64,000 nt of DNA. Source: Phycisphaerales bacterium (GTDB lineage Bacteria > Planctomycetota > Phycisphaerae > Phycisphaerales > SM1A02). A program made the translations under genes and the position numbers. The DNA is taken from assembly GCA_030748575.1 (NCBI GenBank), contig JASMLR010000005.1:62001-126000 (forward strand). Direction: 5' to 3'. Positions 1 through 64,000 of the stretch are shown piece by piece. The notes beneath the pieces were generated by a model, which was not told where the DNA came from, made no database searches, and saw only the letters and a list, made by a program, of their open reading frames with translations. Numbering within the stretch: position 1 is the stretch's first letter; every line of letters starts with the position of its first letter.

Positions 1-1768
1 GGGGGATCTGAACCGACCCCACGGACTTCATGCGTTTCTTGCCGGCTTTCTGTTTCTCAAGCAGCTTTCGTTTCCGTGTGATGTCGCCACCGTAGCACTT
101 GGCAGTGACGTTCTTTCTGAGGGCCTTGACCGTCTCACGGGCAATGATCTTGCCGCCGATCGACGACTGCAGGGCAATCTCAAACTGGTGCCGGTCGATC
201 TGCTTACGCAGCTTGACCAGCATCGTTCGGCTTCGCTTCTCGGCGTTATCCCGGTGGCAGATGAGGCTGAGCGCCTCGACCGGTGATCCGTTGACCAGAA
301 TGCTCACCTTCGCAAGCCGGTCGGCGCGGTACTCGACAATCTCGTAATCCATCGTTCCGTAGCCGCGCGTGATTGACTTCAACTTGTCGTAGAAGTCGTA
401 GATGATCTCGGCCAGCGGAATCTCATACACGAGCATCTGCCGGCCTTCTGAAATGAACTGCTGGCTCTGGAAGATGCCGCGGCGACCATCACACAGGCTC
501 ATGAGATCACCAATGTTCCCGTCCGGGCAGATGATCTCGATCTTGACGATGGGTTCCCGGATCTCGTCGATATGCACAGCGTCCGGAAGGTCGGCTGGGT
601 TGTGAATCTCCACAAGCGCCCCGTCCGTCTTGAGCACCTCGTACGTCACAGTCGGCGCGGTCTGGACGACCTCGACGCCGCCCTCACGCTCAAGTCGTTC
701 CTGAACGATTTCCATATGCAGCAGGCCGAGGAAACCACATCGGAACCCGAAGCCGAGCGCCTCGGAGTGCTGCACTTCATACGTGAACGACGCGTCGTTG
801 AGCCTGAGCTTCTCAATCGCCTCACGGAGTGCCTCAAAGTCACTCTTCTTCCCCCCGTCTTCGCTCGTCGCAGGGTAGAAGTCACAGAACACCATCTGCT
901 TCGGCTCTTCATACCCGGGAAGGGCGGTCTCCGCCGCATCTTTGTCCTGCGTAATGGTGTCGCCGACCCGCACGTCCGCAAGCGTCTTGATCGATGCGAC
1001 AAGCCAACCCACTTCGCTGGTCCCGATGCAATCGACCTTCTGGGGCTGGGGCGTGTTGATTCCCAACTCGGTGATCGTCCAGGTGGTGCCGGTCCCCATC
1101 ATGCGAATGCGATCGCCGACGCGCAACGCGCCGTCAAACACACGCACGTACACAATGACACCACGGTACTCGTCGTAGTGGCTGTCGAAGATGAGTGCCC
1201 GCGTTTGTGGCACCTCTGCAGGACGTGGATCAGGCAGGTCTCGACAGATGCGATCCAGGAGTTCTGTGATACCGGCACCGGTCTTGGCCGAGCAGTAGAT
1301 GCAATCCTCCGCCGCCAGGCCCAGGACGGACTCGATCTCCATCGCCACACGATCGGGATCGGCGGCAGGAAGGTCGATCTTGTTGACAACCGGAATGAGA
1401 TCGAGGTCGCTGGCAATCGCCAGATACGCGTTGGCGACGGTCTGCGCCTCGACCCCTTGCGTGCTGTCCACCACGAGCACGGCCCCCTCGCATGCCGTCA
1501 ACGCCCGCGAGACCTCGTAGGTGAAGTCAACATGCCCGGGCGTGTCAATGAAGTTGAGCTTGTAGTCCTCGCCGTCGTAATGGTGCGTCACCGTCACGGC
1601 TGAGGCCTTGATGGTGATGCCACGTTCCCGCTCCAGATCCATGGAATCGAGCAGTTGGTCGCGGGCCTCTCGCTCGGTGACGGCGCGAGTCGCCTGCAGA
1701 AGTCGATCGGCCAGCGTGCTCTTGCCGTGGTCGATATGCGCGATGATGGAGAAGTTGCGGATTGGCAT
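1..1768 (-). CDS. lepA: Elongation factor 4 (LepA), 3' end cut by window
   Basis: Translational GTPase that back-translocates or remodels stalled ribosomes in the cytoplasm. The product opens with MPIRNFSIIAHIDHGKST, a classic LepA start containing the P-loop, followed by DTPGH and NKID GTPase motifs. The last visible residues (KKRMKSVGSVQIP) match the conserved LepA C-terminal end, so only roughly the final 10-20 residues lie outside the window. 589 codons are visible, against about 600 for the family. The ATG at 1768 is chosen because it gives the family N-terminus. A TACAAT box lies 17 nt upstream, implying a short C-rich leader. The upstream neighbour is a secreted dockerin-like protein with its own hairpin terminator, so lepA is probably monocistronic at its 5' side. 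Confidence 0.97.
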   Translation of the reverse strand, partial: MPIRNFSIIAHIDHGKSTLADRLLQATRAVTEREARDQLLDSMDLERERGITIKASAVTVTHHYDGEDYKLNFIDTPGHVDFTYEVSRALTACEGAVLVVDSTQGVEAQTVANAYLAIASDLDLIPVVNKIDLPAADPDRVAMEIESVLGLAAEDCIYCSAKTGAGITELLDRICRDLPDPRPAEVPQTRALIFDSHYDEYRGVIVYVRVFDGALRVGDRIRMMGTGTTWTITELGINTPQPQKVDCIGTSEVGWLVASIKTLADVRVGDTITQDKDAAETALPGYEEPKQMVFCDFYPATSEDGGKKSDFEALREAIEKLRLNDASFTYEVQHSEALGFGFRCGFLGLLHMEIVQERLEREGGVEVVQTAPTVTYEVLKTDGALVEIHNPADLPDAVHIDEIREPIVKIEIICPDGNIGDLMSLCDGRRGIFQSQQFISEGRQMLVYEIPLAEIIYDFYDKLKSITRGYGTMDYEIVEYRADRLAKVSILVNGSPVEALSLICHRDNAEKRSRTMLVKLRKQIDRHQFEIALQSSIGGKIIARETVKALRKNVTAKCYGGDITRKRKLLEKQKAGKKRMKSVGSVQIP

Positions 1769-1785
1769 AAGGGGGAGAGCGGGGG

Positions 1786-1791
1786 ATTGTA
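1786..1791 (-). promoter_or_regulatory. Putative -10 box (TACAAT) for lepA
   Basis: TACAAT on the minus strand, 17 nt before the lepA ATG. It matches the TAnnnT box seen before many genes in this window. The spacing gives a leader of about 10 nt that is C-rich and has no Shine-Dalgarno sequence. No clear -35 is visible. Confidence 0.45.
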
Positions 1792-1836
1792 GGCGACCGC
1801 CTGCCCGTCCACGCGAAGCGTGGCCTCGGACGTAGA

Positions 1837-1864
1837 GGTGCCCCGATGCGAGAATCGGGGCACC
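1837..1864 (-). terminator. Hairpin downstream of dockerin-like gene
   Basis: A perfect 11-bp stem (GGTGCCCCGAT with its complement) around a 6-nt loop, about 43 nt past the stop of the dockerin-like gene and before the lepA promoter. No T-run follows, so it may be a rho-assisted or non-canonical terminator. Confidence 0.5.
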
Positions 1865-1906
1865 GCTCGTGGTACAGGTTGTTGGGGGCGGTCCCCGAAG
1901 GGCGGT

Positions 1907-2773
1907 CTAGTTGGCGGCGCAGGGTCCCCAACTGCCGACCAGATACAGGAAGTCGTCTGAGTCCATGACCGCATCGCCCGATACGTCGGCGCACGCCCCG
2001 ATCGCCCACCTGCCGAGCAGGTCCAGCAGGTCGTTGACATCGACCGTGCCGTCGCTGTCCAGGTCCGCGCTGCAGCCCACCTGCGGAAGCGCGTCGCTCA
2101 CACCGTCCGGATCGATGGCAAAGGACGCGATGGCACGCTGCCAGGTCTCGCCGAAGGCATCGGCGCCCTGGAGGAGCATCGAGCCCTCAAGCGTTGCACC
2201 CTCGCCCAGCAGCGTGAACTGGCCGATGAGGACGCCGGACCCATTGGTGCCGCAGGCGTCCGAAAAGGCCACCTCGCCTCCCTGCGCATGCGTGGGAAGA
2301 ATCCAGCAGCCCCCGTTTGTCGTTTCAAGCGTGCCGCCGGCTTCAAAGTCGGTCCAGTCGATGCCGATATGGCCGAGTTCATTGGCGCTCGCGGGCGAAC
2401 CACCCCCGTTGGTGTCTTGAGCGCCGATCGTGATCCAACTGTCCCAGGCAAGATCGGGCGCGAGATCCATGAAGGCCGGGTTGATCGACAGGCTTGTTCC
2501 GCCGCCGAAAGGATCCTGATAGAACGCGCCGCTTGTCGAGAATCGCAGGCTCTGATCGTCGTTTCCCGCAATCGCTTCGAGCCGCCACCCTGCAGGCATC
2601 ACGACCCAGACTCGGTAGGTCCGGTTGGCACCCCACGTCTGGTCGGGCAGAAGGTTCTCGCCCACCAGTTCACCGGCGATCCCAACCTCGCTGGCGGTGT
2701 AGAACCAACTCGCTGACGCTGCGCCGCTGAGGTGCAGTGCTGCCAGCGTCGTGATCGCAATTCGAATGTCCAT
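1907..2773 (-). CDS. Secreted protein with C-terminal dockerin-like repeats (paralogue A)
   Basis: 288 residues. Residues 1-21 look like a signal peptide ending in GAASA. The middle is a beta-rich domain of unknown function shared with the gene at 4003-4833. Residues 234-288 hold two dockerin-like calcium-binding repeats (DLDSDGTVDVNDLL; then DVSGDAVMDSDDFL), each followed by a tryptophan segment, and the chain ends in WGPC plus three residues. The ATG at 2773 was chosen because it starts the signal peptide and has GGAAGGAAG just upstream. The frame stays open much further upstream, but that part overlaps the M19 dipeptidase gene. No enzymatic motif is visible. It is probably a cell-surface or extracellular protein; its function is unknown. 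Confidence 0.85.
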   Translation of the reverse strand: MDIRIAITTLAALHLSGAASASWFYTASEVGIAGELVGENLLPDQTWGANRTYRVWVVMPAGWRLEAIAGNDDQSLRFSTSGAFYQDPFGGGTSLSINPAFMDLAPDLAWDSWITIGAQDTNGGGSPASANELGHIGIDWTDFEAGGTLETTNGGCWILPTHAQGGEVAFSDACGTNGSGVLIGQFTLLGEGATLEGSMLLQGADAFGETWQRAIASFAIDPDGVSDALPQVGCSADLDSDGTVDVNDLLDLLGRWAIGACADVSGDAVMDSDDFLYLVGSWGPCAAN

Positions 2774-2851
2774 GCCGTGCTTCCTTCCCGCCGCCCACAT
2801 CTGGCGTCGGAGTGGGCATCGGCCTCGAAAATGGGCCGCTGGAGGATGGTT

Positions 2852-2883
2852 CGCGGCAACCGCGGGTTCCCCGGGCCCCGGGG
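2852..2883 (-). terminator. Two GC-rich hairpins after the M19 dipeptidase gene
   Basis: CGCGG/CCGCG with a 3-nt loop and CCCCGG/CCGGGG with a 3-nt loop lie side by side just past the dipeptidase stop on the minus strand. Without a T-run this is only terminator-like. Confidence 0.35.
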
Positions 2884-2888
2884 TCGGG

Positions 2889-3974
2889 TCATGCGGGTGA
2901 CATGCTCTGGGAGGCGTCCGGCCAGGTTGCGTCCAGCACCCGCAGCCAGTTGCCATGGCAGAGACGCGTGAGGGCCTCGGTTGACCACCCGCGACCCCGC
3001 AGGAGGGCTGTGATCGCGGGAAGTCTGGAGACATCCTGCATCTCGTCGCACATGTCGGCGCCGTCAAAGTCGCTCCCGAGCGCCACATGCTGCTCGCCCA
3101 TGACCTCGACCAGGTGCTCGATGTGCTCGGCCATTCGGGTCAGCGGCATGTCCGACTCGAACCGCCCGTCGCCACGCAGATCGCCGGTGAAAAAGTTGCA
3201 GCCGACGAGCCCGCCCGACGCCGCAATCACACCAAGCTGCTCGTCCGTCAGGTTTCTCGCGCTTTCGGCCAGGGCGTGGCATCCACAGTGCGTCGCGACG
3301 AGTGGGGCGTCGCTGATGTCGGCAACGTCCATGAATCCCTTGAAGTTGAGGTGGGAGAGGTCAATCAAGATGCCCCGGTCGTTACACGCCCGCACGAGCG
3401 CCTTGCCCGCGGCGGTCAAACCGGGGCCGATGTCATTGGAACTCGGCCAGCCGAAGCGTATGCCGTGGCCAAAGCAGTTCGGACGCGACCAGACCGGCCC
3501 GAGGCTCCGCACACCACGGGCATACAACGCATCGAGTTCTCTCAGATCGGGTGAAATCATCTCGCAACCCTCAAGGTGCAGGATGATGCCCAGGCGGGTG
3601 CCGTCGATCACGCTGCGGACATCCTCGACCGTCCGGCAGCATGCAATGTCGTCGGGAGCAGCGGCAAGCAACGCATCAAAGCAGTCCAGAAGCCGGCTCG
3701 TCTCGGCGCGAGCCCACGCCGGATCGATGGCTGGTGGCGTGAACGTCCAGCCTCCCTGCGCGTCACGCGCCGGCTCTTCTTCCGGCTTCGGATCGGTTGA
3801 GCGAATGTAGATTGCAAAGAAGCCTGCGGCCAGACCTCCGGCCCGAGCGCGGGGAAGGTCGATGTCCGCCTCCTCGCAGCCGCGAAGGAACCCTTCCATG
3901 CCACAACCGCCCTCGGCGAAGATCTTCGTGAGGGTGTCATTGTGGCCGTCGAGAATCGGCACAGTGGCGGTCAT
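2889..3974 (-). CDS. Membrane dipeptidase (peptidase family M19)
   Basis: Zinc dipeptidase of the renal dipeptidase family, which cleaves dipeptides (often with a D-residue). 361 residues, the usual length. The metal ligands expected for the family are present in order: HND near residue 10 (DGHNDT), a glutamate in LHLEGCEM, a histidine in DLSH, a histidine in THCGCH, and an aspartate in GSDFDG. There is no signal peptide, so a cytoplasmic location is likely despite the family name. A TATCCT box ends 7 nt before the ATG at 3974 with no Shine-Dalgarno, consistent with a leaderless mRNA. The gene sits between two paralogous dockerin-like genes on the same strand. Confidence 0.93.
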   Translation of the reverse strand: MTATVPILDGHNDTLTKIFAEGGCGMEGFLRGCEEADIDLPRARAGGLAAGFFAIYIRSTDPKPEEEPARDAQGGWTFTPPAIDPAWARAETSRLLDCFDALLAAAPDDIACCRTVEDVRSVIDGTRLGIILHLEGCEMISPDLRELDALYARGVRSLGPVWSRPNCFGHGIRFGWPSSNDIGPGLTAAGKALVRACNDRGILIDLSHLNFKGFMDVADISDAPLVATHCGCHALAESARNLTDEQLGVIAASGGLVGCNFFTGDLRGDGRFESDMPLTRMAEHIEHLVEVMGEQHVALGSDFDGADMCDEMQDVSRLPAITALLRGRGWSTEALTRLCHGNWLRVLDATWPDASQSMSPA

Positions 3975-3981
3975 ACGCGCG

Positions 3982-3987
3982 AGGATA
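3982..3987 (-). promoter_or_regulatory. Leaderless-type -10 box (TATCCT) for M19 dipeptidase
   Basis: TATCCT ends 7 nt before the ATG, which puts the expected transcription start on the start codon. Confidence 0.5.
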
Positions 3988-4002
3988 CCGGCGGGAGAAG
4001 GT

Positions 4003-4833
4003 CTACTCGGGGCAGGCGCCCCATGATTCGACCAGATACATCACATCCTGAGCGTCAACGACGGCGTCACCCGAGATGTCGGCGCACGGGCCGTCGTACC
4101 ACTGTTCCAGAAGCGTCAGCAGATCTGTCACCGACACGCGATCGTCCCCGTCAAGGTCGCTGCTGCACGCCGGTGTGACCGCCACGTCCGTGTGACCGTC
4201 GGCGCCAACAGCAAACGATGCGAACTCCGGCCGCTGCACCTGGCCCAACTCATCCTTGGCCTGCAGAAAGAAACTCCCAGAGAGCGAAGCCGTAGCACCC
4301 AGCATGGTGAACTGCCCGATGAGCACGCCCTCGCGGTCCTGTCCGCACGCGTCCTGGAACGTGACAGGCTCTCCCTGCACCTCAACCGGAAGGATGTAGA
4401 TGCTTCCGTTGTCCGCGAAGTGAGCCCCGCCGGACTCAAAGTTGGCCCAGTCCATACCGATTTCGCGAAGCGCGTTGTCGGTTGTCGTCAGCCGCCCGAT
4501 CGTCAGAAACGTGTCCCACTCGACGTCCGGCGCGATGGGATAGAAGGCAGGGTTGTTCGACATGCTCGTCGCCCCACCGAACGCCGCCTGAAAGAACGTG
4601 CCGTCCAACGGCGTCAGGTGCATGGGGAGGGCGGCGTTTCCGGCAACAGCTTCCAGCGACCAGCCCGCAGGGAGTTCAGCCCAGAGGCGGATGGTGTAGT
4701 TCTCGCCCACGCCCTCCACCAGGTTGGTGCCGACCACCGATGCCGACAGGCCCACGCCGTCGATCGCGTCAGCCGACGCAGTCGCGGCGAACGCAGTCAG
4801 GACAATGGTGGCAGGTGTCAGAACACGCCGCAT
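4003..4833 (-). CDS. Secreted protein with C-terminal dockerin-like repeats (paralogue B)
   Basis: 276 residues. Residues 1-22 form a signal peptide (MRRVLTPATIVLTAFAATAS then ADA). The central domain matches the product of 1907-2773 along its length: both have NPAF plus an acidic aromatic segment, a QFT-M/L-LG stretch and an ASFA-V/I segment. Residues 223-276 contain two dockerin-like repeats (DLDGDDRVSVTDLL; DISGDAVVDAQDVM) and end in WGACPE. The ATG at 4833 is chosen over an in-frame ATG at 4857 because AGAGGA lies 8 nt before it and it begins the signal peptide directly. The function is not recognised. The pair probably arose by duplication around the intervening dipeptidase gene. Confidence 0.85.
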   Translation of the reverse strand: MRRVLTPATIVLTAFAATASADAIDGVGLSASVVGTNLVEGVGENYTIRLWAELPAGWSLEAVAGNAALPMHLTPLDGTFFQAAFGGATSMSNNPAFYPIAPDVEWDTFLTIGRLTTTDNALREIGMDWANFESGGAHFADNGSIYILPVEVQGEPVTFQDACGQDREGVLIGQFTMLGATASLSGSFFLQAKDELGQVQRPEFASFAVGADGHTDVAVTPACSSDLDGDDRVSVTDLLTLLEQWYDGPCADISGDAVVDAQDVMYLVESWGACPE

Positions 4834-4908
4834 GCGGTCTTTCCTCTGTGGACGCATCTCTCATCGACCGAATCGCCCTGGGCCTTCAATCGCCTCTGAC
4901 ATGGTCTG

Positions 4909-6399
4909 TCAGTGTGAGATTGGCAGGGAAACACGCGTCTCCAACTCTGACTCGGGGCGGGCGATCAGGTCGTATCCGTCACTTCCGACGACTCTGCAGC
5001 GTACGAGCGAACCAGCCGGTATCGAAGATGAAACCTCCAGAATGGTCCGGGAATCGACCTCCGGCGCCTGGTGGTAGGCCCTGCCCGACATGCGCCCGGG
5101 GTGGTCAGGGTCCGGGCCGTCGACGAGCACATCAAAGACGCTCTCCTGCTCGGCAACGTAGGCCGCGTTCTCAAAGGCAATCTCCTGCTGAAGCAGCATG
5201 AGGTCCGCTTCACGCGCTGCCTTGATGTCGGCGGGAACGTGCAGGGCCGGGTCGGCATCCATTGTGCCCGCAACCGTTCCCGGCTCGGGGCTGTACTGAA
5301 ACACGCCAAGCGCATCAAACTGGCACGCCTCCACAAAGTCCAGCAGTGCCGCGTGATCGTCGTCGGTCTCGCCCGGAAAGCCAGTGATGAGCGTGGTACG
5401 CATGGCGAGTCCTGGAATGCGTTCGCGAAGTCGATGCACAAGTGCTTCCTGCGCCGCTGCAGTGACATTGCGGCGCATGGCCTGAAGCATGGGGTCACTC
5501 GCGTGCTGCAGCGGCATGTCAATGTACTTGACGATGTTTGGCAGGGACGCAAGGGCGTCGATCATGGCGTCTGTGAAGTTTGTCGGGTACGCATACATGA
5601 GGCGAATCCACCCGCCTCCGTGCGCCGCCGCAACGGCGTCGAGTTCCGTCAACATGCCGACCAGACCACGCTGCTCACCGATGTCCAAGCCGTAGCTGGT
5701 GGTGTCCTGCCCGATGAGGTTCAACTCAAAGGCGCCACTGGCCATGAGCGCGTCAGCTTCGGCAACGATTCGATCGATTGGCTTACTCCGCATCTTCCCG
5801 CGGATGGAGGGAATGGTGCAGAAGGCGCAGTTCTGATTGCATCCCTCGCTGATGCGAAGGTACGACCAGTGTCGCGGGGTCAGTTGCAACCGCTGGCTGT
5901 CGTCCTCGAAGTACCCGATGCCCTTGCCGTCTCCGCCGCGAACGGTCAGATCCGTCGTGTCCATGCCCCGTGTGCTCGCCGCCTGCAGCGCGTTGGCCGC
6001 AATCCACCAGGGCCGATCTCCTTCCTGCTCTTCTTCGCTCCCGGACACCGCGGCCCGGATACGGTCGCGGTCAAAGACGCCGATCAGCGCGTCAACACCC
6101 GGGACCCACTCCAGCACCTTGGCGCGGTGTCGCTGGACTAGGCACCCGGCGACCACAACACGCTTCAACGTGCCGGCCTCCTTGCGGGCGACGGCCTCCT
6201 GAATGACCTCGATCGACTCTTCCTTGGCGGCTTCCAGAAACCCACACGTGTTGACCACAATCACGTCGGCCGCATCGTGATCCGAGACAAGCCGGTACCC
6301 CGCTGCTGCGAGATCGGCAAGCATTGCCTCGGAGTCAACCAGATTCTTCGGGCAGCCAAGGCTGACCAAGGCGACGGATTCTGCGGGGCCTGTGGACAT
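4909..6399 (-). CDS. rimO: Ribosomal protein S12 methylthiotransferase RimO
   Basis: Radical-SAM enzyme that adds a methylthio group to the conserved aspartate of ribosomal protein S12. 496 residues. The N-terminal MTTase domain carries the three cysteines expected for the second 4Fe-4S cluster (SLGCPKN Cys16, NTCGF Cys52, AGC Cys86). The radical-SAM motif is EGCNQNCAFC (Cys187, 191, 194), followed by IPSIRGK, which is RimO-like. A C-terminal TRAM domain ends the protein. It is somewhat longer than the usual 440 because of an acidic insert near residues 120-170. A TAGACT box ends 8 nt before the ATG with no Shine-Dalgarno, so the message is predicted to be leaderless. MiaB is less likely because of the SLGCPKNLVDSE start. 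Confidence 0.95.
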   Translation of the reverse strand: MSTGPAESVALVSLGCPKNLVDSEAMLADLAAAGYRLVSDHDAADVIVVNTCGFLEAAKEESIEVIQEAVARKEAGTLKRVVVAGCLVQRHRAKVLEWVPGVDALIGVFDRDRIRAAVSGSEEEQEGDRPWWIAANALQAASTRGMDTTDLTVRGGDGKGIGYFEDDSQRLQLTPRHWSYLRISEGCNQNCAFCTIPSIRGKMRSKPIDRIVAEADALMASGAFELNLIGQDTTSYGLDIGEQRGLVGMLTELDAVAAAHGGGWIRLMYAYPTNFTDAMIDALASLPNIVKYIDMPLQHASDPMLQAMRRNVTAAAQEALVHRLRERIPGLAMRTTLITGFPGETDDDHAALLDFVEACQFDALGVFQYSPEPGTVAGTMDADPALHVPADIKAAREADLMLLQQEIAFENAAYVAEQESVFDVLVDGPDPDHPGRMSGRAYHQAPEVDSRTILEVSSSIPAGSLVRCRVVGSDGYDLIARPESELETRVSLPISH

Positions 6400-6407
6400 C
6401 GCCGCAC

Positions 6408-6413
6408 AGTCTA
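6408..6413 (-). promoter_or_regulatory. Leaderless-type -10 box (TAGACT) for rimO
   Basis: TAGACT ends 8 nt before the rimO ATG. The gap contains no purine-rich ribosome-binding site. Confidence 0.45.
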
Positions 6414-6527
6414 GTGACGACCGTCGGGCCGGACGCCGCCCGTGGTCTCATCCGGCCGCATCCGCGACGTTCGACGGACAAGCTGCGCGTGATCGACACA
6501 CGTGCTCGATCGGAGCGTAGCGAGCTT

Positions 6528-7157
6528 CTATCCGCCGTAGAGCTGGTTCGCCTGGATGTATGCCTCGACTTCGTGTGGCACATCGGACCCGGCACCGCCA
6601 ACGCGACGAACCCGGGCGCGGGCGCGGGTGCTGCTGTTGTCCAACTGCGGAAGATCGAGCATTCGGGAAGACCACTGATCGGCCACCGGCGCTCCACACC
6701 GAACCGCAATCGCTCGCAGCACAGCCTGCACATCAACACCGGGCCGCACCATGACCGCCGGCGGCGCTACGTCCAGGATCTCCTGCCATCGGTGCCATCG
6801 GTCAAAGTGTGCCATCTGGTCGGTGCCAATCAGCAGCCGCAGGGCAATGCCGGAGTCGATGTCCTGCCGCAGCGAATGCAGTGTGTCAATCATGAAGGAC
6901 GTGCCACCGCGATCGATCTCGCGGGTGTCAATCTCGGCGCCCTCAGGAAGCACCAGGCGGAGCATGGCGAGGCGGTGCGTTGACGAGGCTGGTGGGGCCT
7001 CCGTCTTGTGTGGGCTCACCGCAGCGGGGACGTAGATCAACCTTGAGGCGCCGAGCATCTCCGCCGCGCGCGGCGGAAGTTCTACGTGGGCCATCGTCGG
7101 CGGGTCGAACGATCCGCCGAACACGACCACGGGGCCGCCCGGCGTCAAGTTGAGCAC
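6528..7157 (-). CDS. nadD: Nicotinate-nucleotide adenylyltransferase
   Basis: Converts nicotinate mononucleotide and ATP to deamido-NAD in NAD biosynthesis. About 209 residues, the normal length. The nucleotidyltransferase signature is present as FGGSFDPPTMAH, with T-M-A-H in place of the common H-x-G-H, and the C-terminal SSTRAR corresponds to the conserved ISSTxIR motif. The start is uncertain. The GTG at 7157 (GGTGAG 6 nt upstream) overlaps the end of the aldehyde dehydrogenase gene by 13 nt; a TTG at 7148 would give a TTGA overlap. Upstream in-frame codons would encode arginine-rich antisense-like sequence and are rejected. It is co-transcribed with the aldehyde dehydrogenase and panC, a vitamin/cofactor grouping. 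Confidence 0.9.
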   Translation of the reverse strand: MLNLTPGGPVVVFGGSFDPPTMAHVELPPRAAEMLGASRLIYVPAAVSPHKTEAPPASSTHRLAMLRLVLPEGAEIDTREIDRGGTSFMIDTLHSLRQDIDSGIALRLLIGTDQMAHFDRWHRWQEILDVAPPAVMVRPGVDVQAVLRAIAVRCGAPVADQWSSRMLDLPQLDNSSTRARARVRRVGGAGSDVPHEVEAYIQANQLYGG

Positions 7158-8518
7158 GGCCGGCTCACCACACGAACCTGAGCGAACTGCCGGTGGCCCT
7201 CGGTGCCGCTGTGGTATCCGTAGCCGCTCTGATGCGCGCCGACCCACGGCGTACCTTCGGCGCCGCCGCAACCCTGGTTGATACCAATCATGCCGGCGCC
7301 GAGTGATCGCGCAACGTCCTCCGCCCGATCGCCCCCGAACACGGCGGCGCCGAGTCCATAGGGCGTGTCGTTGGCGAGCCTGATGGCCTCTTCTTCATTG
7401 GCCACACGCATGATGCAGGCGATGGGGCCGAAGGTCTCATCCCGCATGATCGGCATGTCATGGGTCAGACCCGTCAGGACGGTGGGCCGCACAAAGTTGC
7501 CCTCCATCGGTTCGTCTCCACATGCCACCACTGCGCCGTCCTGTTTGGCCTGCTCAAGTTGGGCGATCACGGAGGATTTCTGCGCGGGGCACACCATCGG
7601 CCCGATCTGGGTTCCGTCCACCGCGCCATCACCAACGACGAGCGACTGCGCCCTGCGGACAACCTCGGCCTCGAACGCATCAGCAATGCTGTCTGCTACA
7701 TAAATGCGTTCAGTACTCACGCACACCTGACCACAGTTTCGGAAGGAGTTCCGCACGGCAAACTTCGCCGCAGACTCGAGGTCCGCGTCTTCAAGCACGA
7801 TCATCGGATCCTTGCCACCGAGTTCCAGCACGACCCGCTTGAGGTCGCGTCCCGCGGTTGAGAGAATGTGGGCGCCCGCAGCGCGGCTTCCGACAAAGCC
7901 GATGAAGTCGCAATCCCCGGCAACCAGCGCCTTCCCCTGCTCGTCGGCGCCGTGGACGATCTGCAGTACATCTTCCGGAAGAACTTCATTGAAGGCGTCT
8001 GCAAACGCCTGCCCCACAAGCGGCACCAGTTCGCTGGGCTTCATTACCACCGTGTTCCCGGCTGCGAGCGCCGGCACCACAACCTGCAGCGGCATCAGGA
8101 ACGGGAAGTTCCAGGGCGTGATGGCGACGCAGACACCGAACGGGTCGTGATGCAACGTGGATCTCGTTGTTCCATCATCCAGCGTCTCCGGGGCCAGCGC
8201 GGCGGCAAGTTCGTCCAACTCACCGGTGAGTCCATCAACGCCGTACTGGACCTCGCCAACGCCTTCGGCCAGAGGCTTGCCCATTTCTGCAGTCACAAGC
8301 GCGCCGATCTCGTCAATACGGCGTTCCAGAACAGGGATGGCGCCACGGAGGATCGTGATCCGCTCTGAAAGCGGCAGGGCGGCCCACGCTGGCTGCGCGT
8401 CGCGGCTTCTGCGAAGTACGTCCGAAATCTCGGACTCGGGTGTCACGGCGACGGTCCCAACCGAGGCGCCGGTTGCAGGATTGGTGGACACGAGTTCGGC
8501 GTGTGTGGCGGTGGCCAT
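7145..8518 (-). CDS. NAD(P)-dependent aldehyde dehydrogenase (succinate-semialdehyde dehydrogenase-like)
   Basis: Oxidises an aldehyde to the acid using NAD(P). 457 residues, the short form typical of SSADH-like bacterial enzymes. TPWNFPF (about residue 134), a Rossmann FVGSRAAG segment, the general-base glutamate in LELGGKDP (Glu232) and the catalytic cysteine in NCGQVC (Cys266) are all present. The ATG at 8518 is chosen because AAAGGAG lies about 7 nt upstream; an in-frame ATG 27 nt earlier lacks one. It lies 42 nt after panC and overlaps nadD. The substrate cannot be read from sequence; succinic semialdehyde or a related short-chain aldehyde is a guess. Confidence 0.92.
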   Translation of the reverse strand: MATATHAELVSTNPATGASVGTVAVTPESEISDVLRRSRDAQPAWAALPLSERITILRGAIPVLERRIDEIGALVTAEMGKPLAEGVGEVQYGVDGLTGELDELAAALAPETLDDGTTRSTLHHDPFGVCVAITPWNFPFLMPLQVVVPALAAGNTVVMKPSELVPLVGQAFADAFNEVLPEDVLQIVHGADEQGKALVAGDCDFIGFVGSRAAGAHILSTAGRDLKRVVLELGGKDPMIVLEDADLESAAKFAVRNSFRNCGQVCVSTERIYVADSIADAFEAEVVRRAQSLVVGDGAVDGTQIGPMVCPAQKSSVIAQLEQAKQDGAVVACGDEPMEGNFVRPTVLTGLTHDMPIMRDETFGPIACIMRVANEEEAIRLANDTPYGLGAAVFGGDRAEDVARSLGAGMIGINQGCGGAEGTPWVGAHQSGYGYHSGTEGHRQFAQVRVVSRPCST

Positions 8519-8560
8519 GGGCATCTCCTTTGAAGGAGGCGCCATTGTAAGGCGGCCGGG

Positions 8561-9358
8561 TCAGGGAACGGCGGCGTTGTCTATGAGCCGTGTGCCGTCA
8601 AGGGAGGCAGCAACGAGCGCTCGTTGGGGGCGATCGGCGGTCGGAGCCAGCAGGGTTTCGGCATCCCGGATGACGGCATAGTCGGTGGTGAGCCCTGCGG
8701 CATCGAGGGTGCGCCGCATGGCCGGCTCCCCCTCGCTCGCTCTGGAGAGTGCCCGGTGAAGCGCGAGCGCGCGGTCTCGGCTGGAGGGTGAGAGATAGAC
8801 ATTTCTGCTGCTCATCGCAAGACCATCAGGCTCACGCACCGTGGGGTGGGCGGTGATGGTCAGACTGGGCCAGCGGTCCTGATGCGCGGCAACCATCTCC
8901 GTGACGACTCGAAGTTGCTGCCAGTCCTTCTCACCAAAGAACGCCTCCGCAGGACGGACGAGATCGAACAGCCGCGCGACGACGCGGCAGACGCCCTGAA
9001 AGAAGTGTGGACGGCACGCGTCTTCGAGCCCCGGACTGGCGGCGACCGCGGGCAGTGGTGGGGTCTGGACTGAGGCGTCGCCTGGATACACGGTGTCCAC
9101 CTCGGGCGCAAAGACGGCTGCTGCACCATCGTCTCGACACAGGTCCAGGTCCCGCTCGAGCGTGCGGGGGTAGGCGTCAAGATCCTCCCCGGGCGCAAAC
9201 TGCGCGGGATTGACAAAGATGCTGACGACCGCCGGTCGACCCGACGCGACCGCCGCCCGGACAAGCGAGCGGTGCCCCTCGTGCAGCGCGCCCATGGTGG
9301 GCACCAACGCGCTCTCGTGCAGGCAGGCCAGGTCAGAAATGGTGCGTACGATCTGCAT
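8561..9358 (-). CDS. panC: Pantothenate synthetase
   Basis: Condenses pantoate and beta-alanine using ATP to make pantothenate, the coenzyme A precursor. 265 residues. The family motifs PTMGALHEGH, SIFVNPAQF, PEVDTVYP, FFGEKDWQQL and MSSRNVYLS are all intact. The ATG at 9358 (MQIVRTISDL) fits the family N-terminus. In-frame ATGs further upstream would add about 29 residues running into the divergent cysteine desulfurase promoter region and are rejected. No clear TAnnnT box or strong Shine-Dalgarno is visible right before it. It is the first gene of the panC-aldehyde dehydrogenase-nadD run. panB and panD are not in the window. Confidence 0.95.
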   Translation of the reverse strand: MQIVRTISDLACLHESALVPTMGALHEGHRSLVRAAVASGRPAVVSIFVNPAQFAPGEDLDAYPRTLERDLDLCRDDGAAAVFAPEVDTVYPGDASVQTPPLPAVAASPGLEDACRPHFFQGVCRVVARLFDLVRPAEAFFGEKDWQQLRVVTEMVAAHQDRWPSLTITAHPTVREPDGLAMSSRNVYLSPSSRDRALALHRALSRASEGEPAMRRTLDAAGLTTDYAVIRDAETLLAPTADRPQRALVAASLDGTRLIDNAAVP

Positions 9359-9413
9359 AAACGTGTGGCCATCGGCCGAAGGGGGGGTGTACCCCTGCGG
9401 GCGATCCGCCGGA

Positions 9414-9419
9414 TACCGT
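9414..9419 (+). promoter_or_regulatory. Possible -10 box (TACCGT) for cysteine desulfurase
   Basis: TACCGT ends 12 nt before the ATG, implying a leader of about 5 nt. The match is weaker than at other genes in the window. Confidence 0.3.
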
Positions 9420-9431
9420 ACGCCCGAGCCC

Positions 9432-10568
9432 ATGAGCACGCCCATCTATCTTGACTACGCCGCATCCACCCCGGTCGATCCTCGGGTGCTCGACGCGATG
9501 CTGCCCTGGTTCACCGACCGTCCGGCCAACACGGCCAGTCAACACGGCCCGGGCGTGCAGGCCACCGAGGCCGTCGAGCAGGCTCGGAACCAGGTGGCCG
9601 ACATGCTTGGCTGCGATGCCGCCGCGGTGTGCTTCGTCTCCGGCGCGACGGAGAGCTGCAATCTGGCGCTCAAGGGACTGATGCGACCCAGGCTGCGGCG
9701 TGGGGAGCCGGTGCACATCATCAGTACGGCCATCGAGCATGCGGCCGTTCTGGAGCCGCTCCGCCGGCTTGAGCGGGAAGGCGCCGAGATCGATCTGGTC
9801 CCCCCGACGCCTGGAGGGTGCATCGATCCAGCTGCCGTCGAGCGGCGGCTTCGGGAGGACACGGCCCTGGTCAGCGTGATGTGGGTCAACAACGAGCTGG
9901 GCACCGTCAACGATGTCGGGGCGATCGGCAGCCTCTGCCGGGACCGAGGCGTGCTGATGCACTGCGACGCCAGCCAGGCCCCGGGGAAGGTGGCGATCGA
10001 CCTGTCCACGCTGCCGCTGGACGCTGTCAGCGTCTGCGCCCACAAGATGTACGGGCCGAAGGGGGCTGGAGCGCTCGTGCTGCAGGGCCGGGCCGAGGGC
10101 AGGCCCGTGGAACCCCTGCTTGAGGGCGATGGCCACGAGCAGGGCCTCCGAAGCGGCACCCTGGACGTACCCGCCCTGGTCGGATGGGGCGCCGCGTGCG
10201 ACCTTGTTCAAGAGGAGTTCGAGGCGGATCGCGATCGAATCGCCACATTTCGTGATCGTTTGATACAAGTCGCCAAAGAAGTGGTGCCATCCATGCGTGT
10301 CAACGGGGACCCGTCGCAGTGCGTGCCGCACATCCTGAACCTGACCCTGCCGTCTCCGAGCCCGGATGCGTTGATCGATCGCCTCCCAGGGATCGCCTGC
10401 ACGGGCGGAGCGGCGTGCGCGAGCCTGCGGAACGCAGGAAGCCACGTCCTGACGGCCATCGGCGTCGACACCTCCGCGGTGCCCCACACAATCCGCCTCA
10501 GCCTCGGCCGCCCAACCACCGAGGCCGACATCGCAGCCGCCACAGCCCACCTCCAAACCCTCAACTGA
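9432..10568 (+). CDS. Cysteine desulfurase (NifS/IscS family)
   Basis: PLP enzyme that takes sulfur from cysteine for Fe-S clusters or thio-modifications. 378 residues, starting MSTPIYLDYAASTP, the standard family start. The PLP lysine is in SVCAHKMYGPKG (Lys205) and the catalytic cysteine lies in the loop TGGAAC (Cys329), within a short alanine-rich segment rather than the longer SxGSACxS loop of IscS. No iscU, iscA or tRNA thiolation gene is adjacent. Its last two codons and stop lie inside one arm of a 28-bp inverted repeat shared with the convergent lipoprotein gene. NifS-like is the safest name. Confidence 0.92.
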   Translation: MSTPIYLDYAASTPVDPRVLDAMLPWFTDRPANTASQHGPGVQATEAVEQARNQVADMLGCDAAAVCFVSGATESCNLALKGLMRPRLRRGEPVHIISTAIEHAAVLEPLRRLEREGAEIDLVPPTPGGCIDPAAVERRLREDTALVSVMWVNNELGTVNDVGAIGSLCRDRGVLMHCDASQAPGKVAIDLSTLPLDAVSVCAHKMYGPKGAGALVLQGRAEGRPVEPLLEGDGHEQGLRSGTLDVPALVGWGAACDLVQEEFEADRDRIATFRDRLIQVAKEVVPSMRVNGDPSQCVPHILNLTLPSPSPDALIDRLPGIACTGGAACASLRNAGSHVLTAIGVDTSAVPHTIRLSLGRPTTEADIAAATAHLQTLN

Positions 10569-10669
10569 CCGCCGGTCACTTTATCTCGTTGCATGACAAG
10601 CAGTTACAAAACTGCCAATCTGCAAGTCCTTGTGACTACAGGAGATAAAGTGACCGGCGGTCAGTTGAG
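10560..10669. repeat. 110-bp element with perfect 28-bp terminal inverted repeats
   Basis: Positions 10560-10587 and 10642-10669 are exact reverse complements, enclosing a 54-nt centre. The arms include the stop codons of both convergent genes, so both proteins end Leu-Asn-stop from the same arm sequence. Each arm also contains a small palindrome (TGACC, GCC, GGTCA) followed by CTTTAT, and the centre has a CAGTT/AACTG hairpin. It could be a bidirectional terminator, a MITE-like insertion or a repeat-family element. No transposase and no obvious target-site duplication were seen. Confidence 0.8.
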
Positions 10670-11041
10670 TTCGGTGCAGCCCACGGCGGCGGGGCGGTAG
10701 GCGCGTTGGGTGATGGCGGGGGCGATGAGGCGGATGTGAGCCTGCACGCAGCGGAAGTGTCCTCCGTCAGGCGGCGCCCAGGTCGCCGTGGTCACGGTGC
10801 GATCCTCCGGCCCCTCGGTCGATCCTTCGGCAGTCAGCCACAGAATGGCCGTGTCACCATCAATCCGGCCTCGATCCACCGTGAGCGTCCAGCCGGGCTG
10901 CGGCGCCGTGTAGGACACGACCGCGTTGCCGCCCTCGACCCCGGCCGAGACCGGCCCGCCAGCCCACCCGCGAACCTGCGTCACGCTGCCGCATCCACCG
11001 GCGAGGGCCAGCAGCCCCGCACATGCCACCCACCGGCTCAT
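10661..11041 (-). CDS. Putative lipoprotein, unrecognised
   Basis: 126 residues. It starts [17 protein letters not shown], a lipoprotein signal with the modified cysteine at residue 17. The rest is small, with a beta-rich look ([30 protein letters not shown]) and an [10 protein letters not shown] segment. No family is recognised. The ATG overlaps the sucD stop as ATGA, so it is co-transcribed with sucD, an odd partner. The gene's 3' end lies in the 28-bp inverted repeat. It was probably a longer gene whose tail was replaced or capped by that element, but that is inference. Confidence 0.65.
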
Positions 11042-12021
11042 TGGCCCGCCCCGGTTTGTGCCCCGGCCTGTACGCCAGCCCCGACCCCCAACGCATCGGC
11101 CATGCCAACCCCCAGATCGGCCGGCGACTCGCAGACCTGCACACCGTTGCCCCGCAGCGAGTCCATCTTGGCCTGGGCGGTGTCATCGGCGCCGCCGATG
11201 ATTGCACCAGCATGCCCCATGCGTTTGCCGGGGGGCGCCGTGCGACCAGCAATGAACGCCGTGACCGGCTTACGCATGTTCGCTTCGATCCAGGCGCCGG
11301 CATTGGCCTCGTCACTGCCGCCGATCTCGCCAATCATCACGACGCCATCGGTGCCTGGATCATCATTGAACAGTTCCAGTAGTTCGATGAACCCGAGTCC
11401 CCGCACCGGGTCGCCACCGATGCCCACGCATGTGCTCTGGCCGATCCCCAGCACCGACGTCTGCCACACAGCCTCATAGGTCAGGGTTCCGCTTCTGCTG
11501 ATGATGCCGACGGCCTTTCCGGTCGCGGCGTCTTCGCGGGCCGTGTGGATGTACCCGGGCATGATTCCAATCTTGCACCCACCTTCAAAGACCGCCGAGG
11601 GTCCCTCGCCGGACACGCGGCGGCCGGGTGTGATGAGGCCGGGGCAGTTCGGGCCGATCAGGACGCTGTCGGGATAGCCCTCCAGGCGGGCGCGTACACG
11701 CACCATGTCCTGCACCGGAATCCCCTCGGTGATGCAGCAGATGACCGGAATGCCGGCGTCGGCAGCCTCGAGCACGGAGTCGCCCGCAAACGGTGGCGGC
11801 ACGAAGATCATCGTCGCGCCGGCCCCGGTCTCGGCAACCGCCTGCCGCACCGTGTCAAAGATCGGCAGGCCGTTGTCGTCCTTCTGCCCACCCTTTCCGG
11901 GCGTCACACCACCGACGACCTGCGTGCCGTAGTCCAGACACCCCTTGGTGTGAAAGGAGCCGGACGCGCCAGTGATGCCCTGGCAAATGACCCTGGTGGT
12001 GCCGTCAATGAGAATGGCCAT
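11038..12021 (-). CDS. sucD: Succinyl-CoA synthetase alpha subunit
   Basis: Forms the alpha half of succinate-CoA ligase in the TCA cycle (succinyl-CoA to succinate with NTP formation). 327 residues. It starts [18 protein letters not shown], the CoA-binding start. The phosphohistidine is in [10 protein letters not shown] (His270). The family usually ends near residue 295; here about 20 extra residues rich in G, A, V and Q follow residue 308. The partner sucC is not in the window, although the two are adjacent in most bacteria. The ATG at 12021 fits the family; upstream codons in frame are not homologous. A possible TACCCT box lies about 50 nt upstream, so this gene seems to have a leader. Confidence 0.94.
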
Positions 12022-12110
12022 GTCGTGTGCTCGATTCCTGCGTGGAGAAAGGGGGTTTGAAGTCCCGCAGGGTACCCGCTGCCGCGTCGCGGCGAAACAC
12101 GCCGCGACCG

Positions 12111-12116
12111 TACACT
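12111..12116 (+). promoter_or_regulatory. Leaderless-type -10 box (TACACT) for purM
   Basis: TACACT ends 6 nt before the ATG at 12123. This spacing is the reason that ATG is preferred as the purM start over the one at 12162. Confidence 0.45.
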
Positions 12117-12122
12117 GCTCGG

Positions 12123-13223
12123 ATGCCAGCGGCAGCATCAGGATCGACGAATCAGGCGGGCATGACCTATGCGGCCTCCGGTGTCGACATCGAGGCTGGT
12201 GACCGGCTCGTCGACCTCATCAAGCCAGCGGTCCGCCGTACCCACGGCCAGCGTGTCATGGGCCAGCACGGCGCGTTCGCAGGCATGTTCAGGCTGGACT
12301 TCAACGAGCAGATCTTCCAGAGGAACTACACAGACCCTGTCCTGGTCGCGTGCACCGACGGCGTAGGCACCAAAGTCAAACTTGCGGCGGATCTGGGCAT
12401 TCTTGACACGGTTGGCATCGACTGCGTCGCCATGAACGTCAATGACCTCATTGTGCAGGGTGCCGAACCACTGTTCTTCCTCGACTACCTCGGGCTGCAC
12501 AACCAGGATCCGGAAACCACCGCCCAGATCGTCGAAGGCGTGGCCCGCGGGTGTGAGATTGCCGGCTGCGCTCTGATCGGCGGCGAATGCGCAGAAATGC
12601 CCGACATCTACGCGGAAGGTGACTTCGACATCGCGGGCTTCGCGGTGGGGGTGGTTGAACTGCACCGCGCCGTCGATCCCGTCCGCGCCCGCGCAGGCGA
12701 CATCCTGATCGGCCTGGCGTCCAGCGGGGTACACAGCAACGGGTACAGTCTGGTTCGACGCATTGTGGACAAGCGTTCACTTCGCCTCGACCGCGCCTAC
12801 GCGGCGCTCGGAGACACACCGCTCGGCAAGATTCTGCTGGAACCGACCAGAATCTACGCGCAGCCCATCGTCAAACTGTTGCGGCGGTATCGGGTCAAAC
12901 GTGTCGTCAGTGCCATGGCCCACATCACCGGCGGCGGACTCGAGGGCAATCTTCCCCGTGTCCTCCCGGACAACCTCGACGCAGTCATCGACACCCGGAC
13001 CTGGGAGATCCCCCCGATCTTCACATTCCTCCAGAGCCGCGGCGACGTCGATACGGATGAGATGTACCGCGTCTTCAATATGGGCATCGGATACGTTCTG
13101 GCCGTTCGACCAAGCTTCGCCGACTCAGTTCTGCGTCAGTTGCAGCGATCGGGCGAAACCGCTCGCATCATCGGCAAACTCGCCAAGGGAACCGGGGACG
13201 TACAACTGAAGGGACGATCATGA
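12123..13223 (+). CDS. purM: Phosphoribosylformylglycinamidine cyclo-ligase (AIR synthetase)
   Basis: Closes the imidazole ring of AIR in purine synthesis using ATP. 366 residues from the ATG at 12123, or 353 from the ATG at 12162. Family motifs include [11 protein letters not shown] at the start, [44 protein letters not shown] and [13 protein letters not shown]. The upstream start is preferred because a TACACT box ends 6 nt before it, the leaderless pattern seen elsewhere; the downstream start fits the family length slightly better. The stop overlaps the next gene as ATGA. No other purine genes are nearby. Confidence 0.95.
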
Positions 13224-14068
13224 TCAAGCTGGCCGCAGTGTTGCTGGTAGCGAGTGCCGCGCAGGCAGTTCAGGACTCCGAGAACACAACCGACACCTCG
13301 GCAAGCCAGGAGATCGCTGCGCTGGGCGACGCGCCCTTGCGGATGGATCTTGATCTGGGCGCCTGGATCGTCCGCGCCAAGGGCACCGCCCAGAACGGCG
13401 GCGCCGAACTGCAGTTGGGGGACGATTCAGACGACTCACTGGACCTCGGTGATCTTCGAGGACTCTTTCGAGGCGAACTCACGCTCGCTCGCGATCCCTG
13501 GGCCGTCCGCCTGATGGGCACCCACGGGTCATGGGACGGCACCGCCACCCTGACCAACCCAACCACCTGGGGCGGCACCCCACTGGCAGCAGGCGTGCCG
13601 CTGGAGTCCTCGCTTGACATGTCCTGGTTTGCCATCGAAGGACACTGGCGGGCGCATCCGTTCATCGGCGACGGCAGGGGTGACACCACCGAGCCCGTTG
13701 AGTTGATTCTGGGGCCGCACGTGGGCGCCGCATGGATCGATCTGGATCAATCGCTGGCCGGCATCAACAATGGATCAAGTTGGTGGACCGTCTACGGCGG
13801 AGGCGAGCTTCGGCTCGATGTCGACCTGCGGCCATTCACTTCACTGGTCCACGCCATGAGCGTCGATATTGGTGGAAGCATTGGGGGCACCGCCGGCGAT
13901 GGTGGGCTCTTCTACAAAGTCGGAGGCGGTCTGACGCTCCACTTCACGCCGAACGTCGGAGCAACCATCGGGTACCGACTGATGGAGTACCGGGACCTCG
14001 CCGACGGCGACTGGTCGATCTCACCAAGCTTCCCAGGCCTGTTCGCATCTGTGAACGTCACCTTCTGA
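13220..14068 (+). CDS. Predicted outer-membrane beta-barrel protein
   Basis: 282 residues. A short signal peptide ([16 protein letters not shown]) is followed by an acidic linker and then amphipathic beta strands separated by turns. The last strand ends in phenylalanine (LFASVNVTF), the usual end of outer-membrane barrels. A repeat of GGG-x-L and GY-R segments near the end (KVGGGLTLHF; TIGYRLMEY) resembles OmpA/OprF-like barrels. It overlaps the purM stop by ATGA, so translation is probably coupled. No specific family is recognised; a porin-like or structural role is inference. Confidence 0.7.
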   Translation: MIKLAAVLLVASAAQAVQDSENTTDTSASQEIAALGDAPLRMDLDLGAWIVRAKGTAQNGGAELQLGDDSDDSLDLGDLRGLFRGELTLARDPWAVRLMGTHGSWDGTATLTNPTTWGGTPLAAGVPLESSLDMSWFAIEGHWRAHPFIGDGRGDTTEPVELILGPHVGAAWIDLDQSLAGINNGSSWWTVYGGGELRLDVDLRPFTSLVHAMSVDIGGSIGGTAGDGGLFYKVGGGLTLHFTPNVGATIGYRLMEYRDLADGDWSISPSFPGLFASVNVTF

Positions 14069-14085
14069 ACCGGCGTACAGGCGAC

Positions 14086-14967
14086 ATGGCTTCGGAAACC
14101 AAAGGCAAGCACAGTGACCGAAGACCCCGGCCGTCGGCCAAGCTTCGTAAAGCGAGAATCCGACACTTTCTGATCACGACGGGCCCGGACAGACTCACCC
14201 GTGGGTGGATCTCCCGCAAGCACCATGAGCAGGGTGTTGTTGTGCGTGAGGAGCAACTCGTCGTCCCCTCCTGGCCCAAGGCATTTGATGGTGTTCGCAT
14301 TGGCCACATCAGCGATCTCCATGTCGGTGACCTCTTGTGCGCCGATCGCGCCACGGCCATTGTTTCGCAATTGAGGGACGCCGCGCCCGACATCATCTGC
14401 AACACAGGCGACCTGGTCGACCTGCACTGGCCGGGGGTCGAGCCGGTCGCCGAAGCACTCGGCGCCATTGACGCGCCGCTTGGCAACTTTTTCGTTCGAG
14501 GCAATCATGACGAGCTCGACTCCGGCGAAGACGTTGAACGCATCGTCGCCGCTTCGGGCACCACGGTGCTGCATGATGACGTCGCGCTGGTCCGCCGCGG
14601 AGACGATGAGTTGCGGGTCGGAGGCATCGGCTGGGCCCGAACTCCTGCGCGCTGCAGGCAGCGCATCGACGCTGCGCTTGGCGATGAGACCGTCGACCTG
14701 CTTCTCTCACACAATCCGAAGGCCTTTGACCACGCGGCGGAGAAGTCAGTCCCGCTGACGCTCGCCGGGCATACCCACGGCGGCCAGATTGCCAGAAGAA
14801 ACCGGCCGAACTCCAACCTCGCCATCTTCCATGGGCACAGACGCAACGCAGGTGTTTATGAGATCGGCGCAAGTCGACTCTTTGTCACCGTCGGCGCCGG
14901 CGCACTCTTCCCGCTCCGCTGGAACGTCCCGGCTGAGATCGCCATCCTCACGGTCCGCAGGAGCTGA
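14086..14967 (+). CDS. Metallophosphoesterase (YaeI/Icc-like)
   Basis: Calcineurin-like phosphoesterase of 293 residues. All signature motifs are present: SDLHVGD, NTGDLVDL, GNHDE, a histidine in LLLSHNP, and GHTHGGQ. Such enzymes hydrolyse phosphodiesters; members close to this form include lipid-A UDP-diacylglucosamine hydrolase-like proteins and YkuE/YaeI, but the substrate cannot be assigned. The arginine/lysine-rich first 30 residues are unusual and could be a membrane- or nucleic-acid-binding tail. It lies 17 nt downstream of the beta-barrel gene and likely shares the purM transcript. It converges with rdgB, with 6 bp between stops. Confidence 0.85.
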   Translation: MASETKGKHSDRRPRPSAKLRKARIRHFLITTGPDRLTRGWISRKHHEQGVVVREEQLVVPSWPKAFDGVRIGHISDLHVGDLLCADRATAIVSQLRDAAPDIICNTGDLVDLHWPGVEPVAEALGAIDAPLGNFFVRGNHDELDSGEDVERIVAASGTTVLHDDVALVRRGDDELRVGGIGWARTPARCRQRIDAALGDETVDLLLSHNPKAFDHAAEKSVPLTLAGHTHGGQIARRNRPNSNLAIFHGHRRNAGVYEIGASRLFVTVGAGALFPLRWNVPAEIAILTVRRS

Positions 14968-14973
14968 TCTCTG

Positions 14974-15579
14974 TCAGGGAATCCGCTTGACAATCGCTCG
15001 CGTGGCTTCGGACCGGTGTGATCGCCGGTTCTTCTCGGCGGGGGCGAGTTCGGCGCTCGTGACGCCCTCGGGAAGGACAAGCAGCGGGTCATATCCGAAT
15101 CCATGAGCACCACGGGGAGCTCGCGCAATGACGCCATCAAACGTGCCGCGGGATTCAGCCACAATCGATCCGTCCGGATCGGCAAGACACATGCAGCACA
15201 CAAAGCGTGCCGTCCGGTCCCGATCCAGAACATCCTTCATGGCGTCCAGCAGTTTGGCATTGTTCGCAGCATCCCGCTGGTCCCTTGTGCCGCTGACTCC
15301 CGCCCACCGCGCGCTGTGAACTCCGGGCTGACCGCCCAGCGCATCCACCTCAAGACCCGAGTCGTCCGCCAGGCAACGCCGGCCGGTCTCTCGGGCGTAT
15401 CCAATGGCCTTGAGTCGCGCATTGCCCTCAAACGTATCGGCGTCTTCGACAGGCTCTGGCGGCACCCGATCGAGCGAGTCAAGCCCGAGCACCTGATAGC
15501 CCAGCGGACCAAGAATCGCCGAGACCTCGTTGACCTTGTGCGGGTTGGATGTCGCAAGCAGAATCGGAACGCCGTTCAC
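14974..15579 (-). CDS. rdgB: XTP/dITP diphosphatase (RdgB/HAM1)
   Basis: House-cleaning enzyme that hydrolyses non-canonical purine NTPs (ITP, XTP) to the monophosphates. 201 residues. Family motifs are intact: LLATSNPHKVNE, FEGNARLKA, ADDSGLEVDALGG, GVHSARWAG, and HGFGYDPL near the end. The GTG at 15579 overlaps the queF stop as GTGA and gives the correct family N-terminus; the frame extends upstream only as queF shadow. It is therefore translationally coupled to queF. Confidence 0.94.
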   Translation of the reverse strand: MNGVPILLATSNPHKVNEVSAILGPLGYQVLGLDSLDRVPPEPVEDADTFEGNARLKAIGYARETGRRCLADDSGLEVDALGGQPGVHSARWAGVSGTRDQRDAANNAKLLDAMKDVLDRDRTARFVCCMCLADPDGSIVAESRGTFDGVIARAPRGAHGFGYDPLLVLPEGVTSAELAPAEKNRRSHRSEATRAIVKRIP

Positions 15580-15944
15580 GGGCGAGCCCAGCAGGCGGGT
15601 ACTTCCCCATGCGTTGCCACGATGCGGCTTCGAATGCCACCACGGCCACGCCAGTTCGTGATCACCTGCAGCCACCGGGGTTCCATGGCGGCAACGAGGT
15701 CCGCGAGCATCTGGTTGGTGACCGCCTCGTAGAAGATGCCCTCGCTCCGAAAGGACTGGCAGTAGAGCTTGAGGCTCTTGAGCTCAACGCACGTCGCCGC
15801 CGGCTCGAACCTGACCGTGATGGTGCCGAAGTCCGGATGCCCGGTCTTGGGGCACACCGATGTGAACTCCTCGTTCACATGTTCAATCAAAAACGGTTGA
15901 TCGGTCGGTGAGGGGAAGACCTCTAGAAGTGATGCGTCCGGCAT
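15576..15944 (-). CDS. queF: NADPH-dependent 7-cyano-7-deazaguanine reductase (QueF, short form)
   Basis: Reduces preQ0 to preQ1 in queuosine biosynthesis. 122 residues, the unimodular type. The catalytic cysteine is in SVCPKTGHPDFG and the family motif SEGIFYEAV is present (usually NEGIFYE). The start at 15944 is chosen because a TACCAT box ends 7 nt before it; the ATG at 15953 would lie inside that box. No other queuosine gene is in the window. It is divergent from the TPR lipoprotein gene, and the two -10 boxes lie back to back. Confidence 0.94.
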   Translation of the reverse strand: MPDASLLEVFPSPTDQPFLIEHVNEEFTSVCPKTGHPDFGTITVRFEPAATCVELKSLKLYCQSFRSEGIFYEAVTNQMLADLVAAMEPRWLQVITNWRGRGGIRSRIVATHGEVPACWARP

Positions 15945-15951
15945 GGCGGTC

Positions 15952-15957
15952 ATGGTA
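15952..15957 (-). promoter_or_regulatory. Leaderless-type -10 box (TACCAT) for queF
   Basis: TACCAT ends 7 nt before the ATG at 15944, and the box overlaps an alternative ATG at 15953. Confidence 0.5.
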
Positions 15958-15979
15958 GTGCGGCATCGCTGAGAACGCG

Positions 15980-15985
15980 TACCAT
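15980..15985 (+). promoter_or_regulatory. Leaderless-type -10 box (TACCAT) for TPR lipoprotein
   Basis: TACCAT ends exactly 7 nt before the ATG at 15993. It is back to back with the queF box 22 bp away. Confidence 0.5.
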
Positions 15986-15992
15986 CCTCGAC

Positions 15993-16964
15993 ATGCGGGC
16001 GCTTGTGATGGCCAGTTCGGTGTTCATCCTTCAGGGCTGCTTCCTGTTTGATCAGGGGGACCGACAGGCGCGCGAAGCGCTGGCGGAGGCGCAGCGTTCA
16101 CGAGCGGGCGCCGCCATGGTGGATGGCGACTATGCGCAGGCCGCTCAACTGTTCAGAGAGATTCTCGCCGTTGACCCCGACAACGTCCCGGCCTGGATTG
16201 GCATGGGCGGCGCCTACTCCGAACTAGGAGAGTGGTCCCATGCAGAACCGGCCTACGCTGAGGCTTGCGAGCGGGCGCCGGAGTCCTATGACGCCCAGTT
16301 CGGGCATGGACTGGCGTTGCAGATGCTCAATCGGCTTCTCGATGCCGTCGCGGCGTACCACCGCGCACTCTCCATCGACCCGATGAGCAGCGAGGCGAGC
16401 CTTGGCGTCGCGACGAGTTACCTCCAACTGGAAGAACCCCAGCACGCCCTGCCATTTGCAGAACGAGCCGTCGAACTCGCGCCCAATGATGGCCGCGCAT
16501 GGATCAGTCTGGGCGCGGCGGCCGAGCAGACCGGCGACGACCATGCCGCGCTTGACGCGTACCTCGCGGCATCGGAGCGGCTCGGCAGCTCACCCGAACT
16601 GAAGCACAATCTTCTGCACGCCTATGCCAGAGCCGATCGATATCGCGAGGTCGTCGGCATGGCCAGAAGCATGCTCGCCGACGGCCCCTCCGCCGAAGCC
16701 GCCGAACGAATGGGATGGGCATGGTTTCGGCTGGGTGAGTACGAGAAGTCGGCCCAGGCCTATCGGATAGCCGTCGAAACCGACCCCGACATGTGGCACG
16801 CATGGAACGGGCTTGGCGTCAACGCGCTGAATCGGTGGCTGCTCAGCGAGCAAGCCGATGAGAGCGCCCACCAGGAAGCCAGGCGCGCATTCAGCGCTTC
16901 ACTCAGGCTCCACCCGGGGCAGGCCAAGGTGCAGGCGCTCGTCGAGCGGTACGGGCTGCTCTAG
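15993..16964 (+). CDS. TPR-repeat lipoprotein
   Basis: 323 residues. The N-terminus MRALVMASSVFILQGC carries a lipobox with cysteine at residue 16. The rest is a continuous run of tetratricopeptide repeats (for example DYAQAAQLFREILAVDPDN, then EWSHAEPAYAEACERAPES), about seven in all. Such proteins act as scaffolds for envelope complexes; there is no evidence for a particular partner. The gene stands alone, divergent from queF and ending 10 bp from the convergent transketolase gene. A leaderless-type promoter precedes it. Confidence 0.85.
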   Translation: MRALVMASSVFILQGCFLFDQGDRQAREALAEAQRSRAGAAMVDGDYAQAAQLFREILAVDPDNVPAWIGMGGAYSELGEWSHAEPAYAEACERAPESYDAQFGHGLALQMLNRLLDAVAAYHRALSIDPMSSEASLGVATSYLQLEEPQHALPFAERAVELAPNDGRAWISLGAAAEQTGDDHAALDAYLAASERLGSSPELKHNLLHAYARADRYREVVGMARSMLADGPSAEAAERMGWAWFRLGEYEKSAQAYRIAVETDPDMWHAWNGLGVNALNRWLLSEQADESAHQEARRAFSASLRLHPGQAKVQALVERYGLL

Positions 16965-16974
16965 AAGGCAATCC

Positions 16975-18960
16975 CTACTTGCCAGCCACCATCGGCGGCG
17001 ACTTGCGGGGCGTGATCCCGAGCATGGAAGAGGCCCGCTGGACGATGTCCGTGTGAGCCACGCCGCACTGCTGAAGAATCGACGCTTCGTTTCGGGCGGA
17101 CTTGGGAATCCGACGAACGTGCAGGGGCTCGACCGTGAATGCGTCGCCCGCCTGAACACAGGCTTCGGCCACGGCCGAGAAGAGGCCGCCGCCGTAGTTG
17201 TCCTCAACAACCAGGACGTTGCCGCCGTTTTCGTTGGCAAGATCCAGAAGACGATCTTCATCGAACGGAAGTGAGTAGCAGTCGACGAGCGAGGCATCCA
17301 CGCCCAACTTGTCGAGACCATCGAGGGCCTTGTTGCACTCGTGCACCATGTAACCGGCCGACACAATGAGCAGGTCCCGACCCTGCATCAACACTTCCAT
17401 GCCACCGAAGGTGAACTCTGTGTTTTCGTTGTACAGGAACTCCACGTCCGGGCGATGGACCCGCATGTAGCACATGCCGTCGTGGTCGGCCATGAGTTGC
17501 GTCAGGCGATAGGCCGCCCAGGCGTCGGATGGGTGCAGCGTCCAGCAGGCCGGACCTCCAGAGTGGCCCTCGGCGCTGCCCAGACTTCGGAACCACGCGA
17601 CGTCCGGAAGCGACATCTGGCTCGGGCCGTCGGCGGCAAGCGAAATGCCCGAGTGTGATCCGACGATCTTCATGTTGGCGCCAGAGTTCATCGCCATCTC
17701 GATCTGGTCGTACCCGCGGGTTACGAACTTCGCAAAGGTCGAGCAGAATGGAACCTTGCCCGCAGCGGCCAACCCGGCGCCAACGCTGTACATGTTCTGC
17801 TCGGCGATGCGGCACTCCGCGAACCGATCAGACAGGTCCGCATCGTCAGCGAACCACTCGGCGAAGGTGGAGTTCCGCACATCTGCATCCAGAGACCACA
17901 CCCGACCATCGGTGTGCCCGATGGAGCGAAGGGCGAGCCCGAACGCCTTGCGGGTCGAGAGCAAACCCGCCTGCAGCATGGTTCGCATATCCCACCGCTC
18001 CGCTGCGGCGCGGAAGCTGACCGGCTCGCTGACGGTGGCTGCAGGCCGCTCGGCCGTGGTGGGCGGGTGAATGGTGAGCGTGGTGCCTTCAATCGAGCCG
18101 CTGAACGCGGCGCCGCTTGCGGAGAGTTCGCGAAGGGCCGCTTCGAGCTTCTCGCCCTTGGCAGGCTTCCCGTGCCACCCGCCGCCCTGCATCGAGGGAA
18201 CACCCCACCCCTTGACCGTCTTGGCGACGATGGCCATGGGGGTCTCGCATCCGCCGGCAAAGTTGTCCAGCGCGGCACGAATCTCAGTTGGATTGTGGCC
18301 GTCCAGGGTCACCACGGTCATGCCGGCTGCCTCAAGTTTGGCCGCAATCCGCTCGGGCGATTGCTGGTCGCTCACGCCACCGGCCTGCCCGTAGGCATTG
18401 CAGTTGAAGATGGGCAGGACCCCGGTCAGCGCGTGTTCAACGATGAAATCGACGGCTTCCCAGATCTGGCCCTCCCGTGATTCGCCATCGCCGACGATGC
18501 AGTAAATCCGCTGGTCCAGTTCGTCCCCGCGGGCAGCCAGGCCCAGCCCGGCCGCCACGGAAAGACCCTGCCCCAGCGAGCCCGTGGCCGCATCGAAGAA
18601 GGAGAACCCCTCGCGGGGGTTGGGGTGGCCGTCCAGAGGTGAATCCGTCTCCCGGAAGTGCTCCAGGTCTTCGACGGTGCAGGGCCGCTCCTCACCGGGC
18701 TTGCCAATCATGGCCCCCAGATCGGCAAACGCAGCGTAGATAATCGGCACTGCGTGGCCTTCCGAGAGCACCAGCCGGTCTGCGGTCTTCAAACCCGGGT
18801 TTTCCGGCACCCATCGCATGCCGTGGTACAGCAGTGCGGTCACCAGATGCCCCAGGCTCAGGGCCGTCGTGGGATGGCCGCTGCCGGCGTGTCCGCACAT
18901 TGTGAGGGCGAGAGAGTCAAGTCGAACGGCCTTGGCATGAACAGCGGCTTCAAAAGACAT
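16975..18960 (-). CDS. tkt: Transketolase
   Basis: Thiamine-diphosphate enzyme moving two-carbon units between sugar phosphates in the pentose phosphate pathway. 661 residues in one chain. Motifs: GHAGSGHPTTALS near residue 23, the ThDP motif GDGESREGQIWEA, the catalytic glutamate in RIAEQNMYS, and a central pyrimidine domain with FCSTFAKF. The GDGESREG form and the length resemble the shorter, animal-like transketolases more than the E. coli type. TTTGGAG lies about 14 nt before the ATG, rather far for a Shine-Dalgarno. It is divergent from dnaN. Confidence 0.93.
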   Translation of the reverse strand: MSFEAAVHAKAVRLDSLALTMCGHAGSGHPTTALSLGHLVTALLYHGMRWVPENPGLKTADRLVLSEGHAVPIIYAAFADLGAMIGKPGEERPCTVEDLEHFRETDSPLDGHPNPREGFSFFDAATGSLGQGLSVAAGLGLAARGDELDQRIYCIVGDGESREGQIWEAVDFIVEHALTGVLPIFNCNAYGQAGGVSDQQSPERIAAKLEAAGMTVVTLDGHNPTEIRAALDNFAGGCETPMAIVAKTVKGWGVPSMQGGGWHGKPAKGEKLEAALRELSASGAAFSGSIEGTTLTIHPPTTAERPAATVSEPVSFRAAAERWDMRTMLQAGLLSTRKAFGLALRSIGHTDGRVWSLDADVRNSTFAEWFADDADLSDRFAECRIAEQNMYSVGAGLAAAGKVPFCSTFAKFVTRGYDQIEMAMNSGANMKIVGSHSGISLAADGPSQMSLPDVAWFRSLGSAEGHSGGPACWTLHPSDAWAAYRLTQLMADHDGMCYMRVHRPDVEFLYNENTEFTFGGMEVLMQGRDLLIVSAGYMVHECNKALDGLDKLGVDASLVDCYSLPFDEDRLLDLANENGGNVLVVEDNYGGGLFSAVAEACVQAGDAFTVEPLHVRRIPKSARNEASILQQCGVAHTDIVQRASSMLGITPRKSPPMVAGK

Positions 18961-19071
18961 CGTGACGACGCTCCAAATGGGTCAATAACGGCTCAAAAAC
19001 GGCACGGCAACGCGAAGGGGCGAGTATCGCAACCATCGCCCCGAACGGCAAGGGGGATGGCCTGCGGATGC

Positions 19072-19077
19072 TACACT
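19072..19077 (+). promoter_or_regulatory. Putative -10 box (TACACT) for dnaN
   Basis: TACACT lies 35 nt before the dnaN ATG, giving a leader of about 29 nt that contains a CTGGAG ribosome-binding site. Confidence 0.45.
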
Positions 19078-19112
19078 CCGTCCGCTTTCGGTCCCTCTGG
19101 AGATAGACGAGC

Positions 19113-20228
19113 ATGGCGTTGAAAGTGGTTTGTGATCAAGGAGCGCTCTCCGACGCGCTCAATACCGTCTCGGCGGTGGTGGCGTCCCGAACGCCCACGC
19201 CCGTGCTCACCTGCATCAAACTCACCGGATCGGACGGGCGGCTTCATCTGGCGGCCACCGACGGCGAGATTTCTCTGCAATTGCAGCTGGACCGGGTGGA
19301 AGTGGACAGCGACGGCGAGTCTCTGGTGCCCGCCGACAAACTGACCCAGATCGTGCGTGAGTGCGGCGACCCGACCGTCACCCTGGAGGCGGAAGGCCAC
19401 GCCCTGCACATCAACGCCGGGGACTCCCATTTCAAGGTCTATGGGTTTGATCCTGCCGAAGCGCCGGCCCTGGAGGGCTTCGACGCCTCCACGATCGACT
19501 GCGAACTGCCCAGTGGCAGGCTCTCCACCATGGTCAGCCGCAGTCTGTTTGCGGCGGCTGTGGAGCACACCCGATACGCCATCAATGGCGTGCTGTACGA
19601 CCGTGACGGCAAGCGGCTTCGCTTCGTGGCCACAGATGGCAGGCGGCTGGCCATGGCATCCGGCGACTGCAAGAGTTCGTCAGCCCAGCAGCAGTGCATC
19701 ATCCCCGGAAAGGCCCTCGGGCTGATTCGAAGGCTCGCAGGTTCGCCGGACACGCCGGTTCGCATCGCCGTCGCCGACGCGCGGATTACTCTGCAGTTCG
19801 ATGACCCGGACGGCCCTGCGACCCTGTCCAGTTCGCTCGTCGAGGGTCGATTCCCGCCATTCGAAGACGTCATCCCGCGGGATCAGGACAAGAAGGTGGT
19901 CTTCGACCGCGACACACTCCGCAGTGCCATTCGCCGCGCCAGCCTCCTGACCAACGAGGAGTCTCGCAGCGTTCGCATGAAGTTTGAGGAGTCCAGGCTG
20001 ACGCTCACCAGCCACGCGCCCGAGATGGGCGAGGCGGTGGTCCATCTGGAACTCAAGGACTACGGCGGAGACGCGCTTGAGATCGGATTCAATCCGACCT
20101 ACATCGCTGACGCCCTCAAAGTCATCGATGAGTCGGAGATCACGCTGGAGCTGAAGGCCGCCAACAAGCCGGGGCTCATCCGGGCGGGGCGAGACTTCAC
20201 CTATGTGCTGATGCCGGTCAACGTCTGA
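19113..20228 (+). CDS. dnaN: DNA polymerase III beta subunit (sliding clamp)
   Basis: Ring-shaped processivity clamp for the replicative polymerase. 371 residues covering the three clamp domains. Recognisable segments include ATDGEISLQL, the hallmark FVATDGRRLA near residue 175 and a C-terminal YVLMPVNV (family form YxxMPM). CTGGAG lies about 10 nt upstream of the ATG. dnaA, recF and gyrB, its usual neighbours near the origin, are absent; transketolase and a redoxin gene flank it. It ends 23 bp from the convergent redoxin gene. Confidence 0.96.
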   Translation: MALKVVCDQGALSDALNTVSAVVASRTPTPVLTCIKLTGSDGRLHLAATDGEISLQLQLDRVEVDSDGESLVPADKLTQIVRECGDPTVTLEAEGHALHINAGDSHFKVYGFDPAEAPALEGFDASTIDCELPSGRLSTMVSRSLFAAAVEHTRYAINGVLYDRDGKRLRFVATDGRRLAMASGDCKSSSAQQQCIIPGKALGLIRRLAGSPDTPVRIAVADARITLQFDDPDGPATLSSSLVEGRFPPFEDVIPRDQDKKVVFDRDTLRSAIRRASLLTNEESRSVRMKFEESRLTLTSHAPEMGEAVVHLELKDYGGDALEIGFNPTYIADALKVIDESEITLELKAANKPGLIRAGRDFTYVLMPVNV

Positions 20229-20251
20229 TCCGACACGTCTGAACCGACACG

Positions 20252-20920
20252 CTAGCGCTTGTACTTGACGCTGCAGCCCCACGCGGGGACCGAGTCCGGC
20301 GTCGGCTGCGCCCCCTCCTTGAGACGTTGCACGGCCTTAAGCACGTAGTTCGTCGCCGTCGCTCGCTTCTCGTTCTGCTGGTCGTTGTCAAAGGCGCCCT
20401 GGTAGCGCAGCACGCCTGCCGCGTCGATGACGAACATGTGCGGCGTCGTCTCGGCCTTGAACGCCCTCCCAACGGTCCCGTCGTAATCGATCAGAATCGG
20501 CACGTCGATCTTCCATTGCGCCTTGGCCTTCTTGTCGCTGTCGATCACCTGCTCCCTGGTGTTCCGCCGCGCCGTGGAGTCGACCACGAGATAGGTGATG
20601 GTCGGATCGATCGCCCGAAGTTGTGAACGCAGCGTGCTGGCCTTCCCTGTTGAGTGGATGGCGTGCCCTGACTGCCGCCCGCTGAACGGGCACGACGCGT
20701 TGAACCACTCAAGCACCACAATCTTCCCGGCATAGTCAGACAGCGCGTGTTGCGTCCCATCGGTATCGGTCAGGGTGAATCCGGGTGCGGGCAGCCCCAC
20801 CGCGGCCTTCTGCGGCGCCGCGGGCGGCGCCTTGGGCTTCGGCGGCGTTGGCGCAGCGGCCATCAGTATGGTGGACAGCGCCGCGCAGAAACTCAGGCTC
20901 AGTCGTCTTGCTGTGATCAT
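20252..20920 (-). CDS. Secreted peroxiredoxin/thioredoxin-fold protein with a single active-site cysteine
   Basis: 222 residues. Signal peptide 1-22, then a Pro/Ala/Lys-rich linker (about residues 23-40) and an AhpC/TSA-like redoxin domain: GLPAPGFTLTDTDG, VVLEWFNASCPFSG and TTPHMFVIDAAGVLRYQGAFD. The active site is NASCPF; the second cysteine of a CxxC motif is missing, so it is more peroxiredoxin-like than thioredoxin-like. It overlaps the upstream DsbD-like gene as ATGA, so the two products probably work together in the periplasm. The substrate is unknown. Confidence 0.82.
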   Translation of the reverse strand: MITARRLSLSFCAALSTILMAAAPTPPKPKAPPAAPQKAAVGLPAPGFTLTDTDGTQHALSDYAGKIVVLEWFNASCPFSGRQSGHAIHSTGKASTLRSQLRAIDPTITYLVVDSTARRNTREQVIDSDKKAKAQWKIDVPILIDYDGTVGRAFKAETTPHMFVIDAAGVLRYQGAFDNDQQNEKRATATNYVLKAVQRLKEGAQPTPDSVPAWGCSVKYKR

Positions 20921-21765
20921 GTCGGAGGTTCTCCTGAATGTGGGGCCGTCCCGGGCCCACCTTGAGGGATCGGAAGATCCACAGCCCAGGCCGGGTCGCG
21001 TACCGAGTCGCCGAAGGTCAGGAGTCCCTGAAGCCTCGCCCCACCGCCCTCGGCCTGCGCCGCATCGTAGGCCACCGCTGCGGTGAGCATGAATCTGCCC
21101 TGATGGATGGCAATCGACGGCGTGCCAAGCGACAGGCCCCTCGTCCGAACGAGCAGAAAGCCCGGTGAGCCTGCGGCATCGACCGGCCCGCTGATGTGCA
21201 GTTCACCCCCGTCGATCCGGGCGGTCGTTCCCGGCCGCAGTTCCACGGCGGGGGGAAGTTGGGCAGCGTGGGCTCCTGCCGGCGTGCCCCGAGTGGGCCC
21301 GGCGCCCACGGGAACATCCAGAGACACCGAAGCCTTGCCAAGCCAGCACTCCGATCGACAGATGAGCCAGTCCCCACGCACCGTCAATGGAAGTGGGGTG
21401 CCCATGGGCCAGGACGCCGGCGGCGTCACCGCGACGGCGAAGTGCACCGTCCCTTCGTGGGCCTGCACGCGGCCCGAGGGTTCGTCGAGCACCACCGGAC
21501 GAGGGAAACGCACCGGCCCGACGCGGCACCCGGCCGGCGCGGTCACTCGGACGCGGGTTGGCATGCCGCTGGATCCGGGATCACGCCAGTAGATATGCGA
21601 GCCCTTGGGAACATGCAGCGTGGTGACAAGCTCAAAGGGCTCGCCGGGCGAGGCATGCTCAACCCCAGCCGACACGGCCATGTCCACGTGCGGTCGCGGC
21701 TCGGCCGCCTCCATCGCCGCCGCGGGGCATGACGCCAGGGCCATCAGGATCGTGCCAGCACGCAT
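20917..21765 (-). CDS. DsbD N-terminal-like (disulfide bond corrector) secreted protein
   Basis: 282 residues with a signal peptide at 1-20. The body resembles the periplasmic N-terminal domain of DsbD-type proteins: GEPFELVTTLHVPKGSHIYW, VRFPRP, and GDWLICRSECWLGKA with the paired cysteines C-x3-C. The transmembrane and thioredoxin parts of DsbD are missing, and the redoxin encoded next to it may supply a thiol partner. A TACGCT box ends 6 nt before the ATG, with no Shine-Dalgarno. It is divergent from the rhodanese-like lipoprotein gene. Confidence 0.75.
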   Translation of the reverse strand: MRAGTILMALASCPAAAMEAAEPRPHVDMAVSAGVEHASPGEPFELVTTLHVPKGSHIYWRDPGSSGMPTRVRVTAPAGCRVGPVRFPRPVVLDEPSGRVQAHEGTVHFAVAVTPPASWPMGTPLPLTVRGDWLICRSECWLGKASVSLDVPVGAGPTRGTPAGAHAAQLPPAVELRPGTTARIDGGELHISGPVDAAGSPGFLLVRTRGLSLGTPSIAIHQGRFMLTAAVAYDAAQAEGGGARLQGLLTFGDSVRDPAWAVDLPIPQGGPGTAPHSGEPPT

Positions 21766-21771
21766 GAAGAC

Positions 21772-21777
21772 AGCGTA
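21772..21777 (-). promoter_or_regulatory. Leaderless-type -10 box (TACGCT) for DsbD-like gene
   Basis: TACGCT ends 6 nt before the ATG at 21765. Confidence 0.4.
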
Positions 21778-21823
21778 GGTCCAACGGCCGGGGGCTGGTC
21801 TCGGGTTTGGTCCCGGGGGCTGA

Positions 21824-21829
21824 TATGGT
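21824..21829 (+). promoter_or_regulatory. Leaderless-type -10 box (TATGGT) for rhodanese-like gene
   Basis: TATGGT ends 8 nt before the ATG at 21838; no Shine-Dalgarno sequence lies in between. Confidence 0.4.
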
Positions 21830-21837
21830 GCCCGGCA

Positions 21838-22350
21838 ATGACACCCTCCTCGACATTCGCGCGGCGGACCGGCTGGTGCGCGGCCGCGGCGCTCATCACC
21901 GTTTCAGTGGGCTGCTCCAAGTCCTACAGCGACAAGGATGTGCACTGGCTGAGCATTGAAGACGCCCGCAGCGCCATCGCAGACACGGGCGGGTCGTGGA
22001 TTTCCGAGCCCACCCCCAATGCGTGGATCGATCCGAGAGACGAGGTGTTCTACCGCGTTGGGCACATTCCCGGCGCCTTGAACGTGCAGCTCTCCGACCC
22101 CGGGGCCTACCAGCGGCTGTCCGGTTTCGGCACCCTGGTGGTGTACGGCGAGGGGTATGAAGCGCCGCTGGCCGATGCGCTCATCAAGGCCCTGCTCAAA
22201 GGCGGCATGAAGGACGTCAAGGGTCTTAAGGTTGGGTACGAGGGCTGGATCGCCGCGGGCGAGAAGATCGAGAAGGGGGAAGACGCGGCTCGAGCGCCGG
22301 GCGTACGCCGAGGCGACCGGTGGCAGCGGCAGCCCGTCGAGGATGAGTGA
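21838..22350 (+). CDS. Rhodanese-domain lipoprotein lacking the catalytic cysteine
   Basis: 170 residues. A lipoprotein signal (ITVSVGC) is followed by a rhodanese-like domain: a start resembling WLSIEDARSAI, the conserved GHIPGALNV segment, and LVVYGEGYEAPLADAL where active rhodaneses have a cysteine after VVY. Here that position is glycine, so sulfur transfer is unlikely and a binding role is more plausible. The C-terminus is basic. The stop overlaps the next gene's start by 8 nt, so it is coupled to the MBL hydrolase. Confidence 0.72.
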   Translation: MTPSSTFARRTGWCAAAALITVSVGCSKSYSDKDVHWLSIEDARSAIADTGGSWISEPTPNAWIDPRDEVFYRVGHIPGALNVQLSDPGAYQRLSGFGTLVVYGEGYEAPLADALIKALLKGGMKDVKGLKVGYEGWIAAGEKIEKGEDAARAPGVRRGDRWQRQPVEDE

Positions 22351-23254
22351 CGCGGCATCGCATGCCATCGACTTGATGCACATGGGCGTGCCCGGCGCCA
22401 TCTCCGCGTGGCTGGTCCGCGGCCCGGCGGGTGACGTGCTGATTGAGTCCGGACCGGCCAGCACCGGTGAGACGCTCGATGCCGGCCTGCGAAGCCTCGG
22501 GGTTGAACCCGCCTCGCTCTCCGCACTCCTGCTGACCCATATTCATCTGGACCACGCCGGGGGGGCGTGGCGCTTGGCCCGCCTGGGCGTCCCCGTGCAC
22601 GTCCACGCATTCGGGGCGCCGCACCTGATCGACCCCTCCCGGCTGGACCGCAGCGCACGCGCCATCTACGGCGACCGATTCGACACGCTCTGGGGCCCAC
22701 TGGAGCCGTGCCCTGCCGAACTCGTCCATGCCCGAAGCGACGGCGATGTCGTTCACGCGGCCGGACTGTCGTTCGCGGCGGTCGAGACCACCGGGCACGC
22801 CAATCACCACCACGCCTGGCATGCGCTGGAGACCGGAGAACTGTTCGTTGGCGATGCGGCCGCCATGCGGGTCCCCGGAACCGACTGGATCACGGTGCCC
22901 ATGCCGCCGCCGGAGTTTGATCTCGACCGGTGGCTCGCCACCCTGGACCGCATCGAGGGTGGGCCCTGGACCAGGCTCCGGCTCACCCATGGCGGCACCG
23001 TGCAGGACATCCCGAGCCACCTGCGGCAGTTGAGATCGTCCATGAGCGATCAGGTGGTGTGGATCACCGGCCACCAGGGGCCCGGCCGACGGGCGGACTA
23101 TCTGGAAACGCTCCGGAGCCAGGCGGCCCGCTACGACGTACCCGAGCCCCTCTTTGAGGCGCATGTCACCCGGGGGCTCGTGGACATGAATCTGGCGGGC
23201 GTCGACCGCTGGAATGCCAGGCGGGCCGAGATGGACCGCCCGCACGGCCCCTAG
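22343..23254 (+). CDS. Metallo-beta-lactamase-fold hydrolase
   Basis: 303 residues. The zinc motif THIHLDHAGG is at residues 65-74, followed by a TTGHANHHHAW histidine segment, GDAAAMR and a final ITGHQGP histidine, which complete the expected MBL metal site. It resembles glyoxalase II-like/MBL hydrolases acting on thioesters, but the substrate is unknown. The ATG at 22343 overlaps the rhodanese-like gene and gives a natural N-terminus. MBL-rhodanese pairing is known for persulfide dioxygenases, but the rhodanese here lacks its cysteine and is a lipoprotein, so that role is doubtful. Confidence 0.85.
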   Translation: MSDAASHAIDLMHMGVPGAISAWLVRGPAGDVLIESGPASTGETLDAGLRSLGVEPASLSALLLTHIHLDHAGGAWRLARLGVPVHVHAFGAPHLIDPSRLDRSARAIYGDRFDTLWGPLEPCPAELVHARSDGDVVHAAGLSFAAVETTGHANHHHAWHALETGELFVGDAAAMRVPGTDWITVPMPPPEFDLDRWLATLDRIEGGPWTRLRLTHGGTVQDIPSHLRQLRSSMSDQVVWITGHQGPGRRADYLETLRSQAARYDVPEPLFEAHVTRGLVDMNLAGVDRWNARRAEMDRPHGP

Positions 23255-23342
23255 GACCGGCGCTGCCGACTCATTTTGGCGGCCTCCTCCGCCTCCCCCG
23301 AACCGGAACACATAGACGACGTCTTCTCCCATAGCAGGTGAT

Positions 23343-24758
23343 ATGGGACATGCCGCCACGACAACCCGATGGCTTCTACTGGCCCTGTGCGGACTCGGCG
23401 CCACCTTGATCGTGACTGGCCGGGCGGCGGCCGGAAAGCCCGCCAGGCCCACTCGGGCGGTCTTGCCCGCCCTCGATGACTGGTCCGGCGTGCAGGCGAT
23501 CCGCCCCCGGCCGGACCTGCAGATTCTCCCCGACGCGCCGCTCAGGCTTCAGACCGCAGCGGGTGGGGCGGTGTCTTCCGGCATCATCGGCGACCCTGCA
23601 GGGACCATTCGATTGCAGCGGTGGAAAGGGCACGTTCGGGGTGTCGTTCGCTCGCCACGCTTCGGCACGTTCCTGATGACGCAGGCACCGGGTCAGGCCG
23701 CCCGCGTCGTGGCCCTGGACCCCGACACGCTCGTCGGCTGCGACGCGGCATTGGTTGGCGTCGACGGCGACGGAGATGACCCTGACGCCCCGGCCGCGCC
23801 GCCGCCAGCCGATGGCGATGCGCCCGACGGCGACGACGGCGGCGTGATTGATCTGCTCGTCGCCTACACGCCAAGCGCCCATGCCAATGCAGGCAGTACC
23901 GAGGCCATGGAGGCTGCGATTCACGGTTGGGTCAACGAGTGCAACGACGTCTACCGCAACAGTGACTCTGCCGCGCGAGTCCGGCTCGTGGGAACGGCAG
24001 CCACGTCGTTTGTTGAGTCCGGTTCCTACAGTTCCATGCTCTCCAAACTCGCAAGTCCATCGGACGGCGACATGGATGAACTCCACACCACTCGGGACGC
24101 CGTAGGGGCGGATGTCGTCATGCTCATCGTCACTGACTCAAGTTCATGCGGGATCGGCTACACCATCAAGAACGATGTCTCGGGCATGCCGCACGCAGCG
24201 TTTGCGGTGGTTCGCGACTACTGCGCCGATGTGCAGTTCAGCTTCGTGCATGAATTGGGACACGTGATGGGATGCTGCCACGATGCGGATCACCCGGGCT
24301 CATGCGCCGGGGGGGCCAGCCTGTATCCCCACAGTTTCGGACATCGATTTGCGGGCGCGACCGACGATTGGCGGACCGTCATGGCCTACACCGACAGTTC
24401 CTCCGATCCCTGGACCCCCCAAGTCAGTTACACCCGCATCGGGCTGCTCTCAAACCCGGACATTGACCACGACGCCACGCCCTGCGGGACCACCACGGCG
24501 GACAATGCCGCAACCCACGACAGCATGCGATCGGTCACGGCGGCCTATCGGGCGGCGGTGACTCCCATCACGTGCCCGGGCGATCTGGGCGACGACGCGG
24601 TGGTCGGGGTCGATGACCTTCTGGACCTGCTGGGCTTCTGGGGCAGTCTGGAGCCCAGCGTGAGCGGGTCGCTGCGAGCCGACCTCAATGGCGATGCATT
24701 CGTTGATACGGATGATTTGCTGGTGCTTCTGGCCGAATTTGGGCCTTGTCCAGCCTGA
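23343..24758 (+). CDS. Secreted zinc metalloprotease with dockerin-like C-terminus
   Basis: 471 residues. A signal peptide (to about residue 30) is followed by a prodomain-like region, an acidic Asp/Pro-rich linker (about 140-166), and a catalytic domain with the extended zinc motif HELGHVMGCCHD (303-314) and a Met-turn VMAYTDSS. This is the metzincin arrangement seen in reprolysin-like bacterial proteases. The C-terminus from about residue 412 holds two dockerin-like repeats (DLGDDAVVGVDDLL and DLNGDAFVDTDDLL) ending in FGPCPA. AGGTG lies just before the ATG. It probably degrades proteins outside the cell. Confidence 0.85.
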   Translation: MGHAATTTRWLLLALCGLGATLIVTGRAAAGKPARPTRAVLPALDDWSGVQAIRPRPDLQILPDAPLRLQTAAGGAVSSGIIGDPAGTIRLQRWKGHVRGVVRSPRFGTFLMTQAPGQAARVVALDPDTLVGCDAALVGVDGDGDDPDAPAAPPPADGDAPDGDDGGVIDLLVAYTPSAHANAGSTEAMEAAIHGWVNECNDVYRNSDSAARVRLVGTAATSFVESGSYSSMLSKLASPSDGDMDELHTTRDAVGADVVMLIVTDSSSCGIGYTIKNDVSGMPHAAFAVVRDYCADVQFSFVHELGHVMGCCHDADHPGSCAGGASLYPHSFGHRFAGATDDWRTVMAYTDSSSDPWTPQVSYTRIGLLSNPDIDHDATPCGTTTADNAATHDSMRSVTAAYRAAVTPITCPGDLGDDAVVGVDDLLDLLGFWGSLEPSVSGSLRADLNGDAFVDTDDLLVLLAEFGPCPA

Positions 24759-24940
24759 ATCGGCCCAAGATTCTCCAAACGAACTCGCATCCACGGATCC
24801 ATCCTTGCGGAAGGTGCAGTGTGAACGTACGTTGAGAGGCCCGGATCAGGGCGAGATGCGCGGTCCGCGCGTCAAGTGGGTGGCCTGCCCGAGAGAGATC
24901 TGGTCATAGACCCTGTTTGAGGGTGCAAGAGGAGAGTTTC

Positions 24941-26761
24941 ATGCTTCGAACAGCCGCTACTGCCTGTCTCGCAGGCCTGAGCATCGCCGCAGCCGCCGCG
25001 CCCGCCTCGGCCGGCGGGACCACGCTGACAACCCAACGAATCATGACCGGCCTGGCGAGGCCAGTCTTTGTGTGCGCTCCTCCCGGCGACAGCGACCGTC
25101 TGTTCATTGTGGAGCAGCGAAGCGGAAGCACTGGCCGGATCCGCATCTACGATCTGACCTCCAACACGCTGCTGAGCACACCATTCCTGAGCGTCTCGGT
25201 CAGCACCTCCAGTGAGCAGGGCTTGCTCGGTATGGCCTTCCACCCGGACTACGCCACCAACCGGCAGTTCTTCATCAACTACACCAACTCGTCGGGCACC
25301 ACCGTTGTGGCGCGGTACGAGGCCTCTTCGTCCAACCCGAACGTGGCCGTGCCGTCGAGTGCCGAGACGGTGCTGACCATCAGCCAGCCCTACTCGAATC
25401 ACAACGGCGGAATGATCGCATTTGGCCCGCAGGGGTATCTGTGGATCGGCACCGGCGACGGTGGAAGTGGCGGCGATCCCGGCAACCGCGCTCAGGACAC
25501 GACCAATCAGTTGAATGGAAAGATGCTTCGCATCAACGTGGACTCGCTTCCATACACGATTCCCCCCGACAACCCCTTTGTTGGAACAACCGGGGACGAT
25601 GAGATTCACTCCTACGGATGGCGGAATCCATGGCGATTCTCGTTCGACCGTGAAACGGGCGACCTCTACGCCGCAGACGTCGGTCAGAACGCCTGGGAGG
25701 AAGTCGACGTGTTTGCACCCGATGACGCCCTGGGAGGCAACTTTGGCTGGCGGTGCTACGAGGGCGATCACACCTACAACACCAGTGGCTGCCCCGGTTC
25801 GGGCACGATGATCTTCCCGGTGCACGAGTTCTCGCACGGTGGCTCGCCCTACCGCTGCTCCATTACGGGCGGCTATGTCTACCGCGGCGATGCGATCCCC
25901 GATCTGCAGGGCACCTATTTCTTTGGCGACTACTGCTCCAACCAGATCTGGACCTTCAGGTGGGATGGCGGCGGCGGCATTACGAATCTGGAGGATCGGA
26001 CCAGCGAACTGGCGCCCAATGCGGGTGCCATCGGGTCCATCTCCTCGTTCGGCGAAGACGCCAACGGCAACCTGTATGTCTGCGACCTGAATGGTGAGGT
26101 CTTCGCCATTCAGGCAGACGCTCCGGAAGGGGCCTGTTGCGTCGGCACAAGTTGCGTCACCATCCCACAGGCCAACTGTGAGAACGGTGGCGGCACCTAT
26201 ATGGGCGACTTCGTTGAGTGCACATCGGAACTGTGCTTCCCGGCCCCGGACAATGACGACTGCGACAACCCGGAGGTCGTGCCGTCGGGCACGAACACCT
26301 ACACGACCGACTACTCGACCGACAGCGCCTACAGCGACTGTTCCATCGGTCGTGACGTGTGGATGCAGTACACGGCCGATTGCAATGGCACCATGCTCAT
26401 CACCATCACCGGCGACTTCTTTGCCGAAGTCAGCGCCGTGTACGAAGGATGCCCCAGCGGAACGGGTCAGGAACTTGGCTGTGGCCAGAGTTCGTACGCA
26501 ATCCCATGCACCGCCGGCACCAACTACCTCATTCGTATCGGCAGCGCCGATGACTCCACAGGCAGCGGCAGCCTGAATGTGAATTGCATTCCGGGCGCCT
26601 CCTGCGACGGTGACTGTGACGGCAGTGGTGAAGTGGACGTCAACGACGTTCTGGAGATGCTTGGCCAGTTCGGTGGCCCGGGCGACTGCGACACCGACGG
26701 CGACGGGCTGATTGGCGTCAATGACCTGCTCGACCTCATCGCCAATTGGGGGCCGTGCTGA
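24941..26761 (+). CDS. Secreted PQQ-type glucose/sorbosone dehydrogenase-like protein with dockerin-like C-terminus
   Basis: 606 residues. The signal peptide ends near residue 24 (APASAGG). Residues about 30-395 form a soluble quinoprotein sugar-dehydrogenase-type beta-propeller: GLARPVFVCAPPGD, EQGLLGMAFHPDY, NHNGGMIAFGPQGYLWIGTGDGG, and YGWRNPWRFSFDR. A cysteine-rich segment (EGACCVGTSC with a later GGTYMGD) and a PPC-like domain lead to dockerin-like repeats (550-606) ending ANWGPC. The ATG at 24941 has AGGAGAG upstream. The enzyme would oxidise sugars outside the cell if PQQ is supplied; activity is inferred from the fold. Confidence 0.85.
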   Translation: MLRTAATACLAGLSIAAAAAPASAGGTTLTTQRIMTGLARPVFVCAPPGDSDRLFIVEQRSGSTGRIRIYDLTSNTLLSTPFLSVSVSTSSEQGLLGMAFHPDYATNRQFFINYTNSSGTTVVARYEASSSNPNVAVPSSAETVLTISQPYSNHNGGMIAFGPQGYLWIGTGDGGSGGDPGNRAQDTTNQLNGKMLRINVDSLPYTIPPDNPFVGTTGDDEIHSYGWRNPWRFSFDRETGDLYAADVGQNAWEEVDVFAPDDALGGNFGWRCYEGDHTYNTSGCPGSGTMIFPVHEFSHGGSPYRCSITGGYVYRGDAIPDLQGTYFFGDYCSNQIWTFRWDGGGGITNLEDRTSELAPNAGAIGSISSFGEDANGNLYVCDLNGEVFAIQADAPEGACCVGTSCVTIPQANCENGGGTYMGDFVECTSELCFPAPDNDDCDNPEVVPSGTNTYTTDYSTDSAYSDCSIGRDVWMQYTADCNGTMLITITGDFFAEVSAVYEGCPSGTGQELGCGQSSYAIPCTAGTNYLIRIGSADDSTGSGSLNVNCIPGASCDGDCDGSGEVDVNDVLEMLGQFGGPGDCDTDGDGLIGVNDLLDLIANWGPC

Positions 26762-26795
26762 TCCAGCCCTCCCATCATCCATCCATGTGACCTCC

Positions 26796-26823
26796 GCCGC
26801 CCCTCCCCCCCGGGAGGGGCGGC
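26796..26823. terminator. Strong hairpin terminator after sugar-dehydrogenase gene
   Basis: Perfect 12-bp stem (GCCGCCCCTCCC and its complement) with a CCCC loop, followed by CGCTCTTTA, 35 nt past the stop. It separates the secreted protein gene from tRNA-Ile. Confidence 0.75.
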
Positions 26824-26863
26824 CGCTCTTTAGCCGTGCCTTCCACCCGGAGCCGGCCCCTGC

Positions 26864-26869
26864 TATCCT
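26864..26869 (+). promoter_or_regulatory. Putative -10 box (TATCCT) for tRNA-Ile
   Basis: TATCCT ends 13 nt before the mature tRNA 5' end. The same hexamer serves as a predicted -10 for several protein genes in the window. Confidence 0.5.
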
Positions 26870-26882
26870 GCTCCGCCTTCCC

Positions 26883-26956
<74 letters not shown>

Positions 26957-26960
26957 TCAC

Positions 26961-26982
26961 AAGGCCGCCGAAAGGCGGCCTT
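26961..26982 (+). terminator. Hairpin after tRNA-Ile
   Basis: Perfect 9-bp stem AAGGCCGCC/GGCGGCCTT with a GAAA tetraloop, 4 nt after the tRNA end. No T-run follows, but the position and stability fit termination or 3'-end processing. Confidence 0.6.
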
Positions 26983-27109
26983 GCTCGTGCGCCGGCGAGT
27001 CGGGGGCCCCCAAAGGCACACGTCGCGGCCAGCACCAATACAATGCCCGGCTCGACCGACTTTGCCCGTCGGGGAGCCAACGAACCCTCAATAGTTGAGA
27101 CTGTGTGCC

Positions 27110-28060
27110 ATGCGTCGCGCCAAGATCAGTGTCATCGGAGCCGGAAATGTCGGCGCGTCCTGCGCCATGTGGGCCGCTGCCAAAGAACTCGGAGACATCG
27201 TCCTGGTGGACATCCCCGACATGGTCGGTGTTGCGCAGGGTAAGGCGCTCGATCTCGCGTGCTGCGCGCCCATCGAGCGATTCGACGCGAAGATCACCGG
27301 GACCGCCGACTATGACGACGTCGCCGGCAGCGACGTTGTGATCGTGACTGCGGGCATCCCCCGCAAGCCCGGCATGAGCCGCGATGACCTCATTGCAACG
27401 AACGTCAAGATCGTCCGCAGCGTCAGCGAGCAGATCGCCACGCACGCGCCCGATTCAACGGTGATCCTGGTCAGCAACCCGCTCGACGCGATGGTCTACA
27501 CCGCCTGGAAGACAACTGGCTTCCCCACCAACCGGATCGTTGGCCAGGCCGGCTGCCTGGACGTCGCCCGGTTCCGAACGTTCATTGCGTGGGAGGTTGG
27601 CTGCAGCGTCGAGGACGTCTCCGCGCTGCTTCTGGGTGGTCACGGCGACGACATGGTGCCTTTGGCCAGCTACACCAGCGTCCACGGCATTCCCGTTTCG
27701 CAACTGCTTGACGCAGACACCATCACCGCCTGCGTCGAGCGGGCGAAGATGGGCGGCGGCGAAGTGGTCAAACTCATGGGCACGAGCGCCTACTACGCCC
27801 CGGCGAGCGGCAGCGTGCAGATGGCCGAAGCGATCATCAAGGACAAGAAGCGAATCCTGCCCTGCGCCGCCTATTGCGACAGCGAGTACGGCGTCGGCGG
27901 CTACTTCGTCGGCGCCCCGGCCATCCTCGGCAGCGGCGGCGTGGAGAAAGTCATCGAGATCGACCTGAACGATGACGAGAAGGCCCTCATGGACGAGTCG
28001 GTCAGCCACGTCAAGGACCTCGTCGGCACCGTCCGCGAGACCTTCCCGGACCTGGCCTGA
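27110..28060 (+). CDS. mdh: Malate dehydrogenase
   Basis: NAD-dependent interconversion of malate and oxaloacetate in the TCA cycle. 316 residues of the lactate-like MDH type. The Rossmann motif is VIGAGNVGASCA, the cofactor aspartate ends LVDIPD, and the active-site segments are AGIPRKPGMSRDDL, SNPLDAMVYTAWK and GGHGDDMVPL. The ATG at 27110 is used; a TTG 15 nt earlier is possible but unneeded. No Shine-Dalgarno is obvious. A dockerin-domain remnant follows directly in another frame. Confidence 0.94.
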   Translation: MRRAKISVIGAGNVGASCAMWAAAKELGDIVLVDIPDMVGVAQGKALDLACCAPIERFDAKITGTADYDDVAGSDVVIVTAGIPRKPGMSRDDLIATNVKIVRSVSEQIATHAPDSTVILVSNPLDAMVYTAWKTTGFPTNRIVGQAGCLDVARFRTFIAWEVGCSVEDVSALLLGGHGDDMVPLASYTSVHGIPVSQLLDADTITACVERAKMGGGEVVKLMGTSAYYAPASGSVQMAEAIIKDKKRILPCAAYCDSEYGVGGYFVGAPAILGSGGVEKVIEIDLNDDEKALMDESVSHVKDLVGTVRETFPDLA

Positions 28061-28281
28061 CAACACCTTACGCTGGACCTGTCGTCGATCCTGTCCGACG
28101 ACCGTTCGCGTGGCTGCCCGATCTTGATGAGCGCGGCGGCGTGGACGTCACCGACTTGCGCTCGCTTCTGAAAGCGTGGGGCGGATGCGATCCGCTTCCG
28201 GATACGTGCCACGCCGATCTCAATGGCGACGGCGTGGTCGATGTGAACGACCTGCTCGCGGTGCTGGAGCGGTGGTCCTGA
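28061..28281 (+). pseudogene. Orphan dockerin-domain remnant without a start codon
   Basis: Immediately after the mdh stop, in a different frame, an open stretch without ATG encodes LDERGGVDVTDLRSLLKAWG and then DLNGDGVVDVNDLLAVLERW before a stop at 28279-28281. These are two typical dockerin-like calcium-binding repeats, as at the C-termini of the secreted proteins in this window. No signal peptide, start codon or ribosome site precedes them, so this is most likely the tail of a secreted-protein gene whose 5' part has been lost. A GCCCC/GGGGC hairpin (28282-28298) follows, perhaps the old terminator. Confidence 0.7.
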
Positions 28282-28479
28282 GCCCCTTCGGACGGGGCAT
28301 CACTTCCAACGGCGGCATACCCCAGCACGTCGCCCCGGCGATCACGCGAGCCCATCCGACGCTTCGCCAGCCAGACACCGGGAACCTGCCAATGGCCCGG
28401 GGAGGGTCAGACACGCCCCAGCGGGCCCGGCGGCGGGAAATCCCAACCGAACCCGGTCATTCTGGCCGATACATGCTCG

Positions 28480-29271
28480 ATGATCGAACAGACCACACCG
28501 GCCAGCACTCCGGACGCGACCGATGGCGATGGCAGCACGCTTCCATCGGCCTATGACCTGTTCGTCGCGATCGCCGCGGTGGTGTCGATCGGCGTCATCA
28601 CCTGGCAGTTGACGCTGCCGGCCACAAGCGAAGTCTCCCGGCTGCTGGAGATCTTCGACTGGGCCTTCTGCGCGCTGTTTCTCGTCGACTACCTGCGGCA
28701 CATTGTGCTCGCCAAGAACAAGCTGAAGTACATCTTCACCTGGGGCATCTTCGATCTCGGGTCTTCCATCCCGGCCGTGGGCCCGCTCCGGTACGCGCGG
28801 GTCGCGCGGCTGCTTCGCATCGTCCGCATGCTGCGGGCGGGCCGCATGCTCGCGGAGGTGTATCGCCGCGACCGCACCGCGTTCGCGGTGGCCCTGCTCA
28901 TGGCCGCGGGATTGATCACGGTCATCGGCGTCAGTGCCGCGGTGCTTCATGTGGAGCGAGACGCCGCAGGCGCCACCATCACCACCGGTCCGGAGGCCGC
29001 CTGGTGGGGCGTGGTCACAGTCTCCACGGTCGGCTACGGCGACATAACGCCGGTCACCGATACCGGCCGCGTGCTCGCCGTCATTCTCATGGTGGTCGGC
29101 ATTGGTCTCTTTGCAACCTTCGCCGGCGCTGTGGCCAATGTGTTCACGCGGCAGGTGCAGCGGAGTGCGAACATCGACTCTCTTGAGGACCGCCTCATTC
29201 GCATGGAGCGGCACCAACGGGACATCCACACAAGTCTGAAGAAACTCCAGTCGCCCGCACCCGACGATTGA
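28480..29271 (+). CDS. Voltage-gated-type potassium channel
   Basis: 263 residues. An ion-channel fold with a voltage-sensor-like S4 helix (RYARVARLLRIVRMLRAGRM, arginine every third residue, about 104-123) and the K+ selectivity filter TVGYGD at 183-188 in the pore loop. Hydrophobic segments at about 26-43, 60-72, 133-156 and 195-215 fit S1-S6. The C-terminus is a charged coiled-coil-like tail (RLIRMERHQRDIHTSLKKL) that could aid tetramer assembly. It would conduct K+ across the inner membrane. It stands alone. Confidence 0.88.
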   Translation: MIEQTTPASTPDATDGDGSTLPSAYDLFVAIAAVVSIGVITWQLTLPATSEVSRLLEIFDWAFCALFLVDYLRHIVLAKNKLKYIFTWGIFDLGSSIPAVGPLRYARVARLLRIVRMLRAGRMLAEVYRRDRTAFAVALLMAAGLITVIGVSAAVLHVERDAAGATITTGPEAAWWGVVTVSTVGYGDITPVTDTGRVLAVILMVVGIGLFATFAGAVANVFTRQVQRSANIDSLEDRLIRMERHQRDIHTSLKKLQSPAPDD

Positions 29272-29285
29272 GTGAAGAGGGGCCT

Positions 29286-29555
29286 TCAGCGGCCAACGCG
29301 GCATCTCACGCGGCCTTGAGTTTGAACCCCTTGCTCCCAAAACCGTGATGTGGGAACGGTCCGCGTCGTCTCGCCGAGTTGCAAACCGGTGGCGAGGAAG
29401 GTGATGAGGTCGCGGGTGTCGCCGCGTCGAGCGGCACCGAGGGCCCACATGCCCCCCTCCATCACAATGAGATCGCCAGGGCCCTTGACCTGCTGATCAC
29501 CATCGGCCTGTTCGGCCCGTGCTTGTTGGCCCGTGCTTGTTGGCCCGTGCACCAT
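29286..29555 (-). CDS. Small unrecognised protein with leaderless-type promoter
   Basis: 89 residues, no recognised family. The first 15 residues come partly from 14-bp tandem repeats (29515-29550), giving a Gly/Pro/Thr/Gln-rich start; the middle (VMEGGMWALGAARRGDTRDL, then FLATGLQLGETTRT) looks like ordinary protein. The main support is a TAAAAT box ending exactly 6 nt before the ATG, the same leaderless arrangement as at known genes, in otherwise GC-rich sequence. It could instead be a gene fragment. No partner gene is evident. Confidence 0.4.
   Translation of the reverse strand: MVHGPTSTGQQARAEQADGDQQVKGPGDLIVMEGGMWALGAARRGDTRDLITFLATGLQLGETTRTVPTSRFWEQGVQTQGRVRCRVGR
29515..29550. repeat. 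14-bp tandem repeat, 2.6 copies
   Basis: GCCCGTGCTTGTTG repeated twice and followed by GCCCGTGC. It lies inside the 5' end of the small minus-strand gene; 14 is not a multiple of three, so copy changes would shift that frame. Confidence 0.85.
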
Positions 29556-29561
29556 GGAGCA

Positions 29562-29567
29562 ATTTTA
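29562..29567 (-). promoter_or_regulatory. Leaderless-type -10 box (TAAAAT)
   Basis: TAAAAT on the minus strand ends 6 nt before the ATG at 29555; it is the most AT-rich promoter-like box in the window. Confidence 0.45.
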
Positions 29568-29711
29568 ACGGACGAAATGTGGAGATTCCGATGCCAGGCA
29601 CGACTCGGCCGACGCATGAACCATTGAAGGGCCCCAGCTCCTACTGGGGGAGCAGGCGATCTTTGGTCGTCCTGTATGGCCCGGCCGAGGGACTTTCACG
29701 GGGAACATGTC

Positions 29712-30011
29712 ATGCCTACTCAGCGTCGCATGCTGCACGGTGCCGGCTTCATGGCCGCATTCGGGTTCTACGCACTATCCATGGGGAATCCACCACCCTC
29801 CAGCGGAAGTGGAGGTGGGGCCGGCTCGGACGACCCCTGCCCGAGCTGCACAGGCGACGTCGTTCCGGACGGCGTCGTCGAGTTCTCTGATCTCGCGGCG
29901 GTTGTCGCCGGCTACGGGACCATCAACCCCTGGTTGGATGTGGACATGAGCGGCGTGGTCGATGCCAACGACATTCTGAGCGTGTGTCGCCATTGGGGCC
30001 CTTGTCCTTAG
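29712..30011 (+). CDS. Minimal secreted dockerin-like protein
   Basis: 99 residues. After a short signal-like N-terminus (MPTQRRMLHGAGFMAAFGFY) and a Ser/Gly-rich linker come two dockerin-like repeats (DVVPDGVVEFSDLAAV and DVDMSGVVDANDILSV) ending in HWGPCP. The protein is thus almost nothing but the calcium-binding module. GGGGAAC precedes the ATG at 29712; another ATG at 29676 would add 12 residues. It might bind a cohesin-like or surface partner, or be a leftover of a larger gene, but it is intact from start to stop. Confidence 0.7.
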   Translation: MPTQRRMLHGAGFMAAFGFYALSMGNPPPSSGSGGGAGSDDPCPSCTGDVVPDGVVEFSDLAAVVAGYGTINPWLDVDMSGVVDANDILSVCRHWGPCP

Positions 30012-30091
30012 GGATCCCATGGGGGCATCAGAGGGCGTGTCCCGAGCACGCATCTCGCAGGGTCCCCAAGCGGCTTCTCCCCTCCCTGCCT

Positions 30092-30109
30092 GGCGGCCCG
30101 CGGGCCGCC
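30092..30109. terminator. 18-bp perfect palindrome between convergent genes
   Basis: GGCGGCCCG joined directly to its reverse complement, midway between the dockerin-like gene and gap, which converge here. It can fold as a 7-bp stem with a CGCG loop, so a bidirectional terminator is likely; a protein-binding site is possible. Confidence 0.5.
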
Positions 30110-30122
30110 GGGTGGTGGAGGT

Positions 30123-31136
30123 TCAGTCCTTCGCCGCCATCATCTCCAGCATGTCGACGCACCGCGTGGCGTACCCGGCCTCGTTGTCGTACCAACTGAC
30201 GATCTTGAAGAAGCGATCGTTCAGTTCAATACCGGCGCCGGCGTCGTAAATGCTGCTGTGTGGATCACCCACAAAGTCGCTGCTGACCACAGGGTCGTCC
30301 GTGTAACAGAGCACACCCTGCATCGGCCCCTCCGCCGCCGCCTTCATGGCCGCGTGGATGCCTTCGAGACTCGTCGACTGTTCGGTACGGAACGTGAGGT
30401 CCACGCAGGAGACGTCGGCGGTTGGCACGCGGAACGCCATGCCCGTAAGCCGGCCCTTGACCGCGGGCAGACAGAGCGCCACCGCCTTGGCGGCGCCGGT
30501 GCTTGCCGGAATGATGTTCATGTAGGCGTTTCGGCCGCCCCGCATGTCCTTCTTGCTCGGCCCATCCTGTGTGGGCTGCGTCGCGGTCGCGGCGTGCACC
30601 GTTGTCATAAGGCCCTCTTCCAGACCGAATGAATCGAGAATGACTTTGGTGATCGGCGCCAGACAGTTCGTGGTACACGACGCATTGGAGATGATGCGAT
30701 GCGTGTCCGGGTCATACCCATTGCAATTGACTTTGTGCACGAACGTGGGGATTTCGTCAGGTGACTTGGTGGGCGCTGACAGAAGCACCCGCTTGGCACC
30801 GGCGTCAAGGTGCCTGGCCGCCGCGTCGGCGGCGGTAAAGAACCCCGTGGACTCCAGCACATAGTCAACCCCAAGATCACCCCACCCGAGGTCTGCAGGA
30901 TCACGCTCACTCAGGCAGGTGGTCGTATGCGCCTCGCAGACCAGTGCGCCCCCCTCGGCGCGAACGCGATGGTCGAAGCGACCATGCATCGTGTCGTAGG
31001 AGACGAGGTAGGCCAGGTTGTCGGCAGGAACTAGATCGTTGATCGCCACGACCTCGAAGTTGCCGCGGCGGAGGGCTTCGCGGTAGACGAGCCGTCCGAT
31101 GCGTCCGAATCCATTGATGCCGATGCGAATCGCCAT
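30123..31136 (-). CDS. gap: Glyceraldehyde-3-phosphate dehydrogenase
   Basis: NAD-dependent glycolytic/gluconeogenic enzyme. 337 residues starting [15 protein letters not shown]. The catalytic cysteine is in [12 protein letters not shown] (Cys154); the NAD-site segment and [12 protein letters not shown] near the end are intact. The ATG at 31136 follows a CAGGAG site; an in-frame ATG further upstream lies beyond the leader. The leader is C-rich (its complement has runs of G6 and G7). A TAGAAT box lies about 52 nt upstream. pgk and other glycolytic genes are not adjacent. Confidence 0.96.
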
Positions 31137-31188
31137 GTTGCATGCTCCTGGCAGGGGGGCGGGGGGGAGGGTGCTGGAAAAGGCCCGC

Positions 31189-31194
31189 ATTCTA
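31189..31194 (-). promoter_or_regulatory. Putative -10 box (TAGAAT) for gap
   Basis: TAGAAT about 52 nt before the gap ATG, leaving a leader of about 45 nt with a CAGGAG ribosome site. Confidence 0.4.
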
Positions 31195-31214
31195 GTGAAA
31201 GTCGGATGAGTTGG

Positions 31215-31769
31215 TCAGGAACCCGGCCACGGCGTATCCGGCACGCCCGCACCTGCGTTGGCAGCTCGAGCCATCGCAAACAGAAGGTCGCTGCACCGGT
31301 TGATCCACCGCATAGCGGCCCCGGACACACTTCCCGGGGCGGTCGCGGCAAGCGTGACCATCGCCCGCTCGCATCTGCGGGCCGCGGCCCGAGCCACATG
31401 AAGCCGCGCAGCCAACTCACACCCACCGGGAAGGATGAAACCGCCCAGTGGCTCGTTGCCGCTGTCGACCCGGTCAATCTGCGACTCCATCCACGCGACG
31501 TCTGCGTCACTGATTCGAGTCATCCTGTCCTGATGGGCCGCGTCCTGTGGTGTCGCCAGGTCGGCGCCCAGCGTGAAGAGTTGGTGCTGAAGCGTGGTCA
31601 GCAGATCGCGAAGGGCGGGCGTATCGCACGCCACCAGCGCGAGGCCCAACGCCGCATTGAGCCCGTCCGCCTCGCCGTAGGCAATCACGCGGGGATGGTC
31701 CTTCGGGACCCGGCCACCACCGAACAAGCCCGTGGTCCCGTCATCACCTGTGCCTGTGTAGAGACGCAT
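31215..31769 (-). CDS. Cob(I)alamin adenosyltransferase (PduO type)
   Basis: Adenosylates corrinoids to make adenosylcobalamin. 184 residues. It begins MRLYTGTGDDGTTGLFGG, the ATP-binding N-terminus of PduO-type enzymes, and has the conserved RAAARRCER and INRCSDLLFAMAR helices. A TATCCT box ends 6 nt before the ATG at 31769, with no Shine-Dalgarno. The frame extends upstream but lacks homology. No other cobalamin gene is present, so it may serve salvage of imported B12. Confidence 0.93.
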   Translation of the reverse strand: MRLYTGTGDDGTTGLFGGGRVPKDHPRVIAYGEADGLNAALGLALVACDTPALRDLLTTLQHQLFTLGADLATPQDAAHQDRMTRISDADVAWMESQIDRVDSGNEPLGGFILPGGCELAARLHVARAAARRCERAMVTLAATAPGSVSGAAMRWINRCSDLLFAMARAANAGAGVPDTPWPGS

Positions 31770-31775
31770 GTCACA

Positions 31776-31781
31776 AGGATA
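31776..31781 (-). promoter_or_regulatory. Leaderless-type -10 box (TATCCT) for adenosyltransferase
   Basis: TATCCT ends 6 nt before the ATG at 31769. Confidence 0.5.
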
Positions 31782-32208
31782 CGAGTCGAGCCAGGTTTCT
31801 GTGGAACCCTGCCTGGGAGCAGCCCCACGACCCCCAGGGCTCAGTGGACGAAGTTGGAGCCCAAAGCCACTGGTCAACGCACGACGTATCACATGCGGCG
31901 CTCAAACGAAGGCGTGTTGACCAATCCTGCTCCTCAGCACGTTTTTGTTGGCACTTCCCCGACCCCGCTCCGGGTCAAGGTCACGACGATCGTCGCAGCC
32001 GACCTCGAACTTCATTTCGACCATGTGCATGGCGGCGAGGTTGGTGACACCACATCCATACGATCCACCCTCCAGCGATGGTGTCACTGATGCTGTCTTT
32101 GTCTGGAGCGATGATGGAAGCCTGAGCACGCTGATCCCAGCACCGTTTGGCTCAGGAAACAGGGCTGCGTTTCTCGCCTTCGACGCGACGCCGGAGACGC
32201 TGCCCTGC
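31782..32208. other. Intergenic region without a convincing gene
   Basis: About 430 bp between the adenosyltransferase promoter and the atpG stop. Open frames of 60-160 codons exist on both strands, but none has a family motif, a ribosome site or the TAnnnT spacing used by neighbours. Two plus-strand frames overlap (one ending near 32090, another running from about 31945) and together look weakly protein-like, which could mark a decayed gene. Confidence 0.4.
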
Positions 32209-33087
32209 TCAGCCTTCCAGCGCGGCGACGCCGGAAACGATCTCGGTCAGCTCGGTCGTGATCTGGCCCTGCCTGGCCCGGTTGTAGGTGCGGCTGAGGG
32301 TGCGACCAAAGTCCTTGGCGTTGTCGGTCGCGGCCTTCATGGCGATCATCCGCATCACGTGCTCACTGACCGCAGCTTCCATGAAGAGTTGGAAGAGCAG
32401 GGTCTTGACCGTGGTCGGTAGAAGCGTGTCCAGAAGTTCGGCCGCGCCGGGCGTGAACTCATAAACATCGGCCCGTCCGGAGGCCGCTTCTGTCTCTTCC
32501 GCTTCCGGCTGTGAGAGCGGAAGCAACTGCGTGATCTCGGGCGTCTGCCTGGACACGCCGTGATACCGCATGGTCACGACTTGAATGGAGTCGAATTCGC
32601 CGGCTTCATACCGGTCGAGATAGGACTGGGCCACCGCCTCAACGTCTTCATACGTGGGGGCATCGCCGATGGCGTGCGCCCGGGAAACCTCGACGCCCTG
32701 GAACTTGAAGTACCCGACGGCCTTCTTGCCAGCGGTCTCCACCACGACGTCCGTGCTTTCGACCAGCGACTGACGAAACTTGTTGGCCGTACGCAAGACG
32801 TTGGCGTTGTACGCGCCGCACAGTCCTCGATCAGAGCACACCACCAGCATCAGCACCTTGCCGGTCTGCTCGGCGGGTCCGTCGATGAGCGGAGAGGCAT
32901 ACTCCTCGGCGTTCGAGGCCACCTGCCGAACCATCTCATCGATCATGCGCGCATACGGGCGTGACTGCTCGGCCCGCTGACCGGCGGCCGTGAACTTGGC
33001 CGTGGCGATCATCTGCATGGTCTTGGTGATCCGGCCGATCGTCTTGACCGCGCCGATTCGATTCTTGATTTCGCGGAGTTGTGCCAT
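32209..33087 (-). CDS. atpG: ATP synthase gamma subunit
   Basis: Central rotating shaft of F1 ATP synthase. 292 residues. The N-terminal coiled coil starts MAQLREIKNRI with TKTMQMIATAKF, and the C-terminal helix ends RQGQITTELTEIVSGVAAL, the standard gamma pattern. A TATCAT box ends 9 nt before the ATG; a GTG 9 nt earlier directly follows the box and is not preferred. No other atp gene is adjacent: a PhnP-like hydrolase lies upstream and an empty region downstream, so the usual atp operon is broken up here. Confidence 0.95.
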   Translation of the reverse strand: MAQLREIKNRIGAVKTIGRITKTMQMIATAKFTAAGQRAEQSRPYARMIDEMVRQVASNAEEYASPLIDGPAEQTGKVLMLVVCSDRGLCGAYNANVLRTANKFRQSLVESTDVVVETAGKKAVGYFKFQGVEVSRAHAIGDAPTYEDVEAVAQSYLDRYEAGEFDSIQVVTMRYHGVSRQTPEITQLLPLSQPEAEETEAASGRADVYEFTPGAAELLDTLLPTTVKTLLFQLFMEAAVSEHVMRMIAMKAATDNAKDFGRTLSRTYNRARQGQITTELTEIVSGVAALEG

Positions 33088-33096
33088 GAGCCCCAC

Positions 33097-33102
33097 ATGA
33101 TA
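33097..33102 (-). promoter_or_regulatory. Near-leaderless -10 box (TATCAT) for atpG
   Basis: TATCAT ends 9 nt before the atpG ATG, implying a leader of 0-3 nt and an independent promoter for atpG. Confidence 0.4.
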
Positions 33103-33136
33103 CTGAAGTCGGCAGCTGGAAGTGCTGGTCTGGCCG

Positions 33137-33967
33137 TCAGCCCGTCCAGTCCACCGTCAGCCCATCCCAGGCCAGCGCCATCCCCTCGGGCAGGGCGTCA
33201 TCCACCTCCGCGTGCTTGATCTGGTGGGCCATGTGCACGAACCACGTCCGCCTCGCCCCTAACGCGTAGGCCTCTCGAATCGCCTCCTGGGTACTCAGAT
33301 GCGTGCCGTGCGGGCGTTCCCGCAGCATGTCCAGAAAGAGGGTCTCCAGGCCCCCGAGCCGCGCGCGGCTCGCCTCGGGAATCGTCGACACATCGGTACA
33401 CCAGGCCAATGGGAGCGGCCAGTCCGGGCCGTCATCGGCTTCGAACCGGAACCCCAGGATGGGGAGGTTTCCATGCATCAGCCGCAGCGGCTCCACGCGA
33501 AGGCCGAACAGTTCCACTGGCTCACCCGGCGAGAGCGTGTGTGGCTCGACGGCGGCAATGAAGGAGTCGTTCACATTGTGCTGAGGATGGAAGATGTGCC
33601 GGTAGACCCGGCTCAGGTGCTCAAGCGTGTGCGGCTCGGCCCAGATGTCGATGGGCGCCTGTTGGGCGATGTTGAACCGGCGAACCTCGTCGAGCCCGAA
33701 GGTGTGATCGACGTGGTTGTGCGTGAAGAAGATCCCATCGCAGCGGGTGATGCCGGCTCCGAGAACCTGCTGCCGAAGATCCGGCGAGGCGTCGATCAGG
33801 ATCGTCCGCGGCGCCCCTTCGGGATCGGTCCAGCAGACGGCGGCGCTGGTCCGAAGGCGGGTGTCCCGGGGATCGTCCGACGTGCACGTCTGGCAGTCGC
33901 AGCCAATCGCCGGCACGCCCGCGCTGGTGCCGGAGCCAAGTACGATGCAGCGAACATCCGTAATCAT
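33137..33967 (-). CDS. MBL-fold hydrolase, PhnP-like cyclic phosphodiesterase
   Basis: 276 residues. It starts with LGSGTSAGVPAIGCDCQTC, the cysteine-bearing loop of PhnP/beta-CASP-like phosphodiesterases, then FFTHNHVDHTFGLDEVR (metal site), MHGNLPILGFRF and CTDVSTIP. PhnP hydrolyses phosphoribosyl cyclic phosphate in phosphonate use, but no phn genes occur here, so the substrate may be another cyclic nucleotide or phosphodiester. Its ATG overlaps the thiE stop as ATGA, so it is coupled to thiamine phosphate synthase. Confidence 0.87.
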   Translation of the reverse strand: MITDVRCIVLGSGTSAGVPAIGCDCQTCTSDDPRDTRLRTSAAVCWTDPEGAPRTILIDASPDLRQQVLGAGITRCDGIFFTHNHVDHTFGLDEVRRFNIAQQAPIDIWAEPHTLEHLSRVYRHIFHPQHNVNDSFIAAVEPHTLSPGEPVELFGLRVEPLRLMHGNLPILGFRFEADDGPDWPLPLAWCTDVSTIPEASRARLGGLETLFLDMLRERPHGTHLSTQEAIREAYALGARRTWFVHMAHQIKHAEVDDALPEGMALAWDGLTVDWTG

Positions 33968-35004
33968 GCGACCGCCCCGAGGATGGCATCCAGACAGGCG
34001 CGAGCGGCCGCCTCCGGGTCTTCCGCGGCGGAGATGGCGGCCCCGACCGCGGCGCCGCAGCCACCGACCGATACGACCCCAGCCATCGACGCAGGCGTCA
34101 GCCCGCCGATCGCCAGATGTGGCAGCGGACCAATGCAGGGCAGCACCTCACGCAAGACATCCAGCCCGGCCGGTGACAGTTCGGGCTTCGTGGTACTGGC
34201 GCAGATCGGCCCGATCCCCACATAGTCGGCGCCGGCCTTCACAGCCGCCCTCGCCTCTGACGCCCCATGGGCCGTCGCGCCCAGCCACAGTCGTCGCCCG
34301 CACAGCCGCCGGGCCTGCGTGATCGGAAGATCTCCCTGCCCCAGGTGGGCACCGTCCGCGCCGGCAAGGAGGGCCACATCGACGCGGTCATTCACAATGA
34401 CGGCGACCCCGTGAGGATCACAGATGGACTTGGCGGCCCGAACCTGCTCAATCAGGGCCGCGTCGGGCACATCCTTCTCCCGGATCTGGATGGCGTCCAC
34501 GCCCCCGGCGATGGCGGCGGCAAGCGTGTCCTGCCAGTCCCGGCGGCATGCAGCCGCGGTCAGAAGCAGGCACAGCCGCCACTGCGGCGTCGGCGCGGCG
34601 CCGAGCCGGCGCTCAATGTCGGCCGCCAGGTCGTACGCGCGGTATCGCTGCGCCTCGATGGCGCACGCGGCCTCTGCCGCATCCAGCTTGGCAGCCTCCT
34701 CCAGCGTGCGCATCGCCTCACAGGCTCTGGTTCCCGCCGCGGCCGCCAGGTCGCCGGCCCCGCCACGGCCAGACTCCCCGCTGGTGCGGTGGGCGGTTCC
34801 CACATCGCCCGAGGTGTCCCGGCTCCAGATCATGGCCCGACCGGGCCAGAGGCCGCCGGCCGCCTCGCGGAGGTCGTGCCGAAGGTGCTTGCATGCGCCG
34901 CTCAATGCGGCGTCATTCAAGACGAACCGTGCCAGATCCTCCAGGGTTCGGAGGCCCTCCCCGGCCCGGTTGAGCGCAGCGTCCACCATTCGAGCAAGCG
35001 ACAT
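33964..35004 (-). CDS. thiE: Thiamine phosphate synthase with N-terminal extension domain
   Basis: Joins thiazole phosphate and HMP-pyrophosphate to thiamine phosphate. 346 residues. The C-terminal half (about 155-346) is the TIM-barrel ThiE domain: IQIREKD, VIVNDRVDVALLAGADGAHLGQ, GADYVGIGPI and AIGGLTP. The N-terminal half (AALNRAGEGLRTLEDLARFVL, then TRACEAMRTLEEAAK) is the helical extension known from cyanobacterial and some planctomycete ThiE proteins, of unclear role. A TACCAT box ends 6 nt before the ATG at 35004. It is coupled to the PhnP-like gene and divergent from leucyl aminopeptidase. Confidence 0.9.
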   Translation of the reverse strand: MSLARMVDAALNRAGEGLRTLEDLARFVLNDAALSGACKHLRHDLREAAGGLWPGRAMIWSRDTSGDVGTAHRTSGESGRGGAGDLAAAAGTRACEAMRTLEEAAKLDAAEAACAIEAQRYRAYDLAADIERRLGAAPTPQWRLCLLLTAAACRRDWQDTLAAAIAGGVDAIQIREKDVPDAALIEQVRAAKSICDPHGVAVIVNDRVDVALLAGADGAHLGQGDLPITQARRLCGRRLWLGATAHGASEARAAVKAGADYVGIGPICASTTKPELSPAGLDVLREVLPCIGPLPHLAIGGLTPASMAGVVSVGGCGAAVGAAISAAEDPEAAARACLDAILGAVA

Positions 35005-35010
35005 CTCGCC

Positions 35011-35016
35011 ATGGTA
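35011..35016 (-). promoter_or_regulatory. Leaderless-type -10 box (TACCAT) for thiE
   Basis: TACCAT ends 6 nt before the ATG at 35004. A leaderless message leaves no room for a TPP riboswitch. Confidence 0.5.
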
Positions 35017-35075
35017 GGCATTGCCCCGCAGCACATTGTGCGGCCACACCCCGTGTGTTGCCGATGCCCTGCAGC

Positions 35076-36554
35076 ATGTATCGAACCATCAGAACGGGCG
35101 CTCCCCGCCGCGCGGTCACCGTCGCGGCCATCACCGGGTCAGCCAAACGACTTCCCACATCGCTCCGAGCCCTTGATACGGCATGCGGCGGCGGACTTGA
35201 AGCGGCCCGAACTCGGCCGGGGTTCACCGGATCGGCCGGGGACATCTCGGTGGGAAGTGACACGGCCATCCTGGTGGGTCTGGGCGACGCCACGCCGACC
35301 GCCGCCAGCCTTCGCGTGCTTGGCGCACGGCTCGTTCGCGTCCTGCACACCATGGGCGCCTCCGCCGCCCGCATCGAGGTTGCCGCCCACCTGCCCGGAC
35401 CACTGGGCAAGCGGCCGGCAGCAGCCACGCAGGCGATCGCTGAGGGCATGGTGCTTGCCAACTGGCGGCAGGAGACCTGGCGAGGGGCCGCGGCCAAAGG
35501 TGACCCCGCCAAAGGCACGCTGCTGCTCACCGCCGGAACCGGCGCCGCCCGCGGCGGACTCCGCCGGGGGTGCCTGCTTGCCGAGGGCTCCAACGAAGCG
35601 CGGCGGCTGGGATCAACGCCTCCCAACATCGCCACGCCGGCCTGGATCGCCCGGCAGGCCCGAAGCCTTGCCAAACGGTCCGGCATGAAGTGCACCGTCA
35701 TCTCGGCGGCGAAGGCTCGAGATCTGGGCATGGGGGGGCTCACTGCGGTGGGCATGGGCTCGGCGAACGCGCCTTGTCTGGTGCACCTCACCTGGAAGCC
35801 GGATTCAGCCAGGCCCGGAGGCGAACGACTTGCCCTGGTGGGCAAGACCATCACCTATGACACCGGCGGGTACTCGCTGAAAATTTCCAACGGCATGAAG
35901 GGCATGAAGTATGACATGTGCGGGGGGGCCGCCGTGCTCGGCGCCATGCAGGCCATTGCCGCGATGAAGTTGCCCGTCGAGGTGCACGCCGTGCTTCCGT
36001 GCGCCGAGAACATGGTGTCAGAACGCGCCTATCGGCCGGATGACATCATCACCATGTACAACGGTGTGACGGTGGAGGTGACCAACACCGACGCCGAAGG
36101 TCGGCTGGTGCTCGCCGACGCGCTGGCGTGGACGTGCAAGACCATCAAACCCACTCGGATCATCGATATGGCGACCCTGACCGGCGGCGTGGTGGTGGCG
36201 CTGGGGGAATGGTGCGCCGGGATCTGGTCGCGGGCCGCTGACTTCAGGCGACTCATTGAGTCCACCGGTGACGACTGCGGAGAGCAGGTCTGGCGGCTTC
36301 CCCTGTGGAAGGAACATCGCGAGTTCATGCGGGCCAACCACGCCGACATCTGGAACAGCGGGCCCAAGCGGGATGGGCACCCCATTCAGGGCGCTGCCTT
36401 CCTCTCGTACTTCGTCGATCCTGAGACGCCCTGGGCGCACATCGATATTGCCGGGCCGGCCACAACCGATACAGCGTCTGATCTCCACGAGCCCGGACCG
36501 ACCGGCTTTGGGGCTCGGTTGCTCGCAGAAGTGGCTTCCGGTCTGGCTCGCTGA
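35076..36554 (+). CDS. Leucyl aminopeptidase family protein (peptidase M17)
   Basis: Cytosolic two-metal aminopeptidase releasing N-terminal residues. About 492 residues. The M17 signature NTDAEGRL is intact, together with LVGKTITYDTGGYSLK (metal lysine and aspartate) and an arginine/glutamate-rich loop. The N-terminal domain is weakly conserved, as usual. The start is uncertain: in-frame ATGs at 35064 and 35076, none with a clear Shine-Dalgarno or TAnnnT box. It is convergent with the phosphatase gene, 10 bp apart. Confidence 0.9.
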   Translation: MYRTIRTGAPRRAVTVAAITGSAKRLPTSLRALDTACGGGLEAARTRPGFTGSAGDISVGSDTAILVGLGDATPTAASLRVLGARLVRVLHTMGASAARIEVAAHLPGPLGKRPAAATQAIAEGMVLANWRQETWRGAAAKGDPAKGTLLLTAGTGAARGGLRRGCLLAEGSNEARRLGSTPPNIATPAWIARQARSLAKRSGMKCTVISAAKARDLGMGGLTAVGMGSANAPCLVHLTWKPDSARPGGERLALVGKTITYDTGGYSLKISNGMKGMKYDMCGGAAVLGAMQAIAAMKLPVEVHAVLPCAENMVSERAYRPDDIITMYNGVTVEVTNTDAEGRLVLADALAWTCKTIKPTRIIDMATLTGGVVVALGEWCAGIWSRAADFRRLIESTGDDCGEQVWRLPLWKEHREFMRANHADIWNSGPKRDGHPIQGAAFLSYFVDPETPWAHIDIAGPATTDTASDLHEPGPTGFGARLLAEVASGLAR

Positions 36555-36564
36555 AACGCCCCCC

Positions 36565-37011
36565 TCAGGCGGGTGCCAGCAACGCATCCACCCGGGCAGG
36601 GATGATCCGCTGAAATTGAGCCGCGACCTCGTCGTAGGTCGCCTGCCCCATCCCGATCGGGTCCGGAATGTCCCCATCCGGATCGAGCAGATGCATGCGA
36701 GCGGCCGACTCCGCATCATCCGCGACCAGCTTTCGCGTGGTGGCCAGATGAGATGCCGTCATACAGAGCACCAGATCGGCCTTCTTGAGCATGTCAGGCG
36801 TGACCGAGGTGGAGCGGCCATCGTGCTGGATCTGTAGCCGATGCAGCGCCTCAACGGTCTCGGCGGTGGGGGGGAGCCCATCAAAGGTGGCCACACCAGC
36901 CGAACCGAAGAAGAGATCGGCGGCTTCACCCGCATAATGGGATCGCGCAATCGCCTCCGCCATGGGGCTTCGGCAAGTGTTTCCCGTGCAAATGAAGAGA
37001 ATGGTCCGCAC
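36565..37011 (-). CDS. Low-molecular-weight protein phosphatase
   Basis: 148 residues. The active-site loop is CTGNTCRS at residues 8-15 (CX5R), and the general-acid aspartate is in DPDGDIPDPIG. Such enzymes remove phosphate from tyrosine or arginine residues of proteins. The GTG at 37011 is chosen because it gives the family N-terminus (VRTILFICTGN) and because a TATGAT box ends 6 nt before it. The upstream in-frame extension has no homology. There is no tyrosine-kinase partner nearby. Confidence 0.9.
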   Translation of the reverse strand: MRTILFICTGNTCRSPMAEAIARSHYAGEAADLFFGSAGVATFDGLPPTAETVEALHRLQIQHDGRSTSVTPDMLKKADLVLCMTASHLATTRKLVADDAESAARMHLLDPDGDIPDPIGMGQATYDEVAAQFQRIIPARVDALLAPA

Positions 37012-37017
37012 ACGCCC

Positions 37018-37023
37018 ATCATA
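37018..37023 (-). promoter_or_regulatory. Leaderless-type -10 box (TATGAT) for LMW phosphatase
   Basis: TATGAT ends 6 nt before the GTG start at 37011, so a leaderless message would begin with GTG. Confidence 0.5.
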
Positions 37024-37108
37024 TGGAATCTGAGCGGGTCGGCCGTTGGGACTTGCACCAGCGGGCAGGATCGGATTGAATGCGCGACGAACCAGAGGAG
37101 GATCACTG

Positions 37109-37681
37109 GTGGAGTTCATACCTGCCGGCGAAGCAGCCGGAGTGATTGCGGACCACGGCCTTGAGTCCGAATCACCAGACGAGGACCATATCTATCTGCG
37201 CATGCGCGATGGAGACACGGTCCAGCACCATCATGTCGCGATCGCAGGCACGTCCTGCTCACCCCGCGAGGGTGCCGCGGTCCATGAGATCGCGAACGAC
37301 AAACTCGCGGATGTCGTTGACCATCTGATGCACAAGTTGCACCACTCGCAGATTCTGCTCATTCCGGTCGGGAAGTGGCGGAGCGTGTTTGATGTCGTTG
37401 CATTCAGCCTCGCGGCCAACGAGGAGTGGCAACGAATCGACGCGGCAGCAACCGTCGAGCTCAACTCGCGCGATCCATTGCTCGCCGATGCAGGAGACTT
37501 GCACCTGCTCTGCGATCTCGCCAAGGCTCTTCTGGCGGATTCAGAAAAGCCGGACCAGGGGCTCATGCTCATTTCGGTCGGCCAGCCCGTCGTTATGGAG
37601 ATCGTGCCGACCGGCGGCGTCCGACTCAGTTTCGGCAATCAGGCAATCGCCGATGAACTCGCCGAAGCCTACGCGTCCTGA
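37109..37681 (+). CDS. Unrecognised protein
   Basis: 190 residues, acidic, with no signal peptide and no known motif. The GTG at 37109 is preferred because AGAGGAGG lies 7 nt upstream, the strongest ribosome site in the area. Visible segments are a histidine-rich stretch (VQHHHVAIAG, then DHLMHKLHHSQ) and a hydrophobic ILLIPVG, followed by an alpha/beta C-terminal half with LMLISVGQPVVMEI. It is the first of a run of plus-strand genes through 39787. No function is proposed. Confidence 0.65.
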   Translation: MEFIPAGEAAGVIADHGLESESPDEDHIYLRMRDGDTVQHHHVAIAGTSCSPREGAAVHEIANDKLADVVDHLMHKLHHSQILLIPVGKWRSVFDVVAFSLAANEEWQRIDAAATVELNSRDPLLADAGDLHLLCDLAKALLADSEKPDQGLMLISVGQPVVMEIVPTGGVRLSFGNQAIADELAEAYAS

Positions 37682-37704
37682 GCACTCTCTCGAAAGACCA
37701 CGAC

Positions 37705-38361
37705 ATGCCACCGAGCGGACGAACAAAAGCCATTCAGGATCTGGTCGACCGGGGCACCGACGCCCTCGGGCGGTCCGCCTGGTTTGAGTCTGAACGTGTG
37801 CTCGATCGCGCCCTCTCGATGAGCAGTGGACGGCACGACTACACCGGCATGGCGGAGATCATCGATCTGCTCGCGACCGCACGGGCTGGTATTCGCAAGG
37901 AGGCCCTCGCCTCCCGGGCCGCGATCCGAATCATTGATGATGTCGTGTCGGACACCATGGACCTGGAACGCGGCCGCTACCTCGTGCAGCCGCCGCTCGT
38001 GGGCGCGGATGCCCGGCGATTGCGGCTCCTGGCTGTGGCCAGAGAGGTGCCTGCCATCGCGCTGTGCCGGGAGCCCACGACGCAGGTAGGTCTGATCCCC
38101 ATCGTGGCGATCGGGCCACTGGGCGCCGTTCGCACGCGTGTTGCGGCGCCAGAGGACGCGTCTCGACCGACGGCCGGTTGGTTTCGTGATGCGCTGCTGA
38201 AACTTGGTGATGCCGCGGCAGAGCGTATTGATCCTGCCATGGATCCCGAGCGAAGGCTGGATGCGTTGATCGGACTGCTCGACACCGTGCCGGAAGACGA
38301 CGGCCTGCACAGAACTGCGATCGAAACCTGCCACGAAGCTGCGGCGGCGATCAATTCATAG
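37705..38361 (+). CDS. Unrecognised cytoplasmic protein
   Basis: 218 residues, mostly helical, with no known domain. It begins MPPSGRTKAIQDLVDRGTDALG and contains ALSMSSGRHDYTGMAEIIDL, a possible TPR-like or docking helix pair, then YLVQPPLVGADARRLRL and repeated valine-rich beta strands. It lies 23 nt after the previous gene, without a clear ribosome site, so it is probably co-transcribed. It might be a partner or regulator of the membrane protein encoded next. Confidence 0.6.
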   Translation: MPPSGRTKAIQDLVDRGTDALGRSAWFESERVLDRALSMSSGRHDYTGMAEIIDLLATARAGIRKEALASRAAIRIIDDVVSDTMDLERGRYLVQPPLVGADARRLRLLAVAREVPAIALCREPTTQVGLIPIVAIGPLGAVRTRVAAPEDASRPTAGWFRDALLKLGDAAAERIDPAMDPERRLDALIGLLDTVPEDDGLHRTAIETCHEAAAAINS

Positions 38362-38370
38362 GATGCTGGC

Positions 38371-39354
38371 ATGAGCGAAGACGGGCAAGACACCTCAGCA
38401 CCCGAATCAGACATCGTCGCCAGGCTGGCGCCGTCATTTCTGATTCGCAGCCTGATCGTTGCCATCGTGTGCCTGGTGCTCGGTCTCTGGGGCGTGTGGG
38501 ACTATGTCGAGGTGATTCCGACCCAGGAGCGGAACTTTGCCCGGGCTGAAGTGGCTCGCGTCTTTCTGCGTGTCGCCGAGCCCATTCTGAACGGAGAGGA
38601 CGCCACCAGCCCGGAACTGGTCGACGAGTTCCTCCTGAAAGTGCTTGATGATCTGGAGATCGAGGGCGGCCCGTCTGTGGCGGCCGACATCGCAGGCCTC
38701 CGCGCGTCGGTGTCTTCCGGCGGGCGGGCCGCCATTGACCGTATGTCCGCGTTGGTGACCGACCGCATTCTCCCTGAGGCGGTGGCCAAGGTCGCCGCCG
38801 ACGATGGCGGAACAGACCGCGGCAAGTGGTTTTCGGCGGACCTCATCATGATCAATGCAGTGCGTTCACCAACGTCCGGCCTGGGTGACCCGAGCGGCCT
38901 GCTCAAAGAGGCGAAGGTGACCGCAGACGGCCTTCTGGCGGCCTATGGCGAAGTGCAACAGCCCTCCGCCTATGACCGGCCGGTGCAGTGGCTCTTCATT
39001 CTGTGCCTGCCGTTCGTGCCGTGGTACCTCTGGCAGGTCGTGTCCAATCGTCGACGACGGTTCGTGCTTCGGGACAACGGCGTGTTGGAGCTTCCCGGCA
39101 ACGAGGTGTGGTCGCCGGAGGACCTCGCGGATATCGACATGAGTCGGTGGATGCGGACGAGCAAGGCGTGGGTCGTCCATACCGATGGACACCGCGTGCT
39201 CCTGGACGACTACGTGTTCAAGGGGATCTTTCGGATCGTCGGCACGATTGCCGCCGAGAAGTATCCTGAGGAGTGGACCGTGGAAGCCAAGGTGATCAAG
39301 AAGGGCGGCGGGGACGCGGACACCACCACCGATGACGGACCCGAATCCACCTGA
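38371..39354 (+). CDS. Membrane protein, unrecognised
   Basis: 327 residues. A transmembrane segment near the N-terminus (LIRSLIVAIVCLVLGLWGVW, about 25-45), a soluble helical domain of about 150 residues, a second transmembrane segment near residue 205 (LFILCLPFVPWYLWQVV), then a basic RRRR stretch and a soluble C-terminal domain with beta strands (FVLRDNGVLELPGNEVW). AGGA lies before the ATG. The C-terminal part looks like a small PH-like or cyclophilin-free beta domain. Function unknown. Confidence 0.6.
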   Translation: MSEDGQDTSAPESDIVARLAPSFLIRSLIVAIVCLVLGLWGVWDYVEVIPTQERNFARAEVARVFLRVAEPILNGEDATSPELVDEFLLKVLDDLEIEGGPSVAADIAGLRASVSSGGRAAIDRMSALVTDRILPEAVAKVAADDGGTDRGKWFSADLIMINAVRSPTSGLGDPSGLLKEAKVTADGLLAAYGEVQQPSAYDRPVQWLFILCLPFVPWYLWQVVSNRRRRFVLRDNGVLELPGNEVWSPEDLADIDMSRWMRTSKAWVVHTDGHRVLLDDYVFKGIFRIVGTIAAEKYPEEWTVEAKVIKKGGGDADTTTDDGPEST

Positions 39355-39391
39355 AACCAGCCCCCCTCGACTCCCAAAAAGGGGTGTCGAT

Positions 39392-39787
39392 ATGCCCCAC
39401 GCCGCCCCCCAACCCGCGCCACACCGCCATCTGCTGCCCAACGGACGCCTTCACGAGCCCGGCGTCCCGGAAGCCGATGCCCGCACAGCGAGCCTCTGCC
39501 ACGTCTTTGTGGCACTGGGCGCCATGAGTGGTTTCATGTTCATCGCCACCGTCGTGCTCTGGCTGAGTGGCCGGGCCAACAGCCCCTTTATTGATGACCA
39601 TGGCCGCGAGGCGTGCAACTTCGCCATCTCGATGACCCTGTGGTCGATTGTGCTGGCCGTGTCGATCGTTGGACTGGCGTTCGCGTGGATTCCATGGCTC
39701 TTCATGATCATCATGGCCATTCGATCGGCCGTGCTCGCGTCGAAGCGGGAGTACGTGCGATATCCCATGACCCTGCGAATTCTGTAG
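39392..39787 (+). CDS. DUF4870-type small membrane protein
   Basis: 131 residues with three hydrophobic segments. The pattern FIDDHGREACNFAISMTLWS after a first transmembrane helix is typical of DUF4870 proteins, which are small integral membrane proteins of unknown role. The start at 39392 (AAGGGGTG upstream) is preferred over an ATG at 39332 that overlaps the previous gene and has no ribosome site. It precedes the LptB-like gene but is separated from it by a promoter-like box. Confidence 0.75.
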   Translation: MPHAAPQPAPHRHLLPNGRLHEPGVPEADARTASLCHVFVALGAMSGFMFIATVVLWLSGRANSPFIDDHGREACNFAISMTLWSIVLAVSIVGLAFAWIPWLFMIIMAIRSAVLASKREYVRYPMTLRIL

Positions 39788-39805
39788 CCCGGGCCGAGCG
39801 ACGGC

Positions 39806-39811
39806 TACCAT
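39806..39811 (+). promoter_or_regulatory. Leaderless-type -10 box (TACCAT) for LptB-like gene
   Basis: TACCAT ends exactly 7 nt before the ATG at 39819, only 18 nt after the stop of the DUF4870 gene. Confidence 0.5.
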
Positions 39812-39818
39812 TGCCGCC

Positions 39819-40553
39819 ATGCCGCTGCTCGAAGCCCAGGATCTGGTCAAGTCCTACACCGGTCGACGTGTCGTCGACGGCGTTTCGTTCCATGTCAATC
39901 GTGGCGAGATCGTCGGCCTGCTGGGCCGTAATGGAGCGGGGAAGACGACGTCGTTTCGGATGGTGATCGGCATGATCACGCCGGAGGGTGGCACCGTCAG
40001 ATTCGACGGCCGAGACGTCACCCGCGATCCGATGTACAGGCACGCGCGGCTGGGCATGGGCTACCTGAGCCAGGAACCGAGCGTGTTCCAACGGATGAGC
40101 GTTCGCGACAACCTGATGGCCATCCTTGAAACGCGTGACCTCTCGCGGGAAGCGCAGGCTGATCGGTGCGATGCGTTGATGGCCCAGTTTGGCCTTGAGC
40201 ACAAGGCGGCGGAGACCGCTCGAACGTGTTCGGGGGGCGAACGCCGGCGGCTGGAGATTGCTCGGGCCATGATCACCGAGCCAACGCTCTTGCTTCTTGA
40301 TGAGCCCTTTGCTGCGGTCGACCCTCACACTGTTGAGGAGTTGCAGACCGAAGTTTCGAAGCTGCGTGACGCAGGCATTTCCATTCTTGTCACGGATCAC
40401 AACGTGCAGCAGACGCTCCGAATCTGCGATCGCGCCTACATCATCCACCACGGCACAAATCTCCGTGACGGCGATCCGAAGTCGATCATCAACGATGAGG
40501 CCGTCCGTGAGGCCTATCTGGCGTCCACATTCCGTGGTGATGAGTTCGATTGA
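39819..40553 (+). CDS. LPS export ABC transporter ATP-binding protein (LptB-like)
   Basis: 244 residues, an ABC ATPase. Walker A is GRNGAGKTT, the signature CSGGERRRLEIARA, Walker B LLLLDEPFAAVD and the switch histidine TDHNVQQTL, an arrangement specific to LptB-like ATPases (DHNVQ). LptB drives lipopolysaccharide transport across the envelope with LptFG. No lptA, lptC or permease gene is adjacent, so it may work with proteins encoded elsewhere. A leaderless-type promoter precedes it. Confidence 0.87.
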   Translation: MPLLEAQDLVKSYTGRRVVDGVSFHVNRGEIVGLLGRNGAGKTTSFRMVIGMITPEGGTVRFDGRDVTRDPMYRHARLGMGYLSQEPSVFQRMSVRDNLMAILETRDLSREAQADRCDALMAQFGLEHKAAETARTCSGGERRRLEIARAMITEPTLLLLDEPFAAVDPHTVEELQTEVSKLRDAGISILVTDHNVQQTLRICDRAYIIHHGTNLRDGDPKSIINDEAVREAYLASTFRGDEFD

Positions 40554-40565
40554 GGCACCGCTGAG

Positions 40566-40571
40566 TATGCT
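40566..40571 (+). promoter_or_regulatory. Possible -10 box (TATGCT) for PEGA lipoprotein
   Basis: TATGCT ends 10 nt before the ATG at 40582, implying a leader of about 3 nt; it also contains the alternative ATG at 40567. Confidence 0.35.
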
Positions 40572-40581
40572 GCGACACACC

Positions 40582-41040
40582 ATGCACCGCCTCCTGCCCC
40601 TGATTCTGGTTGCCGCCTCGCTGGCATCGACCGGGTGCGTCCGCCGGACCATCCGCATTACCAGCGAGCCGCCCGGCGCACTGGTGTGGCTCAACCACCG
40701 TGAAGTCGGACGAACGCCCGTCGAGGTCGAGTTCACCCACTACGGCACCTATGACCTGCTCTTGAAGAAGAACGGGTTCGAGCCCCTGATCGGGGCCATG
40801 CCGACCGGGTACAGCGTGCACGGCACACCTGGCATCGATCTGGCCCTGGAAGTGCTCCCGGTCCACACCCACGACCTTGTGGAGTGGCATATCGACATGG
40901 TTCCGCGAGACAACAACCACGCTGCCCTGCTGGATCGCGCAGCGGCGCTCCGCGCAGAGGCGGGGGGACACAATCCTGAGGCCATGGCTGCAGCCGGGAA
41001 CGCTCCGGAGGCCGATGCAACCACGCCACAGGCGGACTGA
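40582..41040 (+). CDS. PEGA-domain lipoprotein
   Basis: 152 residues. The signal MHRLLPLILVAASLASTGC has its lipidated cysteine at residue 19. The first domain is a PEGA repeat (TIRITSEPPGALVWLNHREVG, then RTPVEVEFTHYGTYDLLLKKNG), a small beta module of outer-membrane and surface proteins. The remainder is Ala-rich and charged. The ATG at 40582 is preferred because of a TATGCT box 10 nt upstream; an ATG at 40567 is also in frame. It is followed by another secreted protein. Confidence 0.75.
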   Translation: MHRLLPLILVAASLASTGCVRRTIRITSEPPGALVWLNHREVGRTPVEVEFTHYGTYDLLLKKNGFEPLIGAMPTGYSVHGTPGIDLALEVLPVHTHDLVEWHIDMVPRDNNHAALLDRAAALRAEAGGHNPEAMAAAGNAPEADATTPQAD

Positions 41041-41128
41041 ACAACGACACGGATTCGACTGGAAGTCACAACAGTCGCTCCGTAGCCTTCGGGGACGGGC
41101 CCGGATCGGGCCCCGAGAGGACTCGGGC

Positions 41129-42076
41129 ATGCACACACTCCCAATCGCCCTGACCCTGGCATGTGCCCTGACGGCGGCCGCTGGCACAACGACGCCGGAG
41201 CCGGCCGATGACGTCATGAGCCGGGAGATGCTGGAGAACATTGCCGGCCAGCGACTCCAGAACGAGGGGCTCGGCCCCGACAGCCTTCCCAACACGCTGT
41301 TTCAGGCGGTCCACGAGCGGACGATGGAACTGATTCAGTTGCGGCACCAGATGCAAGCCATTGAACGAGAGTTTCAGCAGCTTCAGGAGCAGTTCGCAGC
41401 GCTTCAGCAGTTTGTCACGGACCACGACCAACTTGGCCAGGACTACCAGTCCTATCAGGCGGTTCTCGAGGAAACCCGAAAGTTGACGGCAGCCCAACAG
41501 GAATTGAAGCGTCAACGGGACCGGGCCGAACGCGACCGCAAGCGTGAAGAGGCCCGCCAGAAGCGAGCCCAGGCCTCGGCCGCGCAGAAGCAGGCCAAGG
41601 CGGCGACGCAGCGTCTGCAGAATCTCGGCTTCTCCATGATCGGGCAGGAAGTCTGGCTGAGCAGGTCTGCCTATGCCTACGCCTCAACCAATGTCGCAGA
41701 GCAGCACGTCTACTTTCAACCAACCCCGACCGGCGAACTCGCCCCTGTGACGACGACCGAAAACCGTTCCGAAATCGACTACACGCGCATGACGATCTCG
41801 GGAAGCCTGCTCAATGGCGCAGCCACGACACGAAACATCGGCGTCGCCTTCGTGTTTCGTGATGCGCACGGCAACCAGATTGGCCAGGAGACGGTGGTCA
41901 TCGAAAACGCTCGGCCCGACGTCCCGTATCCCTTCACAGGGGAACTGGTCATGGCGTCAGACCAGCCCTTTGCCAGCCACACAAGTTGGGTGCTCTTTGC
42001 TGACGCAGCCCCGCCGGCCACGATCAGCTCACCCCCATCAATCCCGGGCAGCGGTGGGCCGCCAGCCACACCATGA
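41129..42076 (+). CDS. Secreted coiled-coil protein, unrecognised
   Basis: 315 residues. A signal-like N-terminus (MHTLPIALTLACALTAAAG) is followed by a long helical region (about residues 45-165) rich in Q, E, R and L, containing heptads such as LRHQMQAIEREFQQLQEQFA and the basic stretch RDRAERDRKREEARQKRAQ, that is, a coiled coil. The C-terminal half is beta-rich. No family is identified. The stop overlaps the next gene as ATGA, so the two are translationally coupled. Confidence 0.6.
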   Translation: MHTLPIALTLACALTAAAGTTTPEPADDVMSREMLENIAGQRLQNEGLGPDSLPNTLFQAVHERTMELIQLRHQMQAIEREFQQLQEQFAALQQFVTDHDQLGQDYQSYQAVLEETRKLTAAQQELKRQRDRAERDRKREEARQKRAQASAAQKQAKAATQRLQNLGFSMIGQEVWLSRSAYAYASTNVAEQHVYFQPTPTGELAPVTTTENRSEIDYTRMTISGSLLNGAATTRNIGVAFVFRDAHGNQIGQETVVIENARPDVPYPFTGELVMASDQPFASHTSWVLFADAAPPATISSPPSIPGSGGPPATP

Positions 42077-42513
42077 CGGGAATCCCGGCCCTGTCACCTC
42101 CACGCAGAACCGTGGGCCGACGCGTCTTGGCGCCGCTGGTCATCCTTGCGTTTGCAGCTGCCATCACGCTCTGGTCCAGTCCCGGAGCGGAGGAGCAGTC
42201 GCGGATCGCCGCGTTGACCAGCTCGATTGAGCACGTGTGCAACCCCGAGACCGAGCCCCCGGACATGCAGTGGTCGCTCCCTGTCCTCCGGACCATGTTC
42301 GAGCGGCGCGTTTCCGCGTGGTGCCAGGACCGGGCCGCCACCTCCCTGACGGTTGCGCCGCACACTGAACAGGCGGACGTCCTTGTCATCCTTCGTTCGG
42401 CTGTGCCGGTGCTGGAGGTCCGATTCCAGCCGTCGGCTGCCCAGCCGACGGTCATCGAGATCCGCAGCCTTGAATCGGAGACAGCGGCGCAGCCCGGGCC
42501 CGATGGGCGGTAG
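42073..42513 (+). CDS. Small membrane-anchored protein, unrecognised
   Basis: 146 residues. A basic start, then a transmembrane segment (VLAPLVILAFAAAITLW, about 19-35), then a soluble part with two cysteines (EHVCNPETE and SAWCQDR), which may form a disulfide outside the membrane. It is coupled to the coiled-coil gene by an ATGA overlap. No family is recognised. Confidence 0.55.
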   Translation: MTGIPALSPPRRTVGRRVLAPLVILAFAAAITLWSSPGAEEQSRIAALTSSIEHVCNPETEPPDMQWSLPVLRTMFERRVSAWCQDRAATSLTVAPHTEQADVLVILRSAVPVLEVRFQPSAAQPTVIEIRSLESETAAQPGPDGR

Positions 42514-42522
42514 CCTGCCCAC

Positions 42523-43470
42523 ATGGACGTCTGGATCAACGGTGAATTCGTGTCTGATGGCGACGCTCGCGTCTCGGTCTTCGACGCGGGCCTGCAGCAT
42601 GGCATCGGGCTCTTTGAGACCATGGCTGCCAGAAACGGTCGGTGCTTCCGCGTCGGTCAGCATGTCGAGCGGCTGATCGAGTCCGCCCGCCTGCTCCGCC
42701 TGACGGATCGCCTGCACGCCGAGCCCATTGAAACGGCCGTCCAACACGCCATCGACCATGCTGGTGTGCAGGAGGCGAGAGTGCGGCTGACCGTGACGGG
42801 GGGCGACCTCAATGCCCTTCGCAGTACCGGAGCCGGACCGCAGGACCCAACCCTGTTCATCGTCACCCAGCCACCGACGGAGTATCCGGAGACCTTCTTC
42901 TCGCAGGGCGTGGCCGCCACGCTTGCGGCCGGGCGGCTGAACCCGTGGCAGACGGGGTCCGGACACAAGACGCTGAACTACTGGCCCCGCATCGCTGCAC
43001 TTCAGGCCGCGGCCACCGTCGGCGCCGGAGAGGCGTTGTGGCTCACGCCCGACGCCCACGTGGCGAGCGGATCGGTCAGCAACCTCTTCCTGATGTCTGA
43101 TGGGTGTCTGGTCACCCCTCCGGCGCGTGGCGAGCAGGCCCGGGGGGAGTTGATCCCGCCCGTGCTCCCCGGCGTGACCCGCGCCGCCGTCATCGAACTT
43201 GCGGAGGCGGCAGGCCTCCAGGTGCAGCGGCGATTGCCCAGCCTCGATGATGTGATGGACGCAGACGAAGTGTTTCTGACCAACTCGAGTTGGCAGGTTC
43301 TTCCTGTGACCTCGCTGGGGCTCACCGTCCGGGGAGACGATGACGACGCCGAACCAGAGCTTCGCCGGCACCGCATCGGCGAGGGTGAAGTCGGCCCGAC
43401 CACGGCCGACCTTCGGGCTGCCGTGCTGGAGTGCATGGAGCAGGAGACCCGCCAGGACGCACCGGCATGA
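42523..43470 (+). CDS. Class IV aminotransferase / aminodeoxychorismate lyase-like
   Basis: PLP enzyme of the branched-chain aminotransferase/PabC superfamily. 315 residues. The PLP lysine is in SGHKTLNYWPRIAAL (Lys149); the family motifs FDAGLQHGIGLFETM near the start and the substrate loop VASGSVSNLFL are present. It may be 4-amino-4-deoxychorismate lyase (folate), a branched-chain or D-amino acid aminotransferase; sequence alone does not decide. It lies 9 nt after the previous stop. A TAGCCT hexamer before the ATG includes that stop codon and is not counted as a promoter. Confidence 0.83.
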   Translation: MDVWINGEFVSDGDARVSVFDAGLQHGIGLFETMAARNGRCFRVGQHVERLIESARLLRLTDRLHAEPIETAVQHAIDHAGVQEARVRLTVTGGDLNALRSTGAGPQDPTLFIVTQPPTEYPETFFSQGVAATLAAGRLNPWQTGSGHKTLNYWPRIAALQAAATVGAGEALWLTPDAHVASGSVSNLFLMSDGCLVTPPARGEQARGELIPPVLPGVTRAAVIELAEAAGLQVQRRLPSLDDVMDADEVFLTNSSWQVLPVTSLGLTVRGDDDDAEPELRRHRIGEGEVGPTTADLRAAVLECMEQETRQDAPA

Positions 43471-43748
43471 CCAGCGGAGGCGGCAATTGGCGGCCGAGCG
43501 GCATGCCTGGCATGGGCACCGCGTTCCGCGTCGTGCAGGCACGTCCGTCCGGGCCGGGGCGAATCGCGCTGCTGGTGTTCCTGATCATCCTGGCCCTGCC
43601 GCTGCTCGCGCTGGCGATCGTGGCGGGCCTTGTTTCGATGGCAGTATTCCTCGTCCTGGCGGGATGGAACCGCTTGTTCAAACGAGCAACACCGGACTGG
43701 GCGTCGCACGATTCTGAGGGAAGGAAGGGCGTCCGCGTCAAGCGGTGA
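43467..43748 (+). CDS. Small membrane protein, unrecognised
   Basis: 93 residues. A Gly/Arg-rich start, one or two hydrophobic segments (IALLVFLIILALPLLALAIV, then AGLVSMAVFLVLAGW) and a basic tail. It overlaps the aminotransferase stop as ATGA. A membrane anchor is likely; function is unknown. Confidence 0.55.
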   Translation: MTSGGGNWRPSGMPGMGTAFRVVQARPSGPGRIALLVFLIILALPLLALAIVAGLVSMAVFLVLAGWNRLFKRATPDWASHDSEGRKGVRVKR

Positions 43749-43786
43749 ACAATTCGTGGACGGCGGACACCTGTCAGGCGAGCCAG

Positions 43787-43792
43787 TATGAT
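43787..43792 (+). promoter_or_regulatory. Possible -10 box (TATGAT) for dnaE
   Basis: TATGAT ends 13 nt before the ATG at 43806 and contains an alternative ATG at 43788. Confidence 0.35.
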
Positions 43793-43805
43793 CGCCTCGC
43801 CCGCC

Positions 43806-46800
43806 ATGACCGCCTCTCCCCGCTTCACGCACCTTCACCTGCACAGCGAGTATTCGTTACTCGATGGGCACAGTCGCATCTCACCACTGATCGACCGGAT
43901 CGCCGAACTGGGCATGTCCGCGGTCGCCTTGACCGACCATGGCAACCTCTTCGGCGCTGCTGAGTTCTATACGACTGCGAAGCGTGCTGGCATCAAGCCC
44001 ATCCTTGGTATCGAGGCATATGTTGCGCCAGAAGCGAGGACTGACCACCGCCCATCATCGGTTGGTCCTGACGGCGGATTTCATCTGGTACTGCTCGCTC
44101 GAAACACCAAGGGGTGGCAGAACCTGCTTCGCCTGAGCAGCGATGCATACCTGAAGGGCTTTTACCGCAAGCCGCGTATGGACAAGGAGATCCTTGGTTC
44201 ATTGAGCGAGGGATTGATTGCCATCAATGGGCACCTCGGCTCATCGCTGGCGTATCACCTCCTGAGGTATGACCACAGTGGCGACGAAAGCCATTGGCAG
44301 GCAGCCGTTCAGGAAGCCACATGGCATGCCGAGACATTCGGCCCGGACGAACATGGTGAGCCCTGCTTCTTTGTCGAACTGCAGCGTCTTGGTGTCGAGG
44401 ATCAAACGGCCATCAATCCACATCTCATCCGTCTGGCTCAGACGCTTGAGTTGCCGCTGGTGTGTGACAACGACGCGCACTTCATCAAAGCCGAGGACCA
44501 TGACTCGCATGACACGCTGTGCTGCATTTCCATGGGCCGCACCAAGAGCGACGCCTCACGGCTGACCTACCCACAGGACATCTACGTCAAGTCACCTGAG
44601 CAGATGGCCAGCGCGTTTCATGATGTGCCGGAGGCGATTGAAAACACAAACCGAATTGCCGATCGGTGTGACGCTGATATCGACTTCAGTGAGAGCCACG
44701 CGCCTGTGGTCCGAGTCACGGCGCCGCAGGACGATGCCACGTGGGACGGCAAGGAAGATCTCACCGACTGGTTCAAGCGTTGGTGCACACACATCGAGCT
44801 GCACCCATACGACGCGGAGACGGATACGGACGTCGACCGCGACGGTCTGGAAGCGGAGTGTGATCGCGCCTTGCGGAGCCTTGCTGAGGCGGGCATGACC
44901 TGGCGATACGGGGCGGACGGCATTGACGAACCGATTCGTGCGCGGTGTGAACGCGAACTCCAGATCCTCTCTGAGAAGCGTATCAGCGCGTACTTCCTGA
45001 TCTGCTGGGATGTCGTCAACTGGGCAAGACAGCGTGGCATTCCGGCCAGCGCGCGTGGCAGTGGTGTTGGAACCATGGTCGGGTACGTGTTGGGCCTGTC
45101 CAATGCCTGCCCGGTGAAGTACGGCCTGCTCTTCGAGCGATTCACCGATCCGGACCGATCCGAGTATCCCGATATCGACATTGACATCTGCCAGAACGGT
45201 CGTGGCAAGGTCATTCAGTACGTTCGGGAAAAGTACGGCCACGTCGCGCAGATCATCACGTTCGGTCGTCTGAAGGCGCGGGCCGCCATCAAAGATGTCT
45301 CCCGCGTCATGGGGTTGGAGCCAGTAGAAGGACAGCGTCTGTCCAACCTTGTTCCAAGCGAACTCAACATCACGATCGACGCTGCGTTGGAGTCCTCGCC
45401 GGAGTTCAAACTTGAGTATGAGCGGAACACGATGGCCAGACGGGTCATCGACGAAGCAAAGAACCTTGAGGGCCACGCCAGGCACGCCGGCGTTCATGCG
45501 GCGGGTGTCGTTGTCGCCACGCAGCCACTGGACACCATTGTTCCTTTGTGCAGGGTGAGTGGGAACGATGAGGGGGTCACGCAGTGGGATGGCCCGACGT
45601 GTGAGCGAGTCGGCCTGCTCAAGATGGACTTTCTGGGCCTTCGCACGCTCTCAACGCTTGAGTTGGCAAGAGAACTGGTCCGCGTGACGCTGGACGAGAA
45701 GGAGATCTGGGCCGCGACAGGCAGGGAACCGGGGGACGGGCCGCACCCACTCGACCTTGATCGCATTCCATGGGACGACCAGCGGGTCCTGAGTCTCTTC
45801 CGCCGCGGCGACACGTCAGGCATCTTTCAGTTTGAATCGACCGGCATGCGGCAGTTGCTCCGTGAGATGAAACCGGACCGCCTGGAAGATCTCATCGCGG
45901 CGAACGCCTTGTATCGACCGGGCCCTATGGATCTCATTCCCGAATACAACGCCCGCAAGCATGGACAGAAGGAGGTCCCGAGCATCCATCCCATCGTGGA
46001 TGCGTACACCGCCGAGACCTACGGCATCATGGTGTACCAGGAGCAGGTCATGCAGATTGTGCATGGCCTTGGTGACATCCCATTGCGACAGGCCTATACG
46101 CTCATCAAGGCGATCAGCAAGAAGAAGGTTGATGTCATCGACTCCGCTCGGGGAGGCTTTATCGACGGGTCGGCGGAGAAGGGCCTCTCCAGAAAGGAAG
46201 CCGAGAACCTCTTTGATCTCATTCTCAAGTTTGCAGGGTATGGATTCAACAAGTCACACTCGACCGGCTACGCCATCATTGCGTACCAGACGGCCTGGCT
46301 GAAGACCTGGTTCCCGGTGCAGTACATGGCGTCCGTCCTCACGTTTGAGAGCGCCGCGAAGAAGACGGAAGATTGGGCGCCATATCTGGAAGACTGCCGC
46401 CATGTTCGGTTCCCGGATCACGCTGACGACGCGCCACATGAAGGCATCGAGGTCAAGGGTCCGGACATCAACCAGAGCCGCCGCCGGTTCACCGTTGTGC
46501 ATGATGAAGATGAGGTGGCTACAGCGACCACAGGGTCCATTCGATTTGGTCTCGGTGGCATCAAGGGCGTGGGCCAGGCCGCCGTTGAGTCCTTGATTAC
46601 CGAGCGGGATGCTCATGGGCCGTACACATCGCTCTGGGACTTGTGTGAACGCGCGGCGCCGGGCTCGGTCAACCGTGCGACCCTGGAAGCATTGATCAAG
46701 GCTGGCGCGCTGGACTCGTTGCACGGCATTCAGGCACGTTCCGCCATGGCCGATGGCGCCGAGTCTGCGCTTCGTGCCGGACACAGTCTGGCTCGCGATG

Positions 46801-47639
46801 CCGCGTCGGGGCAAGGTCAACTGTTCGGTGGATCTGGTGCTGAGCCTGAGGAGGTTGAGTCCTCAGAAACGAATCTGCCGGATATCACTCCCTGGAGCGA
46901 TCGGGAGTCTCTGAAACATGAGCGAGAACTCCTCGGGTTCCACGTGTCCGGGCACCCACTGGACGAATTCGACGATCTCATTGGAACCTTCTGCACCGGA
47001 ACACTCTCGCAACTGGGCACGATTCCGCTTGGAAGACAGGTGCGTGTCGGCGCCATGATCGCTTCGTCGCGCATTGTCACGATTCAAAAGGGTCGGAATG
47101 CCGGGCAGCGCATGGCCATGATGTCCCTTCAGGACCGTACGTCGTCCATCGATGCCGTCATGTTCTCGGATCACTTTGCGCGGGATGGACATCTTGCCAC
47201 CACCGACGCGGTGGTCATCATTGAAGGGCATCTTGATATCAACAATCGCAGCGGCGATCGGCAGTTCATCATCCAGCGTGTACTCGCGCCCCCCGATGCA
47301 GCGCGATGCCTGACAGACCGTATTGAGCTGCGAGTTCCAATGCGACCGGACGAGTCAGACCGAGCAGCGGGGGAGCGGCTACGCATGACCGCTGGCGTTA
47401 TCAAACAGGCTGGTGGCGCCCGAACGTCCGATGGGGGTCACCCGGCGAATGTGGTGCTGCACCTGGATATGCCCGACCAACTTGTCACGCTCAAGAGTGA
47501 GTTCAGGGTCGTGCCACACGAACAGCTTGTCCACCAACTCACCGAGATGCTCGGAGGTCGCGAGCAGATCAAACTGGTCGGCACGATCCCGAAGGCGGCG
47601 GAACGCTCCGGCAATAACCGCGGGCGACGCTCGCAGTAG
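43806..47639 (+). CDS. dnaE: DNA polymerase III alpha subunit (DnaE type)
   Basis: Replicative polymerase of family C. 1277 residues, a little longer than E. coli DnaE. The PHP domain starts FTHLHLHSEYSLLDG, with ALTDHGNLFGA and GIEAYVA, and looks metal-binding-competent. The polymerase catalytic aspartates are in YPDIDIDICQNGR, with a third in KMDFLGLRTL; the fingers, helix-hairpin-helix and C-terminal OB-fold (VRVGAMIASSRIVTIQKG, then SLQDRTSSIDAVMF) follow. The ATG at 43806 is favoured because the ATG at 43788 lies in a TATGAT box. It ends 4 bp from the convergent regulator gene. A proofreading exonuclease domain is absent, as expected for DnaE. Confidence 0.96.
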   Translation: MTASPRFTHLHLHSEYSLLDGHSRISPLIDRIAELGMSAVALTDHGNLFGAAEFYTTAKRAGIKPILGIEAYVAPEARTDHRPSSVGPDGGFHLVLLARNTKGWQNLLRLSSDAYLKGFYRKPRMDKEILGSLSEGLIAINGHLGSSLAYHLLRYDHSGDESHWQAAVQEATWHAETFGPDEHGEPCFFVELQRLGVEDQTAINPHLIRLAQTLELPLVCDNDAHFIKAEDHDSHDTLCCISMGRTKSDASRLTYPQDIYVKSPEQMASAFHDVPEAIENTNRIADRCDADIDFSESHAPVVRVTAPQDDATWDGKEDLTDWFKRWCTHIELHPYDAETDTDVDRDGLEAECDRALRSLAEAGMTWRYGADGIDEPIRARCERELQILSEKRISAYFLICWDVVNWARQRGIPASARGSGVGTMVGYVLGLSNACPVKYGLLFERFTDPDRSEYPDIDIDICQNGRGKVIQYVREKYGHVAQIITFGRLKARAAIKDVSRVMGLEPVEGQRLSNLVPSELNITIDAALESSPEFKLEYERNTMARRVIDEAKNLEGHARHAGVHAAGVVVATQPLDTIVPLCRVSGNDEGVTQWDGPTCERVGLLKMDFLGLRTLSTLELARELVRVTLDEKEIWAATGREPGDGPHPLDLDRIPWDDQRVLSLFRRGDTSGIFQFESTGMRQLLREMKPDRLEDLIAANALYRPGPMDLIPEYNARKHGQKEVPSIHPIVDAYTAETYGIMVYQEQVMQIVHGLGDIPLRQAYTLIKAISKKKVDVIDSARGGFIDGSAEKGLSRKEAENLFDLILKFAGYGFNKSHSTGYAIIAYQTAWLKTWFPVQYMASVLTFESAAKKTEDWAPYLEDCRHVRFPDHADDAPHEGIEVKGPDINQSRRRFTVVHDEDEVATATTGSIRFGLGGIKGVGQAAVESLITERDAHGPYTSLWDLCERAAPGSVNRATLEALIKAGALDSLHGIQARSAMADGAESALRAGHSLARDAASGQGQLFGGSGAEPEEVESSETNLPDITPWSDRESLKHERELLGFHVSGHPLDEFDDLIGTFCTGTLSQLGTIPLGRQVRVGAMIASSRIVTIQKGRNAGQRMAMMSLQDRTSSIDAVMFSDHFARDGHLATTDAVVIIEGHLDINNRSGDRQFIIQRVLAPPDAARCLTDRIELRVPMRPDESDRAAGERLRMTAGVIKQAGGARTSDGGHPANVVLHLDMPDQLVTLKSEFRVVPHEQLVHQLTEMLGGREQIKLVGTIPKAAERSGNNRGRRSQ

Positions 47640-47643
47640 CGAA

Positions 47644-48741
47644 TCAGGCCGCGAGATCCCAGCCCTCGTCGGCGGGCTCGTCCGGCCACTCGGGGCGTGA
47701 TCGCTTGTGGATTCGGACGATCCGGGAGAGTTGCTCGGCAATCATGGCCCTGAGGACATCGAGGGTGGCGGCGTGCTCGTCGTCAAAGCCCGTGTCAGCA
47801 TCTCGGAAGAGTGCAAACACAGCCATGCACTCGTCGCCATTGTGGCAGGCGAATGAGGCTACCTCAGATCCAGCCAGCTTCTGCATGTTGCCGCCTGCAG
47901 CATTGGCGAACTCGGCCGTGTCGTTGAATTGGACCAGGTCTCGTTCGCTGGACATGGGTTCACAGATGATCCCGCCGAGATCCGTCAACATCGGCATCAG
48001 GTCTTCGTCCTGCCACTGATAGTTGACGTAGGCGCCGACGCCGTACTTGGTATCGCCCTCACGGAGATACACGACGGCGTTGGTTGGGCCAATCCGCTTG
48101 AGGATGTACTCCAGGGACGTCCGCAGCATGTCTTCGACGTCGAGTTCCTGGGACATGATGGCCTTGAACTCACTTGACATGGCGACATCCGACATCTGCG
48201 TTCGCATGGATCGGTAGGCGGAGGCAAGATCACTGCACAGCACGTCCACCTGATCGGACATTTCGTCACGAGCTTCCGACAGTCGCTTGCAGTTCTCAGT
48301 CAACGCTTCAAGGTGGGCATCGCGGCCCCGATGCGCTCGCACGCGGGCCATGATTTGCTCCATGCGTTCCGGGATTCGAGCGCGGTCTTCGGGCAGCGAG
48401 ATCCAGTCAGAGGCGCCCCCTCGGACGGCCTCGACCAACGCCTCAGGCGTTGGTGAGCCGCCGTAGATAATGGCCCGAGCGGATGGAACGGTCGCCTGAA
48501 CATCGCGAATGAGACGAAGGGCTGATGGACTGGTGTCTCCGATCGCCAGTATGTCAGGCGTCATGGTTGTCATCACCCCGATGGCATCTTCATGCGATTC
48601 GACACAATCACAGACGTATCCGAGCGTCTCGAACCGCACTTGAAGCCGCTCACGGTCGGCGCCGCGGGGCCCAACCATCAGGATGCGGCCAAGCGAGGCC
48701 TGGCAGTCCATCTTCGAAGTGTGCTGTTCTAGGGGGTTCAT
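47644..48741 (-). CDS. Degenerate-receiver / GAF-like regulator
   Basis: 365 residues. The first about 120 residues have a response-regulator fold, but the acidic pair is replaced (LMVGPRG), the phosphorylation site reads PDILAIGDTS with Gly at the usual Asp position, and the conserved lysine is missing, so it is a pseudo-receiver. A coiled-coil segment (about 135-185) follows, then a GAF-like domain (about 190-350) with YLREGDTKYGVGAYVNYQW and later CHNGDECMAVFALF. No output domain is visible. The start at 48741 has GGAG 9 nt upstream. It may sense a ligand through the GAF-like part; function is unknown. Confidence 0.68.
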   Translation of the reverse strand: MNPLEQHTSKMDCQASLGRILMVGPRGADRERLQVRFETLGYVCDCVESHEDAIGVMTTMTPDILAIGDTSPSALRLIRDVQATVPSARAIIYGGSPTPEALVEAVRGGASDWISLPEDRARIPERMEQIMARVRAHRGRDAHLEALTENCKRLSEARDEMSDQVDVLCSDLASAYRSMRTQMSDVAMSSEFKAIMSQELDVEDMLRTSLEYILKRIGPTNAVVYLREGDTKYGVGAYVNYQWQDEDLMPMLTDLGGIICEPMSSERDLVQFNDTAEFANAAGGNMQKLAGSEVASFACHNGDECMAVFALFRDADTGFDDEHAATLDVLRAMIAEQLSRIVRIHKRSRPEWPDEPADEGWDLAA

Positions 48742-48959
48742 CGCCAAGCTCCAGTTGTCTGATCCATACCGGGTCCCATGCCCAGCCAAGGCCGGCATCG
48801 ACGCGATTCTGCTCCGGTTTCAGTCGGAGTACCGCACACACAGCACATTTCATGCCTTTGGCGTGGTTAGACCCCTCGCCCGGGTCATCACGCCCACGCC
48901 TTTCTCGTGTGCTCCCAAGGAGATATGAACCCGAAAGAAATTTCACGCTGGGAAGCGCG

Positions 48960-49613
48960 TTATCGGGCCTCAAACAGCCTGACAGCCTCTGGAGGGCGTG
49001 GATAGAGCGGCTCCAGGGTGCCGGGGTCGACGGTTCGCCCGTCGGCAGCCATGGCCTCGGCCGCCTCCAGGCACGCGGTCGGGTCCAGATGGAGAGGGCG
49101 TATGGGCACATCGCCGAGCAGCTCGGCCATGTCTTCCGGGAGGTGGTCATCGGCAATCACCGCCTCACAGCCCCTGATCCGCTCGGCCAGACCAGAGGTG
49201 CCGACCAGACCGGGCTCGCCATCGATCTGCCCGCCCGCTGCAACACGGGTGCACCAGATGGTCCCGCGGCGACTGGAGAGCAGGACGGCGACCGTCGCTT
49301 CAGATCCGGCAGCCGCAACGATGGCAGTCGGTACCGCAACCACCGCGCACCCTGTGGTCAAGGCGAGGGACCGTGCCGTTGAAACAGCGATGCGAAGGCC
49401 GGTGAACCCGCCAGGGCCGATCGACACGCCAACCAGGGACACCTCGCATGGCGTGGCCCCAAGCTCCCGGAAGAGGCGGTCGATCTCCGGCATGAGCCGG
49501 TCGTCGATCCCGGAGGCAGACTCAAGCGGCACGGCCACCACCCGCCCGTCCTCGCCCCGAACCGCAACACCGCCGGCGCGATGAGCCGTCTCGATGGCCA
49601 GATGCACGCTCAC
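48960..49613 (-). CDS. tsaB: tRNA threonylcarbamoyladenosine biosynthesis protein TsaB
   Basis: Part of the complex making t6A at position 37 of ANN-decoding tRNAs. 217 residues. The ASKHA-fold N-terminal half has LAIETAHRAGGVAV, VSIGPGGFTGLRIAVSTARSL and VVAVPTAIV, all typical for TsaB. Partners TsaD, TsaC and TsaE are not in the window. Its ATG overlaps the stop of the phosphoesterase gene as ATGA, so it belongs to the methyltransferase-phosphoesterase-tsaB operon. Confidence 0.92.
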   Translation of the reverse strand: MSVHLAIETAHRAGGVAVRGEDGRVVAVPLESASGIDDRLMPEIDRLFRELGATPCEVSLVGVSIGPGGFTGLRIAVSTARSLALTTGCAVVAVPTAIVAAAGSEATVAVLLSSRRGTIWCTRVAAGGQIDGEPGLVGTSGLAERIRGCEAVIADDHLPEDMAELLGDVPIRPLHLDPTACLEAAEAMAADGRTVDPGTLEPLYPRPPEAVRLFEAR

Positions 49614-50497
49614 CCTGCAATCTCCCGGGCAGGCAACGTCTGGATCGGCCTGACGCTCGACATCAGGGCGTCGACATCGGGCGGGCAGGAGAGATCCAGG
49701 GGCAGCACGGCTCCCGCGTCCTGATCGCTTGCCAGCGCCAGCACATGTGGCCCCATGCGTCGCACGCCGCGGTCAATCTGAACGTGACCAATGACAAAGC
49801 ATGACACGCCCCAGGCCGCGCGAAGTTCATCGATCTGCGCATCGGTGAACCGCCGACCCCAGGTCAACAGGTACGCCCCACCATCCGGTCCACATCGATC
49901 CGCCTCCTCCAGTTGACGATCCAGAACGCCGGGGTCGAAGCGGTTCATGAGTACGGCGTCCGGAAGCGAGTGGCTGCACTGAACGCCGGACTCGGTACGC
50001 ACCACAAGCGGCATGGACCGAAGGAACCCGTCGATCGCCACGCCCACCTGCTCCCAGGATTCGCCAAAGCTCATGGCAAGACCGTCTTCAAACAACTCAA
50101 CGCTGTTGCCTCCCCCCTTCGTGACCCCGACACCCGTCAGTTGTGAATTCTCATGATTCCCAAGGAGCGGATGGACGCGACCGGGGTGCGAGTTCACCAG
50201 CTGGGCCGTTCGAACCAGCATGCGCCAGCTCATGTCGCATCCATGCAGCAGCGTCGGGCCATGGATCAGTTCCTGGAGGAGCAGGTGGTGATCGGGCTCA
50301 TCCAGGCCGGCCGCTGCGATGATGCGTTGGTAGTTCGGAAGGTGGTCGTGCAGGTCGCCGGCGATCAGCAGTGTGCCCCGCTCGGGTAGATGAACCGTGC
50401 ATCCGGATCGGCCGGGTGTGGATCGCAGGGTGGCCGAAGCGCGGCACAGCACGTCAATCACAGCATCGGCGTTCGACCAGTCGAATCCGGTGCTCAT
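49610..50497 (-). CDS. Metallophosphoesterase (Ser/Thr phosphatase-like)
   Basis: 295 residues. Calcineurin-like motifs are IAGDLHDH (47-52), LLGNHENSQ (112-120), CSHSLPDAVL, and VIGHVQIDRG near the end. This PPP-like order suggests a phosphatase of proteins or small molecules. The ATG at 50497 overlaps the methyltransferase stop as ATGA. In this operon it might act on a product of tRNA or nucleotide metabolism, but nothing in the sequence names a substrate. Confidence 0.8.
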   Translation of the reverse strand: MSTGFDWSNADAVIDVLCRASATLRSTPGRSGCTVHLPERGTLLIAGDLHDHLPNYQRIIAAAGLDEPDHHLLLQELIHGPTLLHGCDMSWRMLVRTAQLVNSHPGRVHPLLGNHENSQLTGVGVTKGGGNSVELFEDGLAMSFGESWEQVGVAIDGFLRSMPLVVRTESGVQCSHSLPDAVLMNRFDPGVLDRQLEEADRCGPDGGAYLLTWGRRFTDAQIDELRAAWGVSCFVIGHVQIDRGVRRMGPHVLALASDQDAGAVLPLDLSCPPDVDALMSSVRPIQTLPAREIAG

Positions 50498-51486
50498 GAG
50501 CCACCGGAAGATCGGCGGCTGAAGATCGCCGAGGACTGGCCAGCGGACCCTCCCTTCCGCTTCATGCCGATCTCGGCAATGCGTTCCCACGCGCTCTTCG
50601 CCGTGACTTCAGATTGTTCGATCCCGATCGATCGCCGCTGGTGGGCTCTGGCCACGGTTCCGGTCGTCCCACTGCCGGCGAACGGATCCAGCACCAGATC
50701 TCCCTCGTTTGAGCAGGCGAGGATGACGCGTTCAAGATAGACCTCGGGAATCTGGTTCTGGTGCCCGTGGCGACGCTCCGCATTGTTCCCTTGAATCCGC
50801 CCCCAGTACTTTCCATACCAGACGTCCATCGGAACACGCATGCCCTTGTTGGAGGACTTCTCCATGGTTCGCTTGTCGCCGTAGATGCTGGCCCGGTCCG
50901 ACTGCTCCAACACGGCGTCCGGGTTCCAGGTTCGGTTGTCCGGATCCTTGCAGAAGTAGAGCGCGTGAACCTTGCTCATGATGAACGATGAGTTCCGGCA
51001 CTGGCCGAACCGGAAGTGCCACACGCACCAATTGATCATGACGAGGCCCCGCCGCTTCAGGTGCAGCACGACCTCAGCCGCAGAGTCATCCGGGATGTTC
51101 ACCCAGATGCTTCCGCTCGGGCTCAGCGCCTCGATGCACCCATCCAGCCAGTCGTAGGTGAACCGCTCATAGGCAGCCCGCGTCATGTCGTCGGACCATC
51201 CGTCATACGGAACATCCCAGTTGAACGGGGGGTCGGCAAAGACGAGGTCGACCTCCCCCTTGTCTGGCAGGGCCGCAAGCACATCCCGGCAATCACCGAT
51301 ATACAACCTCGTATCAGGGTCCTGCAGGTGCCACTCCGGCTCCCTGGCGTCACCGGAAGGTTGGTGGGGCTGCACGACATCGCCCATCAGCCTGATGTCC
51401 GCTTCGGCCAGGTCCTTTCTGCTCGATCGGTGCACGCCGATGGCGCCGGATGGACCGGCCTGAGTCGCTGAACGGTTGGTTGCCAT
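50494..51486 (-). CDS. DNA methyltransferase (N4-cytosine/N6-adenine, beta-type order)
   Basis: 330 residues. The catalytic motif IV ADPPFNWDVP (DPPF 85-88) comes before the SAM-binding motif I LDPFAGSGTTG (267-276), the beta-class order. The target-recognition region between them has a histidine/aromatic segment VWHFRFGQCRN. No restriction enzyme is present, so it is an orphan methylase or a site-specific regulator. The ATG at 51486 is chosen; a CATACT box lies 7 nt before it. It heads an operon with a phosphoesterase and tsaB. Confidence 0.87.
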   Translation of the reverse strand: MATNRSATQAGPSGAIGVHRSSRKDLAEADIRLMGDVVQPHQPSGDAREPEWHLQDPDTRLYIGDCRDVLAALPDKGEVDLVFADPPFNWDVPYDGWSDDMTRAAYERFTYDWLDGCIEALSPSGSIWVNIPDDSAAEVVLHLKRRGLVMINWCVWHFRFGQCRNSSFIMSKVHALYFCKDPDNRTWNPDAVLEQSDRASIYGDKRTMEKSSNKGMRVPMDVWYGKYWGRIQGNNAERRHGHQNQIPEVYLERVILACSNEGDLVLDPFAGSGTTGTVARAHQRRSIGIEQSEVTAKSAWERIAEIGMKRKGGSAGQSSAIFSRRSSGGS

Positions 51487-51533
51487 GCCCCCCAGTATGG
51501 CAGGTTCCCAGCGGCGGCGGCTCGGCTGTCGCC

Positions 51534-51539
51534 TACAAT
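51534..51539 (+). promoter_or_regulatory. Leaderless-type -10 box (TACAAT) for TolC-like gene
   Basis: TACAAT ends 8 nt before the GTG at 51548; it is the best -10 match among the leaderless set. Confidence 0.5.
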
Positions 51540-51547
51540 CGACGGCT

Positions 51548-53317
51548 GTGAGAGCAGAACCGACCATCTCAATCGGGCTTGGCATGTGTGGGCTGATCAC
51601 CCTTGGGTGCTCGCCAAGTTTCAATGCCATTGACCAGCACGTCAATCAGCTCCTGATCGACGGCACAAGCAGCGTGAACGCCAGTGCGCCCCCGAGGCCC
51701 GTGGACGAGTGGGCGGACATCAACGCCAGTGAATCGGTCATGAACGAGAAGCACCCATCCACCGTCAATCCACCGGTGGAGGTGATGGAGTGGGCGACGA
51801 CCACCGAAGTTGACGCCACAGAAGTCCTTGATCGACTGGTGTCATATGCATCCGAGGGTGGCCCGGTGCTCACGCTCGACGAAGCATTGAAGTGGGCCTT
51901 TGAGAACGGTCGGGAGTACCGATTCGCCGAGGAGGATTACCTGCTCACGTGTCTCAGTCTGGTGTTGGAACTCCACCTCTGGACCCCACAACTCGCCGAC
52001 ACGGTCGCGATGGAATACCAGCACGAGGACGGTGACAACGACTTTCTCCAGTCGGCTCAAGGAGTCGTCAATACGTTCTCGGCCAGTCAGCGACTCCCGT
52101 GGGGCGGTGAGTTGACCGCTTCTTATGTCGCGACATTCGCCCGCGAGGTGTATGGCGCGGCCTCGGGCCTTTCGGGTTCCGATACAACCCGCGTCGGGCA
52201 GTTCTTTGTTGGCGGGTCGCTTCCACTCCTTCGCGGCGCTGGCATGATTGCCCAGGAAGACCTGATTCAGGCCGAGCGGAATCTTGTGTATGCAGCGCGG
52301 TCATTCGAGCAGTTCAGACGCGACTACTGGGTGCGTGTTGTGCAGGGCTGGTTTGGCCTGCTTGTGCAGCGGCGGCAACTTGATAACGCCATCGAGTCAA
52401 CCACGCTTCTGGAGAAGCTCGCCGAGCGGCAACGAGCACTGTACGACGCCGGCCGCGCGCGCCTGTATGACGCGGCCGAAGCGGAGAATCGTGCCCTCCA
52501 GGAACGCTCTCGGGTGGCCGGGCTTCAGGAGTCCTATCGGCTCGCCGTTGATCGGTTCAAACTGCTGATCAATATGCCGATCGAGAACCCGATCGCCATC
52601 GACCAATACACCATCGCCATCGACCCGCCGGTTGTCGATCTCGACCAGGCTGTGGAAGTCGCCATGCGGCAGCGGCTCGACCTTCAGACAGAGCGAAACC
52701 GACTGGTTGACGACCAGCGGGGCGTCCGCAACGCGCTCAATGGATTGCTCCCGGATCTGGACCTTGCCGGCGAGATGCGTCTTGGGTCCAACGACACCTT
52801 CTACTACGACGCCGTGCTTCCATCCGTCGAGGACATGGATGCCGAGGCGTCCCTGACTCTGGGTCTTCCGCTCGACCGGCAGGCGGAACGCATCGCCGTC
52901 AGGCAAGCTCAGATCGCACTTGAACGTGGACGCAGGGCATTCCGACGGCAGCGGGATGAGGCTGCGATCCAGGTTCGAACCTCAGTCCGGGACATCGACG
53001 CGAACCTGTTCTCGCTCGACATCCAACGCCGCAATGTTGATATCGCTCGAGTCAACATCGAGTCGATCGACGCGGATCCGGACTCCTATACCGTGCTTGA
53101 CCAACTCTCCGCGATCCAATCGCTGCAACAGGCTCAGAACGGCCACGCTCAGGCCTTTCAGAGTGTGCAGGAAGCCATCCTCAAGTACCTCAACACGACG
53201 GGCCAGATGAGGATCAGCAACGACGCCGCATTGGTGCCGCTGCCCGGCATGGTCATTGGATCGACATCATCACTTTCATACCAGCAGACTGTGTCGTCTG
53301 CCGCGGACGTACACTGA
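51548..53317 (+). CDS. TolC-family outer-membrane lipoprotein
   Basis: 589 residues. The GTG start gives a lipoprotein signal (GLGMCGLITLGCSPS, cysteine near residue 21). The body has the TolC/OEP pattern: a linker, then long helices with repeated LTLDEALKWAFENGREYRFAEE and later WFGLLVQRRQLDNAIESTTL, and a second copy LDLQTERNRLVDDQRGVRNAL. TolC forms the outer-membrane channel of efflux or secretion pumps. It is followed 9 bp later by a HlyD-type adaptor. The inner-membrane pump is missing from the locus. Confidence 0.82.
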   Translation: MRAEPTISIGLGMCGLITLGCSPSFNAIDQHVNQLLIDGTSSVNASAPPRPVDEWADINASESVMNEKHPSTVNPPVEVMEWATTTEVDATEVLDRLVSYASEGGPVLTLDEALKWAFENGREYRFAEEDYLLTCLSLVLELHLWTPQLADTVAMEYQHEDGDNDFLQSAQGVVNTFSASQRLPWGGELTASYVATFAREVYGAASGLSGSDTTRVGQFFVGGSLPLLRGAGMIAQEDLIQAERNLVYAARSFEQFRRDYWVRVVQGWFGLLVQRRQLDNAIESTTLLEKLAERQRALYDAGRARLYDAAEAENRALQERSRVAGLQESYRLAVDRFKLLINMPIENPIAIDQYTIAIDPPVVDLDQAVEVAMRQRLDLQTERNRLVDDQRGVRNALNGLLPDLDLAGEMRLGSNDTFYYDAVLPSVEDMDAEASLTLGLPLDRQAERIAVRQAQIALERGRRAFRRQRDEAAIQVRTSVRDIDANLFSLDIQRRNVDIARVNIESIDADPDSYTVLDQLSAIQSLQQAQNGHAQAFQSVQEAILKYLNTTGQMRISNDAALVPLPGMVIGSTSSLSYQQTVSSAADVH

Positions 53318-53326
53318 GCCATCTCC

Positions 53327-54856
53327 ATGCACCGACTTGAGCAACACATCAGACGCGGCGTCAGCACCACCAGCATGATGGTTGGCGCCGGCGCCCTCGC
53401 GATCATCATCATCATCAGCCTGATGGCCGGCGGTGGTGGTTCCGCAGACGACATCGTCTCTGAGACCGACCTGCATGATGTGGTGGCAGGGAACTTTGAA
53501 ATCACGATCCCCGCCTCCGGCGTCCTCGAAGCCAAGGAGATGGTCGAGCTGCGATCCGGCCTTGACGGAACCGCGACCATCATGGAGATCATCCCGGAGG
53601 GCACGTCCGTCACCGAGGGGCAGGTTCTGGTCCGACTGGATGACAAGGATGTTCGGGACCGCATCGAGTCGGCGCAGGAGAAAGTGGTTGAGGCCGAGAA
53701 CCGTGTGGAGACTCGGGCAGCCGAACTGGAGATCGCTCAGAAGGCGCGTGAGTCAAGCCTGGCCAAGGCGGCGGTTGCCATCGACCAGGCCAAGCTGGCC
53801 AAACTCGCGTGGGAAGAGGGCCAGGACGTCACCACGCGCAACCAACTGGCCCTTACCGTTCGAACTGCCGAGAAGGACTTCAAGCGGCTCGAAGAAAAGT
53901 ACGCCAAGTCGGTCGACCTGCGGGCACGGGACTTCATCAGCCAGAATGACCTTGAGCAGGATGAGATCAACATGATCCGCGCCGAGGCCGCCCTCTCCCG
54001 GGCTCGCCTTGAGAAAGAGGTGTACGAGAAGTACACCTACAAGAAGGACAAGCAAGCCAGGGAATCCGATCTCAAGCAGGCAGAAGAGGAGCAGGTGCGG
54101 ATTGACACCCGCACACAGGCAACCGTCAAGAGTTCGACGAGTAATCTTGAAACCGCTCATGCCAACCTGGAGTCACGACGAGAGCGGCTCGTCAAACTTC
54201 AGCAACAACTCGAAGCATGCACTGTTCAGGCGCCATCGCCAGGCATGGTCGTGTATGGGACGACCATCCATGGCGACAGAAGAGGTAATGATGAGTCATT
54301 CCGAGTTGGTTCCAAGGTGTCGCGTAACCAACTCCTGATGGTGCTTCCGAACACTGAGTTCATGATTGCGGTCGTGAAGGTCAATGAAGCGCTCAGTGGG
54401 AGTGTGAAGCCGGGGCAATTAGCCATCCTTCGCATGGATGCCTTCCCTGAGACGATTTTGGATGGCAATGTCATCGCCGTCGGTGTGCTGGCGGAAGATG
54501 GTGGGTGGAGGGACCCAAACCGACGGGAGTACTCGGTCAGGCTCTCCATCGACAATCCTGACGGGCTGCAACTCAAGCCATCCATGCGATGCACGGCTGA
54601 GATTCAAGTTGATGAGGTTTCTGACGTACTGCATGTGCCTGTGCAGGCTGTTCACCGATCAGGACGATCGACGATCGTCTACACGATGGATGATGGGCTC
54701 TTCAGGCCGACACCGGTCACGCTTGGGCGGTCCAGTTCGTTGTATGTCGAAGTTCTTGATGGGCTCACGCCCGGCGCTCAGGTGCTTCTTCGTGACCCAC
54801 CGCCCGGCACCGCCATTGATCTGGATCCGGAACAGGAATCTGTCTCCAACGGATAA
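53327..54856 (+). CDS. HlyD/RND-type periplasmic adaptor protein
   Basis: 509 residues. One N-terminal membrane anchor (MMVGAGALAIIIIISLMAGG, about 17-36), a lipoyl half (VELRSGLDGTATIMEIIPEG, TEGQVLVRLDD), a long helical hairpin (about 130-290), the second lipoyl half (CTVQAPSPGMVVY) and beta-barrel segments. It would bridge an inner-membrane transporter and the TolC-like protein encoded just before. No transporter gene follows; ubiX converges only 1 bp away. Confidence 0.85.
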   Translation: MHRLEQHIRRGVSTTSMMVGAGALAIIIIISLMAGGGGSADDIVSETDLHDVVAGNFEITIPASGVLEAKEMVELRSGLDGTATIMEIIPEGTSVTEGQVLVRLDDKDVRDRIESAQEKVVEAENRVETRAAELEIAQKARESSLAKAAVAIDQAKLAKLAWEEGQDVTTRNQLALTVRTAEKDFKRLEEKYAKSVDLRARDFISQNDLEQDEINMIRAEAALSRARLEKEVYEKYTYKKDKQARESDLKQAEEEQVRIDTRTQATVKSSTSNLETAHANLESRRERLVKLQQQLEACTVQAPSPGMVVYGTTIHGDRRGNDESFRVGSKVSRNQLLMVLPNTEFMIAVVKVNEALSGSVKPGQLAILRMDAFPETILDGNVIAVGVLAEDGGWRDPNRREYSVRLSIDNPDGLQLKPSMRCTAEIQVDEVSDVLHVPVQAVHRSGRSTIVYTMDDGLFRPTPVTLGRSSSLYVEVLDGLTPGAQVLLRDPPPGTAIDLDPEQESVSNG

Positions 54857-54857
54857 C

Positions 54858-55454
54858 TCACTCCCCCCAGCGAACCGGTAGCTCGTGTGGGATGTCGAGA
54901 TGGTCGAGCAGTCGGCCGGCCATAAAGTCAACCAGGTCGGAGACACTGGAAGGCTGCATATAGAACCCGGGTGCCAATGGCGCAATCGTGGCTCCCGCTG
55001 ACGCCAGCCGATCCATGTTTGAGATGTCGATTCGGCTCAACGGTGTTTCCCGGTGCGCAAGCACAAGCCGCCGCCCCTCCTTCAGGGTGACCATGGCCGC
55101 CCGGTGAAGCAGTGTCAGCGTGATACCTGACGCGAGTGCGCCGAGTGTGTTGCTTGAACAGGGAACCACCACCATGCCATCGTGCCGAAAGGAGCCGCTG
55201 GCAACCACCGCCCCCATGTCCCGTCCTGAATGTACGGTGACCTGGGAAGGATCAGCCTGCCCGCAGAGGTGCTCAGCGGTGACCCGCGACACCCCGCACT
55301 CCTCGCTGAGCAGCCGCCGACCAAGCTCGGAAGCCACGACGTGAACCTCGACACCCCGAAGTGCCAGCAGTTCGATGGTTCGGACCGCGTAGGGGGCGCC
55401 GGAAGCACCACTGATGCCCACCACGATCCGCCTGTCTTCGGGTTCCCATGCCAT
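54858..55454 (-). CDS. ubiX: Flavin prenyltransferase (UbiX/Pad1)
   Basis: Makes prenylated FMN for UbiD-type decarboxylases, including that of ubiquinone synthesis. 198 residues. The FMN site is GISGASGAPYAVRTIELL, with VVVPCSSNTLGALASGI and later HRETPLSRIDISNM, standard UbiX motifs. The ATG at 55454 is chosen because a TACCCT box ends 7 nt before it. ubiD is not in the window. It converges with the HlyD-type gene. Confidence 0.94.
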   Translation of the reverse strand: MAWEPEDRRIVVGISGASGAPYAVRTIELLALRGVEVHVVASELGRRLLSEECGVSRVTAEHLCGQADPSQVTVHSGRDMGAVVASGSFRHDGMVVVPCSSNTLGALASGITLTLLHRAAMVTLKEGRRLVLAHRETPLSRIDISNMDRLASAGATIAPLAPGFYMQPSSVSDLVDFMAGRLLDHLDIPHELPVRWGE

Positions 55455-55461
55455 GCCGCAC

Positions 55462-55467
55462 AGGGTA
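55462..55467 (-). promoter_or_regulatory. Leaderless-type -10 box (TACCCT) for ubiX
   Basis: TACCCT ends exactly 7 nt before the ATG at 55454. Confidence 0.45.
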
Positions 55468-55562
55468 CTGGTCCAGACCTCCCAGACAGGACCGCCAGAA
55501 TCGGATCCATCCACACCTTGTCCCAGAGGCCGGCCAGACGTGGCCCAAACCGGGGCCATTGG

Positions 55563-55568
55563 TACACT
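55563..55568 (+). promoter_or_regulatory. Putative -10 box (TACACT) for lipoprotein gene
   Basis: TACACT lies 25 nt before the ATG at 55594; the leader holds a strong GGAGGGG ribosome site. Confidence 0.45.
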
Positions 55569-55593
55569 TGCCCCTCGAAATGGAGGGGTTCCC

Positions 55594-56166
55594 ATGTGGT
55601 ACCTGCGTGCAGTCTGTACATCCTCTTTGTGTGTCCTGGGCTTGGCTGCGGCGGCCTCCTGTGAGGCTGATGGAACGGCGGTTCAGCCGCCCCAGCACGA
55701 GACGGCAGCCTCCCTCAACGCCCGCGTGCCAGATGCCATCGCCACGGCTGTCGACTGGTGGACCACCCGCGAGCCGTCGGCCATCTCCAGGGGACCGGTT
55801 GTGGTCTCGCTGGCGCCGTCCCTGACGCCCGCCCATGATGCGGTGGCCGATCTGCTTCCATCCTGTGATGTCACAGATACCGACACCGCGGACGCCGTGG
55901 CAATTCGCGCCGTACGGATGCACTTTACGTCGGCTCAAGTCGATATCGACATGCCCCACGAGGGCCGTGGCCGGCAGCTCATCACGGTGGACCTTGAGAA
56001 GTACCTCCTGACCCCATGGACCGTGACTGGCGCCAATTGGTGGCGGTTCAATGATCGACAACTTGAGCGCATCACGGCAGACGCTGCGACGTCGGCCAAG
56101 GAGGCTGCTGAGGCAGCGGCGAGTGCGGATGAGCAGGTGACAGCCGACGCCTCCGATGAGCCCTGA
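55594..56166 (+). CDS. Putative lipoprotein, unrecognised
   Basis: 190 residues. The signal MWYLRAVCTSSLCVLGLAAA is followed by a lipobox-like AASC (Cys23). The soluble part is beta-rich with a PVVVSLAPSLTPAHDAVADLL segment; the last about 25 residues are Ala/Ser/Glu-rich and helical. GGAGGGG lies 5 nt before the ATG. Its end overlaps the cytosine deaminase start by 11 nt, so the two are co-transcribed, an odd pairing. Confidence 0.65.
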   Translation: MWYLRAVCTSSLCVLGLAAAASCEADGTAVQPPQHETAASLNARVPDAIATAVDWWTTREPSAISRGPVVVSLAPSLTPAHDAVADLLPSCDVTDTDTADAVAIRAVRMHFTSAQVDIDMPHEGRGRQLITVDLEKYLLTPWTVTGANWWRFNDRQLERITADAATSAKEAAEAAASADEQVTADASDEP

Positions 56167-56611
56167 GTCCCGACATCAGGAATGGCTCGACGCAGCCATT
56201 GAGCAGGCCGAGAAGTCTTGGGCGGAAGGTGGCATTCCAATCGGATCGGTTCTCGCCGTCGATGCAACCGGCGAGATTGTCGCCCGCGGCCACAATGAAC
56301 GGGTTCAGAAGGGCGATCCAACGGCCCATGCGGAAGTGTCTTGTATCCGGAATGCCGGCCGGCGGCGTGATTGGCCATCACTGACGCTCGTCTCGACACT
56401 CAGCCCGTGCTGTATGTGCAGTGGCACGGCGATGCTGTTCAGGATTCCACGGGTGGTCATCGGCGAAAACACGACCTTTCAGGGGGCCGAAGCGTGGATG
56501 AGCGATCATGGCATTGCGTTGACGGTTCTGAACGACGCCCGGTGTGTTGCGCTCATGGAGCGACTCCTCAGAGAGAAGCCGGATCTCTGGGCCGAGGACA
56601 TCGGCGAGTAG
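56156..56611 (+). CDS. Cytosine deaminase, fungal FCY1-like zinc enzyme
   Basis: Deaminates cytosine to uracil (pyrimidine salvage). 151 residues. The zinc motif HAEVS gives His58 and the proton-shuttling Glu60; PCCMC gives Cys85 and Cys88. Along its length it follows the small fungal FCY1-type enzyme more closely than bacterial CodA: GGIPIG, RGHN, TLSPC, IPRVVIGEN and the C-terminal WAEDIGE all match. It lacks the extra helices of tRNA adenosine deaminase TadA. It overlaps the upstream lipoprotein gene by 11 nt. Confidence 0.82.
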   Translation: MSPESRHQEWLDAAIEQAEKSWAEGGIPIGSVLAVDATGEIVARGHNERVQKGDPTAHAEVSCIRNAGRRRDWPSLTLVSTLSPCCMCSGTAMLFRIPRVVIGENTTFQGAEAWMSDHGIALTVLNDARCVALMERLLREKPDLWAEDIGE

Positions 56612-56618
56612 AAGTGAA

Positions 56619-57686
56619 TCAACTCATGCCGATCGTCACGGCGGTTGCCTGGCTCGCTGGTTGAGGCCTGCGCATCCAGGCCCGGGGCGCCGGTCGCCTG
56701 AACACCATCCACCAGAAGAAGAACAGGGTGACGCCGCCCTGCATCACCGACACCGCGACCGGTGAGATAACGCCCTGCGCCTGCACCAGCATGCCATCTC
56801 CCGGATAGGGGCCGAACCCAATCAGAGCAGGAAGCCTGAACCAGTAGTAGCACGACACCGCCGCAGCTCCGAACACGGCGGCGATCGTTCGTTGAGCCGC
56901 AGCGCCAGCCCGCCATGCCACAAGGAGGTACATCGCCAGCGTCACCACCAGGCCGCCGAACGGCCAGGCCCATGTGCCCACGGCCCACGCTGACACGCCG
57001 TCGGGGACCTGGAACCATCCCCACACGAACCCGGGGAAGCCGCCGATCATGAGGGCCGACGCCAGTGAACGGGCGGGCGTCTTCACGCCGATCCCATGCC
57101 GCTGATCCGGGGTTGTATCAGGACAGGGCGCCACACACGCATCGCATTGTCGACAATGAGCGCTCGTCATGGTGATCACTGGTCGAATCCCATACAGCCG
57201 TTCCACGGCGTGAACCGGGCACAGTCCGGCGCACCACCCGCTTTTCCCACCAAGCCACACGCCCATCGCGACGGCCGCCACGGCAGCGGTGACCAGGAGC
57301 GCCGCGGTCGCCAGTCCGCTCTGATTGAACCAGGGATGGCGAAGGGGGACGAGGGTCAGCAGGAGCGCGACCCCAATCAGCCCGAGACGAGGCTGGACCC
57401 GCGTCGACACCACCCGAGCCCTGGACCAACCGGTCCTTCGGGCAAGTTGGGACATCGTTCCAAGCGGGCAGATGTTTCGCCAGATGCCAGGGGCCACGAC
57501 CACGAGTGCGGGTGCTGCCGGAATCAGGACATCCCAGAAGCCATGCAAGCCGATCGTGGGCCAGACCACCAGTGTCGCCAGCAGTCCGCCCGAGGCCAGA
57601 AGCATCAGCCACTGCAGCAGCGACCAGTATCGGATGGTCCGATTCGGGTTCGAGGGCGGCAGGTCGGGTGATGCGGGGCACACCAT
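56619..57686 (-). CDS. Membrane-bound 4Fe-4S protein (NapH/NosR-like)
   Basis: 355 residues with about eight hydrophobic segments. The electron-transfer motif CRQCDACVAPCPD (C-x2-C-x2-C-x3-C-P) fits one ferredoxin-type 4Fe-4S cluster, and further cysteines (NICPLG, CAGLCPVHAV) resemble NapH-type membrane ferredoxins that feed quinol electrons to periplasmic enzymes. A partner reductase is not in the window. The ATG at 57686 has AGGAG 6 nt upstream; the TTG 3 nt earlier is not used. Confidence 0.78.
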   Translation of the reverse strand: MVCPASPDLPPSNPNRTIRYWSLLQWLMLLASGGLLATLVVWPTIGLHGFWDVLIPAAPALVVVAPGIWRNICPLGTMSQLARRTGWSRARVVSTRVQPRLGLIGVALLLTLVPLRHPWFNQSGLATAALLVTAAVAAVAMGVWLGGKSGWCAGLCPVHAVERLYGIRPVITMTSAHCRQCDACVAPCPDTTPDQRHGIGVKTPARSLASALMIGGFPGFVWGWFQVPDGVSAWAVGTWAWPFGGLVVTLAMYLLVAWRAGAAAQRTIAAVFGAAAVSCYYWFRLPALIGFGPYPGDGMLVQAQGVISPVAVSVMQGGVTLFFFWWMVFRRPAPRAWMRRPQPASQATAVTIGMS

Positions 57687-57705
57687 CAAGCACTCCTGAG
57701 AAAAT

Positions 57706-57711
57706 AGGATA
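57706..57711 (-). promoter_or_regulatory. Putative -10 box (TATCCT) for membrane ferredoxin gene
   Basis: TATCCT ends 19 nt before the ATG at 57686, leaving a leader of about 12 nt with an AGGAG site. Confidence 0.4.
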
Positions 57712-57811
57712 CTCTTGTCCGTTTATTCGGGTGGGGGGCGGTCCACATCCCCTGACATCTCTGGGACATGGCAAGACAGTTCGGGATTTGAGGGGGACCA
57801 GAGTTGGCCGG

Positions 57812-59044
57812 TCAAGCCACCGCGACCCACACGAAGAAGCCGAGGACCGCGGCCATGACGGCCCGCCCGAGCCATGTGGAGGCGAGTTGGCCGCACCAGG
57901 ATCGGCGGAGCATGAGCAGGAGTACCACGGCGAGCAGCGGAAGAAAGTACGCGCCAGTCACGGTGTACAGCAACTGGACGGTCTCGAATCGCATGGTGGC
58001 CTGCAGAATTGGCGCCAGTGCAATGCCGATCAGGCACCATCGCGCGACCGTGGTTCGCTCAAGCGTGTCGGGTGAGAGTGGGGGCCGTCCCATGCCGCCC
58101 CGAATCACATCTGCAAAGATCATCGGAACCGACTGCCAGACGCCAAGCATGCTGCTGACGATGGCCGCCCACCCTCCAAAGAGGAAGGCCCACCTCGACC
58201 ATGCGCCCAGTTCCGCCCCAAGCGCATCAGCGATGGATGTGAGCAGGACCACACCCGACCCATCCTGAGAAGGAATGCCCGAGGCGATGACGACCATGGC
58301 CACGCCGAAGACCGTAGTCATGAGGTAGCCGGCGATCAGGTCAATTCGACACAGTCGAATGTCCGACTCGTTGCGTCTTCCCTGTTGAGAGAGCCAGTAG
58401 CCATAGCAGAGCATCGTCACGGTCCCCCCGACGCCGCCCACCAGACCGATCGTCCACGCCCGGCCTCCCTCCACATCTGGAATCGTGGGCTTGATCAACC
58501 CTGTGGCCACTGATGTGGCATCAACGTCAACCAGCACCGCAGTGAGTACGACAACCGCAACCATGATCAGGATGCCCACGGCCATACATCGCTCGAACAC
58601 GCGGAACCCGCCCCGCCACACAAGTGCCAGGCACGCCAGCGACCACACCGTTCCCCACACAATCTTCCCGGCTGTCGCGCCCAGAGGAAGTGGCACCATG
58701 GCCTGGGTGGCAGCGCCCGCGGCGCTGATCAGCGCCCCGCCGACGGCCCAGGTCCAGGGGATCAGGTACAGCAGAAACGCCCACAGCACCCACCGTCCAA
58801 GATGTGTTCCGACACCCGCCACAAGCGTCTGCCCGGATGCCACCTGCCACCGAGCGATCCCCTCTGTCAGCACATACTTCATCACGGCGCCAAGCAGCAC
58901 GGCCCAGAGAATCGCCGTTCCGAGTCTGGCGCCGGCCAGGCCGGCCGTCGCGAGATCACCCGCGCCGACACCGGTGGCGGCGATCAGGAGGCCTGGTCCG
59001 AACAACGCCAGAAGGCCCCGCCGAGCGGTTGGCTCCCTGGTCAC
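57812..59044 (-). CDS. Nramp-family transporter-like membrane protein
   Basis: 410 residues with about 11 transmembrane segments. The first helix has GPGLLIAATGVGAGDLATA, the place of the metal-binding DPGN motif in true Nramp proteins; here it is GAGD, so metal specificity may differ or be lost. The GQTL motif of Nramp helices is present. Magnesium, manganese or amino-acid-like transport cannot be told apart. Its ATG overlaps the thiolase stop as ATGA, so it is coupled to fatty-acid or ketone-body metabolism, an unexplained pairing. Confidence 0.75.
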   Translation of the reverse strand: MTREPTARRGLLALFGPGLLIAATGVGAGDLATAGLAGARLGTAILWAVLLGAVMKYVLTEGIARWQVASGQTLVAGVGTHLGRWVLWAFLLYLIPWTWAVGGALISAAGAATQAMVPLPLGATAGKIVWGTVWSLACLALVWRGGFRVFERCMAVGILIMVAVVVLTAVLVDVDATSVATGLIKPTIPDVEGGRAWTIGLVGGVGGTVTMLCYGYWLSQQGRRNESDIRLCRIDLIAGYLMTTVFGVAMVVIASGIPSQDGSGVVLLTSIADALGAELGAWSRWAFLFGGWAAIVSSMLGVWQSVPMIFADVIRGGMGRPPLSPDTLERTTVARWCLIGIALAPILQATMRFETVQLLYTVTGAYFLPLLAVVLLLMLRRSWCGQLASTWLGRAVMAAVLGFFVWVAVA

Positions 59045-60216
59045 GCCCGCTCAAGGAGCATGGACACGGCGTTGCCACCACCAAGGCACAGGCTGGCAAC
59101 ACCACGCTTGGCATCAAGCCGCTGCATCTGGTTCACAAGCGTGACGAGCACCCGCGCGCCAGAGGCGCCAATCGGGTGTCCAAGCGCAATCGCGCCACCA
59201 CACACATTGACCTTGGATGGGTCAACCTCCAGATGCCGCATGTTGCAGAGCGCCTGGGCCGCGAAGGCTTCATTGAGCTCAAAGAGGTCGACATCATCGA
59301 CACCCAACCCACAGTCGGCCAGCAGTTGGCTGACGCCAAATCCGGGCGCCTCAAAGAGATCTCTGGGCTCCACACCAACCGTATTGGTTGCAACAATTCT
59401 GGCCATGGGCGTCGCGCCGAGTTCCTTCGCCTTCTCCTCAGAAGCCACAACCACGGCTGCAGCGCCATCGCTGATCTGTGACGCGTTCCCCGCGGTCACG
59501 GTCCCATCCTTCTTGAAGGAGGGGCGGAGTTTGCCCAACCCTTCGGGTGTTGAATCCGGGCGAACACCCTCGTCCGCCGTGACATCCGCCCGCTGTTTCA
59601 CCTGCTCAGCTGTCAGGGGCACGATCTCCGCGTCGAACCAACCATTGGATGCGGCCTCTGCGGCCTTCACGTGCGACGCGGCGGACAGTGCGTCCATGTC
59701 CGCTCTGGTGATGCCATGCTTCTCGGCTGTGTGCTCGGCTGCCATGCCCATGCCCCACCCCTCAAACGCACACTCCAGACCGTCATGTGCCATGTGATCC
59801 TGAAGCGTTCCCGGGCCGAACTTGATGCCCCCTCGAACATCTGCGTAGTGCGGCGCCCGTGTCATGCTCTCCAGGCCCCCGGCCACCACCACATGGTTGT
59901 CACCAGCCCGAATGGACTGGTCGGCCGTCATGACCGACTGCAACCCCGAGCCGCACACCTTGTTGATCGTCTGAGCGCTGATGGTCACAGGAAGGCCCGC
60001 CTTGAGCGCCGCCTGCCTGGCCGGGTTCTGACCAAGACCCGCCTGCAGCACGCATCCCATGATGCACTCGTCCACGCTGTCCACCGCCGCCCCGGCCGAT
60101 GCAAGCGCCGCCTCGACAGCGAAGGCACCAAGTTGGGGGGAGGGCACACGCGAGAGCCCGCCAAAAAATCGTCCAACGGGGGTCCGGCGGGCGGAGAGAA
60201 TCACGCTGAAAGTCAT
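59041..60216 (-). CDS. Acetyl-CoA C-acetyltransferase (thiolase)
   Basis: Condenses or cleaves acyl-CoA units. 391 residues. The nucleophilic cysteine is in KVCGSGLQSV (Cys88), the histidine in GHPIGASGAR, and the second cysteine in CLGGGNAVS. The start at 60216 (MTFSVILSARRTPVG) has AGGGAG about 8 nt upstream; the in-frame sequence further upstream is unrelated. A TACTTT box lies about 47 nt upstream. It could be a biosynthetic acetoacetyl-CoA thiolase or a beta-oxidation thiolase. Confidence 0.92.
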   Translation of the reverse strand: MTFSVILSARRTPVGRFFGGLSRVPSPQLGAFAVEAALASAGAAVDSVDECIMGCVLQAGLGQNPARQAALKAGLPVTISAQTINKVCGSGLQSVMTADQSIRAGDNHVVVAGGLESMTRAPHYADVRGGIKFGPGTLQDHMAHDGLECAFEGWGMGMAAEHTAEKHGITRADMDALSAASHVKAAEAASNGWFDAEIVPLTAEQVKQRADVTADEGVRPDSTPEGLGKLRPSFKKDGTVTAGNASQISDGAAAVVVASEEKAKELGATPMARIVATNTVGVEPRDLFEAPGFGVSQLLADCGLGVDDVDLFELNEAFAAQALCNMRHLEVDPSKVNVCGGAIALGHPIGASGARVLVTLVNQMQRLDAKRGVASLCLGGGNAVSMLLERA

Positions 60217-60262
60217 GAGAAAGACTCCCTTTGGGGCACCTGGCCGAGGCGGCCCCATCCTG

Positions 60263-60268
60263 AAAGTA
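60263..60268 (-). promoter_or_regulatory. Putative -10 box (TACTTT) for thiolase
   Basis: TACTTT about 47 nt upstream of the thiolase ATG; back to back with the fbp box. Confidence 0.35.
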
Positions 60269-60284
60269 GAAGCGTTGGGTCGGC

Positions 60285-60290
60285 TACCAT
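60285..60290 (+). promoter_or_regulatory. Putative -10 box (TACCAT) for fbp
   Basis: TACCAT 80 nt before the fbp ATG. The leader of about 73 nt ends with CTGGAGG as ribosome site. Confidence 0.4.
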
Positions 60291-60370
60291 GGCCGGTCTG
60301 ACCGCACCCGACGGCGATCTGGAATCGTAGCGAATCCGGAACCCCGCCGCGTTCAACTGGAGGCTTCTCC

Positions 60371-61384
60371 ATGGACCACTCGACCCCCTGGACCGACGAC
60401 AACCTGATGTCGCTGCAGAGCCACGTCCTCGCGGGAGAACGCGCCCACCCAGGGGCCACGGGCGACTTTTCGTGGATTCTCTCGGCCATCTCTCTGGCAA
60501 CCAAGACCATTGGCAACAAGGTCCGTCGAGCGAGAATCGAGGACGTGCTGGGGGAGCTGGCGGCCGAAAATACGCATGGAGAGCGGCAGCAGAAACTCGA
60601 CGTCATTGCCAATGACGTCATCAAATCCTGTCTGGGAAGCCGAGCCAATATTGGCGTGCTTGTCAGTGAAGAGGAAGAGGAGCCGACCGTACTGCGGACC
60701 AGAGACGCCGGCGGCCGCTACGCGGTGCTCTTCGACCCACTCGACGGATCGTCAAACATCGACGTGTCCGTCGGCGTCGGCACCATCTTCAGTGTGATGC
60801 GTCTTCCAGACGAGGGAAAGGGGGGCGTCGACGCCGTCCTGTCGCCGAATGCCACCATCGTCGCCTCTGGATACGTTCTGTACGGGTCTTCGACCGTGTT
60901 CATGCTCACGACGGGGGATGGTGTGGACATGTTTGTTCTCGACCATTCGATTGGGTCGTATGTGCTCGCCAAGCGATCCGTGAACATGCCCCACACCCGC
61001 GCCATCTACTCCATCAACGAGGCTTACTCGAAGCGATTCCCAAAGGGTGTCACGTCGTACCTCGATTGGGCCCACACCGAGGGGTACTCATCCCGGTACA
61101 TCGGGTCCATGGTTGCGGATGTCCACCGCACGCTGCTCAAGGGCGGCATCTTCATCTACCCAGCTACAAGTGACCGACCGCAGGGGAAACTTCGGCTCCT
61201 CTATGAGGCTCAGCCCATGGCCATGCTCGTGGAGCAGGCCGGCGGCCGAGCGGTCACAGAAACCGGGCAGCGAATCCTCGATCTGGACCCGACAGATCTC
61301 CATGAACGAACCAGCGTCATCCTTGGGTCGACCGGCGAGGTTGATCAGTTTCTCCGGCACGTGCAGACCGACCACCACCAGTAG
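60371..61384 (+). CDS. fbp: Fructose-1,6-bisphosphatase, class I
   Basis: Gluconeogenic phosphatase giving fructose 6-phosphate. 337 residues, the class I length. The metal/phosphate signature FDPLDGSSN is at residues 121-129 and the later RYIGSMVADVHR and GGIFIYPATSDRPQGKLRLLYE motifs are intact. CTGGAGG lies just before the ATG. Together with gap, tkt and mdh in the window it points to gluconeogenesis. prpD-like follows 18 bp later. Confidence 0.96.
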   Translation: MDHSTPWTDDNLMSLQSHVLAGERAHPGATGDFSWILSAISLATKTIGNKVRRARIEDVLGELAAENTHGERQQKLDVIANDVIKSCLGSRANIGVLVSEEEEEPTVLRTRDAGGRYAVLFDPLDGSSNIDVSVGVGTIFSVMRLPDEGKGGVDAVLSPNATIVASGYVLYGSSTVFMLTTGDGVDMFVLDHSIGSYVLAKRSVNMPHTRAIYSINEAYSKRFPKGVTSYLDWAHTEGYSSRYIGSMVADVHRTLLKGGIFIYPATSDRPQGKLRLLYEAQPMAMLVEQAGGRAVTETGQRILDLDPTDLHERTSVILGSTGEVDQFLRHVQTDHHQ

Positions 61385-61402
61385 TAAAGGACCATTGTTC
61401 CC

Positions 61403-62965
61403 ATGACCGCCACCGCGACCGACACAACCATCACACTGGCCCGAGACACCAATCAGGCGCTCGGAATCGGACGATTCGCGTGCGACTTCATGTCTGGAAC
61501 GATCGGATCGCCGGACGCATCCGTCCAACAGCGGACCATCCAGTTCTTCGTCGACAGCGTGCTGTGTGGTCTTTCTGCCATCGCCATGCAGACCAATGCA
61601 CCTTGTGTCCTTCGCGCCGAAGCGCTTGAGTACCCGCGAGATGGTGGGGCGTCCATGTTTGGATGTACGGCCACGCTGGCTCCCGAGAAGGTCATCGCTG
61701 CCAACGCGTCAGCCGTTCGAGAGTGGGATAGCAATGGGACCAACTTTGGATTCAATCCAGCACTCGGGCACACAGCGGGGGAGTTTGGACACAACGACTT
61801 CTACGCGGTCCCACTTGCGGCAGCGCAGATTCACGGACTGGACGGCGCCGCTGCAGTTCGGGGAATGATCTGTCTGGACGAAATCCGTGGCCGTCTTGCA
61901 GAAGTCTTCAGCCTCAAGACCTACAAGATTGATCATGTTGTGCATGGTGCGATCGCCTCGGCCGCCGTCTATGGGGCCATGCTCGGCGCTACACCCGAGC
62001 AGATCGAGTCCGCCATCGGAATGGTGGTCGCTCACTACATTCCGTGGCGCGCCATCCGAGCTGGAAAGCAATTGTCAGACTCCAAGGGCGCTTCGGCAGC
62101 CATCAGCACCGAGGTGGCAGTGTTGTCCATGCAACGATCCATGCGGGGGTTCATTGGACCCAAGGACATCTTCCGAAACCCGGAGGCCATCTGGCGGCAG
62201 TTTGAGCCAACGGACGGCGATGCACCATTCGATCTGGTTCTGTCGCACAGTGGGAGTGACTTTGCCGTCATGGGCATGCACTTCAAGTTGGGCCTCTATG
62301 AGCACCAGAGCGCTGGCGCACTTCAGGGACTCATTGATCTGGTGTCCAGAAACCAAACCATCCTCGAACAACCGGACGCCATCAAGGAAATTCGCATCGT
62401 CGCCTACGAGCCGGCCTTTGGGATCATTGGTGATCCTGCCAAGCGCGACCCACAGACCAGACAGAGTGCTGACCACTCAATGGTGTACATCGTCTCGACC
62501 ATGCTTCGCAAGGCCATTGAAGCGACCGCATCGGGCCACGGGCTTCCCGACGCGGGCGAGAATGACGCCTGGTGGAAGACGCTCATGTTGCTCCCGAACG
62601 ACTATGGAAGAGATGCGCTCTACAACATGCAAACACGAGCCCTCATGGATCGGATCGTGTTTGAGCATGGGGGCGAGACGTATGACGACCGGTATCCGGA
62701 CGGCATTCCAACCTCAATGACCATCACGCTTGACGACGGATCGACATTTGAAAGCGGAATGGTGATGTACCCATCGGGTCACGCCCGGAATACGACCGCG
62801 AATCTGGAAGACATCCTGCTGCATAAGGCTGAGGCGCTGGGAGCCATCGCACTTGCTGACGCCGCGCCGGTCATCGACCGATTCAATCGTGTCGATACGT
62901 TGTCAGTGAGCGATATCACAAAGATCATGGACTTCGACATCCTGATCCAACCCCCTGTTGATTGA
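61403..62965 (+). CDS. MmgE/PrpD family protein (2-methylcitrate dehydratase-like)
   Basis: 520 residues. The PrpD fold is shown by GTNFGFNPALGHTAGEFGHNDFYAVPLAAAQ, KTYKIDHVVHGAIASAAVYGAML and FKLGLYEHQSAGALQGLIDLV. PrpD dehydrates 2-methylcitrate in propionate use, but PrpC, PrpB and AcnD are absent here, so the real substrate may differ; other MmgE/PrpD members act on different hydroxy acids. It follows fbp by 18 bp with AGGA before the ATG, so co-transcription is possible. Confidence 0.85.
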   Translation: MTATATDTTITLARDTNQALGIGRFACDFMSGTIGSPDASVQQRTIQFFVDSVLCGLSAIAMQTNAPCVLRAEALEYPRDGGASMFGCTATLAPEKVIAANASAVREWDSNGTNFGFNPALGHTAGEFGHNDFYAVPLAAAQIHGLDGAAAVRGMICLDEIRGRLAEVFSLKTYKIDHVVHGAIASAAVYGAMLGATPEQIESAIGMVVAHYIPWRAIRAGKQLSDSKGASAAISTEVAVLSMQRSMRGFIGPKDIFRNPEAIWRQFEPTDGDAPFDLVLSHSGSDFAVMGMHFKLGLYEHQSAGALQGLIDLVSRNQTILEQPDAIKEIRIVAYEPAFGIIGDPAKRDPQTRQSADHSMVYIVSTMLRKAIEATASGHGLPDAGENDAWWKTLMLLPNDYGRDALYNMQTRALMDRIVFEHGGETYDDRYPDGIPTSMTITLDDGSTFESGMVMYPSGHARNTTANLEDILLHKAEALGAIALADAAPVIDRFNRVDTLSVSDITKIMDFDILIQPPVD

Positions 62966-63027
62966 TGGACCTCGACCTTCTGGCGTCTGGCTGGTAGGCT
63001 CTGTACATCACACGGGGGGTACAGGGG

Positions 63028-63495
63028 ATGTCCATGTCAAACGCAGAAACTCTGAAGGCCCAGGCGCAGCAGGTCTCGACCCGCAAGGGCCTGTTGCTGG
63101 TGTCGTGGTTGTGTCAGATCGTCGTCGCCGGAATTTTTGGGATGACGCTCTGGTTCAAGTTCACCGGCGCACCAGAAGCCGTGTGGATCTTCGAGGAACT
63201 CGGGGTGGATCCGACCGGCCGCTTGTTGGCCGGCGGCATCGAAGCCCTTGTGGTGATCCTGATTCTGATTCCACGAACCGCCATCTTCGGAGCGCTCCTT
63301 GCGTTTGGGGTGATGATCGCCGCCATCGCAGCTCATCTGCTCGTCATTGGCATCACGACACCTGTGTTTTCACCCGATGGGACCATCCAGCCCATTGAGG
63401 ACGGCAACGCTGATCTCTTTCTGCTCGCCGTGATCACCGCTGCTTCAAGCCTGATCGTCATCCTCATTCGATGGAAGGCTGCGGCAGAACGCTGA
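63028..63495 (+). CDS. DoxX-like small membrane protein
   Basis: 155 residues with four hydrophobic segments: LLLVSWLCQIVVAGIFGMTLW, ILILIPRTAIFGALLAFGVM, IAAIAAHLLVIGI and LFLLAVITAASSLIVILI. The arrangement with the loop WFKFTGAPEAVWIFEELG matches DoxX-family membrane proteins of unknown role. GGGGAT lies before the ATG; a second ATG is two codons in. It stands alone. Confidence 0.72.
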   Translation: MSMSNAETLKAQAQQVSTRKGLLLVSWLCQIVVAGIFGMTLWFKFTGAPEAVWIFEELGVDPTGRLLAGGIEALVVILILIPRTAIFGALLAFGVMIAAIAAHLLVIGITTPVFSPDGTIQPIEDGNADLFLLAVITAASSLIVILIRWKAAAER

Positions 63496-63929
63496 CTCAA
63501 TCGGACCCGCGAGGCAACCGAGCGGACCCCACGAATGCCTGCCAGATCAACTGAAGCAGCGTACGAATCGGTACGGGGGGCTCCCAGAGCGCGGCAATCA
63601 GCGCCAATGCGGTATCCCCACCACATCTGCCGCGCCAGCGTCATCTGACCCTGAAGCCAGGATCGATCTGGGTCGTAGATGTTGGTTGACTCTGACGCGG
63701 CGCCGTTCACCTTGATGATCGAAATCCAGACCCCGGCTCGAAACGCCTCTGCATCCGAGTATCTGACGTCAAATCAACCGTAGTAAAACTGCGGCATGGA
63801 TCGTGCAATCTCGTCCATGTGACGCTCCGGTTCTGGTGTGAGCAGATGGCTCACGTACACGAACTTCGTTCCCTGGAAGTGGTTTCCGGCAAAGGCGAGT
63901 TGAAAGGACTCCCTATCCGGGATCATCAT
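63496..63929 (-). pseudogene. Broken minus-strand reading frames, possible decayed gene
   Basis: A clean 51-codon frame (63774-63929) starts MMIPDRESFQLAFAG and ends with MPQFYYG and a stop. In the same frame after the stop, FDVRYSDAEAFRAG and then YDPDRSWLQGQ continue, and a +1 shift gives LIAALWEPPVPIRTLL running to a stop near 63496. Each part looks protein-like, and together they suggest one gene interrupted by stops and a frameshift. No family is recognised, and sequence errors could explain it too. The upstream end lies near or beyond the window edge. Confidence 0.35.
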
Positions 63930-64000
63930 GTTTCAGTGATCAGCATGTCGATCTCGGAACATGGTCATCTGCAATCTGTACGCGCATCAGACCAGTGTTC

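Follow-up and report, generated by a model that had tools for sequence, protein, structure and literature searches.

How does a DNA methyltransferase come to share overlapping reading frames with a protein of tRNA t6A biosynthesis, and does this arrangement say anything about a connection between the two modifications? The genes in question lie in a stretch of 64,000 nucleotides (hereafter, the window) from a Phycisphaerales bacterium, whose genome is 2.38 Mb in 85 contigs and 97% complete. As proposed in an earlier reading of the letters without database searches (the sequence-only reading), three genes are present here on the minus strand, in the order methyltransferase, phosphoesterase, TsaB. 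They encode a beta-class DNA methyltransferase of 330 amino acids (50494..51486), a metallophosphoesterase of 295 amino acids that is PPP-like by its predicted fold (49610..50497), and TsaB, the t6A biosynthesis dimerization subunit, of 217 amino acids with a GTG start (48960..49613). The sequence-only reading described ATGA coupling throughout. Both overlaps are indeed four bases long, but only the first, between the methyltransferase stop and the phosphoesterase start (50494..50497), reads ATGA; the second, between the phosphoesterase stop and the TsaB start (49610..49613), reads GTGA. Directly 3' of the TsaB stop, a hairpin scan places a terminator-like hairpin with a T-rich tail (48944..48959, minus strand), for which only the position is suggestive, the scan having returned 2 such hits against 1.7 in shuffled sequence. 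The scan for sigma-70-like promoters returned 0 hits against 0.5 expected. A four-base overlap is by itself ordinary in the window: among open reading frames of at least 200 amino acids, taken mechanically rather than from curated genes, four or more further pairs on a common strand share exactly four bases (13220-13223, 20917-20920, 33964-33967 and 59041-59044). The non-trivial part is the persistence of the overlaps across relatives.

The methyltransferase matches PF01555 at 141.7 bits, against a cut-off of 26.7 (E 4.2e-41), and its catalytic motifs stand in the beta-class order, with motif IV (DPPF, residues 85-88) ahead of motif I (DPFAGSGTTG, residues 267-276). Across 32 sequences from several families, DPPF is invariant, motif I is largely so, and the region between them contains many invariant residues (SDR...Y.D.RT..K....G.R.PMDVWYG...GR.QGN..ER). 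Because this presumed DNA-reading stretch has so many invariant residues, the DNA target is probably conserved. When motif IV begins with Asp, adenine is favoured over cytosine, and judging from this motif the target base is probably N6-adenine. Searched as a profile, the methyltransferase finds family members at E 1e-136 or better, members of family f2 at 1e-148 or better, and its best match outside the order at 1e-72; at E 1e-40, 27 of 246 genomes of the phylum have a match. The window's genome encodes one PF01555 protein and one PF02384 protein, and a genome-wide search for PF00145 and PF02086 gave no match.

Among characterized enzymes, the closest solved structures by sequence are CcrM, M.RsrI and M.MboIIA (E 4e-23 to 4e-22). 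CcrM, the cell-cycle adenine methyltransferase that recognizes GANTC, is likewise beta-class and aligns over residues 57-306 (6pbd), with its last 100 or so residues falling outside the alignment. The window protein is not assigned as CcrM, as its 104.3 bits fall far below the equivalog cut-off of 830 (NF050803). Its best NCBIfam match is the adenine methyltransferase PRK11524, which we take to be YhdJ, at 121 bits and short of the cut-off of 292. M.RsrI and M.MboIIA belong to restriction-modification systems; unlike them, the window methyltransferase has no recognized restriction gene beside it. Searches of the neighbours (OEP, HlyD, weak-GAF regulator, DnaE and a flavoprotein) recognized neither a restriction enzyme nor another defence family, in agreement with the claim of the sequence-only reading that no restriction enzyme is present. 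The direct neighbours of the cluster in the window are the OEP gene and a gene for a regulator with GAF and response-regulator matches below threshold (the weak-GAF regulator, 47644..48798, minus strand, downstream of TsaB), with HlyD and DnaE further out. Within the window, the methyltransferase is thus an orphan in the sense of having no adjacent cognate restriction gene. The OEP (outer-membrane efflux) and HlyD-type genes are divergent from the cluster (51476-54856) and start near the methyltransferase start; the OEP reading frame as listed overlaps the methyltransferase, and GTG at 51548 is its likelier start. The open reading frame at 42094-43542 gave no match to a Pfam family.

TsaB matches TIGR03725 at 102.6 bits (cut-off 69.3) over residues 5-206 of 217, matches TsaB structures, and differs from TsaB (YeaZ) only in its gene neighbours. 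The middle protein scores 20.0 bits against PF00149, just below the cut-off of 21.5, and searches of NCBIfam, PADLOC and PHROGs gave no match to its family. Against the PDB, the sequence alone found nothing up to E 1, and a profile gave weak matches to rdgC (E 0.002) and PP5 (0.02-0.06). The predicted structure (mean pLDDT 93.6, pTM 0.92) is closest to PPP Ser/Thr phosphatases in Foldseek (E down to 3e-13), and PP1, PP2A, PP5 and calcineurin each align with the model over 245-259 residues at VIA Z of about 25. The PPP assignment therefore comes from the predicted fold, not from sequence matches. The sequence-only reading had suggested that this protein might connect nucleic acid modification with a cyclic or phosphorylated metabolite; nothing ties a protein that is PPP-like by fold to t6A, and the suggestion finds no support.

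The PPP family is marked by the motifs GDxHG, GDxVDRG and GNHE. The window phosphoesterase has the conserved motifs GDLHD, GNHE, SHSLP, WGR and GH; it has GDLH, GNHE, HS and GH in common with PPP phosphatases, in the same order and at 12-18% identity in the rows shown. The first and third family motifs are thus present in near form. The second is absent, and at its usual place the window protein has QELIH and all 29 aligned sequences from across the phylum have [QH]ExxH. These 29 comprise five of the 23 sets of the three adjoining genes described below, 10 of 12 loci from other families of the order, and 14 from other orders or classes, so that 24 come from other families (L213-L222 and L225-L238). 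Glu76 and His79 are also invariant in the phosphoesterases of all 23 sets, and a weak profile alignment pairs Glu76 with what would be the usual motif II Asp. PPP enzymes normally use GDxVDRG to bind the second metal and assist catalysis. With this motif replaced, the second metal site would have to be rebuilt, so the fold gives no guide to the substrate. The family was found in 55 of 294 genomes of the phylum, 22 from the same class (the window's own genome included) and 33 from other classes, and those genomes that were listed as lacking it all belong to other classes. It reaches further across the phylum than the close orthologues of the methyltransferase do.

The sequence-only reading had proposed conservation of the triplet in related genomes as its own check. 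Among 80 related methyltransferase loci from named genomes (78 planctomycete, mostly MAGs of Phycisphaerales or Phycisphaerae, and two, L114 and L159, titled only as bacterium), the contiguous triplet occurs in 23; L133 duplicates L124 from a single isolate, L135 is counted as a triplet with a 0.47-kb gap, and six rows at contig ends could not be judged. Junctions were compared in 23 sets, namely the window and 22 loci, leaving out the duplicate L133 and L122, which has 3.5 kb between the genes. With start codons picked by script, such that single distances may err (an alternative GTG start in G012 gives -4), the methyltransferase-phosphoesterase distance is -4 in 14 sets, -1 in four, +3 or +5 in two, +23 in two and +474 in one. 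The phosphoesterase-TsaB distance is -4 in 14 sets, another overlap in six, and positive in three. In the window's own genome and 60 relatives, the triplet is present in 10 of 61 (G000, G001, G003, G005, G006, G007, G008, G012, G015 and G026), counting G005, in which a contig end cuts the methyltransferase. The phosphoesterase and TsaB genes adjoin more widely. By hand count, both are present in 30 genomes of the window's family, adjoining in 23 and lying 1.7 kb apart in one more; none of 24 genomes from other families of the order has them side by side. Several of these pairs (e.g. G010, G013, G019 and G033) have no methyltransferase next door.

A larger sample of 132 genomes of the family, each at least 85% complete, separates the presence of the genes from their linkage. 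A search at E 1e-60 recovered an orthologue of the methyltransferase from 68 of them, and the phosphoesterase turned up in 122. Every one of the 68 methyltransferase carriers also has the phosphoesterase, the 10 genomes without the phosphoesterase also lack the methyltransferase, and 54 have the phosphoesterase without the methyltransferase. Since no orthologue was found in 64 of the 132, including 15 of one genus (g246), the methyltransferase is dispensable in the family. We also considered that it might be a core gene of the order, and rejected this on the same count and on families f5 and f6, which hold only a more distant relative. The methyltransferase and phosphoesterase genes abut in 23 of the 68 carriers, from six genera. 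In the remaining carriers they are separated by less than 0.7 kb (two), share a strand no more than 9 kb apart (three), are far apart on one contig (three), or are on different contigs (37, a count that includes the split triplet of G005 and some genomes left undecided by fragmented assemblies). Order and strand are kept in G020, G031 and G384 with 3.5-7.1 kb in between; the interval in L122 holds other open reading frames, one of which was searched and had no Pfam match. The check thus gave a divided answer: the triplet recurs in several genera, with the overlaps kept where the triplet is kept, but the genes are scattered in most other carriers. The linkage is confined to part of one Phycisphaerales family, and elsewhere the genes are mostly apart.

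What surrounds the triplet bears on its history. Clustering of neighbouring open reading frames produced many antisense-frame clusters in this GC-rich DNA, and four clusters were used: upp and HTH_17, with one member each tested by Pfam, and the weak-GAF regulator and DnaE, named after the window genes. Each of the 23 triplet loci has a relative of the weak-GAF regulator 3' of TsaB, in 21 cases followed by a convergent DnaE-cluster gene; in 10 loci an HTH_17-cluster gene stands between TsaB and the regulator relative. On the other side, 27 of 69 readable rows have an upp-like gene (uracil phosphoribosyltransferase) just upstream of the methyltransferase. This adjacency occurs on both sides of the divide between triplet and non-triplet loci and changes 11 times or more over the tree, and the upp-methyltransferase pair looks older than the triplet. 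In the window's own genome upp sits elsewhere (L224), away from the methyltransferase. There (L224:667-2439, G000:C22) it is convergent to the gene for a 590-residue protein with a match to the N6 methylase family PF02384, a candidate, on the strength of that match, for a second and different methyltransferase.

A quick maximum-likelihood tree was made from the 80 methyltransferase rows, with 24 scored as triplet and 49 as non-triplet, and six undecided rows and one 'near' row left out. The triplet state changes twice on this tree, which fits one origin and one loss or, equally, two gains, on a weakly supported backbone. Across the 23 sets, the pairwise distances of the three proteins correlate (r 0.84, 0.76 and 0.85; 0 of 2000 permutations in each case), as expected if they have been inherited together. 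Median identity is 68% for the methyltransferase, 44% for the phosphoesterase and 38% for TsaB.

We consider it probable that the cluster is a vertically inherited operon, kept in part of one family, that combines an orphan regulatory methyltransferase, a PPP-like phosphohydrolase and TsaB. In such an operon, the methyltransferase would mark DNA throughout the genome, in an epigenetic or regulatory role rather than one in restriction, and a PPP-like phosphohydrolase of a planctomycete subfamily would be made together with TsaB from the same mRNA. The stop/start overlaps would couple translation, and the methyltransferase would thus be produced in step with housekeeping genes. As for its origin, an older upp-methyltransferase pair may have come to adjoin an older phosphoesterase-TsaB pair. 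Alternatively, the cluster may be purely an accident of position: loss of the intervening DNA would have brought two older gene pairs together, with no significance for co-expression or coupling. In favour of an accident, most relatives and the other families of the order have the genes apart, the window is not short of four-base overlaps, and some loci carry other reading frames between the genes. However, the order and tight overlap have been kept across 23 sets, in which identities fall as low as 24% for TsaB and 35% for the phosphoesterase, and we regard an accident as unlikely, if still the most serious competitor to the operon reading. More doubtful is that the methyltransferase and phosphoesterase form a functional pair, in which the phosphoesterase would act, for example, on the methyltransferase itself, on a protein that reads its mark or on phosphorylated nucleic acid, with TsaB as a bystander. 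The co-occurrence described above, 68 of 68 carriers and 10 of 10 genomes lacking both, speaks for such a pair as raw counts uncorrected for phylogeny, but the phosphoesterase is nearly universal in the family, stands alone in 54 genomes and extends more widely across the phylum.

Similarly doubtful is that the methyltransferase is left over from a restriction-modification system that has lost its other half, or that it serves as a protective methylase in conflict with phages. In PADLOC, type II methyltransferases take the first four places among its matches, ahead of an orphan-methyltransferase model in fifth, and phages carry relatives of it (PHROG 67). Yet the neighbours include no recognized restriction or defence family (type II nucleases being too diverse to exclude genome-wide), and the protein is strongly conserved and diverges in step with housekeeping genes. 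A dedicated module that couples DNA methylation, phospho-signalling and tRNA t6A modification is very improbable: the overlapping order is conserved in six genera, but in all 24 genomes from the order's other families TsaB is separated from both partners, and it is known to act in t6A synthesis in its own right (TIGR03725). An operon does not imply a biochemical link between methylation and t6A, and our data do not support one. Hardly more probable is a reading in which a planctomycete PPP-like phosphatase whose second metal motif has been rebuilt would work with an order-specific orphan methyltransferase, for instance as a regulator of that enzyme or of a protein that reads its mark, and co-translation with TsaB would tie the mark to translation capacity and growth. 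Under the operon reading as we prefer it, specialist attention is best directed to the mark of the methyltransferase and to the unusual PPP-like family. With a median identity of 68%, compared with about 40% for its partners, the methyltransferase qualifies as a candidate for epigenetic regulation beyond the proteobacterial cases that have been studied well, and the PPP-like family with [QH]ExxH, given its occurrence in most genomes of the family and well beyond it, is a clear target for enzymology.

A methyltransferase target may leave a trace in base composition. GANTC, for example, is under-represented in Caulobacter, a carrier of CcrM. We compared observed and expected counts of 4-6-mers in pooled sequence from carriers (464 kb, nine genomes) and non-carriers (400 kb, seven genomes), and then 21 chosen patterns genome by genome, none of which convincingly separates the two groups. 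AGCT is depleted in the pooled data but not genome by genome (p 0.11), with the non-carriers G009 and G024 equally depleted, and was set aside, as was GTNAC (p 0.02), a tiny effect in one of 21 patterns. GANTC is flat and at its expected frequency (p 0.21), with no avoidance in the nine carrier genomes (log2 observed/expected -0.13 to 0.13). A literature search by listings and passages returned nothing on DNA methylation in Phycisphaerales, and PMC9516812, PMC6329791 and PMC9426551 contain no mention of Phycisphaer, nor do the passages found in them give a motif for Phycisphaerales. Separately, ACGT is almost absent from G023 (L200-L202), with a two-strand count of 4, or 2 sites, in 60 kb (log2 observed/expected -5.7), and is also low in G009 (L171-L175, -2.9) and G013 (L189, -2.3). 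This scarcity suggests strong avoidance, perhaps imposed by a restriction system.
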